Shown in pieces: positions 1-64,000 of a DNA stretch of 64,000 bases (positions are counted from its first letter, which is position 1; each line of letters opens with the position of its first letter). The position numbers and the translations under genes were made by a program. The stretch is from Gammaproteobacteria bacterium (lineage in GTDB: Bacteria > Pseudomonadota > Gammaproteobacteria > Pseudomonadales > Azotimanducaceae), in assembly GCA_002690865.1 (NCBI GenBank), contig NZGG01000005.1, positions 1 to 64,000 on the forward strand. The letters run 5' to 3'. Below the pieces are notes generated by a model that ran no database searches, was not told the origin of the DNA, and saw only the letters and a list, made by a program, of their open reading frames with translations.

Positions 1-1356
1 AGGCAGCAGCATGTAAACTGGAACCTCTCGTCCCGCCGAGTCACCTTCCTGGAAATACAGAGTCTCAACAATACGCCAGACATAGGTAGCAGCGATTATT
101 GACGCGGCCAAAATTGCAAGTGCGACGTACCACATGTCCTTTTCCAGAGCAGCAACAATCAGATACCATTTGCTAACGAAACCCGCCGTCAACGGTACTC
201 CAATCAACGCGCATCCACCTAAGACAATTGCACCCATTGTCCACGGCATCGTCCGACCCGTGCCACGAAGATCAGACAAACTCGTCGAGCCGATGCGGAA
301 ACACAACCCCCCTACCGCAAGAAAGAGCCCGCCCTTAATCAATCCGTGATTAAACATATGGACTATAGCGGCTGTGAGCCCCTGCGTATTAGCGAGTGCA
401 ACACCTAGCGTCATATAGCCAATCTGGGCAACACTGGAGTATGCCAAAATCTTTTTTAGATCTTTCTGATAAACAGCAATCATCGATGATGCGAAAATCG
501 CGAGTATCGACAACGGCAGCAAGATGTAATCAATGTTCAGATCGTCAAATGCATAGCCAGATCCGAACACTGTGTAGAAAAATCTCAGAAACACGTAGAG
601 AGATATTTTAGTGCTAGTAGCCGCCAGAAAAACCGAAACTGCCGAGGGTGCATAAGTGTATGCGTTAGGTAGCCATTGGTGTAAGGGAAACAAGGCAATT
701 TTAAGACTCACACCAACTGTGAGGAATGCAAAGGCAGCCTGGACTGTTGTCGTATCTCGCAGCTCAGGAAGACGGCTTGCCAGATCGACCATGTTAAGAG
801 TGCCCGTCATCATGTAAAGCAAGCCTATCGAGATCAGGATAAAGGTAGCACCGACTGTACCCATAATCAGGTACTGAAAACTTGCCATAAGTGCGCGCCG
901 ATCTCTGCCCAAAGCAATCAATGAATAGGTCGATAACGAGGCAATCTCAAGGAAGACAAATACATTGAATGCATCTCCTGTAGCCACGATACCCAGCGAA
1001 CCCGTTAGACAAAGCAGGAACATGCACCAAAAAAGGTTTATTTGGTCTTCCTGAATTTCATTAGAGACACTGTCATGTGCCCAAGCTACAACTAAAGTTG
1101 CAACCAAGGTAACGAGAAGGAGTATATAACCGCCAAGGGGATCAATATGTAAAGAGATTCCCCATGGTGGAGCCCAACCGCCCAAAACATAAAAAATATC
1201 TCCAGCCTCAAGGACAGAGAGCAATATAACTATTGCGCAGCACAATGCGGCAAGGGAACCAAAAAAAGCAATCAACCAAGTGTAACGAGGGATAACTAAG
1301 CATAAAGGTGCAAGAACCAGAGGAATGACGACTTGAAGTATCGCTATATGTTCCAC
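1..1356 (-). CDS. mrpD: Mrp-type antiporter subunit D, C-terminus cut by window edge
   Basis: The minus frame opens with GTG at 1354-1356, inside the last codons of mrpC, and stays open to base 1, giving 452 codons without a stop. It begins V-E-H-I-A-I-L-Q-V-V-I-P-L-V-L-A-P and continues as a very hydrophobic protein, as expected for the ND5/NuoM-like proton-conducting subunit MrpD (usually about 500 residues). The identity rests on position (after MrpE, F, G, B, C) and membrane character. MrpD would form one of the ion-translocating channels of a Na+/H+ antiporter in the inner membrane. Roughly the last 50 residues, and any following subunit, lie outside the window. Confidence 0.85.
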   Translation of the reverse strand, partial: MEHIAILQVVIPLVLAPLCLVIPRYTWLIAFFGSLAALCCAIVILLSVLEAGDIFYVLGGWAPPWGISLHIDPLGGYILLLVTLVATLVVAWAHDSVSNEIQEDQINLFWCMFLLCLTGSLGIVATGDAFNVFVFLEIASLSTYSLIALGRDRRALMASFQYLIMGTVGATFILISIGLLYMMTGTLNMVDLASRLPELRDTTTVQAAFAFLTVGVSLKIALFPLHQWLPNAYTYAPSAVSVFLAATSTKISLYVFLRFFYTVFGSGYAFDDLNIDYILLPLSILAIFASSMIAVYQKDLKKILAYSSVAQIGYMTLGVALANTQGLTAAIVHMFNHGLIKGGLFLAVGGLCFRIGSTSLSDLRGTGRTMPWTMGAIVLGGCALIGVPLTAGFVSKWYLIVAALEKDMWYVALAILAASIIAATYVWRIVETLYFQEGDSAGREVPVYMLLP

Positions 1357-1712
1357 GGTTTACCGTCACTATCCATAGCTTGAATTTGGTCCTCATCGAT
1401 AGTTTCGTATGCCTCGTTAATCCTCACAATTAACGCTAGCGCTAACGAGGTTGTTGCAACGCCGACTACAATTGCTGTGAGAATTAGAACATGAGGTAAA
1501 GGATTAGCGTATTCAGTAAAACCCGCAGCTAATATAGGCGCCGTTGCACCGCGCACCGCACCTATGGAGATAAAAAGAACGAAAACAGATGTCTGGAATA
1601 CGTTAAGCCCAATGACCTTACGAGCAAGGTTATCCCTGCAGATAACTATATAGAGACCTATCATCATTAAAAAGATAACGATCCAATAGTTATAGTGACT
1701 GAACCAACTCAT
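1344..1712 (-). CDS. mrpC: Mrp-type antiporter subunit C (NuoK-like)
   Basis: This 122-residue protein has three hydrophobic segments and the NuoK/MrpC pattern: an early G-L-Y-I-V-I-C-R-D-N-L stretch, a V-I-G-L-N-V-F-Q-T motif near residue 35, and N-P-L-P-H-V-L-I-L-T-A-I-V-V-G near residue 70. Length matches the MrpC family (110-125). It packs between the large channel subunits of the inner-membrane antiporter. Its start overlaps the end of mrpB by 4 bases and its end overlaps the GTG start of mrpD by 13 bases, so the genes are probably translationally coupled. Confidence 0.93.
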   Translation of the reverse strand: MSWFSHYNYWIVIFLMMIGLYIVICRDNLARKVIGLNVFQTSVFVLFISIGAVRGATAPILAAGFTEYANPLPHVLILTAIVVGVATTSLALALIVRINEAYETIDEDQIQAMDSDGKPWNI

Positions 1713-2128
1713 TTCGCATCTCGTCCAACAAAAGCAAAGAAAATAGCAACCATAACAGCGGCAACAGTAATACCGACGCCTAGCTCAATTAAGATAATTC
1801 CAATATGTTGGCCAGTCAGTTGGTCACTTCCAAGGACGCTATAATTAAGGAATTCTCCACCAAGAATAAGAGAGGCTAATCCTGTTGCGGCAAATAAAAG
1901 CAAACCAAAGGCCATTAAAAATCGAATATAAACTTCCAGTATTAGTTGACGTGTTTTCTGTAGACCATGCACTAGCGCGTATAGAATGATGCCAACAGCA
2001 ACAATCACACCCGCCTGGAATCCTCCACCTGGACCAAAATCCCCATGGAACTGAACATAAAAACCGAAGAGAACGATAATTGGAATAAAAAGATTCGCGA
2101 CCTCACGCACTATAAAATTATTCTTCAA
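1709..2128 (-). CDS. mrpB: Mrp-type antiporter subunit B (MnhB domain)
   Basis: The 139-residue product carries the MnhB hallmark near residues 25-45: Y-V-Q-F-H-G-D-F-G-P-G-G-G-F-Q-A-G, followed by four predicted membrane segments. The length is typical for stand-alone MrpB. It is a structural membrane subunit of the Mrp antiporter. The start overlaps the upstream MbhD/E-like gene by 11 bases and the end overlaps mrpC by 4 bases, which supports one polycistronic message. No unusual residue was noticed. Confidence 0.93.
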   Translation of the reverse strand: MKNNFIVREVANLFIPIIVLFGFYVQFHGDFGPGGGFQAGVIVAVGIILYALVHGLQKTRQLILEVYIRFLMAFGLLLFAATGLASLILGGEFLNYSVLGSDQLTGQHIGIILIELGVGITVAAVMVAIFFAFVGRDAK

Positions 2129-2651
2129 CGGATTCTCCTAATACCCGTCTTCGTTTGCGGCCGAGTAAAAGTAAAACACCCACTCCCGCCGTGAAAATGA
2201 CGGTTACCTCTCCGAGAGTATCGTATCCACGATAACTCGCCAGTACGGCAGTCACCATATTGGGTAAACCAGTCTCTTTTTCGCTCTCTATTATATATTT
2301 TGGTGCTACATGCAAATTTGCTGGCGCTTTAGGGTCACCAAACTCAGGCATATCCTGAGTTGCATAAACTAAAATCCCGCCTGTTAACAGAACAACCAAG
2401 AAAGGCAGGGGCTGAAAATTAAACGCCTGAGAGCGCTCAGACCGAGAAGGAATTTTTGATAGCATGGCCAGAAATAACACAGTTGTAATTCCGGCTCCTA
2501 CAGCAGCCTCGGTAAATGCCACGTCAACGGCATCTAGCAATACGAACAAGGCCGTGCTCAGAAGACTATAAATGCCAGTGAGCATGGATGCAACGAAAAG
2601 CCCTCGAACGCATAAAAGGGCAACTGCTGTAGCGGCGAGCATGCTGAGCAA
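2118..2651 (-). CDS. MrpA C-terminal-like subunit (DUF4040/MbhD fused to MbhE)
   Basis: Residues 1-75 hold the DUF4040/MbhD pattern (L-F-V-L-L-D-A-V-D-V-A-F-T-E-A-A-V-G-A-G). Residues 85-165 resemble MbhE, with a loop and the R-G-Y-D-T-L-G-E-V-T-V-I-F-T motif before the last membrane helix. These two domains form the C-terminal end of long MrpA proteins; here they stand alone. The start given is TTG. The frame is open further upstream, and the strong Shine-Dalgarno GAGGAGG at 2683-2689 sits 7 bases before an ATC codon at 2673-2675 that would add eight residues (I-E-Q-L-I-N-I-S). That N-terminus looks more natural, so the true start is uncertain. Confidence 0.9.
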   Translation of the reverse strand: MLSMLAATAVALLCVRGLFVASMLTGIYSLLSTALFVLLDAVDVAFTEAAVGAGITTVLFLAMLSKIPSRSERSQAFNFQPLPFLVVLLTGGILVYATQDMPEFGDPKAPANLHVAPKYIIESEKETGLPNMVTAVLASYRGYDTLGEVTVIFTAGVGVLLLLGRKRRRVLGESVEE

Positions 2652-2662
2652 GGATATATTAA

Positions 2663-2986
2663 TCAGCTGCTCGATGATCCATCCTCCTCATCAAGCTCTG
2701 CTTTCAACCCACTATCTAGTGCCGCTCGAGCTAAAGCATAGGTCGCAGTTGGTCCGGTTATGGCGATGATCACTAAGATCATCAAGAGCTTAATCGTGAC
2801 GAGCGTGAGTCCTGCCTGCAACATCAAACCAAGTATCAGTGCACCAGCACCCACTGAATCCAAAATTCCAACGGCATGAATTCGACTGAAGTAGTCTGGA
2901 AGACGAAGCACTCCTATCGCCGCGATGACACAAAAACTGCTACCAAAAATAATCAGAAACCAACTAATCAGATCGACAACAATCAT
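2663..2986 (-). CDS. mrpG: Mrp-type antiporter subunit G
   Basis: This 107-residue protein shows the MnhG/PhaG pattern: three hydrophobic helices, G-V-L-R-L-P-D-Y-F-S-R-I-H-A near residue 25-38, and an acidic, serine-rich tail. MrpG is a small inner-membrane subunit required for assembly of the antiporter. Its start codon abuts the stop of mrpF (one base shared at 2986). The last codons contain the GAGGAGG that probably serves as ribosome binding site of the next gene. Confidence 0.93.
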   Translation of the reverse strand: MIVVDLISWFLIIFGSSFCVIAAIGVLRLPDYFSRIHAVGILDSVGAGALILGLMLQAGLTLVTIKLLMILVIIAITGPTATYALARAALDSGLKAELDEEDGSSSS

Positions 2987-3255
2987 TATTCATCACCCGC
3001 ACTAAGATCGCCAAAACGAAAGAATTTAAGTACTGCAAGCATACCAACAAAATTTATCAAAGCGTAAAGCAGAGCAATATCGAGAAACTCAGGTCTTGAA
3101 GTCAGAAAACCCAGCAGAGCAATCAATAAAACCGTAGCGGTACCAACACCATTTATCGCCAGAATTCTATCTACAAATGTCGGACCGACGAAAGCGCGCA
3201 CTAGCATAAGACCTATCACCAAAAGGATAGCCATTGTAGCTACAGCAAACATCAT
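2986..3255 (-). CDS. mrpF: Mrp-type antiporter subunit F
   Basis: The 89-residue product has three membrane segments and the MnhF signature R-A-F-V-G-P-T-F-V-D-R-I-L-A-I-N near residues 19-34. MrpF is a small structural subunit. It overlaps the end of mrpE by 4 bases (ATGA-type junction) and runs into mrpG, which is typical of coupled translation in Mrp operons. Confidence 0.93.
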   Translation of the reverse strand: MMFAVATMAILLVIGLMLVRAFVGPTFVDRILAINGVGTATVLLIALLGFLTSRPEFLDIALLYALINFVGMLAVLKFFRFGDLSAGDE

Positions 3256-3758
3256 TTTGCATCATCTCGACTATCCACGGGCTCTAGTTTTGCAACTCTC
3301 AAATTCATTTTGTTACTGCGAATATCATCTGTAAAAGCTTTAGCCAGCGAATGAACTAAAAAACCTTCCTCTGCAATATCTATTGTAAGTGTGCCCGGGG
3401 TCAAGGTGACCGAATTTGCATAAAGTGTCTTGGCTAAATCACTCGACTGGTAGGTCTTGGTATAAATAATTTGACGATGCAAAAGTATCTTTGGCGCCAA
3501 TATAATTTTAGCTAACAAAATATTGGACAGAACAACTTCTCGAGCAAGCCAAAATAGATAGAGCGGATATCTTGGCAAGACTTTTAATCTCGACCCATCA
3601 GATGTCAATAGTTTCAGATGAATCGTAAGCCACACAACCAAACAGATCGATAGTATCCCAAATGATAATTGCAACAAATTAAAATATCCGGAAAGACTAA
3701 CCCACAGGAGAATCAGGCCTAATATGGCAATAATTATTGAGCGATACAGTTTCTTCAA
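3252..3758 (-). CDS. mrpE: Mrp-type antiporter subunit E, first gene of the operon
   Basis: The 168-residue protein starts with two hydrophobic helices and continues with the cytoplasmic MnhE domain: Y-L-F-W-L-A-R-E-V-V-L-S-N near residue 68, then V-T-L-T-P-G-T-L-T-I-D-I near residue 117. This is the first gene of the minus-strand mrp operon, so its promoter should lie in 3759-3979, shared with the divergent acyl-CoA dehydrogenase gene. The order E-F-G-MbhD/E-B-C-D mirrors the Mrp-like module of archaeal Mbh hydrogenases. Confidence 0.92.
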   Translation of the reverse strand: MKKLYRSIIIAILGLILLWVSLSGYFNLLQLSFGILSICLVVWLTIHLKLLTSDGSRLKVLPRYPLYLFWLAREVVLSNILLAKIILAPKILLHRQIIYTKTYQSSDLAKTLYANSVTLTPGTLTIDIAEEGFLVHSLAKAFTDDIRSNKMNLRVAKLEPVDSRDDAK

Positions 3759-3871
3759 ATGTGATTTTCCTCAAACTAGCGGTAACACAACCTCGTTCAT
3801 AAGCCTAGTATATCGTGATGCCGGCAGAGCGGTCGAGAAAGCCTTATGAAAATTGTGTAAAACCAATCATT

Positions 3872-3894
3872 ATGCTGGTCCGCCAGCATTTTTT
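3872..3894 (+). terminator. Terminator-like hairpin in the divergent mrpE/acyl-CoA dehydrogenase spacer
   Basis: ATGCTGG at 3872-3878 pairs perfectly with CCAGCAT at 3883-3889 across a 4-base TCCG loop, and the + strand continues with a run of T (3889-3894). This has the form of an intrinsic terminator for + strand transcription. No + strand gene ends here; the next + gene starts 85 bases downstream. It could therefore be a leader attenuator of the acyl-CoA dehydrogenase gene or the end of a short RNA. The shape is seen; the role is inferred. Confidence 0.55.
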
Positions 3895-3979
3895 AATCGT
3901 AGTTTATGTTTAGAGATGCAACAGACGCACGAAACGTGTATGTTCCTCATTAAATTCAGTCCTAGTAAGGAGAACATAA

Positions 3980-5182
3980 GTGTCACTTGAATTGTTCCGC
4001 GAAGAAACGCGCTCATGGCTCAAAGAAAATTGTCCAGAATCTATGCGCACACCGATGCCGTCTGACGAGATGCCTTTTCCTGGTCGTAGGGCAATCTTCA
4101 AAAATTCTGACACTAAATTGTGGCTGGATCGAATGGCTGAGAGAGGCTGGACAGTCCCTCACTGGCCCAAAGAATATGGAGGAGGTGGATTACGTATAGA
4201 TGAGATGCAGGTGCTGCGGGAAGAATTGGAAAAAATCTCTGCAAGACCGGCTCTTTTGGGTGGCATGGGTGTAACAATGATTGGTCCAGCGTTACTTGAA
4301 TTTGGTACAGAAGAGCAAAAGAAAGAGCATCTAACAAAAATTTGCAGCGGTGAAATTTGGTGGTGCCAAGGGTACAGTGAGCCTAATTCAGGCTCAGATC
4401 TTGCGAGTCTTCAGACACGCGCGGTCCTGGACGGCGATGAATATACAATTAACGGTTCCAAGATTTGGACTTCAGGTGCTGATAATGCGGACTGGATCTA
4501 CTGTTTGGTAAGAACTGATTTCGACGTGCCTAAACACGACGGCATCTCCTTTATCCTATTTGATATAAACCAGCCAGGCGTATCAGTAAAGCCGATAAAG
4601 CTTATCAGTGGACTATCGCCCTTCTGTGAAACATTTTTTGATGATGCAAAAGCGTTGAGGAAAAACATTATTGGCGAGGTGAATAAAGGATGGACAGTTG
4701 CTAAGCGACTACTTCAATATGAACGAACCTCAATTGGGGGTGGTGTGGGTGGTGTTGCCGCCAAAGGTTCTAAGCAACCGAAGAAAACACTTAGCCACAT
4801 TGCAGTTGAACGCCTCGGTAAAAGGAATGGGAAGCTATCTGACCTATGTTTGCGTGACGATATCACAAGACATCTGATGGATGATAAAAGCTTCGCTCTC
4901 ACCGTGCACCGAAACACAGAAGAATCAAAATCTACAACTGCTCCTACATTTTCCTCCTCAATGTTTAAGCTGTACGGCACAGAGCAAAATAAGAAAAAAT
5001 ATGAATTGCTTCTTCGGGTAGCGGGAACGGACCTTCTAGGTTGGGAGGGTGAAGGCTTTGAAAAAGAGGATATTGATCAAACTAGGGACTGGTTGCGAAG
5101 CAAAGCTAACTCAATAGAAGGCGGCACGACCGAGGTACAGTATAATATTATTGCCAAGCGAGTACTTGGTTTGCCTGACTAA
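3980..5182 (+). CDS. Acyl-CoA dehydrogenase
   Basis: The 400-residue FAD enzyme introduces a trans double bond in an acyl-CoA. It has the N-terminal helical domain, the substrate/FAD motif W-C-Q-G-Y-S-E-P-N-S-G-S-D-L-A near 128-142, N-G-S-K-I-W-T-S-G near 155, and the C-terminal E-G-G-T-T-E-V-Q-Y-N-I-I-A-K near 378. Length is normal. GTG was chosen as start because AAGGAGA at 3967-3973 is well placed. It is divergent from mrpE. The stretch F-D-D-A-K-A-L-R-K-N differs from the usual valine/proline-rich 'F-D-D-V-x-V-P' form. The acyl substrate cannot be told. Confidence 0.93.
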   Translation: MSLELFREETRSWLKENCPESMRTPMPSDEMPFPGRRAIFKNSDTKLWLDRMAERGWTVPHWPKEYGGGGLRIDEMQVLREELEKISARPALLGGMGVTMIGPALLEFGTEEQKKEHLTKICSGEIWWCQGYSEPNSGSDLASLQTRAVLDGDEYTINGSKIWTSGADNADWIYCLVRTDFDVPKHDGISFILFDINQPGVSVKPIKLISGLSPFCETFFDDAKALRKNIIGEVNKGWTVAKRLLQYERTSIGGGVGGVAAKGSKQPKKTLSHIAVERLGKRNGKLSDLCLRDDITRHLMDDKSFALTVHRNTEESKSTTAPTFSSSMFKLYGTEQNKKKYELLLRVAGTDLLGWEGEGFEKEDIDQTRDWLRSKANSIEGGTTEVQYNIIAKRVLGLPD

Positions 5183-5323
5183 ATAGTATGGCTAGTTAAA
5201 ATGAGGTCAACTCTCTTTCATTAAAAGGGTCTTCTAAGGTTTGAAGCCTATGGCCTGCCAAATCTTTGCAAGCTCCAATAAAATGCATCTCTCGGTTCTT
5301 GGATTCGTTAGCTGGAGCGCCTT

Positions 5324-5860
5324 TTGGCAAGTACTAAACCAATACCCATAAGAATGATAGGAAAGGGCCACCTGTTTGCAATGCCACACCCGCCTGGTGG
5401 TGTTTTTATGCATGATGCGATTTCAAAACTTGCATCCTTCGGGATTACAACAGTCGTATCGTTGCTGGATAGCCTCGATGTAGCCATACTAGGACTAAAC
5501 GAAGAACCATATATATGTGAATTCCACGACGTAATCTTTTTAAGTTTACCTATATCAGATAGGTCGGTGCCAAAGTCATCTGAGGAATATTTAAGAATAA
5601 CTAATGAAACATACAATCGTCTCTTAAGTGGAGAAAAAGTTCTAGTACACTGCATGGCAGGACTTGGTAGGACAGGCCTTTTTAATGCATCCCTGTTAGT
5701 TCGCGATGGCTCAGAACCCGAAGAAGCGTTCAATCTGATATCAAAAGCGCGGGGAGCACTCGTGCCTGATACTCGTCTACAAAGAGAATGGGTTATTGCC
5801 CATCAGACTTTGTTGCAAACAAAAACAGTAAAAGCCAATATTACTAAAAAGAACCGCTAA
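5324..5860 (+). CDS. Dual-specificity/tyrosine-type protein phosphatase
   Basis: Residues 108-118 carry the cysteine-phosphatase signature V-H-C-M-A-G-L-G-R-T-G, with nucleophile C110 and phosphate-binding R116; D79 in L-P-I-S-D-R-S-V-P is the likely general acid. At 178 residues the protein fits the compact DSP/KAP-like family, which dephosphorylates proteins or small phosphorylated ligands in the cytoplasm. The start is TTG with GGAG at 5314-5317; an ATG at 5354 would still retain the domain. The gene stands alone between an acyl-CoA dehydrogenase and a convergent amidohydrolase, so the substrate is unknown. Confidence 0.85.
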   Translation: MASTKPIPIRMIGKGHLFAMPHPPGGVFMHDAISKLASFGITTVVSLLDSLDVAILGLNEEPYICEFHDVIFLSLPISDRSVPKSSEEYLRITNETYNRLLSGEKVLVHCMAGLGRTGLFNASLLVRDGSEPEEAFNLISKARGALVPDTRLQREWVIAHQTLLQTKTVKANITKKNR

Positions 5861-5998
5861 TTTGATGCCTAGTTCAAATATATGCACTTTGGTCGCACAC
5901 AAATGATGCTGTGCTACTGCTCTATAGACTTATGTGTACACTTGAAGGCGATCTGCTAAAGAAAACTCTGAAGAACGGTTAATAGCTTCTATACTCTA

Positions 5999-7000
5999 TT
6001 AAACGCTATAGATTCTTTCTGCTGTACCATGAAATAACTGTTGCTTTTCGTCGTCTGAGAAATCAAAAACCATCTTCTTCAGCGCATTGAATAAGACATG
6101 GTAGGAAAGTGACGCTCGATCGACAGGGAAATTACTCTCCATCATGCACCGCTCAACCCCAAAACATTCAATCGCATGCAAGAAGTAGGGCCGCTGCGCT
6201 TCGACGAATTCATCAGAAGTTGCTGGACTACTCCTAAGATCCCAACCAAAGCCATTGACAGGCATTGCCAAGCCTCCGATTTTAGCCACCACATTGTCAC
6301 ACTTTGCAATTTCTACAAGATCTTTGGTCCAAATATCAAAAATCTCATCACGATGATTAGCATAGGGGCCAACACCCACTGGAGTACCAAAATGGTCAAG
6401 AACTAATTGAGTATCGGAGACTACTGCTGCTAGCTTCGCGAAGTCCTTGTTACGGTTATGATAATGGTAGGTATCATAGGTAAAACCTCGTTGGCCCAGC
6501 AACCTTAACCCCCTTCTAAAACCAGCTTGATCATAAAGATCTTGGGCCCCATCGCGAGCCGAATGGCCAAACGGGAATGGTTCCTCTACCCAGGCACCGG
6601 CATGGCGAATTCCTCGAAACAATCCATTGCTTGCTTCATCATGGGCCTCTAAAACCTCTGCAACTTCGTCACCAAGACGAAGATCTGCATGAGCTACAAG
6701 CCCAGCTATCCTAGCACCATCATATTTTTTTGCCTCTCCCGCCTGCTGTAAGACAAACTCTGTTTCACCAACAGGCCTCAAGTGATCGGGTCCTTCTTGG
6801 CGATAACACGAACCACATTCCATATAAACGGTTTTTATGACGTTATGCCCCGACTCTGTATCAGCAAGCAACTCATCAATCTCATATGTTTGGTCACCAC
6901 GAGACCATAAATGGTGGTGCGCATCAACAATTGGTATATCCGGCTCAATAATTTCCTCAACAACTTGCCCCAGCCAATCATCACTTCCAGGATCAGACAT
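5999..7000 (-). CDS. Amidohydrolase-2 family lactonase-like TIM-barrel hydrolase
   Basis: This 333-residue protein belongs to the COG3618 type that includes L-fuconolactonase and sulfomuconolactone hydrolase. It shows the metal motif V-D-A-H-H-H-L-W near residues 25-32, the internal V-L-D-H-F-G-T-P near 198-205, and C-terminal M-E-S-N-F-P-V-D-R near 290. Members hydrolyse sugar-derived or aromatic lactones. It lies 52 bases downstream of the acyl-CoA dehydrogenase gene (7053-8393) on the same strand, so the two may be cotranscribed. The precise lactone is not deducible. Confidence 0.88.
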   Translation of the reverse strand: MSDPGSDDWLGQVVEEIIEPDIPIVDAHHHLWSRGDQTYEIDELLADTESGHNVIKTVYMECGSCYRQEGPDHLRPVGETEFVLQQAGEAKKYDGARIAGLVAHADLRLGDEVAEVLEAHDEASNGLFRGIRHAGAWVEEPFPFGHSARDGAQDLYDQAGFRRGLRLLGQRGFTYDTYHYHNRNKDFAKLAAVVSDTQLVLDHFGTPVGVGPYANHRDEIFDIWTKDLVEIAKCDNVVAKIGGLAMPVNGFGWDLRSSPATSDEFVEAQRPYFLHAIECFGVERCMMESNFPVDRASLSYHVLFNALKKMVFDFSDDEKQQLFHGTAERIYSV

Positions 7001-7052
7001 ATCTAATCTCCCTACGCATTAAGTTTCCAATTATCCATTCTTCGAGCCGTCT

Positions 7053-8393
7053 TCAAGTCACCAAATAATCTTCGATTACCTTATCAAACTTATCTTGCGC
7101 CGCTTCGATTAGCTTTGGCAGATGATAACTTGGGAATAAATCTTCGCATGCATCGTAATCTCGTAATAATAATTTTGCCAAATTCGCTTTATGAACTTCA
7201 GTCGTTCCGTCTTGGATACCCATTTGTGGCGCGGACATCCACATATCAGCCAGTGGTGTTTCGTTAGACATACCTAGCGCACCATGGAGGTGTATTGCTC
7301 GATAAATAATATCGTGATTGACCTTTGCTGCCGTGATTTTGATTGATGCAATCTCCTTTCGAATCTCTCGAGTATAGGCCTTTGTTTTGTCTATAAGCCA
7401 AGCAGTATATAGCACGTGCAGCCGAAACTGTTTCAACTGAATATAGGAATCAGATATATCCTGTTGCACCATCTGCAGCTCTGACAAAAGCTGTCCTTTT
7501 GCCTTTCGACTTAAAGCGCGCTCACACATCATATCTAACGCCTTTGTGCAAACTCCTACCGCACGCATAGCATGATGAACTCTCCCACCACTCAGCCGAG
7601 TCTGAGATCCCACAAATCCTTGGCCTTCCTTGCCCAGCAAATTTTCTGCCGGTACACGCACATTGTTATAACGAATATAAGCATGACCTCCCCCGCTTGA
7701 AGTATTATAGTTCTCACTTAAAGGGGTCCCCATAGTATGAATGTTACGCACAACTTCCACTCCAGCAAGATCCCGATCTACAATAAACATCGAAGCTTTC
7801 TCTAGGGTCGGCTTTTCAGGGGCTGTGACCGCCATCACAATCAGAAAATCGGCATTTGCTCCATTGGAGGTAAACCACTTTTCACCATTTAAAACCCAAT
7901 CATCGCCATCTCGCACAGCGGAGCACTTAAACTCACCTGGCTCCCCAGCATGAGGTTCCGTCATCGAATAAGCAGAATGCTTTTCACCCGAAAGTAGGGG
8001 TTCCATATATTTCTTTTTCTGCTCTTCTGTACCATTGTGAGCAATAAGCTCCATATTGCCTGTATCTGGCGCTTGGCATCCGAAAATTCCGGGACCATTC
8101 CGCGTTCTTCCAAGTTTCTCATTAAGCAAACAAAGTTTAACTTGGCCAAGACCAGGCCCGCCGAGATCTTTACCAAGATGAAACCCCCACAGACCACGAT
8201 CTTTCACTTGCTGTTTCAAATCATCTATATGGGCTCTTATAGCTCTCCATGCATCGGCATTGATGGGCGAGCCATCTTTCATAGTCCTACCACGCATAAA
8301 GCTATCTAATGGCTCGATCTCCTCCTTTGCGAATTTTTCAACCCAGTCTATCTGCTCCTGAAATTCAGGCTCCACATCAAAATCAATTGGCAT
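7053..8393 (-). CDS. Acyl-CoA dehydrogenase (ACAD10/11-like length)
   Basis: The 446-residue protein has acyl-CoA dehydrogenase motifs: Y-S-M-T-E-P-H-A-G-E-P-G near 142-153, N-G-E-K-W-F-T-S-N-G-A near 169, L-S-G-G-R-V-H-H-A-M-R near 265, G-A-L-G-M-S-N-E-T-P-L near 382 and I-Q-D-G-T-T-E-V-H-K near 403. It is longer than the usual 380-400 residues and resembles the branched/longer ACAD10/11-like group. It oxidises an acyl-CoA to an enoyl-CoA using FAD. The start ATG follows a GGAGAGG-like site. It is probably in one transcript with the downstream lactonase-like gene. Confidence 0.92.
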   Translation of the reverse strand: MPIDFDVEPEFQEQIDWVEKFAKEEIEPLDSFMRGRTMKDGSPINADAWRAIRAHIDDLKQQVKDRGLWGFHLGKDLGGPGLGQVKLCLLNEKLGRTRNGPGIFGCQAPDTGNMELIAHNGTEEQKKKYMEPLLSGEKHSAYSMTEPHAGEPGEFKCSAVRDGDDWVLNGEKWFTSNGANADFLIVMAVTAPEKPTLEKASMFIVDRDLAGVEVVRNIHTMGTPLSENYNTSSGGGHAYIRYNNVRVPAENLLGKEGQGFVGSQTRLSGGRVHHAMRAVGVCTKALDMMCERALSRKAKGQLLSELQMVQQDISDSYIQLKQFRLHVLYTAWLIDKTKAYTREIRKEIASIKITAAKVNHDIIYRAIHLHGALGMSNETPLADMWMSAPQMGIQDGTTEVHKANLAKLLLRDYDACEDLFPSYHLPKLIEAAQDKFDKVIEDYLVT

Positions 8394-8425
8394 TTATCAC
8401 CTCTCCACATATCAGTTATAGCTCA

Positions 8426-8632
8426 CTATCCATTTTCTTGACTAACAGTGATATCAATATCACCATCCCAATCTTGACCCTCGATTATTATAGAAACATC
8501 AAACAAAATGGGCCTGCAACAAACCTGACAATCTTCTACGTATTCTTGATTCTGAATTGAAGGATCTATCAGCACAACCAGTAATTCCCCACAGTAGGGA
8601 CATTGCACTTTACGTTCAAGCAGCTCGTTCAC
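8426..8632 (-). CDS. CPXCG motif-containing cysteine-rich protein
   Basis: This 68-residue protein has C-P-Y-C at 11-14 followed by glycine, and D-C-Q-V-C-C-R-P near 34-41, the two cysteine pairs of the CPXCG family (PF14255-type). The C-terminal part is acidic and probably folds as a small zinc ribbon. No function is established. It lies 32 bases upstream of the acyl-CoA dehydrogenase gene on the same strand, so both may share a message. The small size and conserved cysteines make it a real gene despite its length. Confidence 0.88.
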   Translation of the reverse strand: MNELLERKVQCPYCGELLVVLIDPSIQNQEYVEDCQVCCRPILFDVSIIIEGQDWDGDIDITVSQENG

Positions 8633-8733
8633 TTTTTAATCTGAGCCCACTGAACGAAGCTGGAAATCAAGCCTAAAGTTTTACACAAATCATTTCTTTT
8701 CGAAGATGTAATCAACTATCCACAATCCCTTTA

Positions 8734-9516
8734 TCATCGAACCATCACTTGCCCTCCATCCACGATCAGAGCCTGTCCAGTCATGTAGCTACCGGCTGGC
8801 GAAGCCAAGAATACGCCAACTCCTCTTAACTCCTTCGGATCACCAAATCTGCGCAACGTCACATAATCAGCAGGTTTTTCATTCCCAGCTTCATCGGACC
8901 ACAATACTTGTGCAAATTTAGTTTTGAACAAGCCCGGACACAATGCATTCACTCGAATATTATGCGGACCATATTCTGCCGCCAAATTTCGTACAAGAGC
9001 CAAGTCTGCAGCCTTCGATATCGCGTATGCCCCTAACTCTTTTGATGCAGAAAAAGCGCCGTTTGATGAGGTAATAACAATAACACCATCTTTTTTCCCT
9101 ACCATGTCAGGCAGGACCATGTGACATAACCAGTGGTTAGAACGCACATTACTTTCCATAGTTTTATCAAAAGCAGCATCTGAAATATCTTTTGAGGGCC
9201 CATGATATGGGTTCACACCAGCGTTGTTAACCAGAATATCAATTTGACCGAGTCTCTCGTGGGTCTGGTCAACTAAAGATTGTAACTGGTCTTTGTAGCC
9301 AATATTACACGCAATACCAATCGCACGTTGTTCACCGCACAATTCATTGATCTCTTCCGCTGTTTGCTCGCAGACATCGCCTTTTCGACTTGAAATAACC
9401 ACTTTAGCGCCGGCAATAGCGAGCCCCTCGGCGACAGCCCTACCCATACCAATGGAAGAACCCGTCGTAAGTGCTATCTTTCCACTTAAATCGAACAGAT
9501 CCACTAAACTCGTCAT
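8734..9516 (-). CDS. Short-chain dehydrogenase (gluconate 5-dehydrogenase-like)
   Basis: The 260-residue SDR has the nucleotide motif T-G-S-S-I-G-M-G at 18-25, N-N-A-G-V near 93, a catalytic serine in I-T-S-S-N-G and Y-A-I-S-K near residue 160, then C-P-G-L and the C-terminal G-G-Q-V-M-V. It should oxidise or reduce a secondary alcohol with NAD(P). The overall pattern is that of gluconate 5-dehydrogenase-like SDRs, but SDR substrates cannot be fixed from sequence. It is divergent from the oxygenase gene at 9640. Confidence 0.9.
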   Translation of the reverse strand: MTSLVDLFDLSGKIALTTGSSIGMGRAVAEGLAIAGAKVVISSRKGDVCEQTAEEINELCGEQRAIGIACNIGYKDQLQSLVDQTHERLGQIDILVNNAGVNPYHGPSKDISDAAFDKTMESNVRSNHWLCHMVLPDMVGKKDGVIVITSSNGAFSASKELGAYAISKAADLALVRNLAAEYGPHNIRVNALCPGLFKTKFAQVLWSDEAGNEKPADYVTLRRFGDPKELRGVGVFLASPAGSYMTGQALIVDGGQVMVR

Positions 9517-9639
9517 AATATCCTCGCAATAAAACCTGTATAGAGGCGCTGAAGAATACGTTGTTGATTAGGCGAAAGGCAAACGTTGAAAGAAAATGAT
9601 TTGCTATCGCATAATCTATTAAGCGATTGAAGATGTAGA

Positions 9640-10308
9640 ATGACTCAGAGAATAACTATTCAACTAATTATGGATATTGGAAAACTAAGATTAAAATTTG
9701 CGAGAGACGGCTTTGTAATCGTACCCAAATTCCTCAATAAAAAAGAATTAATGGTACTAGAGCAGGAGTCAAACGAAGCCATAAAAAAGAATCAAATACC
9801 AGTAACTGGATGGGGCGCAAAAGGCGTAGATAAAATACATCCATGGTTCCACAAACAACTTCGTACTGGGAAACACGTGGAGTTACTTAAGGCGCTACTT
9901 GAGGATGATATAGAGCCAGTACACGCGGGGTTTTTTGATCGAACACCTGGTGAGAAATCCGGAATTTCGCCTCATTTCGATGCAGTAGGCCATAGAAGCG
10001 CTGGAGCCACCATATGGATTGCTCTGGATAAAACAGACACTCGGAATGGTTGTCTTTACTATGCACCAAGAAGTCACCTTCGTAATTACGAAAATACGCT
10101 CAATCTTTCATTTGATACCAACCCAGAAAACGCATTCCCTGTTGAGATAAATCCTGGAGACGCTGCAATACACGATGCACGGACCGTGCACTGGTCCTTC
10201 GCCAACAAAAGTCAACGATCAAGACGGGCAATTATCTACCTTTACTGGGCAGCATCTTCCAAGCCCAATCACAAAAAGGTGAGGGCCCAGAATGCTGTTC
10301 CACATTAA
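9640..10308 (+). CDS. Phytanoyl-CoA dioxygenase family oxygenase (1)
   Basis: The 222-residue product has the iron(II)/2-oxoglutarate oxygenase fold. H112 and D114 (P-H-F-D-A-V) and H184 (T-V-H-W-S) form the metal triad, and an arginine near 195 probably binds 2-oxoglutarate. PhyH relatives hydroxylate diverse small molecules, often in secondary metabolism or osmolyte turnover. It precedes the apiosidase-like hydrolase by 30 bases on the same strand. Two other PhyH-like genes occur in the window (19738 and 25604), each different in length. Substrate unknown. Confidence 0.87.
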   Translation: MTQRITIQLIMDIGKLRLKFARDGFVIVPKFLNKKELMVLEQESNEAIKKNQIPVTGWGAKGVDKIHPWFHKQLRTGKHVELLKALLEDDIEPVHAGFFDRTPGEKSGISPHFDAVGHRSAGATIWIALDKTDTRNGCLYYAPRSHLRNYENTLNLSFDTNPENAFPVEINPGDAAIHDARTVHWSFANKSQRSRRAIIYLYWAASSKPNHKKVRAQNAVPH

Positions 10309-10338
10309 CTATACAAGGCGCTGAAGACGCTAAGCTCC

Positions 10339-12039
10339 ATGAAAAACGAACAACATACACGGGTAATCACATGGGAAAGGACCGACTTATGTTTCCAGTC
10401 TTCATCTGTTCTTAAATGGTCGGCTTTTGCTCTTCAGCTTGAATTTAAATGTGGATCAGAAACTATTCATCTCGATGGGTTCTGGAGCGGAGACTGCAAC
10501 TGGACCGCACGCTTCGCACCCACACATCCAGGAATCTGGACATGGGTCTCACATTCGCAAGACTCCGCTATGGATAATCATCAAGGTAAGATTGAGTGTA
10601 TTGCTCCGAATACAAAGCAAAAAAAGGCAAATAAGAATTTACATGGTTTTATTCGCATTCCGAAAGATGAAATACACTTCCAATATGCAGATGGAGAACC
10701 GTTCTTTTTTCTTGGTGATACCCTGTGGGCTATCAATACGTTGCGATGCGGTCTTGGTGAGAAAGAGAATGGCAACTTTTTTTCCTGGCTAAAAGATAGG
10801 AAACAAAAAGGTTTCACTGCAGCCTGCGTACAATTCTTTCGTCGATTAAATCAATCTAATGAGGGTGGATACCCCTTTCCAAATAATACCGATGATAATG
10901 GGATATTTACTCATTTAAATTCTGAATTTTTTAAACACCTCGATACGCGGATGAATCATATTTGGGATGCAGGCTTCGTAGTTGCAGCACACCCTACTTG
11001 GTTTGGAAAGGCTCAGGGAGGAATGACGAATATTTCTTCTTTAGATGCTCAACTAATCACGCGATATCTATTAGCGCGCTATGGTTCTTACAATCTGATT
11101 TATAGTCTTTCTGGAGAGTACCAACATAGCTACCTTGATATGCCTAATCCATGGACTCGGAGTGACTGGCAAAAACTTGGAGCTATGGTCAATAAATGGA
11201 ATGTATACAATCATCCTGTATCCATCATGCCTACCGGGATACAGGAAGGGAAAAGCTCATTATCGTCTGAAGCTAATAGTGGATCATCAGCGGGGGAATT
11301 CCATCAGGAAGCGTGGCTTGATCACAACTGGATTCAAACAGGACATAGACTCAGCCTTATGCACCTGATACCCAAAACTATAAAAGAAAATAGAAATCAC
11401 CTTCCATTAAAACCTGTGATTCAAAGTGAAGGATGGTACGAGGGATTTGAAGATACTAATCTTTTCGTTCAATGCAACGATTCTCATATCCGATGGCAAG
11501 CTTGGGTTAGTTATCTTTGTGGTGCAGTTGGTTATATTTATGGCCACGGTGATGTTTGGGGATATTTCAGCAAGTTAGATGACCCAAACCCCAAAGATAT
11601 ATCGACCGAAAAAAAAGAAATGCTAGATCGTGGCTTAAATGCTGAAGGAGGAATTTCCCTCTCTTATTTACGTCAGTTATTTGATCAGATAGCTTGGTGG
11701 AAATTGAAACCAAGGCAAGATCTAATCAGCACCAAAGGTCTGTTATCGCAAGAGGCTAATGAATGGTATCTGAGGGTACCTTATTGCGCTGCCGCGCCAG
11801 GAGAATTATATGTTGTATATTATCCATTAGGCACAGGTAAAAAGAGAAAAGATCTACTACTCAAATCAGGTTATGAATATTCTGCTCGTTGGTTTAATCC
11901 ACGTGATGGTAGTTTTGAAAATATCAAAATGCCCCGACTAGATAAAAATGGAAAATGGGATGTTCCAGTAACGCCAGGAGCACTAGACTGGGTTTTAGTT
12001 GTAGAAAATAACCATGAACTAAAGAATTTAAATATATAA
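10339..12039 (+). CDS. Apiosidase-like glycoside hydrolase (DUF5060 + DUF4038)
   Basis: This 566-residue protein starts with a beta-sandwich resembling DUF5060 (residues 5-85; G-F-W-S-G-D-C-N-W-T-A-R-F). A TIM barrel of the DUF4038/GH140-like type follows (100-450), with F-F-F-L-G-D-T-L-W-A-I-N near 125, Y-S-L-S-G-E-Y near 257 and V-I-Q-S-E-G-W-Y-E near 362, holding likely acid residues. A C-terminal Y-S-A-R-W-F-N-P-R-D-G-S-F domain resembles the putative collagen-binding module. Characterised relatives release apiose or act on complex plant and algal glycans. No signal peptide is visible, so it may act in the cytoplasm on imported oligosaccharides. Confidence 0.82.
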   Translation: MKNEQHTRVITWERTDLCFQSSSVLKWSAFALQLEFKCGSETIHLDGFWSGDCNWTARFAPTHPGIWTWVSHSQDSAMDNHQGKIECIAPNTKQKKANKNLHGFIRIPKDEIHFQYADGEPFFFLGDTLWAINTLRCGLGEKENGNFFSWLKDRKQKGFTAACVQFFRRLNQSNEGGYPFPNNTDDNGIFTHLNSEFFKHLDTRMNHIWDAGFVVAAHPTWFGKAQGGMTNISSLDAQLITRYLLARYGSYNLIYSLSGEYQHSYLDMPNPWTRSDWQKLGAMVNKWNVYNHPVSIMPTGIQEGKSSLSSEANSGSSAGEFHQEAWLDHNWIQTGHRLSLMHLIPKTIKENRNHLPLKPVIQSEGWYEGFEDTNLFVQCNDSHIRWQAWVSYLCGAVGYIYGHGDVWGYFSKLDDPNPKDISTEKKEMLDRGLNAEGGISLSYLRQLFDQIAWWKLKPRQDLISTKGLLSQEANEWYLRVPYCAAAPGELYVVYYPLGTGKKRKDLLLKSGYEYSARWFNPRDGSFENIKMPRLDKNGKWDVPVTPGALDWVLVVENNHELKNLNI

Positions 12040-12119
12040 GAAAAGGCTAGAATTCTTATACTCGAGGAAAATCATAAAATGTGAGATGCTGTTAGTGCAT
12101 ACAGAAATTCAGAGGTTAC

Positions 12120-12932
12120 ATGCTAGATAGCGAATTCCAACATAATTTCCACACGCATACATTTCGGTGCAAGCATGCTGAAGGTGATGTCGATGACTAC
12201 TGTGAAATGGCGATATCAATGGGTATGAAAACTCTAGGGATCTCTGATCACTCTGCACTTCCAGATGACCGCTGGCTCTCAGCACGAATGCGATATATCG
12301 ATCTACCGGAATACAATGAAGTAATCACTAACGCAAAAATAAAGTACCCACAACTACGCGTCTTAAAAGGTATGGAATGTGAATATATACCTGAGCAGCA
12401 ATCCTGGTATGAGGATGAACTCTTTGGGATATATGAATTCGAGTATTTAATAGGTGCCGCACACTTCTTCTTGGATAGTGACGAAAAATGGATGCCAACC
12501 TACGGAGGAACCAATTCAGCTAAAGCTCTTATAGAATTTGGTCATTACACAGCAAAAATGATGGAATCTGGTCTGTTCGATTTTATAGCTCACCCAGATC
12601 TTTTTGGTAACTGCTACCAAAGTTGGGATGCAAACTGTACCGCCTGCACACGAGATATTATGGCAGCAGCTGCAGCGACGGGTGTGGGTCTTGAAATCAA
12701 TGCTTTAGGTATTAGAAAACAAGCCGCCAAAAGCTCTAACAATCCATTTCCACTGTACCCATGGCTTCCATTTTGGGAGGAAGCCACTGCTCACGATGTG
12801 AAAGTAATTGTGAACTCTGACGCGCACAGACCAAGCGACCTACAAGGGAAAACTGGGGATGCATTCCGGATCGTCAATGACCTTAATCTACATCATATGG
12901 ATGTCACAAGTATTGGTGCGAGATATCAATAA
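12120..12932 (+). CDS. PHP-domain phosphoesterase (histidinol-phosphatase-like)
   Basis: The 270-residue protein has the four PHP metal motifs: N-F-H-T-H-T at 9-14 with C-K-H-A following, I-S-D-H-S-A near 41, I-A-H-P-D-L-F near 160 and N-S-D-A-H-R near 236. These bind a two- or three-metal centre that hydrolyses phosphomonoesters. It resembles HisK-type histidinol-phosphatases, but no histidine genes are nearby. It follows the apiosidase-like gene by 80 bases on the same strand, so a sugar-phosphate substrate is equally plausible. Confidence 0.85.
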   Translation: MLDSEFQHNFHTHTFRCKHAEGDVDDYCEMAISMGMKTLGISDHSALPDDRWLSARMRYIDLPEYNEVITNAKIKYPQLRVLKGMECEYIPEQQSWYEDELFGIYEFEYLIGAAHFFLDSDEKWMPTYGGTNSAKALIEFGHYTAKMMESGLFDFIAHPDLFGNCYQSWDANCTACTRDIMAAAAATGVGLEINALGIRKQAAKSSNNPFPLYPWLPFWEEATAHDVKVIVNSDAHRPSDLQGKTGDAFRIVNDLNLHHMDVTSIGARYQ

Positions 12933-13122
12933 TCTTCACCCCCCTACGTGCTAAAAAAATCTCCTTTTCTAGTGCGAGATATAAGACTTGATTTATATCA
13001 GTACAATCCAGAATCACTATAATTCCAATCGCACTAAATCAAATCCTGAGTCGTTCGTTAGTGTCTCTTGACCTAAACAAAGCATTAACAGAATATAGCG
13101 TCTTCATTGAGAGGAGAACATC

Positions 13123-13920
13123 ATGCGGCCCAATTTTATAAAGCGAGCCTGGAAAGATGGTAAGCAAACAGTAGGGGGCTGGATAGGAACTGATGCAGTC
13201 CACACGGCAGAAACGATGGCACGAGTAGGTTTTGATTGGTTATGCATGGACATGCAGCACGGCCTTCTTGATTATAATGATGTGCGCGATATGTTACCTG
13301 CAATTGGCAATACGAATACTGTACCCATTGTGAGGGTCCCATGGAATGAGCCATATATAATTATGAAGGTTTTAGATGCAGGGGCTTATGGTGTGATTGT
13401 TCCTCTCGTAAATAATAGAGAGGAAGCTGAAAAAGCCGTTGCAGCTTGTCGTTATCCTCAGGAAGGAATGCGCTCATTTGGACCGATCAGAGCGGCCAGT
13501 TTTGGCAGCGGGTACGCAAAATATGCTAATAGCGAGATATTATGTATCGCAATGATCGAAACCGCGGAAGCACTTAAGAATCTAGATGAGATTTGTACCA
13601 CTCCAGGACTTGATGCAATCTATATCGGACCTTCGGATCTCGCCTTTGCGATAGGTCAAATTGCAAGAGGAGACACTGATGACCCAAAACATGCAGAAAC
13701 TGTAACCCATATCTACGAAACGGCCAGAAGGCATGGAATCAATGTAGGGATACACACAGGAAGTTTGAAATATACGAAGCGATTTCTAAAGCAAGGATTT
13801 GATATGGTTATGTTGGGTGCCGATTCTGCTTTTATGTCTCGTATGGCAACGTCGGAACTTAACGAGGCGCGAAGCGACTCCGGAATTACTCCGATCGGAC
13901 CCTACGAAGATTACACTTAG
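13123..13920 (+). CDS. HpcH/HpaI-type class II pyruvate aldolase
   Basis: The 265-residue protein has the family signatures [11 protein letters not shown] near 38-48 (catalytic His), the metal-binding glutamate in M-I-E-T-A-E near 144 and aspartate in Y-I-G-P-S-D-L-A near 170. Such enzymes cleave 2-keto-3-deoxy acids to pyruvate and an aldehyde (as in 2-dehydro-3-deoxyglucarate or 4-hydroxy-2-oxoheptanedioate aldolase). AGGAG at 13112-13116 supports the start. Its stop overlaps the end of convergent msrB by four bases. In this region it probably serves sugar-acid breakdown. Confidence 0.92.
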
Positions 13921-14288
13921 GGCTGGCTAGAAACGAATCTCATAGAGATAGAATTGACACAATGACGGGTATTTTTAGCCGTTAACCTTTCGCCTTGGAA
14001 GACGTGACCAAGATGACCGCCACAATGAGCGCAGAGTATCTCAATACGAATGCCGTCTGAATCAACTTCGCGGCGAACGGCGCCTTCGATCTCGTCATCA
14101 AAGGCTGGCCAGCCGCAGCGGGAATTAAATTTATCCTCCGATCGAAATAATGGCTTATCACATTGTTTACAAACGTAGAGCCCTTTTTCAAAAAATTCGT
14201 CATACTTTCCAGTAAAGGGCATCTCAGTTCCCTTCCCCAAGATGACTCTTTCCTCCTCAAGACTTAAATTATTGTACTGATTCTTCAT
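13917..14288 (-). CDS. msrB: Peptide-methionine (R)-S-oxide reductase
   Basis: From the preferred ATG at 14288 the protein is 123 residues; AGGA eight bases upstream supports this over a start 51 bases earlier. It has two zinc CxxC motifs (C-K-Q-C and C-A-H-C), the S-R-C-G-W-P-A-F motif, G-G-H-L-G-H-V-F and the catalytic cysteine in R-H-C-V-N-S near the end. MsrB reduces methionine-R-sulfoxide in proteins with thioredoxin as donor. The gene is convergent with the aldolase and apparently monocistronic. Confidence 0.94.
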
Positions 14289-14427
14289 AAAGGGATTCCT
14301 AAAATGATCTAAAATTGCAAATCCGCAACCTGACAGCACATAATATAATACTTTTTATTTAATAGATGATTTCTATCGTAACTAAGGGTTTAATGGCGCC
14401 CGCTAGGCAGCTATTGGAGGATCATAG

Positions 14428-16266
14428 ATGATCTTATTTGCCAAACTCAAAATGCAACAGGAAGTTAAAATGACTGCTATTCGGATACTGCTTATTCTTT
14501 TAATTTGGCAAACTTTCCCAATCTTTGCAGAATCTCTTGAGTTTCGTCATGGTGTTTCACAGATACCCGATTATCAATTAAAATATCCATCCGATTTTAA
14601 GCATTTTGATTACGTCAATATAAATGCGCCCAAAGGCGGCTTAATAAGACTACCTTACACCTGGCGCTTTGATACTGTATCTCCGATAGGGAAACCTTAC
14701 GGATATGAGTTTTCCTACGACAAACTCCTCGAGCGATCTGCAGATGAAATCTCTGGCTATTATTGTAGTCTTTGTGATTCGGTTGCAGTAAGCAATGATG
14801 GCCTCAAAATCGTTTTTCGACTCAGACCAGAGGCAAGGTGGCATGATGGTACGCCAATCACGTCCAGAGACGTTAAGTTTTCGCTTGATACATACCGTGC
14901 GGAATTACGCTCAGGCTGGTCAGAAACAACAGCATGGATTGAGAGTATAGAAATACTAGATGCATTAACGGTAAAAATCCTCACCAACACTGATGCGTCA
15001 AAGCAGGTTCCGCTCTTAAATGGGGTCCCAATTATCCCAGAACATTACTGGCGTGAGAGAGATTTGTTTGCTTCAAGTATGGAGCCACCACTACAAAGTG
15101 GCCCCTATCGTTTGATATCGGCGGGTAGGGGTAAATCATTTGTTTATGTCAGAGTTCCCGATTACTGGGGTCGTGATTTACCTATCTATCGTGGCATGTA
15201 TAACTTTGATGATATTGAATTCGAGTACTATCTCGATGGGACCGTAGCCAGAGAAGCGCTGCGAGCCGGTGAATTTGATTTATGGACTGAGAATGATCTT
15301 CGCCATTGGATATCATCCTATGAAACCCCTGCTGTAAAGAAAGGATTTCTTGTCAAGGGAGAACTATCCTCTGGCGCAGTGGGTGGATCTATAAATCGAT
15401 TGGTCTTCAATACAAAAAGAAAACCTTTTGATGATGTAAGAGCGCGTGAAGCGATGTCATATATCTTTGATTTCGAATGGCAAAACCGCGTTCTCCATAA
15501 TAATGCAAGTTCTCGAGCAAATAGTTTTTTTGCAAATACTCCCTTTGCGGCAAAAGGATTACCAAGCGAGAAGGAAAAAACCTTATTGGAACCATTCAAA
15601 GGAAAAATACCTGATCAAGTATTTGATAAGGCATTTTCGTTCCATCAGTCAACTGGGATTGGTGTCGATCGCGACGGTCTTACTATAGCTCTAAGGCTAC
15701 TTAGCAACGCGGGATACAAAATAAAAAACAAAGTCCTTGTTGACCCGTTCAATGAACCCCTCAAAATCGAATTCCTGATAAACGAAGAAGATAAAAAGAG
15801 ACTATTAATACCATTCGTGCGATCACTTAACCTCCTTGGGGCTCAAGCTAATATCCGCCTTATGGATCCAACCAGCTATTCGTATCTTGTGAAAGAGGGA
15901 GACTTTGACGTAGTTGTGGCTCCAGGATGGATGGAGATACCACCCTCTTGGCAGCTGAGGATAAACTTCCATTCTATGGGATCTACATTCAATCGCGGAG
16001 GGATCAATAATCCCGTGGTAGACGCCCTGGTTGAGTCATCACTAGACGCAGATAACATTGAAGATTTTATCACGTCCGTTAAAGCACTCGACCGAGTTCT
16101 ATTATGGAATTACTATCAAATGCCCTTACGTGCTAGAGGAGCGGATCGTATTATCTACTGGAACAAGTTCGGGCGACCTGAACTATCCGATGACGTCTTG
16201 TTAGAACCTTACCCATCTGCATGGTGGTATGACGAAAAAAAGGCCGCTCGTATCGATACTAATTAA
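14428..16266 (+). CDS. Extracellular solute-binding protein family 5, YejA-like (1)
   Basis: This 612-residue SBP_bac_5 protein resembles YejA, which binds peptides for an ABC importer in the periplasm. Shared marks are the N-terminal H-G-V-S/L-K-Y-P-S-D-F-K-H-F pattern, N-A-P-K-G-G, R-P-E-A-R-W-H-D-G-T-P-I, S-G-P-Y-R-L and F-D-F-E-W-Q-N-R. GGAGG seven bases before ATG 14428 supports that start; ATG 14470 also has AGGAAG and gives a cleaner signal peptide (M-T-A-I-R-I-L-L to F-A). No permease or ATPase genes lie nearby. It is one of three such genes in 14 kb. Confidence 0.92.
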   Translation: MILFAKLKMQQEVKMTAIRILLILLIWQTFPIFAESLEFRHGVSQIPDYQLKYPSDFKHFDYVNINAPKGGLIRLPYTWRFDTVSPIGKPYGYEFSYDKLLERSADEISGYYCSLCDSVAVSNDGLKIVFRLRPEARWHDGTPITSRDVKFSLDTYRAELRSGWSETTAWIESIEILDALTVKILTNTDASKQVPLLNGVPIIPEHYWRERDLFASSMEPPLQSGPYRLISAGRGKSFVYVRVPDYWGRDLPIYRGMYNFDDIEFEYYLDGTVAREALRAGEFDLWTENDLRHWISSYETPAVKKGFLVKGELSSGAVGGSINRLVFNTKRKPFDDVRAREAMSYIFDFEWQNRVLHNNASSRANSFFANTPFAAKGLPSEKEKTLLEPFKGKIPDQVFDKAFSFHQSTGIGVDRDGLTIALRLLSNAGYKIKNKVLVDPFNEPLKIEFLINEEDKKRLLIPFVRSLNLLGAQANIRLMDPTSYSYLVKEGDFDVVVAPGWMEIPPSWQLRINFHSMGSTFNRGGINNPVVDALVESSLDADNIEDFITSVKALDRVLLWNYYQMPLRARGADRIIYWNKFGRPELSDDVLLEPYPSAWWYDEKKAARIDTN

Positions 16267-16269
16267 GTA

Positions 16270-17355
16270 TCAATCTTTCTTATCAGCACCTAAAAGAAAT
16301 TTTAGCGGGATATCCAGCCGATCTCTCCAAGCTCGCATGGAGTGGTCAGCACCCTCAAATCGACGGGTGATCCAATCTTCCTCTTCCGTATACCCATTTT
16401 CGCGCAAGATTTCATCCATCTGCATCTGATAAGGCTCATATGAAGCATCAAGCGTTTCAGTTCCATAATCAAAATACACACGATTTCTTCCCGCTTCAGG
16501 CCAGTTTCCCCTTAGCCATTTGACGACCGCTCCATCTCCTGCTGGCCAGTGACTGGACAAACACGCCGCACCACCAAAAACCTTTGGATATTCTGCAAGA
16601 GCATAAGCCGAAAGCAATCCGCCCATACTTGAACCCATCACAAAGGTATCTTCTCTATCTGGAAGAGTAGGGTAGGTTTCATCGATAAATGGTTTAAGCT
16701 CCTCAACAAGAAACTTGAGATAATTATCAGACGAAATAATATCTCCACCTTCCTCACCTACAAACCCGCCCATAGAGCTACCTGGGCCTGCTTGACGCAT
16801 AGTTTCTAAGACCTCTTCCGTAACCGACTTCTGAGGCATATATTCTGCTCCACGAGCACCCTTATTCCAATCTGCCATCCATATCGAAACAACTATCGCA
16901 GGCCTAATTTCTCCAGCACGCACAAGCTGCATAATAACTTTGTCTACATCCCAGAACATGAAGTCCATTCCTGCAAATGGTGAGCGCCCCTGATGAAATA
17001 GGAACTGACCATCATGCATATAAATTACCGGATAATATTCGCCAGGTTGAGACTCGTAACCTTCAGGAAGCCATACATCAATAGGTCTAGGCCTGATTAA
17101 ATCAGAAAAAATTTCTCCGCTATAATGCATGTGGTAATTTACTATCGTTCCTTCTAGAGGAGGCATTTTAGGCGGATGAGCTCTGTTAAGATTAACTTTC
17201 ACGTTTGAACTTTTACTTTTGTTATTCATCGACTTTGCTTTTAAATCTATTGAGGTTGGGCCTGGGGACATCCATTGAATCGTATCAATAAACGTACATC
17301 CAATGGGTAATAAAGTTAACACGCCACTAACTATCATTATGAAAATTTTCTTCAT
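16270..17355 (-). CDS. Enterochelin-esterase-like alpha/beta hydrolase, probable lipoprotein
   Basis: The 361-residue protein starts with a hydrophobic signal ending L-L-P-I-G-C at residue 20, a passable but imperfect lipobox. The mature part is an Esterase-D/enterochelin-esterase-like (putative esterase) domain: V-W-L-P-E-G-Y, Y-M-H-D-G-Q, the nucleophile elbow G-S-S-M-G-G near 244, an aspartate in Y-F-D-Y-G-T-E and the C-terminal G-A-D-H-S-M histidine. It probably hydrolyses esters at the cell envelope. It is convergent with the first YejA-like gene and downstream of another hydrolase (17384-18112), 28 bases away on the same strand. Confidence 0.85.
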   Translation of the reverse strand: MKKIFIMIVSGVLTLLPIGCTFIDTIQWMSPGPTSIDLKAKSMNNKSKSSNVKVNLNRAHPPKMPPLEGTIVNYHMHYSGEIFSDLIRPRPIDVWLPEGYESQPGEYYPVIYMHDGQFLFHQGRSPFAGMDFMFWDVDKVIMQLVRAGEIRPAIVVSIWMADWNKGARGAEYMPQKSVTEEVLETMRQAGPGSSMGGFVGEEGGDIISSDNYLKFLVEELKPFIDETYPTLPDREDTFVMGSSMGGLLSAYALAEYPKVFGGAACLSSHWPAGDGAVVKWLRGNWPEAGRNRVYFDYGTETLDASYEPYQMQMDEILRENGYTEEEDWITRRFEGADHSMRAWRDRLDIPLKFLLGADKKD

Positions 17356-17383
17356 CCAACCGCGAACCCTCCCAGTCTAAACG

Positions 17384-18112
17384 CTACGGCTGTGCTGCCG
17401 GTGTTTTTGACACTAGAAACTGAATAACAGTTTCAAGCGTGTTATCGATCTCGGGATTTTTCCATTTTTCAATCAGCTTTGCATTGGGCGCAAGATTAGC
17501 AATTTCTCGAGAGATTACCTCTGGGTGATATACATCATCACCCATTAAAACAAGCATCGGCGTCTCGATTTGACTCACAAAATCACGGTCAACATTATAA
17601 ACAAAGTCTCCATCAAACATATTACTGCGGAATTGCTTCCATTCCTTTGGGGTAACCGAAGGGTGTCGATGCCTGATCTCCTCTGCCCAACTATCGAATA
17701 AACCATAGAAAGCGTCCTTATTATCGTCCGCTCCAATCGACTGCTGCAGAACCGCAGCGCTGACACGCTTCAGATTAGCTTTAATAATACCAAGACAATA
17801 GGGTCCACCAATGCATCCTCCCAGAAGATGGCAGGTATCGATCCCCAGATGATCTAGAAGGGCCATATGGTCCTCCGTATAAATCTTCCAACCATCGCTT
17901 CCAGTTATTGGCGCTTTAGACTTCCCAGCATTACGCTGATCCATAGCAATCACTTGGAAATTAGAGCTCAGCGCCGTTATTGGATTCCATTCTGAGTTAC
18001 TCCAAAAATCTATCGATGAACGCATACCACCAGGAGCAAAAAGTAATATGGGATAGCCTTCCCCATAAACTTCATAATAAAGCACAGCCTTACCACGCCT
18101 GAATTCTGGCAT
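17384..18112 (-). CDS. Alpha/beta hydrolase with cysteine at the nucleophile elbow
   Basis: This 242-residue protein has the alpha/beta-hydrolase layout: oxyanion-loop A-P-G-G near 26-29, M-D-Q-R-N-A-G-K-S near 57-65 and the nucleophile elbow H-L-L-G-G-C-I-G-G near 95-103. The usual serine is cysteine (C100). An aspartate candidate is in M-G-D-D-V-Y-H-P near 201; a clear catalytic histidine near the C-terminus is not obvious. GGAG seven bases upstream supports the ATG. Cysteine nucleophiles are known in dienelactone hydrolases, but this protein looks like the MhpC-type group. Its reaction is not predictable. Confidence 0.85.
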   Translation of the reverse strand: MPEFRRGKAVLYYEVYGEGYPILLFAPGGMRSSIDFWSNSEWNPITALSSNFQVIAMDQRNAGKSKAPITGSDGWKIYTEDHMALLDHLGIDTCHLLGGCIGGPYCLGIIKANLKRVSAAVLQQSIGADDNKDAFYGLFDSWAEEIRHRHPSVTPKEWKQFRSNMFDGDFVYNVDRDFVSQIETPMLVLMGDDVYHPEVISREIANLAPNAKLIEKWKNPEIDNTLETVIQFLVSKTPAAQP

Positions 18113-18464
18113 TCTGTTTCTCCGATACTTAAATACCAGACTTTAGCCTAAGAGACGAAAATGTGGAAACGACAATTAAACACGAGATATGCTCAAGGAC
18201 AACATTGATATCTTTAGCGATGACTCGGTAGGGAATTGACTGTAGTAAAAAGATTATATCATGCCGTATATCCATGCCCTGATTAAGAAAAAGCGGGAGG
18301 GTCACACGACATGTGTTCATAAAACTCAAATACTTTCGAGATCCTAATAAATATCTCGTGAAATCATCGGCTCAAAAAAAGACATTTCAATCGTAGACAA
18401 AACTAATGTAATTACCACTTTGCACAACTGGCAGAGAATCAAATCAAAACTTAGCTATCCTTGA
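18113..18464. other. Intergenic region upstream of the cysteine-elbow hydrolase
   Basis: This 352-base stretch lies between the GST gene and the hydrolase gene, both on the minus strand. It should hold the hydrolase promoter. A short inverted repeat CGAGAT/ATCTCG (18337-18342 and 18353-18358) is visible. An apparent 66-codon frame at 18129-18329 (minus) has no ribosome binding site or recognisable domain, so it is not called as a gene. Confidence 0.5.
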
Positions 18465-19304
18465 TCAAACCCCCAACTTATCAAAATCACTAGCATCGTG
18501 ACGCTCAGCAATGCCGCTTTTTGAATCTCTATTAACTTTCCTTCCCCGACGAACTGGAGACCGATTATGTATTTCCGTTCCCCAGCGCAAAACGTTGGTA
18601 TAAGAATTTACCTGAAGAAATTCTTTTGCATCATAAAAACCTGCTACAACCATTTGTCCATACCAGCTATAGGTGGCTATATCTGCAATGGTATAGTCGT
18701 CACCTGTGAGGAACCGTCGGTCTGCAAGATTACGATCCAACACGTCTAATTGTCGCTTCACTTCCATTGCATATCGATTGATTGGATATTCGTATTTTTC
18801 AGGCGCATACGCATAAAAGTGTCCAAAGCCACCCCCCAAATATGGTGCGCTCCCCATTTGCCAAAATAACCAAGAGAGACACTCTGCTCTTTTTGAGACA
18901 TCCATTGGAACAAACGCTCCAAATTTTTCTGCGAGGTACAATAAAATAGCACCAGTCTCAAATACCCTAGTAGGCTTTTTAGTAGTCATATCGAGGATCG
19001 CCGGGATCTTTGAGTTTGGATTAACCTTTACAAACCCACTACTAAATTGTTCCCCGTTTATCCGCACTAGCCAAGCATCATATTCAGCACCTTCAAAGCC
19101 AGCTGCTAGCAGTTCTTCCATCAAAATAGTTACTTTGACGCCATTTGGCGTGCCCTGAGAATAAATCTGTATTGGATGTTTACCTATGGGTAATTCGTTT
19201 TGATAGGTAGGGCCTGCGATTGGCCTATTAATATCAGCAAACCTGCCCCCATTCTCTTCTCTCCAAGTCCAGATCTTAGGCGGCGTATAAGTTGTATTCG
19301 ACAT
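18465..19304 (-). CDS. yghU: Glutathione S-transferase, YghU type
   Basis: From the ATG at 19304 (GGGGA eight bases upstream) the protein is 279 residues. It carries the YghU/Nu-class pattern: an N-terminal extension with P-P-K-I-W-T-W, then I-Q-I-Y-S-Q-G-T-P-N-G-V-K-V-T-I, N-P-N-S-K-I-P-A-I near 95 and F-E-T-G-A-I-L-L-Y-L near 115, followed by the helical GST domain with Y-T-I-A-D-I-A-T-Y. E. coli YghU is a glutathione-dependent disulfide-bond reductase that binds two glutathiones. The gene appears solitary. Confidence 0.92.
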   Translation of the reverse strand: MSNTTYTPPKIWTWREENGGRFADINRPIAGPTYQNELPIGKHPIQIYSQGTPNGVKVTILMEELLAAGFEGAEYDAWLVRINGEQFSSGFVKVNPNSKIPAILDMTTKKPTRVFETGAILLYLAEKFGAFVPMDVSKRAECLSWLFWQMGSAPYLGGGFGHFYAYAPEKYEYPINRYAMEVKRQLDVLDRNLADRRFLTGDDYTIADIATYSWYGQMVVAGFYDAKEFLQVNSYTNVLRWGTEIHNRSPVRRGRKVNRDSKSGIAERHDASDFDKLGV

Positions 19305-19538
19305 TTCACTATTCCCCAATAACTTTTCTCATAAAAGCTATCTCAATTGACGTTAATTGTCACCGGCACCGGGATAATGCCTACTTAAAATAAGTAAGGG
19401 CCAAATCAGCAATATGCTATTTTTAAAATCAATGGTTTCTTATTAGGAATGTATTAGTTGCTAATTATTCCTTAAATTTTATTCTTACTGCCTGTTAAGG
19501 TTCTGCCTTTCCTACAGAACAGCGTTAGCAAGGTAAAA

Positions 19539-19694
19539 ATGATGAGAATGAAGACAAAAGACCATAGATTAGAAATAGCGAATGAAACGACTGAGATAAA
19601 GCAAAACCTTATGTACAGAAAGGCTGATGACTCACTTTCAGAATGGGAACGATCGCGCCTAACAAGCAAAACGTGGTCAATGGAACAAGATTAA
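19539..19694 (+). CDS. Possible small polar protein (51 residues)
   Basis: A frame from tandem ATGs at 19539 ends in TAA at 19692-19694 and encodes a charged protein rich in K, R, E and S (begins M-M-R-M-K-T-K-D-H). AAGGT precedes the first ATG by a few bases. There is no domain or cysteine. It lies in a 430-base gap between the GST and PhyH genes. The opposite strand has an overlapping 65-codon frame with no ribosome binding site, so this one is preferred. The call is tentative; the rest of the gap shows nothing recognisable. Confidence 0.3.
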   Translation: MMRMKTKDHRLEIANETTEIKQNLMYRKADDSLSEWERSRLTSKTWSMEQD

Positions 19695-19737
19695 TGATGT
19701 GCGAATACATCACAACGTTTAAAACCCAAAAGATATT

Positions 19738-20436
19738 TCACAAGAACGTTTTGATATGAGACTCTAGCTTAGAATACGTCTCGCCCGTCATACCACAATG
19801 TAATCCATGGCCAGGTTGACACCATCCAGAGCAAAAATAGACATTAACAGCACGTCGTTCCTTGCATCTCGATGAATTCGTGCCTGCCTGGTGCCAGGTT
19901 CTACCATCCATTATCAGCAAGTCTCCCGGGTCCAGTTGGACAGAAACGGTTTTTTGAGCCTGATCAATATCATGATCCCAAAGATGGCTTCCCGGAACAA
20001 CTTTTGTGGCACCTACTTCTTCAGAGAACGGATCGATGGCTAGTAGTGAATTAACTGTAAATGGTGTGCCTCGCGCTAGCTGAGGATATAAGTCGTCATC
20101 ACGATGTAGTAACGGCGTTTTTAGACCCGGTACTACATTCTTAATCCCAGTATCTGATATCTTCATGCCCCACTGATCGGTTGGTTTTAAGATACCCTCC
20201 AAGATAGAAATTAATCTTGAATCCGTAAAAAAATCATCAAATTCACGCGTACTCGCAACCAGATTCTTTGCACTTTTCACCATGATTGTTTGACCATCAG
20301 TCTTTATGAATGAACGGCTAACTGAGTGCTTATCACATAACTCACTAAATCTTTCGACGATAGAATCATCATAGAATCTTTTGAAGATACCATATCCAAT
20401 CTCGGAAATTTGCTTAATAACTGAATGAATCACCAT
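19738..20436 (-). CDS. Phytanoyl-CoA dioxygenase family oxygenase (2)
   Basis: This 232-residue iron/2-oxoglutarate oxygenase has the metal motif L-H-R-D-D-D near 115 (H and D ligands) and the distal T-W-H-Q-A-G-T-N near 185, with an arginine in E-R-R-A-V-N that should bind 2-oxoglutarate. P-G-S-H-L-W-D and L-D-P-G-D-L-L-I-M-D-G are typical of PhyH relatives. GAGGATGAG precedes the ATG. The gene lies 38 bases downstream of the Asp-box propeller gene (20474-21457) on the same strand and is probably cotranscribed with it. Substrate unknown. Confidence 0.88.
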   Translation of the reverse strand: MVIHSVIKQISEIGYGIFKRFYDDSIVERFSELCDKHSVSRSFIKTDGQTIMVKSAKNLVASTREFDDFFTDSRLISILEGILKPTDQWGMKISDTGIKNVVPGLKTPLLHRDDDLYPQLARGTPFTVNSLLAIDPFSEEVGATKVVPGSHLWDHDIDQAQKTVSVQLDPGDLLIMDGRTWHQAGTNSSRCKERRAVNVYFCSGWCQPGHGLHCGMTGETYSKLESHIKTFL

Positions 20437-20473
20437 CTCATCCTCACATTGTCTACAGAATCAAATTACTTAT

Positions 20474-21457
20474 TTATTCACAACTAATCGATACAACGGC
20501 CGGCATACCCGTAGCCAGCAAGCACCATTCTGCTTGACCGTTAACACGCCAAACCTCACCATTATCCGTTCCGACCAAAACACCCCCAAGAACGAATGGA
20601 TCTACTGCCAAACCATGAAAATTAGCATGGCTTGGCGAATGGTCTTGATCGCACAACGAATACCAAGATTCACCACAGTCTTCAGACCTAAAAAGCATGG
20701 CCTGAGCTCCTCCCTCTTGCCGGTAGTTCGAAAATGCAGTGGGTGCACTCGCAACTGTCAAACTAAAGGGAGCTCTATGATCAATGCACATCGGCCTGGA
20801 ATAGCGGGGAGTAATACCTCTCCAAGTATATACCCAACTATCACCACCATCATCAGAACGAAAGATCCCAGCATTTCCCTCAATCATATCGGCGACGCCA
20901 TTAAGTCGCCCATAACCCGTTGAAGCAAATAGTTTTTCCTCATGCCTTGGATGCGGAAAGATCATATGTAGATCAGGATTATCTCCGGGCAGGACAACTG
21001 ACCAAGTCTCACCGGCGTCTTGAGAAATTGCGATTCCACCAACCTCAACACCCACCCAAAGACGGTCACCCTTAACTACAAGCGCTCGAGCGGCAGCAGG
21101 GATAGGTGGATCAACAGGAATCCTCCACTCTTTATCTTTTGCTAAACGAGATAGCGACTCAATTTCAGTCCAAGTATATCCACCATCTTCACTTCTATAT
21201 AAGGCGGTAGGCGCCGTTCCAGCATAAAGTGTGCCCTGAGTGCTCTGACGAATCTGCCAAACCGCAAGATCTCTAAGATTAGTCAATATCCATGATATTC
21301 CTCCATCCTCGGACACATAAAGCCCTTTACCTGTGCCAGCGAAAAGACTTCCCTCAAGGCGCACTACTTCTCGTACTCCACCACAATCAAGGATCCTAGT
21401 AGCGCAACCATCGACAACGCGGAATACTCCCCTACTCGTGCCCGCAAAAAAATTCAT
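20474..21457 (-). CDS. Asp-box (BNR) repeat beta-propeller protein
   Basis: The 327-residue protein contains at least five Asp boxes of the S-x-D-x-G-x-T-W type: S-E-D-G-G-I-S-W, S-E-D-G-G-Y-T-W, S-Q-D-A-G-E-T-W, S-D-D-G-G-D-S-W and S-E-D-C-G-E-S-W. Such repeats mark six- or seven-bladed propellers of the sialidase/sortilin/YCF48 superfamily. No catalytic sialidase arginines were identified, and no signal peptide is present, so it is more likely a cytoplasmic binding protein. It leads the PhyH-like gene at 19738. Confidence 0.85.
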   Translation of the reverse strand: MNFFAGTSRGVFRVVDGCATRILDCGGVREVVRLEGSLFAGTGKGLYVSEDGGISWILTNLRDLAVWQIRQSTQGTLYAGTAPTALYRSEDGGYTWTEIESLSRLAKDKEWRIPVDPPIPAAARALVVKGDRLWVGVEVGGIAISQDAGETWSVVLPGDNPDLHMIFPHPRHEEKLFASTGYGRLNGVADMIEGNAGIFRSDDGGDSWVYTWRGITPRYSRPMCIDHRAPFSLTVASAPTAFSNYRQEGGAQAMLFRSEDCGESWYSLCDQDHSPSHANFHGLAVDPFVLGGVLVGTDNGEVWRVNGQAEWCLLATGMPAVVSISCE

Positions 21458-21533
21458 AGTAATGCACCTATATCATAGGTCAGACCGTATTTAGCTTATC
21501 AAGAACCAAGCACAATGCTAGGTTAGCATCGCT

Positions 21534-23363
21534 TTAAGGCATATTTGATTGAGCTTGAGTAATACGTTCAGCCTTTTTTTTCTCATACCACCAACCATCA
21601 GGAAAAGCCGGCCTATAAAGTGGTTGAGGAGGACTACCAAACTTATCCCAATAAACAGTGCGACGCGCATCATAGGCGTAAACGGGGATCAAGTAATACC
21701 CCCACATCATAACTCGATCCAAAGCCCGACTAGCAGCGACTAATTCAGGTAGCGACTGGGCACCCTCTGCTGCCTCCACAAGATAATCGACCACAGGTTC
21801 ATTAACTCCTACATAATTACGCGAGCCTTCCAATGCTAAAGCACTAGAATGAAAATTATTGCGAGCCGAAAGCGTCGGTGGAATCACAAAATCATAGGTA
21901 TGAACATACACTTCATAGTCATGTTTCCGCTGCCGGTTAATATATTGACTAATATCAACGAGTCTCATATTTGCAGCAATACCAAGCTTCTTTAGGTTTT
22001 CGAACCAAGGAAGCAAAATGCGAGCATGATCTGGTTCAAATGATAAAAGCTCCAGCGTGAAATGCTCTCCTTCAGCATTACGTAATTCTCCGTTTAAAAC
22101 ATGCCATCCGGCAGCTGCAAGTAACTGCTTTGCCGCTGTCAAATTCTTCCTAAGATCTGCATCATTTCCTGACCTAGAAAAATCAAAAGGCCGTTCAAAG
22201 ATTTCGGGCGGCAAAACTTCGCGAAAGTTAGAGAGCAGCGCCAACTCATCTTCGCTAGGCATACCATTGTTTTCAAGGATAGTTCCTGGCCAGAAGCTCG
22301 TGGCACGGGCGCGTTCCCCGTGGTAAAACTTCTCATTAACCCATTCAAAGTCAAAGGCCAAAGTTAACGCCTTTCTCACACGCCTGTCTGACAATCTTGG
22401 CACTCGACTATTCAAGACAAACGCTCTACCAATACCCACCCATATACCATAGTTTCGTCGAGCTTTAGCGATCAAACCTCTATCCATTTCAGGTCCTTCA
22501 AACGCGTGTACCCAATAACGAATATCATCAACATCCAATATATCAATTAGACCTTTACGGAAGGCTTCCCTTGCAACGGTAGCATCCCGATATACCTCGA
22601 AACGCACCGTATCAAAATTATAACGACCCTGGTTTATCGGTACATGCCACCCCCAATAATCTTCTCTACGCTCATATTCAACATAACGGCCCAGTTTAAC
22701 TTCCTTCAACCGGTATGGACCACTGGAAACAGGTACTTTGAGAGTATGCGCGGTCGGATCTCTATCTCGCCAATAATGCTCTGGCAGGATTTCCTGATAT
22801 TGAATCATGGCGACATGATCGTACGCTAGCGGCACATCGAGATGAAAAATAACATGGCGATTATCCAATGCTTCAAGAGATTCAAGGAAATCAAATCTTA
22901 ACGAAGCACCTACCTGACTCATAAGAAGTTCAAATGTGTAGACCACATCATGGGCAGTAACTATCTCGCCATCATCCCATCTCGCATCAGGATGAATCCT
23001 GAAAACCAGTGCCTTCTTATCATCAGTAACCGCTATTCCATCCGCTAGACGACCATAAAAGGCAGCAAATTCATCCCCTCCCCTAACAACTAGTGATTCA
23101 GCGCGGAAATGATAACCAGAAGGCGGACCCGTTTCACCCAGTGATAAAGGTGCTAGCGTATCAAATGAAAAAGGCCACGGGAGCACCAATTTGCCGCCTT
23201 TAGGGGCGCGTGGATTCAAATACTTTTTATGAGAGTAATCGGACGGATATTTCAGCTCATCAAAGAACGCAATTCCGTGGCTAAATTCCAATTCGTGGAT
23301 AAGATCTGCCCAAGTTAAACTCGAGGCAAAGAAGCAGAAGAATAAGAGAAAAGTGCTACGCAT
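21534..23363 (-). CDS. Extracellular solute-binding protein family 5, YejA-like (2)
   Basis: This 609-residue protein opens with a signal peptide (M-R-S-T-F-L-L-F-F to L-T-W-A) and continues with the YejA-like pattern: L-E-F-S-H-G-I-A-F, N-P-R-A-P-K-G-G-K, H-P-D-A-R-W-D-D-G-E-I-V, S-S-G-P-Y-R-L, F-D-F-E-W-V-N-E-K and the C-terminal W-W-Y-E-K-K-K. It should deliver peptides or similar compounds to an ABC importer. It is related to but clearly different from the copies at 14428 and 26708. No transporter partners are encoded beside it. Confidence 0.93.
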   Translation of the reverse strand: MRSTFLLFFCFFASSLTWADLIHELEFSHGIAFFDELKYPSDYSHKKYLNPRAPKGGKLVLPWPFSFDTLAPLSLGETGPPSGYHFRAESLVVRGGDEFAAFYGRLADGIAVTDDKKALVFRIHPDARWDDGEIVTAHDVVYTFELLMSQVGASLRFDFLESLEALDNRHVIFHLDVPLAYDHVAMIQYQEILPEHYWRDRDPTAHTLKVPVSSGPYRLKEVKLGRYVEYERREDYWGWHVPINQGRYNFDTVRFEVYRDATVAREAFRKGLIDILDVDDIRYWVHAFEGPEMDRGLIAKARRNYGIWVGIGRAFVLNSRVPRLSDRRVRKALTLAFDFEWVNEKFYHGERARATSFWPGTILENNGMPSEDELALLSNFREVLPPEIFERPFDFSRSGNDADLRKNLTAAKQLLAAAGWHVLNGELRNAEGEHFTLELLSFEPDHARILLPWFENLKKLGIAANMRLVDISQYINRQRKHDYEVYVHTYDFVIPPTLSARNNFHSSALALEGSRNYVGVNEPVVDYLVEAAEGAQSLPELVAASRALDRVMMWGYYLIPVYAYDARRTVYWDKFGSPPQPLYRPAFPDGWWYEKKKAERITQAQSNMP

Positions 23364-23541
23364 AGGGTGCGACAGTGTAAGGGTTTTTAAAGGACAATCC
23401 AGTTAGTATCCCCCCAATTTCTTATACTAGCAATTTGTGGATTAATTCACGTCGCACAAACTGAAAACACTTCGTGTCCTGACCTTCGTCAAAATGTGAT
23501 CCTAAAATCCAAAAAACCATATTCCATAATCTCCGTATAGC

Positions 23542-24489
23542 TCAATTGGCCAATTGCAGCTCTAGACTTAAAGTATCAGCCGCAAATAATCGAATGCCCT
23601 CTGCTAGCTTTTCAGTTGCCATCGCATTGTCATTTACTTGTAATCTGAAATCACATTCACTAAGTCTACTTTTTAGCTCCGATTCACCAGGATTATCGGC
23701 GTCCAGCGCCTGAGCAAGTTTCGCTTCATCCATCGCCAGCTCTTCCATTAAAACAGGACTGATGGTTAGGCGATCACAGCCTGCAAGTGCTTCGATTTGC
23801 CCTGTATTTCGAAAGCTTGCTCCCATCACTACAGTTTTATAATTATAGGTTTTATAGTAATCGAATATCCTCGTCACTGACTGTACTCCAGGATCGGCTG
23901 CGCCAACGAAATCCTTACCAGACTGTTTCTTCCACCAATCGTAGATACGACCAACAAAGGGTGAAATAAGAAATGCACCCGCGTCGGCAGATGCTTGAGC
24001 CTGAGCAAAGGAAAAAAGCAGAGTCAAATTACAATTTATCGACTCTTTTTCGAGAATTTGGGCCGACTGAATACCTTCCCATGTAGCTGCGAGTTTGATT
24101 AATACTCGATCTCTAGACACGCCCAAAGACTCATAGTCCGCTATCAAAGCTCTTGCCCTCAACACCATAGCCTTACTATCAAAAGATAATCTTGCATCGA
24201 CTTCTGTGGATACTCTACCAGGAATAATTTTCAGAATTTCTACACCGATTAGGACGGCTAGACGATCAATGCAATGATCAAGAGTCTCTTGATTGCTACC
24301 TCCTATTTTTTCCGCGGTTCGCTTGGCCTCGCTCACGACCTCAGAATACTGAGGCATGGCTGCCGCCTTAAGCAATAAACTTGGATTAGTTGTAGCATCA
24401 ATTGGCAAATATGCCTTCATAGCCTCTATATCACCCGAATCAGCCACAACGGTAGTTAACTCTTTTAGTTGCTCTAGTTTGTTAATCAT
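23542..24489 (-). CDS. tal: Transaldolase
   Basis: From ATG 24489 the protein is 315 residues, the usual TalB length. It shows T-T-N-P-S-L-L-L-K near 32, the Schiff-base lysine in [12 protein letters not shown] near 130, N-C-N-L-T-L-L-F near 152, P-F-V-G-R-I-Y-D-W near 176 and G-A-S-F-R-N-T near 225. Transaldolase exchanges dihydroxyacetone units between sugar phosphates in the non-oxidative pentose phosphate pathway. It is divergent from the class II aldolase gene across a 340-base spacer. Confidence 0.95.
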
Positions 24490-24829
24490 CAAAGCTACTC
24501 ACTGATTTAAATGTGAGAGTTTACCATTACGCAGGAAGGGGAAAGATACCCCACTTAACCAAAAGGTAATTCCTACTACTCTAAATCATGATATTGGCTA
24601 CAAACCCACCTTTTAAACGACGTAAATTATACTAGGCTATCGAGGAACGATCCCTGGGGTTGCAAAAATTTATCCTTAACAAAAACAAAGAAAGCGAATC
24701 AGCTCATGCTAGTACTGCTACTAAGAACTGAAACTTGAGAGAAATCAAGTTGAGACCAAATTTTGAGGGATATTTCCCCATAAGCGTCTAAACTTAGAGG
24801 AAATAGAATCTCACAGTAAGGAAATAAGA
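24490..24829. other. Divergent promoter region between transaldolase and class II aldolase
   Basis: This 340-base AT-rich spacer separates two divergently transcribed sugar-metabolism genes, so it must carry promoters for both. TATACT at 24628-24633 is a possible -10 element on the + strand. TTGAGA-like heptamers recur at 24733-24770 (TTGAGAG, TTGAGAC, TTTGAGG). AAGGAAA just before 24830 serves the aldolase. No small gene was found. Confidence 0.4.
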
Positions 24830-25480
24830 ATGACCAAAGATGAAATTGCTTTGCGGGAACAATTGGTAACACATTACCAAAGAGTGGACGCCTTAGGTCT
24901 AAATGGAATGTCCTCAGGTAATCTTAGCGTCAGATTGGGCGAAGAGATGCTTATCTCCCCAAACGGGGCAACTGGCGAATCGATTTCAGTAGATAGCATC
25001 GTTAAATGCTCTTTTAATGGTGACTATAAGGGAGACCGTTTACCTTCCTCAGAATGGCGTATGCACGCGTCGATATACGAAAAGTATGAGGATTCTGGAG
25101 CCGTAATACATACTCATTCTGACTATTGTGTGGCAGTGGCAAGTCATGAAATGACCCTGCCAGGTTTCCATTATTTAGTTGGGGTTTTTGGAGGGGGCGA
25201 CGTTCCTTGCGTGCCTTACTCTACTTTCGGTAGAGAAAAGCTTGCAAAAGACGCTTCTGATGCTCTCGCTGAGCGCTCAGCTTGCCTACTTGGGAACCAT
25301 GGAATGATTGCAAAGGCCCCTAACCTTAAACGCGCCGTTAACCAAGCGCAGCGACTAGAAATAATGTGTCGCCAATATGTCCTCGCAAAACAAATGGGAG
25401 AGCCAAAACAACTAACCGATTCTGACTGGGAAGATTTCTTTAAGAAAGCCGATGAAATGGCCTATGCAAGGAATGGTTAA
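24830..25480 (+). CDS. Class II aldolase/adducin family (L-fuculose-phosphate-aldolase-like)
   Basis: The 216-residue protein has the class II zinc motif V-I-H-T-H-S at 92-97 (H94 and H96), a likely catalytic E75 in S-S-E-W-R, G-N-L-S-V-R near 30, S-P-N-G-A near 43 and the third histidine in L-L-G-N-H-G-M near 155. FucA/AraD relatives cleave or epimerise sugar phosphates; some act as decarboxylases. AAGGAAATAAG precedes the ATG. It is followed by a PhyH-like gene 123 bases on, after a short GTTGGT/ACCAAC stem-loop. Confidence 0.9.
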   Translation: MTKDEIALREQLVTHYQRVDALGLNGMSSGNLSVRLGEEMLISPNGATGESISVDSIVKCSFNGDYKGDRLPSSEWRMHASIYEKYEDSGAVIHTHSDYCVAVASHEMTLPGFHYLVGVFGGGDVPCVPYSTFGREKLAKDASDALAERSACLLGNHGMIAKAPNLKRAVNQAQRLEIMCRQYVLAKQMGEPKQLTDSDWEDFFKKADEMAYARNG

Positions 25481-25499
25481 TCAACACATGAGCGTGACT

Positions 25500-25516
25500 G
25501 TTGGTTTTTTACCAAC
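25500..25516 (+). terminator. Weak stem-loop after the class II aldolase gene
   Basis: GTTGGT at 25500-25505 pairs with ACCAAC at 25511-25516 across a five-base T loop, 20 bases after the aldolase stop. No T run follows on the + strand, so it is a weak terminator candidate or an mRNA-stabilising hairpin. Confidence 0.25.
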
Positions 25517-25603
25517 CAACAAAGCGAGAATTTCGCATAATCGTAAAAAAGACAATAAGCACCCACACGAGACTGAGTCTCTTAACAAAAGGTTATTTTT
25601 ATA

Positions 25604-26671
25604 ATGCAGCAAGAAGAACTTTGCCCAACAATAATCTCATTAGTGCAGCCATCACATCAATACTCGCTTTTACTAGCAGGGAATGGAGAACTATTAGGAC
25701 TTCAAGAAAACGGTGAATTGGCGCAGTTCATGGATGCAGGAGACCATGTTATTTGGGATTTTTTAGGTGACGAGATTAAACATGTTGTGACGGGTAAAGT
25801 CTTTGCACGTCAGATCAAAAATAATCATTTTCTTTTTACTGTGGGTGGCAAAAAATTAGGATTTGAACGATCCCAAGGCCCTGAAAGACTGCCGTCTGAA
25901 TATTTAGAGGAGTTGCGGAAGGAGGGATGGACTTGTCTAAACTCAATTCTCTCGCAGACAATCATAGAGGGACTCGAGAGGGTTGCGTGTACAGGACCTT
26001 ATGAAGATCAAGAACCAAACTCTGAATCACCGAAGATTTGTCAGCATGCTGCAGTAGGCGCATCCATTGCTGAACCAATATCACTTTGGGTGTTGCGAGA
26101 ATATTTGGAAAGTAGGGATATCCATCTGGGACACCCACCTGGGTTCAATGTTTTACCACCAGAGCAAATAGCGAAAGCGGGTCGCTCATGGCATTCAGAT
26201 ATCCCCTATACAAAGTCTACAAGCCCACAACCGGTATTCCCCAGAATTGGCCCCCCCAAAGCCTGTAATCGTAATACATTTGTGACAGATTTTTCCTACA
26301 AAAACGGGGCAACCATGTTAAAGCCTGGATCACATTTATTAGATTCAGCACCCCCTGAATCCTGGAATGCTCCATTGGTAAATGATGAATTACCCTATAG
26401 TGGACCAGAGGCTACAGTAGTTGAAGCACCATCCGGAAGCTTATTCCTATATGATGCCAGAACATGGCATCGTGCAGGCTACAACCGAAGTGATCGAAAG
26501 CGGGGAATGATGGCTACTAATTACGAAACGCCGGATGTGTTACCTAAAAGAGACACCCGACCAGCCTGCAATAAGCTCCATAATTCTAGTGTTTATTCCG
26601 AAATGACCCTTAGAGAACAACGCGAAGTGACAAACTTGTTAATGAAGGTTCCTGATTACAAAAATTCATAA
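25604..26671 (+). CDS. Phytanoyl-CoA dioxygenase family oxygenase (3), with N-terminal extension
   Basis: At 355 residues this is the longest of three PhyH-like proteins here. Residues 1-95 form an extra N-terminal domain with V-I-W-D-F-L-G-D-E and F-T-V-G-G-K-K-L-G-F, of unknown role. The oxygenase core follows: W-H-S-D-I-P-Y near 197 gives the His/Asp ligands, L-K-P-G-S-H-L-L-D is typical, and T-W-H-R-A-G-Y-N-R-S near 295 gives the distal histidine, with R-K-R-G-M-M for 2-oxoglutarate. The ribosome binding site is weak. It converges on the third YejA-like gene. Substrate unknown. Confidence 0.83.
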   Translation: MQQEELCPTIISLVQPSHQYSLLLAGNGELLGLQENGELAQFMDAGDHVIWDFLGDEIKHVVTGKVFARQIKNNHFLFTVGGKKLGFERSQGPERLPSEYLEELRKEGWTCLNSILSQTIIEGLERVACTGPYEDQEPNSESPKICQHAAVGASIAEPISLWVLREYLESRDIHLGHPPGFNVLPPEQIAKAGRSWHSDIPYTKSTSPQPVFPRIGPPKACNRNTFVTDFSYKNGATMLKPGSHLLDSAPPESWNAPLVNDELPYSGPEATVVEAPSGSLFLYDARTWHRAGYNRSDRKRGMMATNYETPDVLPKRDTRPACNKLHNSSVYSEMTLREQREVTNLLMKVPDYKNS

Positions 26672-26707
26672 TGCAAAAATCATTTGCTCCATAGATAGCT
26701 AGCCAGG

Positions 26708-28543
26708 TCAATTATCTGCATACACCGAATTCTCAATCCACCAACTATCTATCACACGAGCTTGTCCATCGTTTAGGTACTCATATGAGGCAATACTATC
26801 TCTAGGACGACCAAACTTTTCTCTATACATAAAACGCTCGATATCGGGCATATTTAATGGGATATGATAGAAACCCCACATCAATACGCGATCAAGTGCT
26901 CGAGTAGCTATTGCTGCTGACTTAATGCGAGTGGAACTCTCAGCATTAGCGATTAAAGCGTCTACAACAGGATTTTGAATGCCGCTTAAGTTACCGCCAA
27001 TTTCCTGCTTAGCACTCTCGGAACCAAAATATGCCCTCAACGAGCCAGTAGGAGGGCTAGAGAAGTCCAATCCTCTTAAGAAAAGATCGAACCTGCGTTG
27101 CCTCTTGTATTTAACTGCCAATGCCGAGTCCAATAATCGTATCCTCGCTTCAATACCCAGAATCTTAAGCGACTGCGTATAAGGTATTAACAGTCGCTTC
27201 GCATAAGTCTGATTTGTCGCTATTTCGATACGAAATAGCTTACCCTCCCCATTTTCTAGCTGCCCATTAACTAGAGTCCAACCAGCCTCAGCCAACAATC
27301 GTCGAGCTTTTTCTAGGGCACCTCTATTTATCCCTCTTCCAGTTGATTCAGGCAAATTAAATGGTTCTGAAAATACACGAGGATCAATTTGAGATCGATA
27401 GGGTAATAAAAGCTCAATTTCTTCCTCTGTAGGTAAACCAGTCGCGGCAAATTCAGAACCAGCAAAATAACTATAGGCTCGACGTTGCGAATTACGTTGT
27501 AGCACCCGATTTTGCCACTCAAAGTCAAAAGCCAAAGTGAGGGCTTCTCTTACTCTTACATCCTGAAAAAGCGTTCGTTCAAGATTAACCGCGAGCGTTA
27601 GCTTTTGCCCAATCCAGCGATCTACCTGTCTAGTGTCTCTAATGATTGGAGTTAATTCTTCGTGGGATGGTTGTGTCCCGGTGTGCCAGTAGCGAACATC
27701 ATTTTCAACATAAAGATCAAATAAACCCTTTCGAAAGCCCTGCCTTGCTACAGTAGCATCACTGAATATTTCATAGCGAATTTGATCAAAGTTATTGCGT
27801 CCCCGGTTGACGGGTAACTCAGTCGCCCAATAATCAGAGACGCGATTGTAAAGAACATAATTCCGGTCGTACTCAGCAACTTGGTAAGGCCCGTTTCCAA
27901 TGGGCACCTCAAGCGTAGGCTCGAAGGGATCCTCTTTATCAGCATAGTAATGAGCAGGGAGCACCTTGAAAGTCGTCAAAGCAAGGAGGTTCGAGTGCGT
28001 AAATTCCATTCGGTGGTGTATTATGAATTCTCGCGAGTTCACAATTTCTAGGGACTCTATCCATGAATCTAGGTAGGCTTTTCCATATACCGAAGATGCG
28101 GATGTCATCATTGCATCATACGAAAAACGAATATCCGCAGTCGTAATCGGCCTCCCATCATGCCAGCGAGCATGCTTGTGTAAGCGAACAAACAGGGACT
28201 TACGGTCTTCCGAGAGGGCAACTCCGTCAGCTAACAATCCGTACAATCCAGATTGTTCATCAGCAGATCGCACTAGCAATTTATCAATCGTTCTTTCAAG
28301 GCCAGCAGCATTTGTAACGCCCATACCCCACGCGCCAGAAAAATTACGATTAGGTATGGTAGTTGACAGCGTCAGCATCCCTCCTTTTGGAGCGTTTGAG
28401 TTCACATACTCAAAGTGCTCGAAGTCCGCAGGATATTTAAGATCATGCAATAAAGAAATACCATGTTGGTACTCTGGCCTATCAGCGAAACAGTATTGGG
28501 CCGCGGCCAGAAACGCCAACAAACGCAGAATAACTTTAAACAC
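26708..28543 (-). CDS. Extracellular solute-binding protein family 5, YejA-like (3)
   Basis: The preferred start is GTG at 28541-28543, with GGGGAG nine bases upstream. It places the signal peptide (V-F-K-V-I-L-R-L-L-A-F to C-F-A) directly at the N-terminus; an upstream ATG at 28618 would put 25 odd residues before it. The 611-residue protein has the YejA-like pattern: Y-Q-H-G-I-S-L-L, N-A-P-K-G-G-M, H-K-H-A-R-W-H-D-G-R-P-I, G-N-G-P-Y-Q-V, F-D-F-E-W-Q-N-R. No permease or ATPase is adjacent. It is the third orphan copy in the window. Confidence 0.9.
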   Translation of the reverse strand: MFKVILRLLAFLAAAQYCFADRPEYQHGISLLHDLKYPADFEHFEYVNSNAPKGGMLTLSTTIPNRNFSGAWGMGVTNAAGLERTIDKLLVRSADEQSGLYGLLADGVALSEDRKSLFVRLHKHARWHDGRPITTADIRFSYDAMMTSASSVYGKAYLDSWIESLEIVNSREFIIHHRMEFTHSNLLALTTFKVLPAHYYADKEDPFEPTLEVPIGNGPYQVAEYDRNYVLYNRVSDYWATELPVNRGRNNFDQIRYEIFSDATVARQGFRKGLFDLYVENDVRYWHTGTQPSHEELTPIIRDTRQVDRWIGQKLTLAVNLERTLFQDVRVREALTLAFDFEWQNRVLQRNSQRRAYSYFAGSEFAATGLPTEEEIELLLPYRSQIDPRVFSEPFNLPESTGRGINRGALEKARRLLAEAGWTLVNGQLENGEGKLFRIEIATNQTYAKRLLIPYTQSLKILGIEARIRLLDSALAVKYKRQRRFDLFLRGLDFSSPPTGSLRAYFGSESAKQEIGGNLSGIQNPVVDALIANAESSTRIKSAAIATRALDRVLMWGFYHIPLNMPDIERFMYREKFGRPRDSIASYEYLNDGQARVIDSWWIENSVYADN

Positions 28544-28691
28544 TTTTAGTAGCTCCCCTCGAAGTTCTCCTTCAAATACAATATTAACTATGTCTTGGGA
28601 AAAAGGTAATCGGTTCATTTAAATTAAATAGCTTGCAGAGGGTTTAGTAAGCGTTCAGACTCGCGAACAAAAAATGAACTCCATCTAAAAA

Positions 28692-29060
28692 ATGCGGCCC
28701 ACACAACGCGCTTCCATAGCATTCTTATATATTAGCCTCTTTTCCATTCAGGTAATCATTCCGCCAGGATTCATGCCGAGCTCTATTGTCCATGGCGAAT
28801 TTATAAAACTTTGCCACGCCAGTTTCCCCAAAAATGATGTCGAGTTATTGCACAGTTCTCACCATCATCATGAAGAAGAAGAGGTCAGCTACGACTGCGT
28901 ATTCACATCGCATCTTCCAGACCCAATCTTTTTCGCCCAAGAAATTCATGTCAATGCAAGCGGAACACACGATACTGGTTTATTAATTAATCCGTTATAC
29001 ATTAAGTCATTTCCTTTAGCAGGAAGCCCTCGCGCACCACCTTATTTACGAAACTGTTAA
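28692..29060 (+). CDS. DUF2946-like His-rich exported small protein
   Basis: This 122-residue protein has an N-terminal hydrophobic helix (I-A-F-L-Y-I-S-L-F-S-I-Q-V), then P-P-G-F-M-P-S, a central histidine/glutamate cluster (H-S-S-H-H-H-H-E-E-E-E near 55-65) followed by a single cysteine, and ends S-P-R-A-P-P-Y. This layout fits DUF2946-type small proteins, often found beside copper or other metal genes. The His/Glu cluster suggests metal binding in the periplasm. It is 29 bases upstream of an outer-membrane protein gene on the same strand. The function is inferred only. Confidence 0.7.
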   Translation: MRPTQRASIAFLYISLFSIQVIIPPGFMPSSIVHGEFIKLCHASFPKNDVELLHSSHHHHEEEEVSYDCVFTSHLPDPIFFAQEIHVNASGTHDTGLLINPLYIKSFPLAGSPRAPPYLRNC

Positions 29061-29089
29061 CGACACTTCAACGTAAAAAAGGAAAAATT

Positions 29090-30133
29090 ATGAAGACTTT
29101 ACTAGCCGCTTTTTTAGTGGTCAGCATATCCGTGGTGAACGCTGATATCGATCCTGATGCACATGCACCAATTGGAGTTATGGGCGACCATTACCACAAA
29201 GCTGGTGAGATGATGTTCTCGTATAGATTTATGTACATGTCCATGCAAGAAAACCTAGATGGCAAAGAGTCAATCAGTCCGGAAAAGTTGGTAACTAGTA
29301 TTCCCAATAAGTTCTCTAGCCTACCCATGATGCCACCCACATTGCGTGTTGCTCCAACCAAAATGAGTATGCAGATGCATATGTTAGGTATTATGTATGC
29401 ACCCAATAATCGCATCACCCTTATGGGTATGGTTAACCAAATAGCGAACAGAATGGATCACGTAACATTTGCTGGTTCAATGGGTACAACAAGACTAGCG
29501 AACTTTGAGACCAAAGCAAGCGGGCTTGGAGATCTCAACATCCTGGGACTTTTCAAAGTTCGAGAAAGCATAAAAAGCCGATGGCACGTAACCACGGGGC
29601 TTTCACTACCAACGGGATCAATAGAGAAAGAAGGCATTATCCTTACTCCAATGAATAAAACACCGATGGTACGCTTACCTTATCCTATGCAGCTAGGTTC
29701 AGGAACATTTGACCTAATCCTAGGATTAACACACGCAAGAAAACTAGGGGATTGGGGTTGGGGTGGCCAGTGGAAAAGTATTGTTCGGTTGAAGGATAAC
29801 AATGAAGGGTATTCGCTTGGGAATCAACATCAGTTAACCGGTTGGCTAAGTTATCACCTCAATGAACGAATAAGTGCTTCAACACGACTTAGCTTTATGC
29901 ATGAGAATACTATAGAAGGAAGAGATGCATCTGTCACTGCACCAGTCCAAACTGCCGATCCCGATCGCTATGGGGGTCAACGCCTCGATATTGGGTTTGG
30001 AATAAATGCGGTCCTTCCTAAGGAGAGACTTCGGATCGGGATAGAGTTACAAGCACCCTCCTTCCAGAATTTGAATGGCCCACAGCTCTCGACAGATTGG
30101 AATATAACACTAGGGGTACAATTTATCCCTTAG
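29090..30133 (+). CDS. Outer-membrane beta-barrel transporter-like protein (PF13557-like)
   Basis: The 347-residue protein has a signal peptide (M-K-T-L-L-A-A-F to V-N-A) and then A-P-I-G-V-M-G-D-H-Y-H-K-A-G-E-M-M, methionine-rich Y-M-S-M-Q and K-M-S-M-Q-M-H-M-L-G stretches, and alternating beta-strand segments to the C-terminal G-V-Q-F-I-P. This resembles the 'phenol MetA degradation/transporter' barrel family found near metal genes. Methionines and histidines at the start of the mature protein suit copper(I) binding. AAGGAAAAA precedes the ATG. It forms a likely operon with the DUF2946-like gene. Confidence 0.75.
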   Translation: MKTLLAAFLVVSISVVNADIDPDAHAPIGVMGDHYHKAGEMMFSYRFMYMSMQENLDGKESISPEKLVTSIPNKFSSLPMMPPTLRVAPTKMSMQMHMLGIMYAPNNRITLMGMVNQIANRMDHVTFAGSMGTTRLANFETKASGLGDLNILGLFKVRESIKSRWHVTTGLSLPTGSIEKEGIILTPMNKTPMVRLPYPMQLGSGTFDLILGLTHARKLGDWGWGGQWKSIVRLKDNNEGYSLGNQHQLTGWLSYHLNERISASTRLSFMHENTIEGRDASVTAPVQTADPDRYGGQRLDIGFGINAVLPKERLRIGIELQAPSFQNLNGPQLSTDWNITLGVQFIP

Positions 30134-30160
30134 GCCAGTGGACTCAATTGGGGTATTTCT

Positions 30161-30556
30161 TCAGCTAGCATGCAAAAAACTGGAACGAAACTGAATACCC
30201 CAATGACCATTAATTAAAGTTGCAATCCAAAAAGTTTCAAAGCTGTAGTAAACAGAGCCATCCTTGTGACATCGATCATTAATAAGAGCGAGGTGGGCCT
30301 TATCTATCCCCGCATGAATTACTTCAAGGCGTGCAATTTTAGTGTGATGCCACCCCTCTTCATCGAGAAGGGGTTCTATCTTTCGAGATAGTTCTGTGAA
30401 TTCCTGAGCGCTGTCTATCCTAGAAAAGTGCCCCTTCGCTAATCGTATATGTGGATAATTTAGGGATTGAGAGTGAAGCTCGTGGTCTCGAGAATTAAAT
30501 GTTTTTATAAATTCATGTGCTGCAGTAATCCCAGCGTTTGCTGCTTTTTTGTTCAT
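30161..30556 (-). CDS. NTF2-like/SnoaL-fold hypothetical protein
   Basis: This 131-residue protein has the length and pattern of NTF2-like proteins: an N-terminal helix with E-F-I-K-T-F-N-S-R-D, I-R-L-A near 37, a middle A-R-L-E-V-I-H-A-G and a C-terminal strand set (Y-Y-S-F-E-T-F-W-I-A, G-H-W-G-I-Q-F-R-S-S). Such folds bind small hydrophobic ligands or act as isomerases. It is convergent with the outer-membrane protein gene 28 bases away. No specific role can be assigned. Confidence 0.75.
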   Translation of the reverse strand: MNKKAANAGITAAHEFIKTFNSRDHELHSQSLNYPHIRLAKGHFSRIDSAQEFTELSRKIEPLLDEEGWHHTKIARLEVIHAGIDKAHLALINDRCHKDGSVYYSFETFWIATLINGHWGIQFRSSFLHAS

Positions 30557-30723
30557 TTCAATCCCCTGAAAATAGACCAGTAATCTGAACTAACTAAAAT
30601 TCAAATACGCTCTGGGATATTGACCAAGGATAATAGTTTTTACAAACCATTATTCAAGACATGACAAATAGCCATCTTGTGACACCGGTGATACCATCAT
30701 AAGAGCTAGTGAGGGAGATTATC

Positions 30724-32328
30724 TTGGCAGACGATATAGTAGACGTCCTTATAATTGGCGCAGGAGCTTCGAGTGCTGCGGCGGCTTGGAGCTTATCGGA
30801 TACCAGGATGCGAATACTCTGTCTCGAACAGGGTGACTGGATGAATCCAGCAGACTATCCAAGTACAAAAAAAAATTGGCAAGTTCTGCGTGATAATGAA
30901 TATAACCAAAGTCCCAATATTCGATGTCGAGATACTGACTACCCCATTAACGAGGACGAATCAGATATTTCCGTTGCCAATTTTAATGGTGTCGGAGGAG
31001 GGACTATACTTTACTCAGGGCATTTCCCTCGTCTAAAACCATCAGATTTCAAGACCAAAAGCCTGGACGGAGTTGGGGCTGACTGGCCAATCGACTATCG
31101 CACACTAGAGTCCTATTTCGCACAGAATGATCGCAATATGGGAGTTTCTGGTCTTCCAGGGGATCCCGCTGGCCCCTATCACGAGTCGCCTCTGCCTCCA
31201 GTACCTATTGGTAAGATGGGGGAAGTAATGGGTAAAGGACTAAATAAGCTTGGATGGCATTGGTGGCCGTCTGACGCAGCCATCATTACAGAAAATTACG
31301 AAGGACGAGAGAAATGTATTAACCTAGGGCCATGTAACTTCGGGTGTGCACAAGGAGCTAAAAGTAGCGTAGACATATCCTATTGGCCGATCAACCAACG
31401 ACTTGGTGTTGAACTTAAAACCCGATGCAGAGTTCGCGAAATCACAGTCAACAAAAATGGTATGGCTACCGGAGCCATCTACTTTGACGAAAATGGTGTA
31501 GAGAAATTCCAACGTGCAGAGGTAGTTATCATGGCCTGTAATGGCGTGGGAACCCCTCGTCTACTCCTTAACTCAAAATCTACACAGTTTCCTAACGGGC
31601 TTGCAAATCATTCTGGTCTCGTTGGAAAGAATTTAATGTTTCATCCTTGGGGTTTTGTTGAAGGTTTTTTTAATGAACCCTTAGAATCGGATCTCGGACC
31701 GATGGGCTCTTGCATGTTATCGCAGGAATTTTACGAAACTGATCCTAAACTTGATTTTGTTCGTGGCTACACCCTGCAGATTACGCGTGGGAAATCACCT
31801 GTCACGATCGCCTTACAGCATACATTGAAAGGCGATATTCCATGGGGTCTAGAGCATCACAAAAACTTCGAAAGATATATGGGCCGATCAGTCAATATAA
31901 ATGTTGTTTGTGAAGACCTACCTGAAGAATCCAATATGGTAAGTCTTGATCCAGAGCTAACCGATAGTCATGGTATTCCGGCGCCAAAAATCAATTACCA
32001 TGTTAGCGAAAATAGTAATCGTATGATGCAACACGGCGTCAAAAGCGCTATTCAAGCTCTAGAGGCGTCAGGAGCATTCCAAGTCAATCCGTATGGTCGA
32101 ACAAGAGATACCGGTTGGCATCTTTTGGGGACTGCTCGAATGGGCAATAATCCTGATAACTCCGTCGTCAATAAATGGGGCAGATCTCATGATGTGAAAA
32201 ATTTGTTTATTATTGACGGCAGTATCTTTGTGACTAGCGGCGCCGTTAATCCAACCACAACCATTCAAGCATTAGCGCTATACGTAGCCGATCAAATGAA
32301 GAAAAACCTTGCCAACCTTTTCGACTAG
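30724..32328 (+). CDS. GMC-family FAD oxidoreductase (gluconate-2-dehydrogenase-like large subunit)
   Basis: The 534-residue flavoprotein begins at TTG 30724, chosen because GAGGGAG lies six bases upstream; a GTG 15 bases earlier overlaps that site. It shows the FAD motif V-L-I-I-G-A-G-A-S-S, G-V-G-G-G-T-I-L-Y-S-G near 95, a cysteine-containing C-I-N-L-G-P-C-N-F-G-C-A, and the C-terminal I-D-G-S-I-F-V-T-S-G-A-V-N-P-T-T-T. Such proteins oxidise sugars, aldonic acids or alcohols. The subunit-3-like gene follows after nine bases; a cytochrome c subunit is missing nearby. Confidence 0.92.
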   Translation: MADDIVDVLIIGAGASSAAAAWSLSDTRMRILCLEQGDWMNPADYPSTKKNWQVLRDNEYNQSPNIRCRDTDYPINEDESDISVANFNGVGGGTILYSGHFPRLKPSDFKTKSLDGVGADWPIDYRTLESYFAQNDRNMGVSGLPGDPAGPYHESPLPPVPIGKMGEVMGKGLNKLGWHWWPSDAAIITENYEGREKCINLGPCNFGCAQGAKSSVDISYWPINQRLGVELKTRCRVREITVNKNGMATGAIYFDENGVEKFQRAEVVIMACNGVGTPRLLLNSKSTQFPNGLANHSGLVGKNLMFHPWGFVEGFFNEPLESDLGPMGSCMLSQEFYETDPKLDFVRGYTLQITRGKSPVTIALQHTLKGDIPWGLEHHKNFERYMGRSVNINVVCEDLPEESNMVSLDPELTDSHGIPAPKINYHVSENSNRMMQHGVKSAIQALEASGAFQVNPYGRTRDTGWHLLGTARMGNNPDNSVVNKWGRSHDVKNLFIIDGSIFVTSGAVNPTTTIQALALYVADQMKKNLANLFD

Positions 32329-32337
32329 GATTCCCGA

Positions 32338-32811
32338 ATGTCAAATATCATTGCATCAAATATTTTTCTTTCGGAGAACGAGAATCGTACGCTAATGGCG
32401 CTACTCGAACTCATTATTCCTGCCGATATTGACCGAGGTATGCCTAGTGCTGCAGATTTGGATTTTGTTAGGTATTTAGAAGAATTTGCATCAAAAGAGA
32501 TACCAGCAATTAAAAATGAACTTGAAATCTTAAATAACACGGCTGAAGAAGAAACTGGTAATCCGTTTTTTAAATTAGGAAACGAAGAGCAGCGCGAATT
32601 TTGTAATCAACAGCGTGAAACCAACCGTCGTTTTGTACGTACGATTCTCGTGCAAACTTTGAACTGTTACTATCAAGATGACAAAGTTTTAACTGCTCTG
32701 GGTCGGAAATCTGGCGCTCCGTTCCCAGAGGGAAATGAAGTACTTCAGGGTGATCTGACACTGCTGGATCCAGTTCGTAAGCGGGGTAATATATATAGAA
32801 AGTGGGAATAG
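32338..32811 (+). CDS. Gluconate 2-dehydrogenase subunit 3-like protein
   Basis: This 157-residue protein matches the subunit 3 family in size and pattern: an early L-M-A-L-L-E-L-I-I-P-A-D-I near 18-30, P-S-A-A-D-L-D-F-V, and a helical C-terminal half with V-L-T-A-L-G-R and R-K-R-G-N-I-Y. Subunit 3 partners the GMC flavoprotein encoded nine bases upstream and is often the exported chaperone-like subunit; here no Tat or Sec signal is evident. With the enolase-family gene downstream it forms a three-gene set. Confidence 0.85.
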   Translation: MSNIIASNIFLSENENRTLMALLELIIPADIDRGMPSAADLDFVRYLEEFASKEIPAIKNELEILNNTAEEETGNPFFKLGNEEQREFCNQQRETNRRFVRTILVQTLNCYYQDDKVLTALGRKSGAPFPEGNEVLQGDLTLLDPVRKRGNIYRKWE

Positions 32812-32865
32812 ACTAAACAATAAAAGCCTTGTCTCTAGTTTGCGAAAACAACCAAGGAGAAATAA

Positions 32866-33969
32866 ATGCAAATAACGAACGTAAAAGTAGACATGTTCGA
32901 TTGGACAACAGACCCTTGGAAAACCGGTGTAGGAACACAATTTGGGTCTACTAGACAGTTAGGAGTTGTCACAGTTGAAACCGATGAGGGGATAAATGGT
33001 AACGCCTTTCTCGGTTCATCTCGCCTAGGTGCAGACCATATGGCACCAGGACTTATCCAATTTATAAAACCGAAAATTATGGGTCGAGACCCACAGGATA
33101 TAGGTAAGATTTGGTGGGAGATGTGGAAGGAGAATCGCTCTGTCTACACTAACGTTATTGGTGCAATTGATATTTGTCTTTGGGATATAAACGGTAAGAT
33201 AGCAGAACAGCCTATTCATAGGCTCCTAGGCACTTGTAAACACCAAGTAACTGCATACTCAAGCACTGCTTACCATGAAACAGTCGAAGCTTATGCGGAG
33301 GAAGCTCTTCTTTTTAAAGAACTCGGCTGGGCCGCCCACAAATTACACCCGCATGGAGACCCTGATACAGATATCGAAATTTGCGAGGCCGTGCGCGACG
33401 CAGTTGGTGACGATATGCTCCTAATGCTTGACTCCATGTGGGCCTACCGCTACTCAGATGCGCTGCGAGTAGGCCGCGCTATAGAAGATATGGACTATTA
33501 CTGGTATGAAGATCCCTTGGTTGAAGAAGATCTATACAATTATGTGAAGCTACAAAATAAACTTGATGTTCCGATTATGTCGACAGAATACGTACCAGGG
33601 CGCTTTTATGGAAATGCCCCTTGGATAATGGAAAGAGCTACCGATATTTTACGAGGAGATGTGGCTATCACAGGGGGTATTACACCCTTAATACGAACTT
33701 GTCATCTTGCAGAGGGGTTCAATATGATGTGTGAGATACATCATGGGGGTAATAGTTTGAATAATGTTGCCAATCTACATGTCACTATGGCTGTACCTAA
33801 CTGTGAGTTCTATGAGGTATTTCCCTGTACTGGGGCCAATAAATTTGGTTTGGTGGAAGACATTGAGGTGGATGACCAAGGGTTGGTTTATGCCCCTACC
33901 GAGCCGGGCTTGGGATATGAAATTGACTGGGACTTATTAGGTCAAGGTTATACAGGCACCGCTGAGTGA
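32866..33969 (+). CDS. Mandelate racemase/muconate lactonizing (enolase superfamily) sugar-acid dehydratase-like
   Basis: The 367-residue protein has the capping domain followed by the barrel. Likely Mg ligands are the aspartate in L-M-L-D-S-M near 189, E in Y-W-Y-E-D-P-L near 215 and E in M-S-T-E-Y-V-P-G near 240; K-L-H-P-H-G near 160 and the histidine in E-I-H-H-G-G-N near 292 supply acid/base residues. K-x-H rather than K-x-K resembles some acid-sugar dehydratases. AAGGAGA supports the start. Cotranscription with the GMC pair suggests oxidation of a sugar to an aldonate followed by dehydration. Confidence 0.88.
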   Translation: MQITNVKVDMFDWTTDPWKTGVGTQFGSTRQLGVVTVETDEGINGNAFLGSSRLGADHMAPGLIQFIKPKIMGRDPQDIGKIWWEMWKENRSVYTNVIGAIDICLWDINGKIAEQPIHRLLGTCKHQVTAYSSTAYHETVEAYAEEALLFKELGWAAHKLHPHGDPDTDIEICEAVRDAVGDDMLLMLDSMWAYRYSDALRVGRAIEDMDYYWYEDPLVEEDLYNYVKLQNKLDVPIMSTEYVPGRFYGNAPWIMERATDILRGDVAITGGITPLIRTCHLAEGFNMMCEIHHGGNSLNNVANLHVTMAVPNCEFYEVFPCTGANKFGLVEDIEVDDQGLVYAPTEPGLGYEIDWDLLGQGYTGTAE

Positions 33970-34049
33970 ATGCGTGCACGCAGGACGTTCAAAAGTGATA
34001 TTGAGACTTTATTTCAGTGACTAAAACGAGAGGCGTTCGATCTTTGCCA

Positions 34050-34745
34050 TTACCATTGAACTGAATTTCCCTGCCAATCGAAAAAGCCTCCACTATCGAG
34101 TGGGGTCAAACTAGTCAGTACCCTTTCAATTCTTTGTGCGGTGATCTTTGCCGACGCCCTTTGATGCGAGCTTCTTCGCAGGAAGGGATCTGACAGATTT
34201 GACTGTGTAGTACCTGGGTGGAGGGCTACTAGCGCCAAATTCTTGTGTGTCCTTCCTAATTCTATCGCCAAAGTTTTGACGATCATATTCAAGGCTGCTT
34301 TCGAGCATCGATAGCTGTACCAACCTCCGGATCTGTTATCACCTATACTGCCGATTCTCGCGCTAAGCACGCCACAATGGGCCTCGCGTACTTGCTCAAT
34401 GTGAGTCCGAAAATGTTTTAAAACCATGGAAGGTATTATAGCGTTTCTTTCAAACGCTAAGGCCAGGGACCGGGGTTCCAAGTCGACGACCCGCTTCTCT
34501 GGCATCAAACCATCGCCATGAAGAAATCCATTACAAATAATTATGAGGCTGAACCTGCAATCCACAGACTCCGAAATATTTTCCAGACTGGACTCACTAT
34601 AGTCAGACTCGAACCAGTCCGCTCGACACTTAGCTTGGCTTGATATGGAGACTACCCGTCGTTCCCTCGAAAGGTGTTGATAGAGAGCGCCGCCTATACC
34701 GCCCGATGCTCCTACGATGAGGGCTGGTCCCGCTGGGTCTCTCAC
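34050..34745 (-). CDS. Short-chain dehydrogenase (CsgA-like)
   Basis: This 231-residue SDR has A-L-I-V-G-A-S-G-G-I-G near 8-18, an atypical N-x-x-G region (I-I-C-N-G-F near 69), S-A-R-I-G-S-I near 127, and Y-S-Y-R-C-S-K near 142-149 as the Tyr/Lys active site. It resembles the C-factor/CsgA-like SDRs that often accompany photolyase or light-response genes in gammaproteobacteria. It is the last gene of the minus-strand island led by the MerR regulator. GTG was taken as start; no strong ribosome binding site is visible. GC is about 52-55% in sampled stretches, above its neighbours. Confidence 0.87.
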   Translation of the reverse strand: MRDPAGPALIVGASGGIGGALYQHLSRERRVVSISSQAKCRADWFESDYSESSLENISESVDCRFSLIIICNGFLHGDGLMPEKRVVDLEPRSLALAFERNAIIPSMVLKHFRTHIEQVREAHCGVLSARIGSIGDNRSGGWYSYRCSKAALNMIVKTLAIELGRTHKNLALVALHPGTTQSNLSDPFLRRSSHQRASAKITAQRIERVLTSLTPLDSGGFFDWQGNSVQW

Positions 34746-34800
34746 GCCGACGACCTACCGACTATAACGATGTTTTCCGTCACCCACTAGTCTCCGTGAC

Positions 34801-35076
34801 TCAGTAAAGCAGTGGGAAGCAGCCTCTCGCGCGCGACGACACCAATGCTTCTCTTCGTTCACGGGGGGGGTAACTCTGCCTTACATCAAACTGTGTAACG
34901 CGACAAAGCTTATGTTCTGCTAGTTCCACGTATCGCTCCGAGGCTAATCCAAGGCCGTCTTGAATTGAACTACGCTCCAACCACTGAGATAACCCGGGGT
35001 GGGCTAGGGGAGAAGACCTCACCGCCGGGTTATTTTGCAGGAGTTTAAGATTCTTAGTTAATCTGAAGAAACCCAT
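34801..35076 (-). CDS. Unrecognised 91-residue basic protein in the MerR island
   Basis: The frame starts at ATG 35076 (AGGAAAAG nine bases upstream; an adjacent GTG at 35079 is the alternative). The product begins M-G-F-F-R-L-T-K-N-L-K-L-L-Q, has H-P-G-L-S-Q-W-L-E-R near 29 and a basic C-terminus with P-P-R-E-R-R-E near 69. No family is recognised and no membrane segment is seen. It follows the 29-residue membrane peptide by 11 bases and precedes the SDR by 55 bases, so it is likely part of one operon. High GC (about 57% in one sampled stretch) matches the island. Confidence 0.6.
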   Translation of the reverse strand: MGFFRLTKNLKLLQNNPAVRSSPLAHPGLSQWLERSSIQDGLGLASERYVELAEHKLCRVTQFDVRQSYPPRERREALVSSRARGCFPLLY

Positions 35077-35087
35077 CACACTTTTCC

Positions 35088-35177
35088 TTAAAGAGCTAGG
35101 GAGATTAGAGGGAGGTAACCTAGGCCGACGGCCAGAAGGACACCGAATAAGATAGGGTTGTTAAGAATACTGTTCAT
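35088..35177 (-). CDS. 29-residue single-helix membrane peptide
   Basis: A minus-strand frame from ATG 35177 to TAA 35088 encodes M-N-S-I-L-N-N-P-I-L-F-G-V-L-L-A-V-G-L-G and ends Y-L-P-L-I-S-L-A-L: one strongly hydrophobic helix with a short polar N-terminus. GAGGAAAG lies three bases upstream, and the next gene follows 11 bases after its stop. The peptide is the first gene after the palindromic promoter region. Small membrane peptides of this kind are easily missed by annotation. No homolog is recognised. Confidence 0.6.
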   Translation of the reverse strand: MNSILNNPILFGVLLAVGLGYLPLISLAL

Positions 35178-35229
35178 TAGCTTTCCTCAATTAATTAGTT
35201 TTAATACATTACGTTCTCAATTGCGTTGT

Positions 35230-35283
35230 AGTCTAATGATTGTCTAAATAATGTCAACTTTATTTTGACATTATTTAGACAAT
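35230..35283 (-). promoter_or_regulatory. Palindromic operator overlapping a promoter for the island genes
   Basis: ATTGTCTAAATAATGTCAA at 35239-35257 and its exact reverse complement at 35265-35283 form a 19-bp-arm perfect inverted repeat with a seven-base spacer. On the minus strand the second arm supplies TTGACA (35257-35252), followed after 16 bases by TAGACT (35235-35230), a reasonable sigma-70 promoter pointing at the small peptide. A further ATTAGACT half-site overlaps the -10. The TTAGACA core recurs upstream of the MerR gene. The palindrome overlaps the last codons of the MerR gene. Lack of a U-run argues against a terminator. Confidence 0.65.
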
Positions 35284-36207
35284 TGATTCTAACGGGATTC
35301 CTTCCTCCGAAGCGACCCTTTCCAAGGCCTCCTCGAAAGAGGCTCGTGCCAAACCTGTTATATTGCCAAGATAAACATGTAGATCAGCATCTTTCGCTTG
35401 TTCAGTCTCGCATTGTTGACAATACCGTTCGAAAGCAATCAGGTCATACAACAGTGAAGCAATATGATTTGGGCATTCGCACTGGATCGACGGAAGTATA
35501 TTGCTCACACGTGCTATCACATCATCGGGCAGTCTCCGACTAGGCACTTTCGAAAGATTTTCCTGCGGCTCAGCAATAGTCTCTTTCACGTCACTCGCCC
35601 CCACGATACGAAGAAGCTCAGTCGCCTCGACAGGCGCGCGCAAACATTCCACACCCTTGTCCCTTAAGCCTTGGATATCACCTCTGCTTGCAAAACCATA
35701 AATAAGGACAAGTCTGCAGTCCCTCGAAAGGTCCGCTAATAGCTTAGCCACTTGCTGGCCAAGCGTTGGAACCTCGATAATAACCATGTCATAGCTATCG
35801 TTTAATGTGCTTTTCGATAACCACTCAGTAGCATCAGTTGAAATTAGCGATAGTTCCGCTGGAAAATTTGCTTTTGAAACTCTTAAGGTCGCTGCCACTA
35901 CATGGCCAATTGCTAAAACGCGCTTTGCAGCGCCAATGCTTTCCCCTTTATTACATTTAGAGAGGAGCGCTTCTAATTCACCGGTTGATAGGTCTGCCAA
36001 AAGTCGTACTTGGTGACCACGAGAGGTAAGCTCTCGAACGAGAATAAGTTTCTCAATATTGTCTTGCGTATAGAGCCTTCTCCCAGTTGATGTCCTCTCT
36101 GGAGTCACAAGGGCGTACCTGCTTTCCCACTTTCTGAGTGTGTGGCCCGCTATACCTGTCATTTGGGTTACGGCGGCTATAGGAAGGCCGTGATCTTTCA
36201 TATTCAT
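35275..36207 (-). CDS. MerR-family regulator, class II LitR/PplR-like
   Basis: The 310-residue protein has an N-terminal MerR winged helix: I-A-A-V-T-Q-M-T-G-I-A near 10, H-T-L-R-K-W-E-S-R-Y near 23-32 and G-R-R-L-Y near 42. A Rossmann-like middle domain follows (M-V-I-I-E-V-P-T-L, L-V-L-I-Y-G-F-A-S-R-G), then a C-terminal C-E-C-P-N-H-I-A near 245. The DxHxxG cobalamin-binding motif of CarH/LitR is absent, as in class II LitR (PplR) proteins that act without B12. It probably binds the TTAGACA sites found at its own promoter and at its 3' end, and controls the island. Confidence 0.85.
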   Translation of the reverse strand: MNMKDHGLPIAAVTQMTGIAGHTLRKWESRYALVTPERTSTGRRLYTQDNIEKLILVRELTSRGHQVRLLADLSTGELEALLSKCNKGESIGAAKRVLAIGHVVAATLRVSKANFPAELSLISTDATEWLSKSTLNDSYDMVIIEVPTLGQQVAKLLADLSRDCRLVLIYGFASRGDIQGLRDKGVECLRAPVEATELLRIVGASDVKETIAEPQENLSKVPSRRLPDDVIARVSNILPSIQCECPNHIASLLYDLIAFERYCQQCETEQAKDADLHVYLGNITGLARASFEEALERVASEEGIPLESIV

Positions 36208-36223
36208 ACTGGTTAGCTTTTAA

Positions 36224-36244
36224 TTAGACAGTAGTTAGACAGTA
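36224..36244 (-). promoter_or_regulatory. Tandem TTAGACAGTA repeats upstream of the MerR gene
   Basis: TTAGACAGTA occurs twice, at 36224-36233 and 36235-36244, spaced by 11 bases (one helical turn), 17-37 bases before the MerR start. The TTAGACA core is the same as in the palindrome at 35239-35283. This suggests autoregulation by the MerR protein and coordinated control of both promoters. The repeats are seen directly; the binding is inferred. Confidence 0.6.
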
Positions 36245-36339
36245 TGCCATAGGTTTACCCAAGTGGGTAGTAGCTAATTAAAACTACCTTACCCTGCCTA
36301 GCCTGAGCTTCATTAAACGCGTAACAAGACAGTACTGAT

Positions 36340-37362
36340 TTAGTTTAGCGGGAGGGATACGCGGCGCCCCTCGGTCATACTAATCTGAACTGCTTCCGTG
36401 AATTCCATATACCGTAGGCCATCAGAGAAATTTGTATGAGTTATCGCCCTCCCCAAGTTTATCGCCTCGACAAACTCTTCCTCTACACACCACCTTCCTT
36501 CTTTACCCTCTTCTACTTCTAATAACCGCCATTTATTAGTGTCTCTTGTTGCAATAAATGCATCATTGCCTTCATATTTTAACGAAGCCTTAGTTCCATA
36601 AAATGCCATGTTGTTATAGCCCAGATGAGCGACGTTACTTAAGTGATAAACAGCAGTCGCCCCCGACACATGCTCGGCTACAATACCCAGACTATCAGGG
36701 ACATCGACCCGAGCTAGTTGGCCAGTCTCATTGTCCATTCGTTCCTTTGTGAAAATATTTCCATACGCTATGACTGACTTTTCGTGACCAGCGTAACGCC
36801 TTACCGTTTCATTTTGTATGCCCATCGACATAATATTATTGCCCGATAAATCTCTTCTATTCCGCCAATGCAATGGCGAATTTGGATCATACTGTCCACC
36901 TAACGCCGTCACATGTATTTCTAGTAGCTCACCGAAAAACCCCTCTTCTAACATCTCTAATACCGTCGGTTCATGCTTAAGGTTTCTAGGCGCAGGAACC
37001 ACCATACTAATTTTATTAGTGGCTTTAGAAGCAACCAACATTTCTCTAGCCTCCGCTAGATTCATTGCCATACGAGCTTCAGTTAACACATGCTTCCCAG
37101 CCTTCAAACTAGATATGGTCAAATGCTTGTGCATATAGGGCCATGTACCTATGCATATCGCATCGATATCATCTGCGTTAATTATTTCATTTGGCTCCTT
37201 AGCAATACGCGGGATGCTAAAGGAATCTGCCACCTTTTTTGAGGAGGTTATCGAACGATTACATACGGCAACCACCTCCACGTCTTCAATAGCTTGAAAA
37301 CCAGGGATATGGCGGAGTTTTGTATTACCACCAGCACCAATAAGACCGATTCGGAGTGCCAT
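36340..37362 (-). CDS. Gfo/Idh/MocA-family oxidoreductase
   Basis: This 340-residue protein has the N-terminal NAD(P) fold G-L-I-G-A-G-G-N near 6-13, a typical E-A-R-M-A-M-N-L-A-E-A near 95 (the family's E-K-P position reads E-A-R here), and an M-S-M-G-I-Q-N-E region near 177 in the C-terminal substrate domain. Members oxidise or reduce sugars, inositols and related compounds. The loss of the usual lysine in the EKP motif is notable because it normally takes part in catalysis. It stands between the MerR island and the peroxidase cluster on the minus strand. Confidence 0.87.
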   Translation of the reverse strand: MALRIGLIGAGGNTKLRHIPGFQAIEDVEVVAVCNRSITSSKKVADSFSIPRIAKEPNEIINADDIDAICIGTWPYMHKHLTISSLKAGKHVLTEARMAMNLAEAREMLVASKATNKISMVVPAPRNLKHEPTVLEMLEEGFFGELLEIHVTALGGQYDPNSPLHWRNRRDLSGNNIMSMGIQNETVRRYAGHEKSVIAYGNIFTKERMDNETGQLARVDVPDSLGIVAEHVSGATAVYHLSNVAHLGYNNMAFYGTKASLKYEGNDAFIATRDTNKWRLLEVEEGKEGRWCVEEEFVEAINLGRAITHTNFSDGLRYMEFTEAVQISMTEGRRVSLPLN

Positions 37363-37465
37363 CTGAATATTGCCTCAAATTAAAACATTTGATTTTCAAG
37401 ACTAACAATTAGCACAATGGTGATGCAATACTGTGGTGATCATTAGAAGCATCTGGAAAATATTT

Positions 37466-38707
37466 TTACGGAGTAATTAACCATCTTGGCTCGATAGGCA
37501 TAGAACTATCTAAGGTCAGCAAAAATTTCTTGAGTTGTTGCAGCTCGTGACGGCTCAAATTGAGCGGCTTAGCTTCGTTATGCCCAATCATTGCTGAAGG
37601 AGCTTCATTGTAGTGATGGATAACATCATTTAATGTAGCGAGCTGCCCCTTGTGCATGAATGGGGGCTTTAAAGTTCGAAGAGAAGGCGTTTTCATTGCT
37701 CCAATAAGCTCCGATCCAGCACGCACAAAACTCAGCTCGGAACAATTATTCGGAGAATCAGAAAATTCAGAGAAGCAATTAAATGGATCAGACAATAGCT
37801 CCCTCACTCCTTGGACTCTGCCTTTATCCGGGATCTCACCCTCTGCATTCGCAATACCGGTATTATGGAACTCATTATTAGTCAGTAGTGGGCCATTATG
37901 ACAATCAATACATTGAGCTCGTCCAATGAACAAGCGTAAACCCTCGACTTCGTCGTAACTGAAATCGACATTTTCATCTCCAGTGAGCTGTGCTTCAACA
38001 TAGTTATCAAATCTTGTCGCTCCGGGCAAAAGAAGCCGCTCATACGCTGCTATCGATTTCCCAATATTTGCAAACACACGATTGATAATATTCCTATCTT
38101 GAACGGTCATATTTTGCCAAGCGCTATTCCATTCTGGGTCATCCACTGGGGCTGCGTGAATGGGGAAACGATCACTATCTGAAAGGTCAGGCGCAAAGCC
38201 GAACAGCATGTCATATTGATCTTTATAATTTTCAATCACATACCTCGCATAATAGGTTCTATTACCACCATGCTCTAAGGGCCTTTCAAGAGGAGCAAGA
38301 GCCTGCGACCATTGAGAATCCTTCCTCCCATCCCAATAGTGCCAGGGACTATAAGCTCCTCCAACAATACTGGGGGTCCGCCTCTGTGCCTCACCAATTG
38401 CAAAGCCTTTGGGAAGAAGGTCGCGAAAGTGTTGCGTTGGCATGTGACACGATGCGCAAGCAATAGTACCCGTATTACTCAACTTTTTATCAAAAAAAAG
38501 TTCGCGCCCAAGCCTAGCTGCCTGGGGGTTATCAGAGACTAAGTTGGTTGGGTCTGGAGGAGGAGGCTTAAGATCGATTATTGAAAGAGACTTTATTTGT
38601 TTCAGCTCTTCATCACTCCAGACAGGAGGGTGCCCAAGATTTTTGAAGAAAAACCAAATAAACAGGAGCGCAGGTAGTAAAACTAACCAAAATCGCGAAT
38701 TTATCAC
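37466..38707 (-). CDS. Dihaem cytochrome c peroxidase/MauG-family protein
   Basis: The 413-residue protein has one N-terminal membrane helix (F-W-L-V-L-L-P-A-L-L) that anchors or exports it, then two haem c motifs: C-A-S-C-H near 79 and C-I-D-C-H near 267, with the family's G-R-E-L-F-F-D-K-K-L-S near 66 and T-P-S-L-R-T-L near 342. Such enzymes reduce H2O2 or oxidise protein side chains in the periplasm. The gene's start overlaps the stop of the YtkA-like gene, and a third membrane protein precedes that one, giving a compact three-gene operon. Confidence 0.92.
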   Translation of the reverse strand: MINSRFWLVLLPALLFIWFFFKNLGHPPVWSDEELKQIKSLSIIDLKPPPPDPTNLVSDNPQAARLGRELFFDKKLSNTGTIACASCHMPTQHFRDLLPKGFAIGEAQRRTPSIVGGAYSPWHYWDGRKDSQWSQALAPLERPLEHGGNRTYYARYVIENYKDQYDMLFGFAPDLSDSDRFPIHAAPVDDPEWNSAWQNMTVQDRNIINRVFANIGKSIAAYERLLLPGATRFDNYVEAQLTGDENVDFSYDEVEGLRLFIGRAQCIDCHNGPLLTNNEFHNTGIANAEGEIPDKGRVQGVRELLSDPFNCFSEFSDSPNNCSELSFVRAGSELIGAMKTPSLRTLKPPFMHKGQLATLNDVIHHYNEAPSAMIGHNEAKPLNLSRHELQQLKKFLLTLDSSMPIEPRWLITP

Positions 38708-39069
38708 TACAACTCCAAGGGAAACATTACTACATGTTCATCGCCTTCTATTTTTACTGTAATCTTCATTTCCCAGAAACCAGACATATGAAAACGTATA
38801 CCCTGTAACAGGTATCTGCCATTACCAAGATTTTTTGTCACTTTCGGAACAGTGGGTAACCCGTGGTTATGTTCGGGCATCCCCCCCTCGACAACTATAT
38901 CGGCATGCGTTATTGGATTTCCATCAATAGATTGAATTGTAAGTACCCATTCATGCATTACGTTGATAGCAATAGGTTCGATACTACTAGAATAGGTCAC
39001 GCTTAGGGCTTTTGTGGCTAAAGCCTCCTGCGATAAGATTAGTAAAATTAATAAATAGGCTCTATGCAT
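38707..39069 (-). CDS. YtkA/FixH-like periplasmic protein
   Basis: This 120-residue protein has a signal peptide (M-H-R-A-Y-L-L-I-L-L-I-L to A-L-A) and a single immunoglobulin-like YtkA domain: G-G-M-P-E-H-N-H-G-L-P near 63-73, Y-L-L-Q-G-I-R-F-H-M-S-G-F-W near 88-101. Methionine and histidine residues suit copper binding; YtkA and FixH relatives occur with haem-copper and dihaem redox proteins. It overlaps the upstream membrane-protein gene by eight bases and the MauG-type gene by one. Confidence 0.88.
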   Translation of the reverse strand: MHRAYLLILLILSQEALATKALSVTYSSSIEPIAINVMHEWVLTIQSIDGNPITHADIVVEGGMPEHNHGLPTVPKVTKNLGNGRYLLQGIRFHMSGFWEMKITVKIEGDEHVVMFPLEL

Positions 39070-39670
39070 CTAAGTAAAGTCTCCGATGACGATAACGCTT
39101 TTCATACCAAACCAGAGACAGTAAAAAGATAATCGCTATAGCAAAGAAAGGCCAATAACCAATTCCAGTGAATCCAACCTCAAACGGGAATACCGCCGTG
39201 TACGTATCATCACCTCGATATGCCTTTACGATACCCACGTACCAGTTAGCTTCATCAAATTGATGCACGATCGATAACACATCTCGCTCTACGACAGCCG
39301 ACTTATAAAAAACAGTAGCAGCCTCTATATCCTCGATAGCCAAAATGTGCTCCTCCCGCACAAAGGACTTTAAACCAGTGACATCTCGAATGATTCGAAA
39401 GTCAATCAACATAGTTGACAGAAGCTCATGTTCATACTCCATGACGAACAAACTTTCCGCTGCAGCAGGCAGGTCCTCACAGAACTCCTGCCGCTTGTGT
39501 GTCCTCGGTAAATAGATTTTGAAATGTGCCTTTAAAAAACCAACTTCAAGTTGACAGATATCGTTATCATCTACCACGTTCCCGTGGGCAACCGAACCTT
39601 GCGCAAAGACAGAGAGCCAGATAATTAGATAATATCTTTCCAAAAGGGTGCTATTCCCCAAAACTATCAA
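39062..39670 (-). CDS. Membrane-anchored periplasmic protein of the MauG operon, unrecognised
   Basis: The 202-residue product has an N-terminal signal (Y-Y-L-I-I-W-L-S-V-F to V-A-H-G), a periplasmic domain with two cysteines (D-I-C-Q-L near 38 and E-F-C-E-D near 63) and a C-terminal helix (Y-W-P-F-F-A-I-A-I-I-F-L-L) followed by a basic tail. That is a type I-like topology. Starts are TTG codons; 39643 is an alternative. No family is recognised. Coupling with YtkA-like and MauG-type genes suggests a periplasmic redox role, perhaps electron delivery or copper loading. Confidence 0.78.
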   Translation of the reverse strand: MIVLGNSTLLERYYLIIWLSVFAQGSVAHGNVVDDNDICQLEVGFLKAHFKIYLPRTHKRQEFCEDLPAAAESLFVMEYEHELLSTMLIDFRIIRDVTGLKSFVREEHILAIEDIEAATVFYKSAVVERDVLSIVHQFDEANWYVGIVKAYRGDDTYTAVFPFEVGFTGIGYWPFFAIAIIFLLSLVWYEKRYRHRRLYLDA

Positions 39671-39771
39671 CTCAACCCACTATTACGTTGACTAAATCTC
39701 ATCAGACCACATTAGGATTTATTCATTCAAGCACTGCCACCCTTCAGGGTCGAGCCCGAAGCATACAATGG

Positions 39772-40437
39772 CTATAATTCTATACCGCAGAGCAGAATAA
39801 AAATCTGCTTCTGCTCTTCTGTCATTTTTCCAAAGATAGGCACCCGAAGTTCAGTAACAGGGATATCAGAATATTCTGGCGAATTTGTCTGAAGCGCTGC
39901 AGCAATATTATGAAGACCGTTACCTTCCTCTGAGCCTTCCCCCAAAGCCTTTCCGACCTCTGCAGGCCATGGGCCGACAGGATCTAACATGATGCTCGAT
40001 TTCCCTTCTTTATTTATATCCAGAGACATTGGATTTTCACGTCCGACATACTCCTCAACCGCAGCAAAAAGAATCTCTTCCTCGGCTGATCGTTGCTTCC
40101 CTCCTTCTCGTCCATAAAATGCCCCAGACTGATTACAGATGGAAGCCCATGGCACTTTGGCATGAAAGCCAGGAATAGCCCTCGCCTCCTCGAGAATTCC
40201 ATCACCCCCGGAAATTTTGCCATTCTTAACCATGAGATAATAACCTGCATGCTTGCGACCTCCTTCCATCAGTCTAGATGGTGGGTAAGTATAGTCTTCA
40301 GAGAAGGCCCAGGTGATAGAAGAAGGTAATTTAGCTGCTTCCAGCATCCTTATCGCGGCTTCTACGCAGGCTTCACCCCAAGCTTTGGAACCAAATTCTC
40401 CAACGGGTTTCAGCGTAGTCATATCTATAACAGGCAT
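39772..40437 (-). CDS. Hypothetical protein, 221 residues
   Basis: The start at ATG 40437 is set by GGAGAG five bases upstream; an ATG 57 bases earlier has no such site. The protein begins M-P-V-I-D-M-T-T-L-K-P-V and contains W-G-E-A-C-V-E-A-A-I-R near 20, G-G-R-K-H-A-G-Y-Y-L near 60 and G-G-D-G-I-L-E-E near 76. It is soluble, with few cysteines and no signal peptide. No family is recognised. It appears monocistronic, with the lysine-rich coiled-coil gene divergent upstream. Confidence 0.7.
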   Translation of the reverse strand: MPVIDMTTLKPVGEFGSKAWGEACVEAAIRMLEAAKLPSSITWAFSEDYTYPPSRLMEGGRKHAGYYLMVKNGKISGGDGILEEARAIPGFHAKVPWASICNQSGAFYGREGGKQRSAEEEILFAAVEEYVGRENPMSLDINKEGKSSIMLDPVGPWPAEVGKALGEGSEEGNGLHNIAAALQTNSPEYSDIPVTELRVPIFGKMTEEQKQIFILLCGIEL

Positions 40438-40643
40438 TACAACTCTCCATGATTCATTTTTCCGAACTAAGATTTTGCAGTAAGCTTCCATCAAGAGCCA
40501 GCAAAATAAATTCCAACTGATGAAGCGAGGCTACCCACTACCATAAAATGTGTTTTAACTAACCCCCTTTCCTGAAGAGCAATTGGACCCTCAACGAGGG
40601 TTTGTTTAAGCTATGGTTTCTGTGACGGAATTAGGAGAACAAT

Positions 40644-41126
40644 GTGCCAAAAAGGTCGGCAAAGGACTTACTAGTTGAGTTGGAAGAGCAATTTCTAAAT
40701 ATTCAAAAGAAAATATCTAACTCAAAAGAAAAGTATTTGGAAAGCCACCAGAAAGAATACGAGTACACACGCTCAGCATATCGTCAGAAAAAGAAAAAAC
40801 TAGAAGCAGCGACTAAAAAAATGAGAGAAAAAGCAGAAACCGCTAGAAAGAGTGGTTCTAATCGCGCAAAAAACGAACTTAAAAAAGCAAAGGCCGCAAC
40901 AGTATTGCTTGGGAACGCGATATTAGAAGCTGCTGAAATAATGAAAACAGCACAAGATAAGCTTAATACGGCCAAACCCTTTCAAAAAAAACTTGCTGCC
41001 CGAGCAAAAGCGCTTTCAGACTTTGAAAAAAACTGGGAAAAAAAACAGCGGGCAGCTGAAAAAGCCAAATTAGACCGAATCAAGAAACGTAAAACGGCGC
41101 TAAAACAAAAGAAATCAGAAAATTGA
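40644..41126 (+). CDS. Lysine-rich coiled-coil protein (AlgP-like character)
   Basis: This 160-residue protein starts at GTG 40644, with TAGGAGAAC upstream; an overlapping ATG at 40642 is in a closed frame. It is almost entirely helical, with lysine, alanine and glutamate heptads from residue 10 to 150 and a lysine-rich tail (K-T-A-L-K-Q-K-K-S). No cysteine, tryptophan-rich core or signal peptide is present. The character recalls AlgP-like or histone-H1-like nucleoid proteins of gammaproteobacteria, but the sequence pattern is low in complexity and the match is only compositional. DNA or RNA binding is a guess. Confidence 0.75.
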   Translation: MPKRSAKDLLVELEEQFLNIQKKISNSKEKYLESHQKEYEYTRSAYRQKKKKLEAATKKMREKAETARKSGSNRAKNELKKAKAATVLLGNAILEAAEIMKTAQDKLNTAKPFQKKLAARAKALSDFEKNWEKKQRAAEKAKLDRIKKRKTALKQKKSEN

Positions 41127-41248
41127 GCAATACCCTTTGCGAACTCAGTCAACATATTTTATAGCTCGTTTCACGATAAAAAATGCTACATAGACCCAAT
41201 CAAAATGATATCCAATATCATGTATATGATTAAAGTTGATACTTTAGC

Positions 41249-42316
41249 TTGGCATCCCCCCCTACCAATATAGATGAGGTTAAAGGTCCATGGCTAGAAG
41301 ATGTACTTGGTATTTCTAGCCTTGAAGAATTTTCTATAACCTCGCCCTGTGTTTCAATCGGCTATGGCAGTGAGATTGGTTTCCTAAAGATTGTTTGCCC
41401 TGAGCCTAGTGTCCCAGCCAATCTAATTGTCAAAGTACCACCAAAGGATCAGCAAAGAAGAAAGGCTGTTTTGAGTTTCGGAGCCTTTCAAAAAGAAATA
41501 ATGTTTTACCGTTCTATCGCTCCGAAATTACCCATACGCACACCAAAGATCTATACGACTGAATTGGATAGAAATACCGGGGCCGGCATCCTCCTACTGG
41601 AGGATTGCTCAAGGATGAAAAGCTTTCGCTTCAATCAAAAACCACCCCTGGCGAATGAACTCGAGGAGATAGTAAGGGCACTCGCGAGACTGCATGCTTT
41701 TTGGTGGAATGACACCGAGTCACTGGCCAGACAATTACCAAATGCTACTTCAGCAGACAATAAGGCTCGGACATACACTATGGAAATTGGTTGGCGCAAT
41801 TGGCTTAAGTCATCACTCCCAATTCATTTACCTGATTCCGTCGTCAAGTTAGCTCATAGATTATCAAACGCCCCCAATCAGTTACAAAGTCATACGTTGG
41901 GAAAGAAGGAAGGGACATTAACTCATATGGATTTTCATCTACAAAATATTTTTTATGACTTCGAGAATAAAAATGATCCAGTTGTTGTAATAGATTGGGA
42001 TAGCTTTGGAATCGGTTGTGGGCCTCATGACATAGCATATATGACCTCTCTACTGCCAATCTGTTACCGGAGAACTCATGAAGAAAATATACTTAATGAG
42101 TATCATAAGGAACTAGTTAGTCTTGGAGTCAAAGATTATGACACTAATGAAATGTACAGCGATTATCAGTTCGGTTCACTGATAGCAACATCTCTTCAGC
42201 CTGTCTTAATGCAACTATCAAGAGACAACCGAGAAGACCAGAACTTACTTCAAGAACTTATGATGAGACAATCCCAATTGGTATTCGATCATCACTCGGA
42301 AGACCTCATTAATTAA
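41249..42316 (+). CDS. Aminoglycoside-phosphotransferase-like small-molecule kinase (EcKL/DUF1679-like)
   Basis: The 355-residue protein has the kinase-like fold: an N-lobe with L-I-V-K-V-P near 59 (candidate ATP lysine), L-L-L-E-D-C near 114, the catalytic loop T-H-M-D-F-H-L-Q-N near 226 and V-V-I-D-W-D-S-F-G-I-G near 247 for metal binding. It resembles the ecdysteroid-kinase-like/APH group that phosphorylates hydroxyl groups on small molecules. The TTG start lacks a clear ribosome binding site. It stands alone; no resistance or steroid genes lie beside it. Confidence 0.85.
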   Translation: MASPPTNIDEVKGPWLEDVLGISSLEEFSITSPCVSIGYGSEIGFLKIVCPEPSVPANLIVKVPPKDQQRRKAVLSFGAFQKEIMFYRSIAPKLPIRTPKIYTTELDRNTGAGILLLEDCSRMKSFRFNQKPPLANELEEIVRALARLHAFWWNDTESLARQLPNATSADNKARTYTMEIGWRNWLKSSLPIHLPDSVVKLAHRLSNAPNQLQSHTLGKKEGTLTHMDFHLQNIFYDFENKNDPVVVIDWDSFGIGCGPHDIAYMTSLLPICYRRTHEENILNEYHKELVSLGVKDYDTNEMYSDYQFGSLIATSLQPVLMQLSRDNREDQNLLQELMMRQSQLVFDHHSEDLIN

Positions 42317-42761
42317 GAAAGAAATTCAGAAAACGTAAACGATCTCCACATTAATTCTAATCTATTTTATATGGCAGTTTTAAACTGTAGCGAACTTTAA
42401 TCCCCGAGAATTAATTAAGTTTGAGGCGGGACAAAGTCGAATGCTACTGCATTAGACCAATTAGGATATGCTCGGGGCGAGCGCTCTAACTGGACAGAAA
42501 ATCATTAGTTGACTAGAAAGGGATAATGGCGTGCCTATCGATTATTCAGAAGCGCACGAATACCCTTCACAATGAACCATGCAAGAAACTAGCGTTCCGA
42601 TTGAGGATTTATCCTCGGAATTATGATCTCTCGTACAGAGGCGAACACCAACCTGACGAAAGAACTAAACATTACAAAAAGATCGAAATCAATAACTAGC
42701 AAAAACGTAACTCTTTCATTCTTGTCACTGGTTAATTTAAGCTTTGAGCGACCCGTAATAG
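42317..42761. other. Long intergenic region between the kinase genes, with a weak 57-codon frame
   Basis: About 445 bases separate the APH-like gene from the open frame that leads into the P-loop kinase. A frame from ATG 42526 to TAG 42699 (AAAGGG upstream) could encode a 57-residue basic protein, but there is no domain and confidence is low. GAGGAT-TT-ATCCTC flanked by TTCC/GGAA near 42597-42621 can form a hairpin. No tRNA or recognisable RNA family was seen. Confidence 0.3.
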
Positions 42762-42857
42762 AGAACTATCGTTATCAAAAAAGTCATTAGCTCCGAGAGT
42801 GTTAAAAAAATTAGGGAAACCTTACTAACCAAACTGAAAAAATCAAAAAGACCTACT

Positions 42858-43376
42858 GTGTATGTCATGGCAGGGATCCCAGGCTCCGGCAAAAGTACGT
42901 TTGTGGCAAAGGCTCAGTCAGCAGGCTTATTCCCGCGCGTCGCGTTTGTGCTAAACCCCGATATAGTGATGGTGAAATTACCGGAATACCAGGATCTGGT
43001 TAGGCAAAAAGGTCCCGAGAAGGCATTTACAATACTTGAGCTACCAGTGCGAAATCTAGCCTATGACCTCTGCACTGAGGCCATAAAGATAAAATCGGAC
43101 ATCATCAAGGATATGGGAAGTGCACGTCAGGAAAACTACGATATGCTTAAAGAAGTAAAAGAATCAGGCTATATCCTGAAGATGTACGTTATTTTAGTAG
43201 AAACGCGCGAAGCTATGCGGAGATGCGCATTACGTAAAGGTCGATATACGCCACCGCGACTAATTTCGGAACGAAATCTATCATTGAAAGGTCTTATACC
43301 AAAATATACAGAATTAGTGGATGAGCTCCACTATCTGGATAACAATGATTCGACCCGCCCTTTTGGTAAATTGTAA
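42858..43376 (+). CDS. P-loop kinase, zeta-toxin/AAA-like
   Basis: From GTG 42858 the protein is 172 residues, with the Walker A motif M-A-G-I-P-G-S-G-K-S-T-F at 4-15, V-L-N-P-D near 32, and a lid-like basic region R-R-C-A-L-R-K-G-R-Y near 121-130. It resembles zeta-type or polynucleotide-kinase-like P-loop kinases of unknown substrate. The frame stays open to 42762 with no ATG, GTG or TTG; those 32 codons encode a plausible helix (V-K-K-I-R-E-T-L-L-T-K-L-K-K), so the true N-terminus may lie upstream at a rare start. No antitoxin-like partner is visible. Confidence 0.75.
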   Translation: MYVMAGIPGSGKSTFVAKAQSAGLFPRVAFVLNPDIVMVKLPEYQDLVRQKGPEKAFTILELPVRNLAYDLCTEAIKIKSDIIKDMGSARQENYDMLKEVKESGYILKMYVILVETREAMRRCALRKGRYTPPRLISERNLSLKGLIPKYTELVDELHYLDNNDSTRPFGKL

Positions 43377-43713
43377 GCAAACCTTCGAGCAGAGGCGCAA
43401 TAATTCTGTGATTTGTGGACTCTAGCCGTTGTCAATTCTCGAATTGTTAATCCAGGAGTAAGAAACCCTCACTGTGAGGAATAATATTCCAATAATAATG
43501 GGGGCCTTCTGCACAAGACCGCCTTCAGGGATCTGACCCAAAGGGCAGGTCTTCCGCTGCGTAACTCAAAAAAAGGATAGTTAAGGTACGAATAGCAAAG
43601 AAAGTGTTCTTTAATTCACTGCAGAGAATTCGAAGGCCTTTACCTTAAATGAGATCGAGTTCAAAAAGAATTTTTTTACTGCCCGCTTTAGACTGAGCTG
43701 AATGGACAAGTTA
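43377..43713. other. Non-coding region with structured potential
   Basis: This 337-base region has no supported gene. CCTCAC-TGTGAGG near 43466-43479 is self-complementary. Around 43520-43558, AAGACC and GGTCTT can close a stem enclosing CTGACCC-AAA-GGGCAG. A GAATTTTTTT run follows at 43670-43678. A small RNA or long untranslated leader is possible, but nothing identifies a family. Confidence 0.35.
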
Positions 43714-43787
43714 ACGAGAAGAAAAAAGCTACCATACTAAGGAGAGGACGATCGATTCTAATTAATATGGTAGCTTCAAATTCTCGT
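43714..43787. repeat. Two-tier inverted repeat just 3' of azurin
   Basis: ACGAGAA (43714-43720) pairs with TTCTCGT (43781-43787), and inside it AAGCTACCATA (43726-43736) pairs perfectly with TATGGTAGCTT (43766-43776), leaving a 29-base apical region. The structure lies six bases beyond the azurin stop on the minus strand. No U-run follows on that strand, so it is not a standard terminator; on the + strand TTTT occurs later. It could be an mRNA 3' stabilising element or a bidirectional transcription barrier. Confidence 0.5.
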
Positions 43788-43792
43788 CCCTA

Positions 43793-44251
43793 CTATATTA
43801 TTTTAAATTCGCCTTTCATCAGACTCGAGTGGCCCGGGAATGAACAAAAGAAAGTGTAAGACTCTGAAGCACTCAGTCCTTCAAGGCTAAACGTAATGGA
43901 TGTTGACTCTCCACCTCCAATCAGAACAGTATGAGCAATAACCCTGTCATCATTATCCTTAACCGCTGTGGTGTAACCGCTGGCACTGGCGACCTTCATC
44001 CCATCCATAGCAACCGCGTTTTTATCTGCTGTTCTAGACAGTACCCAATTATGTCCCATAACGTTCTTTGGCATTTTACCACTATGAGAAAGGTTCAAAG
44101 TCACCGTACTACACGTGGATGGTACGCTTAGACTTGACGGCCATGTAAAGCCATCACCGGTTTCGACACTCAAATCGCATCCCCTAGCAAAGGTTGTGCC
44201 CGAAAGCAGCAACATGGCAATTCCAAAAACATGTAAAATCCTTTTTTTCAC
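43793..44251 (-). CDS. azu: Azurin
   Basis: The 152-residue protein has a signal peptide (M-K-K-R-I-L-H-V-F-G to F-A-R-G) and the azurin blue-copper site: H67 in M-G-H-N-W, C136 in F-F-C-S-F-P, H141 in P-G-H-S and M145 in L-M-K-G, with C25 and C47 for the usual disulfide. Azurin carries single electrons in the periplasm, for example between cytochromes and oxidases or peroxidases. The start is GTG with AGAGGTG upstream. It may receive or pass electrons to the dihaem peroxidase or oxidase encoded nearby. Confidence 0.95.
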   Translation of the reverse strand: MKKRILHVFGIAMLLLSGTTFARGCDLSVETGDGFTWPSSLSVPSTCSTVTLNLSHSGKMPKNVMGHNWVLSRTADKNAVAMDGMKVASASGYTTAVKDNDDRVIAHTVLIGGGESTSITFSLEGLSASESYTFFCSFPGHSSLMKGEFKII

Positions 44252-44388
44252 TAAACACCTCTTCTCTAAATGCTCTATTTTTAAATTTTCCTATTTCTCA
44301 GCCTCATGAGCTCTGATCTGAGATAGGGGTCAGTACAAATTACGCTGCCGTTACGACGCTGGATTCACGCGTAACATTAAATCGTCGG

Positions 44389-44712
44389 TCAATTATGTAC
44401 TATGTTACTTCCCCTTCCAAAAAATTTTAGCTTGAAAGGAAGAGTGAGACTTACAATAACTTTCCCGATAACACATCGTTTATCCATTGCCACGCCACAT
44501 ATTGAAGAACCCAGTCTCGAATTATCCCCAATAAGTTTTAGCGTTTTTCCATCTAATTGATTAATTCGCTTCACAACCAACCCAATGGCTCGGATATTTA
44601 CTACAACTAAATCCCCAGTACAAATCTCTGAATCACTCCTAATCAACAGGATATCCCTTGGTTTAATTGTGGGAAGCATACTGCTGCCAGAGGTTCTAAA
44701 TAATTTAAGCAT
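44389..44712 (-). CDS. sodX: Nickel-type superoxide dismutase maturation protease
   Basis: This 107-residue S26-family peptidase has the catalytic serine in S-G-S-S-M-L-P-T (S11) and a lysine in V-V-K-R-I-N near 52, with G-D-N-S-R-L-G-S near 68. It lacks a long membrane anchor, which matches SodX. SodX removes the propeptide of nickel SOD to expose the N-terminal histidine that binds nickel. The gene overlaps the end of sodN by eight bases, a typical arrangement. Confidence 0.92.
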   Translation of the reverse strand: MLKLFRTSGSSMLPTIKPRDILLIRSDSEICTGDLVVVNIRAIGLVVKRINQLDGKTLKLIGDNSRLGSSICGVAMDKRCVIGKVIVSLTLPFKLKFFGRGSNIVHN

Positions 44713-45175
44713 CTGAAAGGTTTGGTTGTATAAACCCTAACGCTGGAGGATAAGGCGCCACCACTAGTCTTGTTGAAACCTCTTTTGTTTCCCAAAACAT
44801 AGAAGCAAAATTATTAACTAAACCCAATAGCTTAATACCGTTCTCCGAATCGACTTCTTGCTTGCATTTTGAGCCAGTTTGCATAATCTGATGCACTGTC
44901 TCATGGATCGTTGGGCACATTTCGATCTGCGGGGCTTTAAAATAATCACCCCAGATGATATTTATTTCATGCTTAACAATCCGAGCTTGCTCTTCTTTTT
45001 CGAAAACCAATCGAGCAATAGTAGCCTCAGACTCTAACGAATATTCAGTACCTTTTGTTTCCGCAATTAGATCCATCAAACGAATGACGCTCAATGGTGC
45101 GATCTGAGCAAGAACTGGGTCGTAAATCTTACATGGGATATCACAATGCGCTTGCACATTTTTTATAGGAAACAT
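44705..45175 (-). CDS. sodN: Nickel superoxide dismutase
   Basis: From ATG 45175 (AGGAG five bases upstream) the 156-residue precursor starts M-F-P-I-K-N-V-Q-A, and cleavage before H10 would expose the nickel hook H-C-D-I-P-C-K-I-Y-D-P. H1, C2 and C6 of the mature protein bind Ni. The rest is the four-helix bundle with W-G-D-Y-F and C-P-T-I-H-E near 90. The enzyme dismutates superoxide, usually in the cytoplasm. The gene is coupled to sodX and preceded 14 bases upstream by a small membrane protein. Confidence 0.95.
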   Translation of the reverse strand: MFPIKNVQAHCDIPCKIYDPVLAQIAPLSVIRLMDLIAETKGTEYSLESEATIARLVFEKEEQARIVKHEINIIWGDYFKAPQIEMCPTIHETVHQIMQTGSKCKQEVDSENGIKLLGLVNNFASMFWETKEVSTRLVVAPYPPALGFIQPNLSDA

Positions 45176-45191
45176 CACAACTCCTGATTTA

Positions 45192-45440
45192 CTACGTTTT
45201 ACGCTTCAGGGTCGGCACTAACTCCTGGACCCATTCAAAGCAATGCTTACGAGTGGCCTTATCCTTTTTAACAAAGCGAGAAAACCTCTCCATTGCCACA
45301 GCAATTGATGCAAAAAAAATTCCTAGTGCCATCAACACCAATCCTAAGTTATCCAAATGCTCAGCAGCGAAGATCGAACCGTCGTGCGCAATCACACTAT
45401 GGCTGACAAGGCTGAGCAAGCTCGTGAATAAAATTTTCAT
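45192..45440 (-). CDS. Small signal-anchored protein at the head of the nickel-SOD operon
   Basis: The 82-residue protein has a signal-like N-terminus (M-K-I-L-F-T-S-L-L to V-I-A-H), a second hydrophobic helix (L-G-L-V-L-M-A-L-G-I-F-F-A) and a basic cytoplasmic tail with one cysteine (K-H-C-F-E-W). H-D-G-S and E-H-L-D precede the helix. No family is recognised. It lies 14-17 bases upstream of sodN and downstream of a Fur-box-like site, so a metal or superoxide-related role is plausible. GGTGGAGAAAG precedes the start. Confidence 0.72.
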   Translation of the reverse strand: MKILFTSLLSLVSHSVIAHDGSIFAAEHLDNLGLVLMALGIFFASIAVAMERFSRFVKKDKATRKHCFEWVQELVPTLKRKT

Positions 45441-45491
45441 CTTTCTCCACCTTCAGTTCGTAATTGGTCCATGTTATCAAAACTTGTATCA

Positions 45492-45510
45492 AATGATAAT
45501 GAGAATCATT
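45492..45510. promoter_or_regulatory. Fur-box-like operator
   Basis: GATAATGAGAATCATT at 45495-45510 (extended AATGATAATGAGAATCATT) matches the Fur consensus GATAATGATAATCATTATC at 15 of 19 positions when aligned from 45495. It lies 52 bases upstream of the nickel-SOD operon and 77 bases upstream of the divergent aldehyde dehydrogenase. Fur-type repressors (Fur, or the nickel-responsive Nur) commonly control SOD genes. It could act on either side. Confidence 0.7.
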
Positions 45511-45586
45511 CGTATTGTTGAGATTTATGTTACGATACCGCTTTAAACGCAACGCTTAGTTTTTTTTCAAGATTCGGGAGATAAAA

Positions 45587-47014
45587 ATGAGAGATTACAC
45601 AAAATTTTATATTAATGGAGAGTGGGTAGATCCTAGTTCTCCCAAAAGCTTGGGCGTCATCAACCCAGCAAGCGAAGAGGTCTGTGCCCAAATCGCTCTG
45701 GGTAATGATGAAGACGTTGATAAAGCAGTAGAGGCCGCACGGACCGCTTTTCAATATTATGGTTCAAGCGACCGAAAGTTCCGTATTGAGCTACTTAAGG
45801 AAATCATTGAGATATACAAAAAACGTGAGCAAGATTTAGCCGATGCGATCTCTGAAGAGATGGGAGCTCCTGCGAAGCTTGCTATCCAGGCGCAAGCATC
45901 CGCTGGCCTAGGTCACCTGTCCCAAGCATTAGAGGTTTTGGAAACCTTTGAGTTCGAAGAAGGTAGAGAGCCACACAGGGTTTTTAAAGAGCCGATCGGG
46001 GTTTGCGGGATGATCACACCTTGGAACTGGCCCGTTAATCAGATCGCCTGTAAGGTGGCACCCGCACTAGCGGTCGGCTGTACTATGGTATTGAAGCCAT
46101 CGGAAGTCGCACCCTTATCCGGCTACCTATTTTCCGAGATCATCCATGAGGCTGGGGTACCAAAAGGCGTGTACAATATGGTTAATGGCGACGGTGCCGG
46201 CGTTGGGACAGCACTTTCCAAGCACCCGGGGATCGATATGGTATCGTTTACCGGGTCTACGCGTGCCGGAACCCAAGTCGCTCAAAACGCAGCACCTACG
46301 GTTAAAAGAGTCACGCAGGAGTTGGGTGGAAAGTCTCCGAATATCATTCTTGATGATGCAAATCTTGAGCAAGCAGTCTCCCGAGGTGTCATGCACATGT
46401 ACAACAACACTGGTCAAAGCTGCAATGCTCCTAGCCGTATGCTAGTACCCGCACATAAGCTGGCGGAAGCTGAGCGAGTTGCCGCGCAAGTAACCGAAAA
46501 AGTAGTGGTCGGTGACCCAAAAGCCGAGGGTACAACGATGGGACCGGTCGTTTCTGAAGTGCAATTTGACAAAGTTCAGGGGCTTATCGAGAAAGGGATC
46601 GAAGAAGGAGCAAAACTTGTCACCGGAGGGCCGGGCCGTCCAGATGGAATCTCCAAGGGGTACTTTGTTAAGCCTACTGTGTTTTCAGAGGCCAATAATG
46701 ATATGACTATTGCCAGAGAGGAAATTTTTGGTCCAGTCCTGACCATGATCCCCTATAAGAGTGAAGAAGAAGCTATCGCGATAGCAAACGACACCGATTA
46801 TGGTCTAGCTGGTTATGTTCAAGGGGGCGATATAAGTCATGCTAGGAGTGTTGCTTCGAAGATCCGTGCTGGTAACGTTCACCTCAATGGAGCTGCACCA
46901 GGGCGAGATTTACCCTTCGGAGGATATAAACAGTCCGGTAATGGCAGAGAATGGGGACCGCACGGCTTTACGGATTACCTCGAAATTAAAGCAATTTCTG
47001 GTTACGAAGGATAA
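45587..47014 (+). CDS. Aldehyde dehydrogenase (NAD(P)-dependent)
   Basis: The 475-residue protein has the ALDH pattern: I-T-P-W-N-W-P near 144, F-T-G-S-T-R-A-G near 222, the general-base glutamate in E-L-G-G-K-S-P near 245, the catalytic cysteine in G-Q-S-C-N-A-P near 279, and E-E-I-F-G-P near 378. It oxidises aldehydes to acids. The length and lack of a leader suggest the cytoplasmic group 1 family. A 12-bp perfect stem-loop follows the stop by 19 bases. Confidence 0.94.
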   Translation: MRDYTKFYINGEWVDPSSPKSLGVINPASEEVCAQIALGNDEDVDKAVEAARTAFQYYGSSDRKFRIELLKEIIEIYKKREQDLADAISEEMGAPAKLAIQAQASAGLGHLSQALEVLETFEFEEGREPHRVFKEPIGVCGMITPWNWPVNQIACKVAPALAVGCTMVLKPSEVAPLSGYLFSEIIHEAGVPKGVYNMVNGDGAGVGTALSKHPGIDMVSFTGSTRAGTQVAQNAAPTVKRVTQELGGKSPNIILDDANLEQAVSRGVMHMYNNTGQSCNAPSRMLVPAHKLAEAERVAAQVTEKVVVGDPKAEGTTMGPVVSEVQFDKVQGLIEKGIEEGAKLVTGGPGRPDGISKGYFVKPTVFSEANNDMTIAREEIFGPVLTMIPYKSEEEAIAIANDTDYGLAGYVQGGDISHARSVASKIRAGNVHLNGAAPGRDLPFGGYKQSGNGREWGPHGFTDYLEIKAISGYEG

Positions 47015-47033
47015 TCCAACAGCTGTCTCCTAG

Positions 47034-47068
47034 GATGCAGTGGAGGACTTTTCTCGCTCCACTGCATC
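47034..47068 (+). terminator. Strong stem-loop after the aldehyde dehydrogenase gene
   Basis: GATGCAGTGGAG (47034-47045) pairs perfectly with CTCCACTGCATC (47057-47068) across an 11-base loop. It begins 19 bases after the stop codon. The expected run of T after the stem is absent (ATTAACGG follows), so termination may need another factor, or the hairpin may protect the 3' end. Confidence 0.5.
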
Positions 47069-47169
47069 ATTAACGGTTCTTACCTTAGATTTTGGGTCGT
47101 ATACCCGAAATTGTCATAGGACTTTAATTAAAGTCTCAAAAAAGAAATAAGCAAAATGGAGGTTGCAAA

Positions 47170-47382
47170 GTGCTTTCTAGAAATGTCCTGATGTCTAGCA
47201 GTATGGGTGGAAGCCTAATGAGGACTGTGGTTTATACCTTAGGACATTTTATAATTGCGGCTGCCTGTATAATGTACGTTACCAGTGCTAGCTTTGATGC
47301 AGCAATCACAAATGCTATCGATGAACCATTACAGAACAGTGTTTGATATTTTGTATTGGACAAGTGCTGGACAGCAAATTAG
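47170..47382 (+). pseudogene. DUF2061-like small membrane protein with an in-frame TGA
   Basis: GGAGG at 47158-47162 sits seven bases before GTG 47170, an excellent initiation site. The frame encodes 58 residues with the DUF2061-like pattern M-R-T-V-V-Y-T-L-G-H-F-I-I-A-A near 17-31 and D-E-P-L-Q-N-S-V near 51-58, then TGA at 47344-47346. In the same frame after the TGA, Y-F-V-L-D-K-C-W-T-A-N runs to TAG (47380-47382) and matches the family's expected aromatic-rich C-terminus. One substitution explains the break; readthrough is not excluded. The N-terminal part alone may still be made. Confidence 0.6.
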
Positions 47383-47457
47383 CCCTCAAAACATCGCATT
47401 AAGTAACTTTGTACCCTCTAACAGCCAAGGTCGCTCAATAATTACTGTTTCTCGGAA

Positions 47458-47805
47458 TTAATGGTGAGGTGTGGAAAACGTAACCTCAGGGGGACTGAAA
47501 AAATATTCCCGTAAACCTTCCGTGTAACTACCTTCAATTGCCATAAGCCCAATAAACACTATCAATACAACAGGCGGCCCTAGAATAGCTGTCGCTAAGG
47601 AAAGCCTCTCCCATTGCATATGCATGAATACAGCAATAATAATGCCGGCTTTCAAAAACATAAATAGTAGAATTAAGCTCCAGCGCAGGATCCCTTGGAA
47701 TCCCGCGATGTCCACCATATATGAAAAGGCACTTAGTACAAATAGTAGCAACCAAATCCACAAGTAAATGGCTATGGGGTGCTGCTGACCCTCTTCTGAT
47801 GACAT
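47458..47805 (-). CDS. Cytochrome c oxidase subunit IV-like (COX4_pro)
   Basis: This 115-residue protein has three membrane helices and the prokaryotic subunit IV pattern: H-P-I-A-I-Y-L-W-I-W near 9-18, F-L-K-A-G-I-I-I-A-V-F-M-H near 48-61. It is a small structural subunit of haem-copper oxidases. It is the last gene of the minus-strand cox operon, nine bases after the subunit III gene. Confidence 0.9.
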   Translation of the reverse strand: MSSEEGQQHPIAIYLWIWLLLFVLSAFSYMVDIAGFQGILRWSLILLFMFLKAGIIIAVFMHMQWERLSLATAILGPPVVLIVFIGLMAIEGSYTEGLREYFFSPPEVTFSTPHH

Positions 47806-47814
47806 ATTAATTCC

Positions 47815-48498
47815 TTACCAAAGATAAAAGAAAGCGAATATAAAGACCCAAACGAGGTCAACAAAGTGCCAATAGAGACCCACTATCTCGACAGCTTCAT
47901 AATTATCTATGCGATCATAATCACCCCGCCGAACTTTCAAGATTATGCATATTAAGTAGATAACACCACCCGTGACATGGAGTCCATGAAACCCTGTAAT
48001 CATAAAGAAACAGGAACCGAATTGGGCTGCTCCGAAGGGATTACCCCATGGTCGCACTCCTTCTTCTATGAGTTTGCTCCACTCAAAGGCTTGCATTCCG
48101 ACAAAGGAGACCCCCAAAAGCGCCGTAGCTGTCATTAACCAAACGACTACTTTTCTATTCTTTCTATAACCAAAATTAACAGCCATGGCCATGGTCCCGC
48201 TACTGGTTATCAGGATGAACGTCATGATCGCAATTAATAGCAAGGGCACTGGGTAACCGAAAGCCTCTAATGCGAATACTTGACTAGGATTTGGCCAAGG
48301 TACAGTGGTAGTAATTCTTACCTTCATATAGGAGATAAGAAAACAGCTGAAGATAAAGGTGTCGCTTAACAAGAAGATCCACATCATTGCCTTGCCCCAG
48401 GGGGCATGGAAGGTTTGCTTGTCCGAGGACCAATCTTGAGTGAATCCTGATGTACCCTCTTTTAATTCATCGGGGCTTGATGCAACGCTCTCGCTCAT
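47815..48498 (-). CDS. Cytochrome c oxidase subunit III
   Basis: From ATG 48498 (GGAACA upstream) the protein has 227 residues; a longer frame would overlap the preceding gene. It shows the CoxC pattern: W-G-K-A-M-M-W-I-F-L-L-S-D near 32-45, M-Q-A-F-E-W near 127, F-F-M-I-T-G-F-H-G-L-H-V near 155 and W-H-F-V-D-L-V-W near 210. Subunit III stabilises the oxidase core. The preceding gene encodes a second, related subunit, so the operon has two subunit III-like proteins. Confidence 0.92.
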   Translation of the reverse strand: MSESVASSPDELKEGTSGFTQDWSSDKQTFHAPWGKAMMWIFLLSDTFIFSCFLISYMKVRITTTVPWPNPSQVFALEAFGYPVPLLLIAIMTFILITSSGTMAMAVNFGYRKNRKVVVWLMTATALLGVSFVGMQAFEWSKLIEEGVRPWGNPFGAAQFGSCFFMITGFHGLHVTGGVIYLICIILKVRRGDYDRIDNYEAVEIVGLYWHFVDLVWVFIFAFFYLW

Positions 48499-48514
48499 GA
48501 TATTTGTTCCAAAA

Positions 48515-49177
48515 TTATGTGGATAGCAGTAAGGCGAACAATACAAGCCAAACAATTAGAAGGAAGTGCCAATAAGTTCTGCACAACTCAACACTCATCT
48601 TTGCTTTTTCGACATCTACTTCAGTAAAAACCCGAAACGTCGCCCGCGTCCAAACCCACAAACCGCCAAATAGATGCAGAGCATGCAAAGCCGTAAACAG
48701 GAAGAAAAATGAATTAGCAGGATTTGTATTTAGATAATAACCGGCAGCCCACAGCTGCTGCCAAGCAGCATACTGACCCCAAATGAAGCCAAAAGTAAAA
48801 ACCCCGGTAGCCAACAACATCGCCTTATAAGTTGTTTTATTAATAGTACGCGTACACCAATGCACAGATACACTGGCAAGCATTAAAATCCCAGTGTTAA
48901 ACCACAGCGAACTTGGCTCAGTCAAAGGAGACCAATCATTTAACTCCATACGAGTGAAGTATGCGCTGATAAATAATGCAAAAAGACTGGTAACGACAGC
49001 TAGGAAGGCAAATAGCGCGGTATTTGCCGTGGCGAGGCCCCCACCGATAGTTTCACGGTCATCAGCCTCAGTTCCTTCCTCTACCCAAGGTTTGTCAAAA
49101 ATCCGCTGACGCCAAAGCCACCAGTAAGAAATAGCAACCGCCGTAAATATAAAAGCCAGTATTGAAATCGCTTCCAT
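48515..49177 (-). CDS. Second cytochrome c oxidase subunit III-like protein
   Basis: The 220-residue membrane protein resembles CoxC but is more divergent, with an N-terminal extra helix and W-G-Q-Y-A-A-W-Q-Q-L near 135, T-A-L-H-A-L-H-L-F-G-G near 160, and Y-W-H-F-L-L-I-V-W near 202. It lies two bases after coxA. Tandem CoxC-like proteins are common in this type of gammaproteobacterial oxidase operon. It is probably a structural subunit. Confidence 0.88.
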   Translation of the reverse strand: MEAISILAFIFTAVAISYWWLWRQRIFDKPWVEEGTEADDRETIGGGLATANTALFAFLAVVTSLFALFISAYFTRMELNDWSPLTEPSSLWFNTGILMLASVSVHWCTRTINKTTYKAMLLATGVFTFGFIWGQYAAWQQLWAAGYYLNTNPANSFFFLFTALHALHLFGGLWVWTRATFRVFTEVDVEKAKMSVELCRTYWHFLLIVWLVLFALLLST

Positions 49178-49179
49178 AC

Positions 49180-50922
49180 CTAGAACTCTATCTTTTCGCC
49201 AGGTCTAGGAGGGGTATTCTGAGGAATAAAATCCTTCTCTGCACCTGGTACGCTGTAGTCATAAGCCCAACGGTAAACACCTGGCAGCTCCTTACCCCAG
49301 TTACCATGAGCTGGAGGATTTTCAGGAGTTTGCCATTCCAAAGTAGTCGCACCCCAGGGGTTTGGATCCGACTTCCGCCCGTACATTAGACTCCAAATCA
49401 CATTAATAAAGAACAGGAGTTGGACTACAGCAACGAACAAAGCAGCTGTTGAGATCTGTGTATTAAGCATCAAAGCTGAATTTGGAATGAAGTCAATACC
49501 TTCGTATGCATAATAGCGTCTTGGAACACCCAGGAAACCTAGGTAATGCATAGGCAGATATATCGCATAACACCCCAGGAAAGTGAGCCAGAAATGAAAC
49601 TTACCTAACGTTGCGTTATACATCTTTCCAGTAATTTTTGGGAACCAATGGTAAAGAGCGCCATAAATAACTAGAACTGGAGACACACCCATCACCATAT
49701 GGAAATGCGCTACAACGAAATAGGTATCGGACAAGGGTAAATCAATTACGACATTCCCTAGGAATAAGCCTGTTAATCCACCATGTATAAAAGTAAAAAT
49801 AAAACCAATAGAAAATAACATCGGCACCCTAAGATGGATGTTGCCTTGCCAAAGTGTTAATACCCAATTGTAAACTTTGATAGCTGTTGGTACTGCGATA
49901 ATCAAAGTGGTCGTTGCAAAGAAAAATCCAAAGTATGGATTCATTCCGCTAACGTACATATGATGGGCCCAAACGATAAAGCTAAGCCCTCCAATGATGA
50001 CAATAGCCCAGACCATCATTCGGTAGCCAAAAATATTTTTACGTGCATGTACACTAAGCAAATCAGAGACAATCCCAAATGCCGGTAGTGCTACGATATA
50101 CACCTCTGGATGTCCAAAGAACCAAAACAAATGCTGGAATAATACAGGACTGCCACCCTGATGTTCTTGCAGCTCTCCCATAGATACCAAGGCGGGCATG
50201 AAGAAACTCGTGCCAATCAAATTATCTAAAGTCATCATAATCGCGCTAACTAACAACGCCGGGAAGGCAAGCAAGCCAAGTACGGTCGCTGTCAAGATAC
50301 CCCAGATAGATAAGGGAAGACGCATCAGTGTTAAACCACGAGTCCGCGCTTGAAGGACGGTTGTGACATAGTTCAATCCGCCCATAGTGAATGCGATGAT
50401 AAAGACACCCAGCGAAATCAGCATAAGGAGGATACCCCAGTCAGCACCTGGCGTACCAAACAAGATAGCTTGAGGCGGATATAAGGTCCACCCTGCCCCA
50501 GTTGGCCCTCCCGGAACGAAGAAGCTAGCCATTAATATGACTACCGATAACAAATAAAACCAAAAACTCAGCATATTCATGAAAGGGAAAACCATGTCAC
50601 GCGCCCCAATCATGAGGGGAATAAGGTAATTACCGAACCCTCCGAGGAATAAAGCAGTAAGAAGATATACCACCATGATCATTCCATGCATGGTGACGTA
50701 CTGATAATACTCACTCGGCGTTATAATGGAAAAAGTATCGGGAAAACCGAGTTGCAGCCTCATAAAGGCGGAAAGGACGAGTGCTACAACTCCCACTGCG
50801 ATTGCCGTTAAGCCATATTGAATAGCGATAACCTTATGATCTTGACTCCAAACATATTTGGTAACCCAACTATGTGGGTGAGCAAAATCATGCTCCCTGT
50901 CGGTATAAGCAACATAAGCCAT
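49180..50922 (-). CDS. ctaD: Cytochrome c oxidase subunit I
   Basis: The 580-residue protein has twelve membrane helices and the haem-copper ligands: M-H-G-M-I near 78 (low-spin haem His), W-F-F-G-H-P-E-V-Y near 258-266 (Cu-B His, cross-linked Tyr and the Glu of A1-type K/D-channel oxidases), A-H-H-M-Y near 308, and A-H-F-H-M-V-M near 400. It reduces oxygen to water and pumps protons. It starts at the stop of the subunit II gene (one base shared at 50922). Confidence 0.97.
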   Translation of the reverse strand: MAYVAYTDREHDFAHPHSWVTKYVWSQDHKVIAIQYGLTAIAVGVVALVLSAFMRLQLGFPDTFSIITPSEYYQYVTMHGMIMVVYLLTALFLGGFGNYLIPLMIGARDMVFPFMNMLSFWFYLLSVVILMASFFVPGGPTGAGWTLYPPQAILFGTPGADWGILLMLISLGVFIIAFTMGGLNYVTTVLQARTRGLTLMRLPLSIWGILTATVLGLLAFPALLVSAIMMTLDNLIGTSFFMPALVSMGELQEHQGGSPVLFQHLFWFFGHPEVYIVALPAFGIVSDLLSVHARKNIFGYRMMVWAIVIIGGLSFIVWAHHMYVSGMNPYFGFFFATTTLIIAVPTAIKVYNWVLTLWQGNIHLRVPMLFSIGFIFTFIHGGLTGLFLGNVVIDLPLSDTYFVVAHFHMVMGVSPVLVIYGALYHWFPKITGKMYNATLGKFHFWLTFLGCYAIYLPMHYLGFLGVPRRYYAYEGIDFIPNSALMLNTQISTAALFVAVVQLLFFINVIWSLMYGRKSDPNPWGATTLEWQTPENPPAHGNWGKELPGVYRWAYDYSVPGAEKDFIPQNTPPRPGEKIEF

Positions 50923-52346
50923 TATTCTTCAACTCCTTCTCTTTGCGCCAGCGCTAACTGCTCACCGGGCATCTGTGTTGGTAATTTATTCATAAACGCT
51001 AAGATATCCTTCATATCCTTCTCGCTTCTTAACATACGTGCCATACTCATCATCTGATGACCAAATCGGTCGTCATCATGGGCCCCTCTGATTCCTTTCT
51101 TAAAATGCTCGAGTTGGCGTCGTACATACCAGTCTTCCTGGCCACTCAGTTTGGGCGAATGCGTAGCATAGTTTCCCTGACCTTCCATTCCATGGCATGT
51201 CCCACAGGTTGTCCAAAGCTTTTCACCGCGCTCCACATTTCCAATGACAATTGAATCACTAGGAGTCGATGGGAACGTCGTTATGTAGGCGCTGACATCT
51301 CGTATTGCTGAATCGTCGACTAGCATGCCCGCTATCGCAACCATCTGTTGACCATAAATATCATCTGGATGCGAACCGCGTATACCTTTCTTAAAATTGT
51401 GTAGCTGCTGCTCAAGATACCAAGATGACATTCCTGTCAATTTGGGCGAATTAAGCGCTACGTTGCCTTCTCCGCTCTGACCATGGCATCCTGAGCAAAC
51501 TGCATACAAGCCCTCGCCTAGTTCGGGGTCAGCAGCCGGAATCGCTTGCGTTTCAGCGAAAGTCATCTGCTCTGACTGCCACGCATTGAAATCTTCTAAG
51601 GTGTCTACTACTACCTTCCCTCGCATCGTAAAATGGGCTAAACCACACAGCTCTTCACAGAGAACGTCATAGGTCCCAGTCTTGGTTGGGGTGAACCACA
51701 GGTATGAAACCAAGCCGGGGACAAGATCCATTTTTACTCGGAACTCTGCGACGGCGAAATCATGCAAAACGTCTTTGGAACGCAGATTTAGTTTCACCGG
51801 CTTATCTATTGGTATATGAACAATTCCTGTATCGATAATTAAATCGTCCTGACCAAACGGATCCTTGGGGTTAATACCCAAAGGATTAGAAATACTTATG
51901 AGGGAAGCGTCTGATGTTCCCAGCTTATTATCTTTACCAGGAAGACGATACGTCCAGCGCCATTGCTCACCTAACACCTCCATTTCCCAGGCTTCATCAG
52001 GAACGTGAACGAATTCGTTCCAGACGTAAAGCCCAGGCGCTAGCATCGCTGCCACACCAATCGCTGTAAAAACAGTCAACCAAAGCTCAAGCTTTGGGTT
52101 TTCAGGTTCGTATTTAGCGGGTTTGGAATCTTCGCCCCGATTCCGGTACTTGACCACGGCATACGCCATAAAGAGGTTGACAGCCACAAAAACAAATCCT
52201 GTCACCCAAAATGTGATATCCAATGTTAAATCTATTTGATCCCAGTGAGAGGCTCTAGGCAAGAACCACCAGCCTAAACTAGGACTCCAAAGATGGAATG
52301 CTATCGATCCAACGACCAACAACATAAATACAATAGCGACGAGCAT
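50922..52346 (-). CDS. ctaC: Cytochrome c oxidase subunit II with two C-terminal cytochrome c domains
   Basis: This 474-residue protein joins the CuA subunit with two c-type cytochromes. Two N-terminal helices (residues 1-65) anchor it; the CuA site has H195 (V-L-H-D-F), C230, C234, H238 and M241 (C-E-E-L-C-G-L-A-H-F-T-M). Haem motifs C-S-G-C-H at 284-288 and C-G-T-C-H at 381-385 follow, in two similar repeats each ending with a methionine-rich region. Extra haems let the oxidase take electrons directly from soluble donors such as azurin or cytochrome c. It leads the operon. Confidence 0.96.
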   Translation of the reverse strand: MLVAIVFMLLVVGSIAFHLWSPSLGWWFLPRASHWDQIDLTLDITFWVTGFVFVAVNLFMAYAVVKYRNRGEDSKPAKYEPENPKLELWLTVFTAIGVAAMLAPGLYVWNEFVHVPDEAWEMEVLGEQWRWTYRLPGKDNKLGTSDASLISISNPLGINPKDPFGQDDLIIDTGIVHIPIDKPVKLNLRSKDVLHDFAVAEFRVKMDLVPGLVSYLWFTPTKTGTYDVLCEELCGLAHFTMRGKVVVDTLEDFNAWQSEQMTFAETQAIPAADPELGEGLYAVCSGCHGQSGEGNVALNSPKLTGMSSWYLEQQLHNFKKGIRGSHPDDIYGQQMVAIAGMLVDDSAIRDVSAYITTFPSTPSDSIVIGNVERGEKLWTTCGTCHGMEGQGNYATHSPKLSGQEDWYVRRQLEHFKKGIRGAHDDDRFGHQMMSMARMLRSEKDMKDILAFMNKLPTQMPGEQLALAQREGVEE

Positions 52347-52457
52347 ACTTCTCCCTCTCAGAAAAACTCTGACAAAAAAGTGTGGTTAGTTCCTAATTTT
52401 TAGTGCCGTTTTAAAGACTTTGAGCAACCGTTCTTGGCAAGGTGATAACAAAATGCC

Positions 52458-52485
52458 ATTGTACGTTTAGACTAATCGAAGTCAA
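52458..52485 (-). promoter_or_regulatory. Probable sigma-70 promoter of the cox operon
   Basis: On the minus strand TTGACT (52485-52480) and TACAAT (52463-52458) are separated by 16 bases, close to the sigma-70 consensus. The start site would lie near 52451, giving a leader of about 105 bases before the subunit II start. A TCAGA/TCTGA stem precedes the GAGGGAG ribosome binding site in that leader. Confidence 0.5.
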
Positions 52486-52578
52486 CAATTCAGAGGTGTT
52501 TTTGACATAGAATGTGCCACTTTTTTAACCCTAAGAATCAGGTCTAACATCAGACCAGTCTTTCCGTCTAAGCATTAG

Positions 52579-53394
52579 TCATTTTAGTTGCATAACCTCG
52601 ATCAAAATCTTAGACGGACTCTCGACAAAACCATTCTTGGGGCCTGGCATTCCTGGTATCGCCTGCCACCAATAAAATCCGTGAGCAGGCTTGAGCACCT
52701 TGACATTTTTCAGACCCAGCATCTTTTTATCAACATCGGATACATGAAACCCCAAATGATCAATCATTGAAAACATATTAGGGTCTGGTTCAGCCTCACT
52801 TTTTGATGCGACTAACCAAAAGTCCGCATACCGGATTGCCGGCAATTCCTTATTTCCATTAAAGCTCTCAACTAAACCGCCAAAACTATTGGAAAACCAT
52901 CTCACTGCCTTAACTGGCTCAGTGGAAACAATATGCACATGGTGCAAGCCCTCTATTTTCGGATCCGATAATAAAGCTATTTTCTGACCCCACGGATCCT
53001 CAATAAATGCTTGTAAAAAACTCCTGTCATAATCAAACGTTTTAGGAGCTCGAGTTACTTTAGCTCCTGCCAATTGCAAGCTTATAAGCTTTGATTCAAA
53101 TTCCTTAAAACTAAAGCCAAGATGGTCCACCGACGTGCCAGAGCTACTTTTCAACATTGATGGAGCATCCGACCCATCCGGCCCAGGCCTCTGCTTTGGG
53201 GCAAAAAGCATTAGTTTTCTGCCAAAACGCACTCCATGAAAATTAGCGATCCGAAGTTGTTCTCCTGACATATTCTCTGCATACCATGTGGCTGAAAGCA
53301 ACGTATCTTGTGCTCGAATGTGGACATGGTGAAAGTCTGCCGCATTTATTGCTATCGCGAACAACATGAATATTGCAAAAATAATAGGTTTCAA
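52579..53394 (-). CDS. Exported two-domain VOC (glyoxalase-fold) protein
   Basis: The 271-residue protein starts with a signal peptide (M-K-P-I-I-F-A-I-F-M-L-F to N-A-A-D), then two VOC domains. The first has F-H-H-V-H-I near 21 and S-V-D-H-L-G-F; the second has G-L-H-H-V-H-I-V near 149 and S-M-I-D-H-L-G-F near 210. VOC proteins are usually cytoplasmic metal enzymes or binding proteins, so export is unusual. The function is unknown. It is not clearly linked to its neighbours. Confidence 0.83.
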   Translation of the reverse strand: MKPIIFAIFMLFAIAINAADFHHVHIRAQDTLLSATWYAENMSGEQLRIANFHGVRFGRKLMLFAPKQRPGPDGSDAPSMLKSSSGTSVDHLGFSFKEFESKLISLQLAGAKVTRAPKTFDYDRSFLQAFIEDPWGQKIALLSDPKIEGLHHVHIVSTEPVKAVRWFSNSFGGLVESFNGNKELPAIRYADFWLVASKSEAEPDPNMFSMIDHLGFHVSDVDKKMLGLKNVKVLKPAHGFYWWQAIPGMPGPKNGFVESPSKILIEVMQLK

Positions 53395-53556
53395 AATTGC
53401 GCCCGGGAAACAGTTAGGAGTAGAAGTAAGGCCTAAATTAAATTACTCAAGTGCAAAAAAGGTTTCATATCAAAAAGACCTAAATTATCTGGCTTTACTT
53501 GATTTAGGGCTCCTTTGAGCGCAGCCTATAGGTTAGTTTGTCATAGAGACTTCAGC

Positions 53557-54759
53557 ATGAATGATAATTTTAGGAAAGTTTTTTTCATTTTTATAATTGT
53601 CTTGCAGACAGCGTCAGCGCTCGCTGATTTGCAGTCAGAATTTCGTCAAGCCTATAGTTCCTATAATCAGTACCTAGAAGTCGATGATGTACCATTAGCA
53701 CTGGGAGCAGCAGCCGATGCCCATAAATTAGGATCAAAGCTTTATGGACGAAATCATATAAATACAGCCAAACTCGCCATCAATTATGCATCCCTTCTAA
53801 ATGATACTGAGGATTATAAGAAAGCAGCGAAGACTCTCAAAGGTAAGCTGGAAATCATGGAAAAATCCTATGGAGAAGATGCTAACGAATTAGTATCACC
53901 TCTAACGGAACTTGGTAGAGCACACTTAGCCGACAGAAAGCCCGAGAAGGCAATTGGGTATTTTCAACGCGCCTCAGATATCCTTGAGAATCATGACAAT
54001 CGTATCCTAAGCGGGGCGAGAAACTTTGACATCGTTGCCATCCTGTTAAAACGCCGCGCGAATCAGTACACGCGGCCATTCGTTGAGGCAAGTTACTCAT
54101 CATATGATGGCTTATTAGAGGAAAACGATATTCGCTGGGGATTGACCAACTATCATATGGCAATGTGGTCTTTACAAGATGAGCGCCTCGCAGATGCCAT
54201 TGACCATCTCAATATGTCTCTTATAGCTTTTAAGACAAGCGATGATCAAATCACTGACATGGAAAAAAATCTGCGACTAATGTTAATCGATACTTTGCAA
54301 AGAGCTGGCAAAAGCGCGGTCGCTACAGAACATTGCCTTGCTATTGGTGAGAGAGAGAATTGGGTGGCGAATCCTTTATACATTAAACCACCTAACCTTG
54401 ACCTATCAAAAGCAAAGAAACCCGCGTCCATCGAAATAAAATTAATCTTCACCGTAGATGAGCAAGGCTTCGTAAGGAAGCCTAGGATAAAAAGTTCAAC
54501 TGAGCCTGATCTCAACGGTGAAGCATTGGCCGCTGTTACAGAATTTCGATATGCACCCAAATTCATCAATGGCAGCGCAGTTTCAACTGACGATGTCAGC
54601 TTTACGATTGCTTATGAAGCCCCTCCTCAACCCAAATTCACTAGACCACCTATGATGGGCCTTAAGTCTGCTGGAGACGAAAAGTCAGGGGATATGGGTT
54701 CTGGCCTTGGGGGTTCCGGTGGTTTTGGTGGTGGCAAAGGTAGTTTTGGTGGCAAGTGA
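53557..54759 (+). CDS. TPR-repeat protein with TonB-like C-terminal domain and Gly-rich tail
   Basis: From ATG 53557 the protein is 400 residues with a signal peptide (V-F-F-I-F-I-I-V-L to A-L-A-D); an upstream TTG would bury it. TPR-like helices occupy residues 30-240 (A-D-A-H-K-L-G, E-L-G-R-A-H-L-A). A TonB-C-like domain follows (I-E-I-K-L-I-F-T-V-D-E-Q-G near 307; A-L-A-A-V-T-E-F-R-Y near 330). The tail is rich in glycine (G-G-S-G-G-F-G-G-G-K). It may act as a periplasmic scaffold; the family is known in marine gammaproteobacteria only by domain. Confidence 0.8.
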   Translation: MNDNFRKVFFIFIIVLQTASALADLQSEFRQAYSSYNQYLEVDDVPLALGAAADAHKLGSKLYGRNHINTAKLAINYASLLNDTEDYKKAAKTLKGKLEIMEKSYGEDANELVSPLTELGRAHLADRKPEKAIGYFQRASDILENHDNRILSGARNFDIVAILLKRRANQYTRPFVEASYSSYDGLLEENDIRWGLTNYHMAMWSLQDERLADAIDHLNMSLIAFKTSDDQITDMEKNLRLMLIDTLQRAGKSAVATEHCLAIGERENWVANPLYIKPPNLDLSKAKKPASIEIKLIFTVDEQGFVRKPRIKSSTEPDLNGEALAAVTEFRYAPKFINGSAVSTDDVSFTIAYEAPPQPKFTRPPMMGLKSAGDEKSGDMGSGLGGSGGFGGGKGSFGGK

Positions 54760-54902
54760 CCAAGCTATTAATTAGCAAGCGTCCAAAAACTGTCTTTAAT
54801 AACGCAGGATAGAGCAAATCATCAGGCCTAATAACAATTTGCCAACGTACTTGTACGTGTTTTACCCTTTGCAACTCAGATTAGTAATTTAAGGCGAGCA
54901 TT

Positions 54903-55988
54903 GTGGTATTTCCAAAATCCGTAACGATCACCGATGACACGATGCGCGAGGGACTTCAGATAGAAAGCGCGGAAATTGCCGTTTCTGAAAAACTGCGTTT
55001 GCTGGATGCTCTCGGCGAGACTGGCGCAAAAGTGATTTCGATAGGATCCTTTGCGCACCCAAAGTGGACACCGCAAATGGCCTGTATAGATGAAATCGCC
55101 GAACAATTTGTTCCCAAAGAGGGCGTTAAATATACCGCTGCAGTGTTTAATCAAAAAGGGTTTGCCCGCGCTGATGCCTATTATCCGAAGATTGATGTGC
55201 GTACAGGACTTAATGGATTTTCCTCAAATGTTGAACTTTGCGATACATTTGCACGTAGGAATTATAATCGAACGCAGGAGCAGCAATTAACCTCACTAAA
55301 AAATACCATAGCGTCGGCTGTTAAGGCAAAAGCTAAGAGCGCCTCGGTTGGCTTAGGTAATCCTTTCGGCTCAAACTATGAAGGTCCTTTCTCTCTCCAG
55401 CAACGAATGGATCTTTTAGATTATATTGTTGGCTGTTGGCATAACGCAGGCATCCCCGTCACCAAAGTTACGTTCCTTGATGCTATGGGTTGGAATATGC
55501 CGCATCTAATTGAGGAAACACTAGAGGCAATTAGCAGCAAGTATCCTGAGATTACTAAATTTCATATGCATCTGCATAATACCCGCGGATCAGCCATGGC
55601 AAGCTTTTACTCGGCATTAAAATTTGGTGTCGATAGTTTTGACACCTCACTTGGAGGCATGGGTGGCTGTCCCTATTGCGGCAATGGGCGTGCTGCAGGA
55701 CATGTCCCAACCGAAGACTTCGTTGATTTGTGTCATGAATTAGGCATCGAAACAGGTTATAACCTAGATAAACTGATTGAAGCTACGGCTATCGCAGAAG
55801 AAGTGGTTGGCCATCCGTTATGGGGACATGTCTCCAAAGCAGGGGCCAGACCAAAAGATAACCGTTTATATCCTAGCGACATGCCGTTTGTAGAAACATT
55901 AAATGAAGCAGCTCACTTTCGAAAAGGGCCAATAGTTTATGAAGGACAGCTGGCTCCTTGGAGAAAAGGCGACCCGCTGAGTAGCTAG
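54903..55988 (+). CDS. HMG-CoA lyase/pyruvate carboxyltransferase-like enzyme
   Basis: The 361-residue protein has the HMGL-like barrel: D-D-T-M-R-E-G-L-Q near 11-19, H-M-H-L-H-N-T-R-G near 218-226 with two metal histidines, and G-G-M-G-G-C-P-Y-C-G-N-G near 249-260, which resembles the catalytic-cysteine loop of HMG-CoA lyase. It is longer than usual (about 300) with an extra C-terminal region. It probably cleaves a hydroxyacyl-CoA such as HMG-CoA or a related aldol. Start is GTG with AAGGCGAG. Confidence 0.88.
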   Translation: MVFPKSVTITDDTMREGLQIESAEIAVSEKLRLLDALGETGAKVISIGSFAHPKWTPQMACIDEIAEQFVPKEGVKYTAAVFNQKGFARADAYYPKIDVRTGLNGFSSNVELCDTFARRNYNRTQEQQLTSLKNTIASAVKAKAKSASVGLGNPFGSNYEGPFSLQQRMDLLDYIVGCWHNAGIPVTKVTFLDAMGWNMPHLIEETLEAISSKYPEITKFHMHLHNTRGSAMASFYSALKFGVDSFDTSLGGMGGCPYCGNGRAAGHVPTEDFVDLCHELGIETGYNLDKLIEATAIAEEVVGHPLWGHVSKAGARPKDNRLYPSDMPFVETLNEAAHFRKGPIVYEGQLAPWRKGDPLSS

Positions 55989-56039
55989 ATATAGAGATCT
56001 AAAAGCGACTTAGTTTATTTCTCCAACGTAAAATTAATT

Positions 56040-57077
56040 TCATGTACCCACAAGCATATGTGCATAAGGAAGCGACTGCCCCTCCCATTGCAACCTCGAA
56101 TGTCCACAAGCCGCTGTAACATCTCTGAAAATTCTCTGGAAAGTACTGCCCGTATGCAATTCACTTGAGCCAGAGGCTCTGAAAAGTCTGCCCGTTGCCT
56201 GGTTGCATAGACGTGCAGCAAAAACAGTGTCTCTAAGAATACGCGCAGTGATAAATGGGTTTGGTGCAGGATTCACATCAAGGATATCGGCATCAACGAG
56301 CACGAGGGTGCGAGCGGTATCGACCTCCGCGCTCGCTTCTGCTAACTGCAATAAAAGAGACTGGTCTGCAGACGAACTAAGTTTCTTACGAAACTCACCC
56401 ACAGCAGCTTGCGCCCCACCTATCAATGGACCCACAATGACAAGAATTAGCAAGGCCCCGTAAGGAACTAGCGTCATACTTGCTGGCATCAAACGATCCG
56501 CGGGAATATGAAGTGAACTACAGATGGCATCTTTTGAGCCAGCACCGCGTAAGCCCAGGGCGTGAGAGGTATCTCGTAGCTCGAGATCTGAGCTATGCAC
56601 AAGGGCCAGATATGACTCTCCGTCTTTCTCCCTGAGTCCGAGTAAAAGCCAATCAGCATGATCACATCCCGCAACAGAGGGCCACCGACCGGTAATTACT
56701 GCCCCATCAGTTGAGACGCGATCAGTCTCTCCAAAAGGGCCCAGAGATCCTGATATTAGAGTTTTGGGATTCTGCCAGACTTTTTCATGTATCGCATCAG
56801 GATACAAACCAACAAGGTAGTTGTGAATACCCCATAAAAAATTGCACCAGCCTGTCGACATATCGCCTTCTGCAAGAATACCGCATACATCCACAAATTC
56901 TTTAATAGTAGACATAGAACCATGCTTTAAAAGCTGGGGTAAATTCATATCCTGCATAGCTTGAACGATATCAGGATCAAGATACCCCAGTTTTTCGCTG
57001 CCCAAAGCACAGTCACTAGCCAGATCCGAAACAGCAGCTGCCCTTTGGCGCAGGGTGGGTGGCTGAAACTCACTCAT
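56040..57077 (-). CDS. Acyl-CoA-dehydrogenase-fold flavin monooxygenase (group D)
   Basis: This 345-residue protein has the ACAD-like fold but resembles the HpaA/HsaA/DszC-type flavin-dependent monooxygenases: R-Q-R-A-A-A-V near 10, G-D-M-S-T-G-W-C near 72, I-T-G-R-W-P-S-V-A-G-C near 130, A-A-V-G-E-F-R near 224 and a C-terminal helical region with D-V-T-A-A-C-G-H near 320. It probably hydroxylates an aromatic or similar substrate with FMNH2 from a separate reductase. Its ATG abuts the stop of the VOC gene, so the two were coupled. No reductase is adjacent. Confidence 0.87.
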   Translation of the reverse strand: MSEFQPPTLRQRAAAVSDLASDCALGSEKLGYLDPDIVQAMQDMNLPQLLKHGSMSTIKEFVDVCGILAEGDMSTGWCNFLWGIHNYLVGLYPDAIHEKVWQNPKTLISGSLGPFGETDRVSTDGAVITGRWPSVAGCDHADWLLLGLREKDGESYLALVHSSDLELRDTSHALGLRGAGSKDAICSSLHIPADRLMPASMTLVPYGALLILVIVGPLIGGAQAAVGEFRKKLSSSADQSLLLQLAEASAEVDTARTLVLVDADILDVNPAPNPFITARILRDTVFAARLCNQATGRLFRASGSSELHTGSTFQRIFRDVTAACGHSRLQWEGQSLPYAHMLVGT

Positions 57078-57423
57078 TTAGATATCCATTCGCTCCGCAT
57101 AAGCCACTCTTTCGGGCTCTAATTTCCAACAATCCGAAGCGTCGATATGAAGCTCCACTCCATTACCGTTTGGATCTGATAGATAAAGTGACTTTGTCAC
57201 TTTATGATCGATAGCATTAACCTCTATACCAACTCCTTCTAACTTAGATTTAGCGGCGCGCAATTCTGCTATAGCAAAATCGTAATGACTTCCGAAAGAA
57301 AAAAAAGTCATCGTATCCATTCGTGCGCAAATGGGTAACTCTAAAAACCCCTCGCAGAAGCCGTTAGCTCGCTTCATATCAGTAACCTTTTATCACGACA
57401 GGTCCCAATGCTTCGATTCTCAT
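57078..57423 (-). pseudogene. VOC-family (extradiol-type) protein gene with a one-base frameshift
   Basis: The downstream frame (57377-57078) encodes 99 residues with F-F-S-F-G-S-H-Y-D-F-A-I, H-K-V-T-K-S-L-Y-L-S-D-P-N-G-N-G-V-E-L, typical of the C-terminal two thirds of a VOC domain but lacking the first strand. Upstream, ATG 57423 encodes M-R-I-E-A-L-G-P-V-V-I-K, then G-Y-stop. Deleting one G at 57386/57387 joins them as V-V-I-K-V-T-D-M-K-R-A-N-G-F, the usual VOC start. So a one-base insertion splits the gene. The partner monooxygenase downstream appears intact. Confidence 0.8.
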
Positions 57424-57561
57424 TTTTTCGTGCTCATTGTAATGATAGCCATGGTCATCTAGTGTAATAAAGTAAACGTCAGATATCGAGATTTCACACT
57501 AGATGCGCCAAACAAACAGTTTCGCTAAACTCCTCTGCCTTAATTGTGGAGAAGTTTTCTA

Positions 57562-58650
57562 ATGCTTAAACGCTTTCTGGTCCCCCCAGAAGACCAAATT
57601 TATGTCAAAGAAGAGGCGATTCGTTCTGCAACGAAGCAAATCTTCAAAAAAATGAGTGTAGAAGATAAAGATGCAGCCCTTATGACTGATGTGCTTATCA
57701 CTAGCGATCTGCGCGGATGTGAAAGCCATGGTGTTTCAAATATGCTCCGAAATTATATCGATTGGTATCGAAACGATATCGTGAATCCTTGTCCTAAAGT
57801 CAAGTGCGTTCGAGATTCTTTAGTAACTGCCACAATCGATGGCGATCGTGGATTAGGAATCCAAGTGGGGCCTGGAGCAATGGAAATAGCTATAGATAAA
57901 GCAAATAAAACTGGTTTAGGCTCGGTAGTAGTTCAAAATTGCAGTCATGCGGGCATGTTAGCTTACTACCCTATGATGGCGGTTAGTAAAGAGATGATCG
58001 GGATTGCCATGCATTCTATAGGCGGTACTCTCCAACTACCTACCTTTGGCTCAGAAGCGATCTACGGAACGCATCCTATCGCCTGGGGGGTGCCAGCAGG
58101 CAAGATGCCTCCTTTTATGTTCGATATTGCCACTACTCAAGTTGCAGCGAATAAACTCATGTTGACCCGAAGAATAGGTTCGCATCTGGAGCCTGGCTGG
58201 ATTGCGGACCTGCAGGGAGAACCAATCATGGAAAAACTACGATCACCAGAGTACGGGCAATTTCTGATGCTACCCTTCGGCGGAACTAGAGAAAATGGCA
58301 GTCATAAAGGCTTTGGCTTTGCCACTATTGTCGACATCATGGGAGGAATATTATCGGGTAATGGCCCTGGGCACTTAAATCCCCAGCGAAAAAACGGTCT
58401 TTTCTTAATGGCAATACAGGTTGAGGCGTTTGTTGATAAAGCAGACTTCAAAAAAGACATGGATGCTCTGCTAGAACGCATCGCAAACATGAAGCCTACT
58501 CAAGGTCATGAACGCGTTTACTACGCTGGACTGATTGAACATGAAGAAACGCAAAAGCGAAAGAAAGATGGTATTCCATACCATCGTGAAGTTGTGGAAT
58601 GGTTCGAACAAGCTGCACTAGAAATGGACCTAAATTATTCACTACGTTAA
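57562..58650 (+). CDS. Malate/lactate/ureidoglycolate (Ldh2-family) dehydrogenase
   Basis: Start ATG 57562 is chosen because GGAGAAG sits seven bases upstream; an earlier TTG at 57544 lacks one. The 362-residue product shows the Ldh2-family pattern D-L-R-G-C-E-S-H-G-V-S-N near 47-58 (substrate His), C-S-H-A-G-M near 130, T-H-P-I-A-W-G-V-P near 169-177 and a C-terminal G-S-H-K-G-F-G. It reduces 2-oxo acids with NAD(P)H. It is the first of a + strand row with a thioesterase 15 bases downstream. Confidence 0.9.
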   Translation: MLKRFLVPPEDQIYVKEEAIRSATKQIFKKMSVEDKDAALMTDVLITSDLRGCESHGVSNMLRNYIDWYRNDIVNPCPKVKCVRDSLVTATIDGDRGLGIQVGPGAMEIAIDKANKTGLGSVVVQNCSHAGMLAYYPMMAVSKEMIGIAMHSIGGTLQLPTFGSEAIYGTHPIAWGVPAGKMPPFMFDIATTQVAANKLMLTRRIGSHLEPGWIADLQGEPIMEKLRSPEYGQFLMLPFGGTRENGSHKGFGFATIVDIMGGILSGNGPGHLNPQRKNGLFLMAIQVEAFVDKADFKKDMDALLERIANMKPTQGHERVYYAGLIEHEETQKRKKDGIPYHREVVEWFEQAALEMDLNYSLR

Positions 58651-58664
58651 CAAACACTGAGATT

Positions 58665-59459
58665 ATGTCGTACTTTAATAACGAAACAGCTAGTAAAAAT
58701 ATCAGCGAAGGCCGTTGGTCGGGATTTGTTAGCAAACAATGGAATATTGGTAATAATCCAAATGGTGGCTATTTAGTTTGTATCGCGTTAGGTGCAATAA
58801 CGAAGTTATCAACAAAACATTTAGATCCGCTTACTGTTACCGCTCATTTTTTACGACCTGGAATTCCTAATGCCCCGTGCGAAATACTCACGGAAAATAT
58901 CCGTTCTGGACGAACAATCAGCACGATCCGCGCGTCTCTGATCCAAGAGGACAAGCCACGTGTTGAGATCCTCGCAGGCTTCGGAGATCTCTCTAGTAAC
59001 AACTTCGAATCATCATCCATAAAGATTCCTGCACCAATGATACCTTCGCCTAAAGACTGCCCCCAAAGGTCAGCTTCAGAACAAGGTATTATACTTCCTT
59101 TACTGAAGCGACTAGATGTTCGCATAAGTCCCAGGGAGGAACGAAAAACTGATAATCAAGCACAGGTCTCTGGATGGATTAGACTCTTAGATGGACAAAA
59201 CCCTAGCCCTTTAAATACCGTCCTCTTCGCAGATGCCTTCCCCCCATCAATCTTCGGTCTTTTAGGTAACATAGGGTGGGTTCCTACAATCGAACTGACA
59301 GTGCACATAAGACGTAAACCATCGCCAGGTTGGGTCTTAGGTCAGTTTAATACCTTCGACTTAAATAATGGCAGAATCATTGAAGATGGTTTGCTCTGGG
59401 ATTCCAATGGAGACTTAATTGCACAGTCCAGACAAATTTCATTACTCCTTAATCCCTAA
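58665..59459 (+). CDS. TesB-like acyl-CoA thioesterase
   Basis: From ATG 58665, 15 bases after the dehydrogenase stop, the 264-residue protein has two hotdog domains: N-I-G-N-N-P-N-G-G-Y-L near 27-37 in the first and A-D-A-F-P-P-S-I-F near 190 in the second, with T-A-H-F-L-R-P-G between. This fits the TesB-like thioesterase family. It would release acids from acyl-CoA. Cotranscription with the Ldh2-type gene is likely. Confidence 0.87.
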   Translation: MSYFNNETASKNISEGRWSGFVSKQWNIGNNPNGGYLVCIALGAITKLSTKHLDPLTVTAHFLRPGIPNAPCEILTENIRSGRTISTIRASLIQEDKPRVEILAGFGDLSSNNFESSSIKIPAPMIPSPKDCPQRSASEQGIILPLLKRLDVRISPREERKTDNQAQVSGWIRLLDGQNPSPLNTVLFADAFPPSIFGLLGNIGWVPTIELTVHIRRKPSPGWVLGQFNTFDLNNGRIIEDGLLWDSNGDLIAQSRQISLLLNP

Positions 59460-59616
59460 CAAAATATTCAAAGCATTGATCGATTTATATATCTGTTATC
59501 ATAATTCTCTTAGTCCTTATTTACTCCATTGCATTATTGAATTGAAGACTAACAAACCGGATCTGGCTGCAAAATTTCGCCTCTGAAAAATATACCTTCA
59601 GGGCTTAAAAACACTA

Positions 59617-60132
59617 ATGAGAACAAATTTAATATTAACATTCATCGGCGAGGATAGACCAGGCTTGGTGGAGTCTATTTCGGCAATCGTTAATGACCAT
59701 CGCGGGAATTGGCTGGAAAGTAGGCTAAGCCAATTAGCTGGACAATTCGCGGGAATTGTTCAGATCGGGATCCATCTAGATCAGGTTGAGGGGTTGATGG
59801 CTTCACTCCATGAATTAGGAGATCATGGTTTGAATATTGTAGTAAAGAAAGGAGCCGAAACTAGAGATAGTAATACAGTGACGCATAGGCTTACGCTACT
59901 AGGATTAGACAGACCTGGCATTTTGAAGGACGTATCTGGTGCCCTCAGTGGCCAGAGGATTAACGTGCTTGAACTTAATACGAATATTGTGAATGCGGCC
60001 ATGACAGGCGAGCTGATGTTTGATGCCAAAGCAATAGTTGAGTATGCCGCAACCACAGATCTTATTCTTTTAGCAGAGCAGCTCGAATTGATATCCAGAG
60101 AATTAGGTATCGATATCGAACTAGAAGATTAG
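59617..60132 (+). CDS. Double-ACT-domain regulator (GcvR-like)
   Basis: The 171-residue protein has two ACT domains: F-I-G-E-D-R-P-G-L-V-E-S-I near 9-21 and L-L-G-L-D-R-P-G-I-L-K-D-V near 93-105. The D-R-P-G loop of each is the usual amino-acid binding site. This resembles GcvR, the glycine-cleavage repressor, but no gcv genes are visible. It lies six bases before the LarA-like gene and may regulate it or be cotranscribed by chance. Confidence 0.87.
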   Translation: MRTNLILTFIGEDRPGLVESISAIVNDHRGNWLESRLSQLAGQFAGIVQIGIHLDQVEGLMASLHELGDHGLNIVVKKGAETRDSNTVTHRLTLLGLDRPGILKDVSGALSGQRINVLELNTNIVNAAMTGELMFDAKAIVEYAATTDLILLAEQLELISRELGIDIELED

Positions 60133-60138
60133 ACGCAA

Positions 60139-61401
60139 ATGACGCTTTATTTTGCAGAAGGCTCGAAAACGACAGCGTTTGATAAAGCTTATTTAAGTGA
60201 TGCATTAAATGATGTATTCGGACGGCTAGGAAAACGCAATAGGGTAATAGCAATCCCTCCAGACTTCACGCGCCTCCACAGCCGTGCTGGTGAGCTGACA
60301 TGCATAGCTAACGAGTATTTCAAAGAACATTTAGTCGATATTTTACCGGCCCTCGGGACACACGCCCCTATGAGTGAAAATCAACTATCGATAATGTACC
60401 CCGAAATACCGAAAGCAAAATTTCGGGAACATCGTTGGAGAGAGGATGTAGTAACAGTTGGTAAGGTACCCGAAACTTACGTTAATCAAGTAACGGAAGG
60501 TATTTGGAACAAAGCATGGCCCGCTCAAATGAACAAACTAGTTTGGAATGGACGTCATGATTTAATTATATCAATTGGTCAGGTAGTCCCTCATGAAGTT
60601 ATTGGAATGGCAAATTACAACAAAAATATTTTCGTTGGAACTGGTGGGGCCGATGGAATCAACGAAAGTCATTTCATCGGCGCTGCCTTCGGAATGGAAC
60701 GGATGATGGGCAAGGCAAATACGCCTCTCCGTAAGATTCTCAATTATGCTGAGTCGGCCTTCTGCCAGGATCTTCCGATACTTTACATCTTAACTGTCAT
60801 CGACCAAACAGATGCGGGTGATCTAGTTACCAGAGGCCTATTTATCGGAGATAACGTAGAGTGCTTCGAGTCCGCTTCAAAATTATCCGCTGAGGTCAAT
60901 ATTACGAAATTACCAAGGCGTTTAGACAAAGTAGTTGTTTATTTAGACCCAAACGAATTCCATAGTACTTGGCTTGGCAACAAAGCCATTTATAGGACTC
61001 GCATGGCAATGGCGGACGGTGGGGAATTAATTATACTAGCACCGGGTATAAAAAAATTTGGCGAAGATAATGAAATCGACCGATTGATCAGGACTTACGG
61101 CTATCGGAATACAAAGGAAATAATGCAATGGGTCAAAGAAAATGAAGACCTGGCTGCTAACCTCTCCGCAGCGGCGCATCTAATTCATGGTTCGACTGAA
61201 GGGAGATTTAAGGTCACCTACTGTTCTGGTTACCTTTCATCTGACGAAATTGAATCAGTAGGCTTTAACTATGCTGATGTCCTGAAAATGAGCAAAAAAT
61301 ATTTACCCAAGGACATGAGGTCTGGATGGCAAACTAATCGAGACGGCGAAAAATACTATTTTATTTCTAATCCAGCACTGGGGCTTTGGGTGGCGCAATG
61401 A
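60139..61401 (+). CDS. LarA-like nickel-pincer racemase/epimerase (DUF2088)
   Basis: This 420-residue protein has the LarA N-terminal motif P-P-D-F-T-R-L-H-S-R near 40-49 and A-L-G-T-H-A-P-M near 71-78, with H-E-V-I-G near 152 and a C-terminal domain. LarA enzymes use a nickel-pincer nucleotide to racemise or epimerise 2-hydroxy acids, including sugar acids. Cofactor genes larB, larC and larE are not in the window. Its stop is seven bases from the convergent fructuronate-reductase-like gene. Confidence 0.87.
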   Translation: MTLYFAEGSKTTAFDKAYLSDALNDVFGRLGKRNRVIAIPPDFTRLHSRAGELTCIANEYFKEHLVDILPALGTHAPMSENQLSIMYPEIPKAKFREHRWREDVVTVGKVPETYVNQVTEGIWNKAWPAQMNKLVWNGRHDLIISIGQVVPHEVIGMANYNKNIFVGTGGADGINESHFIGAAFGMERMMGKANTPLRKILNYAESAFCQDLPILYILTVIDQTDAGDLVTRGLFIGDNVECFESASKLSAEVNITKLPRRLDKVVVYLDPNEFHSTWLGNKAIYRTRMAMADGGELIILAPGIKKFGEDNEIDRLIRTYGYRNTKEIMQWVKENEDLAANLSAAAHLIHGSTEGRFKVTYCSGYLSSDEIESVGFNYADVLKMSKKYLPKDMRSGWQTNRDGEKYYFISNPALGLWVAQ

Positions 61402-61408
61402 GACCCAA

Positions 61409-62893
61409 TCAGCTAATTAAACGCGTTATTGCAGGACGACATCCGTCTCTTACAATGTCATGATGATAATATGCTACGTCAGATATTAATGCTTCATCCT
61501 TCGCAAGATCAGGGTTCAGAAGCGATATCACGCTGGTTATCACTTCCTTTGCTTTCGAGCTACTGGTAACCATTGGTAAAAGTTGATGCTTCCGAGGATC
61601 GGAAATAATCAGTTTCGTGCCCGTCTCAGAGAGACCCTGCAAATAGCGTATCCAAAGTGCTACCGCCATCGCAAGAAAACGAACTGGCCTTTTTTGTCGC
61701 CGAAGAACCATTATTGCCTCTAACCAGCGCTGGGGTATTTTCTCGCTACCATCCGATGCGATCTGCGCCGTTTTATGGCGTAAAGCGGCATTACAAAATC
61801 GGTCAAAGATCTGAGACTGATATGCTATCAGATCGAAAGTTTTTGGCGTTTCAAGCGTCGCTTGCATCTCCGTCATGAAACGTTTCACGACCTTACCAAA
61901 GAGCTCATCCTCCAAAGTATCAGCAACTGTTTCTTTGTCAGTTAGTTGACCCAAGTAAGCAATCAAAGAATGCGACCCATTTAATAATCTAAGTTTTGCT
62001 TCTTCATAAGGAACGATATCCGAAACCAATAAAACCCCCGCACGAGTCCAGTTAGGCTGTGGACTAGAAAATTTTTGCTCAAGAATCCAGCTGATATACG
62101 GCTCCGTGGAAACAGGCCAAACATCCCTGATTTTTAGATGCGTAGAGACGTCATGGAGGTCCTCCTCGGAAGTGGCCGGCACAATTCTATCAACTACACT
62201 ATTTGGAAAACTGACATTCCCTGCATCAATCCATTCGAGTGTAGACTGATTCACTAATTGTAATATGGTTATTATTATCTTCTTCAAACTTTGACCATTT
62301 CGTGGAAGGTTATCTAGCGACATGATCGTCACCGGTAACTTACTTTTTGCCCGAAATAAAATAGCTTGCGCTACCCAACCCGGTAACGTTTTCATAGTTT
62401 CCGTGGGATGCTCTACTAATGTGTTTATATCTGATTGGACATCGAAATTACCAAGGTCCAAAAATCCGTCCCGACCGCGGCAGTATCCTTTTTCCGTTAC
62501 CGTCATACTAATTATGCTTGTGTTGGGATCAACTAAACGCCTTTTTATAATCTCGGCCTCTTCACCAGCGAAAAGCACTTCACTAACGCTATAAGAAATT
62601 ATGAACGTGTCATTTCTTTTGTTCCTTGGACCATCCCTTTCGACAATCGTATAAGCGCCCTGCTGAGGTCTTAGAGAATCGCGGATACTTGACGTTCTCA
62701 AAGAAACACCAGATATCAGCCAAGGCTCATCATGAATTGAATCATTTAGGCGCCTAACATATTCGCCAAGATGCGCGCGTGCGAACGCACCCAATCCCAG
62801 GTGTACAATCTTAGGGGGAACTAGGGCATCTTGTTTTCGGGGATTGTTACGAGTTAGTTTTGAATAGGACCTAGTCAAACTGCAGACCGCCAT
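61409..62893 (-). CDS. Mannitol dehydrogenase-family oxidoreductase (fructuronate/mannonate type)
   Basis: The 494-residue protein has the N-terminal NAD fold I-V-H-L-G-L-G-A-F-A-R-A-H near 29-41 and the family's catalytic K-L-R-L-L-N-G-S-H-S near 310-320. It resembles UxuB-like fructuronate reductases and mannitol dehydrogenases. It would interconvert a hexuronate (fructuronate/mannonate) or mannitol/fructose. It overlaps the end of the SDR gene by 23 bases, so the pair form a short operon. Confidence 0.92.
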   Translation of the reverse strand: MAVCSLTRSYSKLTRNNPRKQDALVPPKIVHLGLGAFARAHLGEYVRRLNDSIHDEPWLISGVSLRTSSIRDSLRPQQGAYTIVERDGPRNKRNDTFIISYSVSEVLFAGEEAEIIKRRLVDPNTSIISMTVTEKGYCRGRDGFLDLGNFDVQSDINTLVEHPTETMKTLPGWVAQAILFRAKSKLPVTIMSLDNLPRNGQSLKKIIITILQLVNQSTLEWIDAGNVSFPNSVVDRIVPATSEEDLHDVSTHLKIRDVWPVSTEPYISWILEQKFSSPQPNWTRAGVLLVSDIVPYEEAKLRLLNGSHSLIAYLGQLTDKETVADTLEDELFGKVVKRFMTEMQATLETPKTFDLIAYQSQIFDRFCNAALRHKTAQIASDGSEKIPQRWLEAIMVLRRQKRPVRFLAMAVALWIRYLQGLSETGTKLIISDPRKHQLLPMVTSSSKAKEVITSVISLLNPDLAKDEALISDVAYYHHDIVRDGCRPAITRLIS

Positions 62894-63626
62894 TCATATC
62901 AATGATTTCACCCGTGATGAAACCAGAGAGGGGGGATGCGAGAAATCTTACAGTGTGTGCGACTTCTTCTGGCATACAGAACCTTTTTACAGGCAGCAGA
63001 TCTAATATGGCTTCACGCTGCTCCTTCGAGAGCTGTTCACTTATCATCGGGGTCATCACGTAGCAAGGAGCTATACCGTTTACGGTGATACCTGCATCCG
63101 CGAATTCTAATGCTATCGAGAATGTAAGGGAGACCATCCCACCCTTCGATGCCGTATATGCTGTGCCAGCGGTAAGACCCCCCGCTTTCCAGGCGAAAGA
63201 GGATATATTGATAATGCGTCCAAAATGATTTTTCTTCATAGAGGGAACGACTGCCTGAGACCAATAAAGCGCGCTATCTAAATTAACGGCCATCACTTTC
63301 CGCCATTCATTGGGAGCGGTTTCTAGCAGTTTATTATTAGAAAGTATTCCAGCACAATTAACTAATATATCAACGTCTCCAAATTCCTCTCGGATCCGAT
63401 CATATCCTCGGCTGACATCATCCGAATCTCCGACATCTAATGCAGCTGCAAAAGTATCTGTATCCAACATTGAGGCAGCGCGTTTCAGCTCTTGTGAGTC
63501 CAAATCAACGAGTGCTATTCGCACATTATCAGCAGCAAGACGCTCACAAATAGCCCGACCAATACCACCACAAGCACCGGTGACCAGAGCGACTTTATCG
63601 ACAAGGTTATCGTTTGATAATTCCAT
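62871..63626 (-). CDS. Short-chain dehydrogenase (3-oxoacyl-ACP reductase/sugar SDR type)
   Basis: From ATG 63626 the 251-residue SDR has V-T-G-A-C-G-G-I-G near 14-22, N-C-A-G-I near 86, I-N-I-S-S near 133 and Y-T-A-S-K near 149-153, then G-G-L-Q-F-D at the C-terminus. A TTG 18 bases upstream is the other start candidate. Its end overlaps the mannitol-dehydrogenase-family gene, suggesting joint oxidation of a sugar alcohol or acid. Confidence 0.92.
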   Translation of the reverse strand: MELSNDNLVDKVALVTGACGGIGRAICERLAADNVRIALVDLDSQELKRAASMLDTDTFAAALDVGDSDDVSRGYDRIREEFGDVDILVNCAGILSNNKLLETAPNEWRKVMAVNLDSALYWSQAVVPSMKKNHFGRIINISSFAWKAGGLTAGTAYTASKGGMVSLTFSIALEFADAGITVNGIAPCYVMTPMISEQLSKEQREAILDLLPVKRFCMPEEVAHTVRFLASPLSGFITGEIIDMNGGLQFD

Positions 63627-63675
63627 AATTCTATCCAGACTCAATTAGAAGTTAAAATAATAAAGGAGTTAAACA

Positions 63676-63711
63676 ATGAAGATCACAAAAATAAAGGAAA
63701 TATTAATTTAG
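63676..63711 (+). other. Short frame resembling the start of an enolase-superfamily gene
   Basis: AAAGGAG at 63662-63668 precedes ATG 63676, and the frame encodes M-K-I-T-K-I-K-E-I-L-I before TAG (63709-63711). The start M-K-I-T-K-I is a common opening of mandelate-racemase-type proteins, so this may be a relic of a truncated gene or a short leader. No downstream frame extends it. Confidence 0.3.
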
Positions 63712-63823
63712 CGATCGCTATAATTTACTTCAAACAAGAGCGTATTTTCTTGCGATGTTGGACTTTGATCTTTGTTCCCCCGCGCTATAATAATTCTCCC
63801 CAACTAATACGTAAGCCAGAAAG

Positions 63824-64000
63824 ATGATTAAAGAACCCCTTTGGATACCGAGTGCAAGTCGAATTTCCAAAAGTCAACTTAGTGGATTTACAAAAGAGCT
63901 CTTACAAAGCTATGGCATAAACCTAAGAAATTATTCCGAATTACATCGTTGGTCAATTACGAACCCTGCTGAATTTTGGAGTTCTGTCTGGTCTTTCTGT
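63824..64000 (+). CDS. Acetoacetyl-CoA synthetase, C-terminus cut by window edge
   Basis: The frame opens at ATG 63824 and stays open to the end of the window, giving 59 residues: M-I-K-E-P-L-W-I-P-S, then S-Q-L-S-G-F near 18-23, Y-S-E-L-H-R-W-S near 41-48 and F-W-S-S-V-W-S-F-C at the edge. This is the typical N-terminus of acetoacetate-CoA ligase (about 650 residues), which activates acetoacetate with ATP. The ribosome binding site is weak. Most of the gene, including the AMP-binding site, lies outside. Confidence 0.85.
   Translation, partial: MIKEPLWIPSASRISKSQLSGFTKELLQSYGINLRNYSELHRWSITNPAEFWSSVWSFC

Follow-up and report, generated by a model that had tools for sequence, protein, structure and literature searches.

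On balance, the locus centred on merR in the analysed stretch of DNA (64 kb, called the window below) appears to be a self-regulating, locally acting switch of a light or photo-oxidation type, run by a B12-independent relative of the LitR/CarH regulators. The merR gene is preceded by a tandem pair of 11-bp operator repeats and runs into a palindromic operator that overlaps the promoter of the genes behind it, the first of which encodes a conserved hydrophobic peptide of 29 residues. The window belongs to a genome (G000) of 2.42 Mb in 46 contigs that is 99% complete. Its nearest named relative by this locus, among GTDB contigs, is the marine Gammaproteobacteria bacterium TMED1, taken here as genome G005. 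The features are:

36221-36242, minus strand: merR operator, tandem pair of 11-bp units with TTAGACA cores (repeat and consensus analysis)
36207-35275, minus strand: MerR-type regulator, 310 amino acids, CarH/LitR-like (Pfam MerR_1, Foldseek, conserved residues)
35239-35283, no strand assigned: palindromic operator with two 11-bp units per strand (repeat and consensus analysis)
35257-35230, minus strand: promoter TTGACA-N16-TAGACT, whose hexamers are operator units 1 and 3 (promoter scan, conservation)
35177-35088, minus strand: 29-residue hydrophobic peptide MNSILNNPILFGVLLAVGLGYLPLISLAL (GAGG precedes the ATG; codon-position differences)
35079-34801, minus strand: open reading frame of 91/92 codons, coding status doubtful (a frame of similar length only in the sister genome G005)
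34985-35048, minus strand: hairpin within the 91/92-codon frame (84% identity with G005)
34745-34050, minus strand: short-chain dehydrogenase (SDR), PRK09009-like, 231 amino acids (Pfam and NCBIfam searches)

The peptide and the SDR, which the first-pass annotation had placed behind the promoter, are both present there. The SDR presumably carries its glycine motif as GASGGIGG and its active-site motif as YRCSK, both recognised by eye.

Operators and Promoter

Both binding sites proposed by the first-pass annotation, a tandem TTAGACA pair 17 bases ahead of merR and a perfect palindrome with 19-bp arms at its 3' end that overlaps a promoter, were confirmed by their coordinates. The tandem repeats (36221-36231 and 36232-36242) have a period of 11, and 17 bases separate the nearer core (36225) from the merR ATG at 36207. 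The palindrome arms (35239-35257 and 35265-35283, 19 nt each) are 100% complementary across a gap of 7 nt and overlap the stop of merR, which ends at 35275. The description as matched operators holds, and their form needs correction: each site is built from direct repeats of 11 bp that resemble those of CarH (nAnnTnnACAn), and at the 3' end of merR two units are inverted against two others, with a weaker third unit at the -10. The same CarH unit consensus is given in the excerpt of PMC8156234, and that of PMC9304148 describes CarH operators as nnnnTnnACAn with a -35 TTGACA inside a repeat.

Read on the plus strand, the merR operator consists of the CarH-type units TAATTAGACAG and TAGTTAGACAG. 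Along the coding strand of the downstream genes, the sequence around the promoter reads AAAGTTGACAT-TATTTAGACAA-TCATTAGACTA, three 11-bp units with zero, zero, and two mismatches to nAnnTnnACAn. The upstream palindrome arm contains two perfect CarH units on the opposite strand, and the merR operator two more. Two exact units of the CarH consensus, which was published independently of these sites, occur in tandem three times in the 64-kb window, all at this module, against an expectation of 0.13; none of 100 shuffles reached three. Similarly, the pattern TGTCTAANNNNTGTCWAN, drawn from the sites themselves, has three zero-mismatch matches in the 2.42-Mb genome, all of them here. With up to two mismatches allowed, it gave 79 matches genome-wide compared to 113 for a reversed control pattern, and nothing therefore follows for a wider regulon. 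Two further genomic sites with one mismatch each (C10 and C25) had no clear promoter of a related gene. Rfam's sole match over 33900-36400 was mir-580, located at the palindrome; at E 0.59 and 21 bits, where the gathering score is 83, it was taken as chance.

The promoter matches the consensus at 10 of 12 positions, and the starts of its -35 and -10 hexamers are 22 bp apart. This match alone proves nothing, because 2.5 kb contained three promoter-like sites and shuffled sequence 2.8; the evidence lies in its conservation in relatives. Hexamers and spacing are identical in G005 and G003, the G001 counterpart reads TTGACA/TATACT, and no -10 match was found at the corresponding position in G025. 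Because the -35 and -10 hexamers coincide with repeat units 1 and 3, RNA polymerase should be kept off the promoter when the regulator is bound. Autoregulation is implied by the two sets of sites, one before merR and one at the downstream promoter.

A tandem TGTCTAA pair lies at the same place ahead of merR in G005, G003, G001, and G025. The exact nAnnTnnACAn pair gave one match each in G003 and G025 and none in G005 and G001, which keep only the TnnACA cores; this was counted against a light-type switch. The merR-side pair has two mismatches in G005, G001, and G025; when these stretches were shuffled, 695 of 5000 versions did as well, which was likewise counted against it. The palindrome, for which a search of relatives had been suggested, is conserved in relatives, with the inverted arm of G025 reduced to one unit.

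The Regulator

The Pfam search detected only the HTH domain (MerR_1, E 4.7e-13), and a MerR winged HTH was present in all 14 aligned members. No B12-binding or B12-binding_2 domain was found by Pfam at E≤1 in the window regulator or in 14 family members, in agreement with the earlier statement that the protein lacks the cobalamin motif. The best NCBIfam match was CarH, whose cut-off of 400 bits lies far above the 44.6 bits scored. In the predicted structure (mean pLDDT 82, pTM 0.43), a winged HTH is followed by a five-stranded flavodoxin-like middle domain and a C-terminal helical domain with the residues CECPxH...C...H. Foldseek ranks 1-8 were all CarH (E 1.7e-6 to 1.6e-5, TM 0.23-0.27, rmsd 17-20). 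In VIA-align, a CpaE receiver-like domain and CarH tied with Z 11.8 and 11.4 (CarH over 177 residues, rmsd 18.1), and the middle domain is therefore not CarH-specific. A profile search of the PDB placed 3whp ("probable transcriptional regulator", which we take to be Thermus LitR) and CarH on top, over HTH residues only. The weak structural fit to CarH, the tie with CpaE, and the low NCBIfam score were also counted against a light-type switch.

Of 14 regulators aligned, 13 retain the CEC, H, C, and H residues of the C-terminal domain. The exception is locus L061, which is without both CEC cysteines and was left out of the separate C-terminal alignment (13/13 conserved). A model of this domain reached pLDDT 85.6 and pTM 0.76. 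It had no PDB structure match at E≤0.001, and its sequence profile had a best E of 0.22 against the PDB.

Regulators of the CarH/LitR class I (Thermus thermophilus, Myxococcus xanthus) share with the window protein the MerR HTH and, going by its predicted structure, a flavodoxin-like domain, as well as tandem 11-bp TnnACA repeats with the -35 TTGACA inside a repeat, although binding is a prediction here. They differ in having B12-binding domains, none of which Pfam found in the window regulator, in the absence of the extra C-terminal CECPxH domain, and in their target genes, which are carotenoid genes and not a peptide and an SDR. The class II LitR proteins of Pseudomonas (PplR1-3, PmlR1/2), to which the first-pass annotation had likened the regulator, are likewise B12-independent MerR proteins with an operator overlapping the -35 of the target promoter, and the photolyase, SDR, and small unknown genes in their neighbourhood recur in the present family. 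However, they retain a B12-binding_2 four-helix domain, matched by none of the 14 members of the window family in Pfam; even for the PmlR proteins, PMC9758184 gives no better scores than 1.1e-5 and 3.5e-7. Their operator is T(G/A)TACA-N12-TGTA(C/T)A, that is, of the TGTACA-N12-TGTACA form, whereas the window sites are TAGACA/TTGACA at an 11-bp period. They also have a short LOV partner, and none was found in the window's genome by PAS_9. Membership of class II is therefore not supported on the two features tested, B12-binding_2 and operator form, and the sequence fits a B12-independent LitR/CarH relative instead. In an excerpt of PMC11417400 class II LitR is called adenosyl-B12-dependent, which conflicts with PMC9758184. 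Additionally, M. xanthus CarA offers a B12-independent paralogue of CarH with an operator of 11-bp and inverted repeats (PMC9304148 and PMC8156234, in part); it is released by the antirepressor CarS.

The Module in Relatives

Of 58 genomes searched for the regulator, 33 had a match at E≤0.001, the weakest of which covered nothing but the HTH. A search of 206 family genomes gave 97 at E≤1e-30, and GTDB contigs supplied 562 candidate relatives, the best 80 of which were kept as loci. The merR gene (48-77% identical), the tandem operators, and a peptide of about 30 residues recur in G005, G003, G001, and G025, which answers the earlier question of gene order in related genomes. The five core loci group as a single clade (100/97) in a tree of 49 regulators, and within it the window and G005 are sisters (100/100).

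Three of the four related genomes carry a photolyase or DPRP/cryptochrome-like gene within the module or next to it. G005 has the same gene set as the window. In G003 all genes point one way in the order merR, peptide, DUF6482-like gene (17.0 bits, below the cut-off of 23.5), alpha/beta hydrolase, SDR, and photolyase. Behind merR of G001 lie two peptide copies in tandem, and its photolyase gene is upstream of merR on the same strand; no SDR match was obtained at this locus. In G025 the DPRP/cryptochrome-like gene and the SDR are divergent from merR.

Marker genes were counted at the 80 loci by tblastn with proteins of the window, G003, and G025, at thresholds that miss distant homologues, and the counts include loci truncated by the end of a contig. 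An SDR lay no more than 4 kb from merR at 29 loci, a photolyase-like gene at 16, a DPRP-like gene at 8, either of the latter two at 24, and a DUF6482-like gene at 9. Any of the four markers was present at 46 loci and none at 34, the latter number being counted against a light-type switch. Within 1 kb of merR (155 kb in all) there were 44 operator-like pairs, versus 15 in the remaining 869 kb. Leaving out the six nearest loci (L065-L070) gave 26 in 143 kb versus 14 in 803 kb; shuffled loci yielded 17 pairs, compared to 59 real ones. Three plasmid homologues were opened: two had GTP cyclohydrolase I and an SDR, and one of these also a photolyase.

The 29-Residue Peptide

The tiny hydrophobic peptide noticed at first pass is present, conserved in relatives, and under purifying selection. 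Window and G005 peptides differ by 8/1/19 at the three codon positions over 29 codons, a coding signature, since the differences fall mostly at third positions. Its best 19-residue hydropathy is 2.3 and its net charge 0. There was no match in Pfam or NCBIfam, and PHROGs gave one unknown family at E 0.11. Profiles built with one locus left out were scored against 12,020 short ORFs of the 80 loci, and the held-out peptides ranked right behind the training peptides (window 0.0015, G005 0.0019, G003 3.5e-11, G001 1.6e-8 and 0.11 for its two copies, G025 4.7e-8).

A profile of eight peptides, comprising six core sequences and weak candidates from loci L069 and L070, was run against 390 genomes of the order. 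Seven genomes matched at E≤0.01, with the window's own (1.4e-11) as the sole convincing match and the other six at 7e-4 to 0.01; one of these six was inspected and did not resemble the peptide. This draw of genomes evidently missed the other four carriers and is no census. The L069 and L070 candidates sit between the operator and a DUF6482-like gene. They were not accepted: the core profile gave E 180 and 38, and L070 reached rank 7 (E 0.66) with one left-out profile. If both are counted as carriers, the regulator tree needs three changes. At L075, L092, L094, L099, and L104, which have a DUF6482-like gene near merR, no such ORF was seen by eye. Literature linking LitR to such a peptide was absent among the matches listed, and a search on DUF6482 found none.

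The 91/92-Codon Frame

The unrecognised 91-residue protein of the first-pass annotation indeed had no credible match in Pfam, NCBIfam, or PHROGs, but whether it is a protein appears doubtful from the sequence comparison. In its favour, the frame at the same place in G005 has 91 codons and aligns ungapped at default gap cost, with the in-frame match RYVELAE/RYIDLAE, and 1.3% of shuffles contained an open frame that long. Against coding, the differences are flat over the codon positions (49/36/53 over 91 codons; 10/9/12 in the first 33), DNA identity across the last 34 codons is 33%, and a low gap cost puts gaps inside the frame. The best conserved part is a 64-nt stretch (34985-35048) with 84% identity, for which hairpin folding is predicted in either genome (z -4.9 and -4.2); one compensatory change was seen by eye. 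The region may thus encode a protein, a structured RNA, or both.

Several candidate origins were rejected. A YscG match (E 0.16) was taken as chance. As a remnant of a DUF6482, hydrolase, or photolyase gene the frame gave a best E of 0.007 over a 15-residue antisense piece, and its G005 copy matched the start of the G003 alpha/beta hydrolase at E 0.044; both were unconvincing. Tested as a repeat element, it did not turn up a second time in four genomes (next best E 0.29).

Base Composition and Genomic Context

The GC content of the SDR (49.3%, the 97th percentile of equal stretches), the 91/92-codon frame (51.3%), and merR (47.2%) is raised over that of the window (43.5%), although the contrast is smaller than the 52-57% against 35-42% initially sampled. 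A horizontally acquired GC-rich island, which these values had suggested, is highly improbable: recent transfer is unsupported because G005 has the same module, the same flanking genes (mle 94%, gfo 80%, and mauG 75% identical), and slightly raised GC (SDR 50.1%, ORF 51.4%), and in G003 homologues of gfo and mauG lie 3-5 kb from merR. By sequence, the module is resident in the lineage.

Photoreceptor and Photo-Repair Genes

Photolyase, DPRP, and BLUF searches gave no match in the window's genome or in G005. Among six genomes, the photolyase FAD domain was detected in G003, G001, G025, and G017, DPRP only in G001 and G025, and BLUF only in G025, with a stop inside. A LOV-like protein was likewise absent from the window's genome and from G005 in the PAS_9 search. 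The sole PAS_9 match in the former (22.5 bits, below cut-off) was a protein of 361 amino acids, by eye an NtrB-like kinase, and that in G005 a kinase-like protein of 594 amino acids. G001 had no PAS_9 match; G003, G025, and G017 had five or six each, mostly in long proteins. A regular expression for the LOV motif hit one of the 80 loci (L125), more than 6 kb from merR. With LOV, BLUF, DPRP, and photolyase searches all lacking a candidate in the window's genome, there is no light sensor to name, which was counted against a light-type switch.

The lack of a photoreceptor candidate, together with the CEC, H, C, and H residues kept in nearly all aligned regulators, gives some weight to a stress switch whose regulator would use CECPxH...C...H for direct sensing of redox state, a metal, or a cofactor, and not of light. 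In a comparable pair, V. cholerae MerR VCA0056 and the photolyase gene phr VCA0057, likened here by description, the two genes form a predicted operon in a blue-light response, and the excerpt of PMC5241685 also places this photolyase-linked MerR in a ROS response; the latter was counted for direct sensing and against a light-type switch. The window's genome differs from V. cholerae in having no detected photolyase. We regard direct redox or metal sensing as possible but clearly less probable than a light-type switch, given that relatives of the module adjoin photo-repair genes and that the studied relatives of the regulator are light regulators.

With photolyase and DPRP undetected in the window's and the sister genome, the module might also be what photolyase loss left behind, a regulator that controls itself and little-used genes, with the 91-codon frame as operon debris. 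The flat codon-position pattern of that frame and the weak similarity of its G005 copy to the G003 hydrolase are in line with such decay. Peptide, SDR, merR, and operators are, however, intact and conserved across two species, and the peptide changes mostly at third positions, which makes a mere leftover unlikely.

Proposed Mechanism and Significance

For the favoured light-type switch, we propose that the regulator binds the tandem 11-bp repeats at two places, one ahead of merR, the other covering the downstream promoter from its -35 through the spacer to its -10. In favour of this reading stand the CarH matches in Foldseek and the PDB profile search, the fit of the window operators to the CarH unit, the recurrence of merR, operators, and peptide in four relatives, the excess of operator-like pairs around merR, and the marker genes near merR in the 80 loci and the plasmid homologues. 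Bound regulator would shut off merR itself and a transcript that probably spans both peptide and SDR, whose functions would belong to the response. An inducing signal would then free the regulator; judged by kinship and neighbourhood, it would most likely be blue light, or singlet oxygen or other ROS made by light. Repression by covering the promoter and release by light or its products are modelled on CarH and on PmlR2, which according to the excerpt of PMC9758184 represses light-inducible genes until a LOV protein releases repression. In larger relatives the switch is found beside photolyase/cryptochrome-like genes; these were undetected in the small-genome lineage, which would keep peptide and SDR as its output.

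A more far-reaching reading, which we offer only tentatively and hold to be rather unlikely, is that marine Gammaproteobacteria with small genomes have rewired a light regulon. The regulator, descended from LitR/CarH, would have lost B12 binding and any known photoreceptor partner and would sense by itself via its conserved Cys/His C-terminal domain, and its first target would be an undescribed family of membrane microproteins of about 30 residues, placing the primary photo-stress response in the membrane.

For the B12-independent LitR/CarH branch, the locus provides an exactly defined operator-promoter unit, so that binding and light tests can be designed from the sequence alone. The first gene behind the switch encodes a conserved small peptide, predicted to lie in the membrane, a kind of gene that annotation often overlooks. 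Furthermore, lineages in which the switch seems to outlast its usual photolyase would offer a natural experiment on the further roles of such switches.

The peptide gene (29-30 aa) of the near relative G001 is present as two diverged tandem copies downstream of a single operator (locus L067, 9026-9115 and 9195-9287), which suggests amplification of this gene. In two other relatives' loci, ORFs located between an operator and a DUF6482-like gene (L069:7510-7605 and L070:7432-7539) are possible distant relatives of the peptide; the profile match of both candidates was below significance.

Within the doubtful 91-aa ORF, a strong hairpin was found, which is kept in the sister genome:

34985-35048, minus strand, strong hairpin

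When the window is divided into 64 one-kb steps, GC content peaks at 46001-47000 (50.8%), exceeding that of the module's own region (49.9%).

A regulator homologue with 28% identity is carried by a Burkholderia anthina plasmid typed as conjugative (L146, record 218219-231076). It is accompanied by GTP cyclohydrolase I, a sigma factor, an SDR, an FAD oxidoreductase, and a photolyase, and this gene set is perhaps a mobile photo-response cluster.
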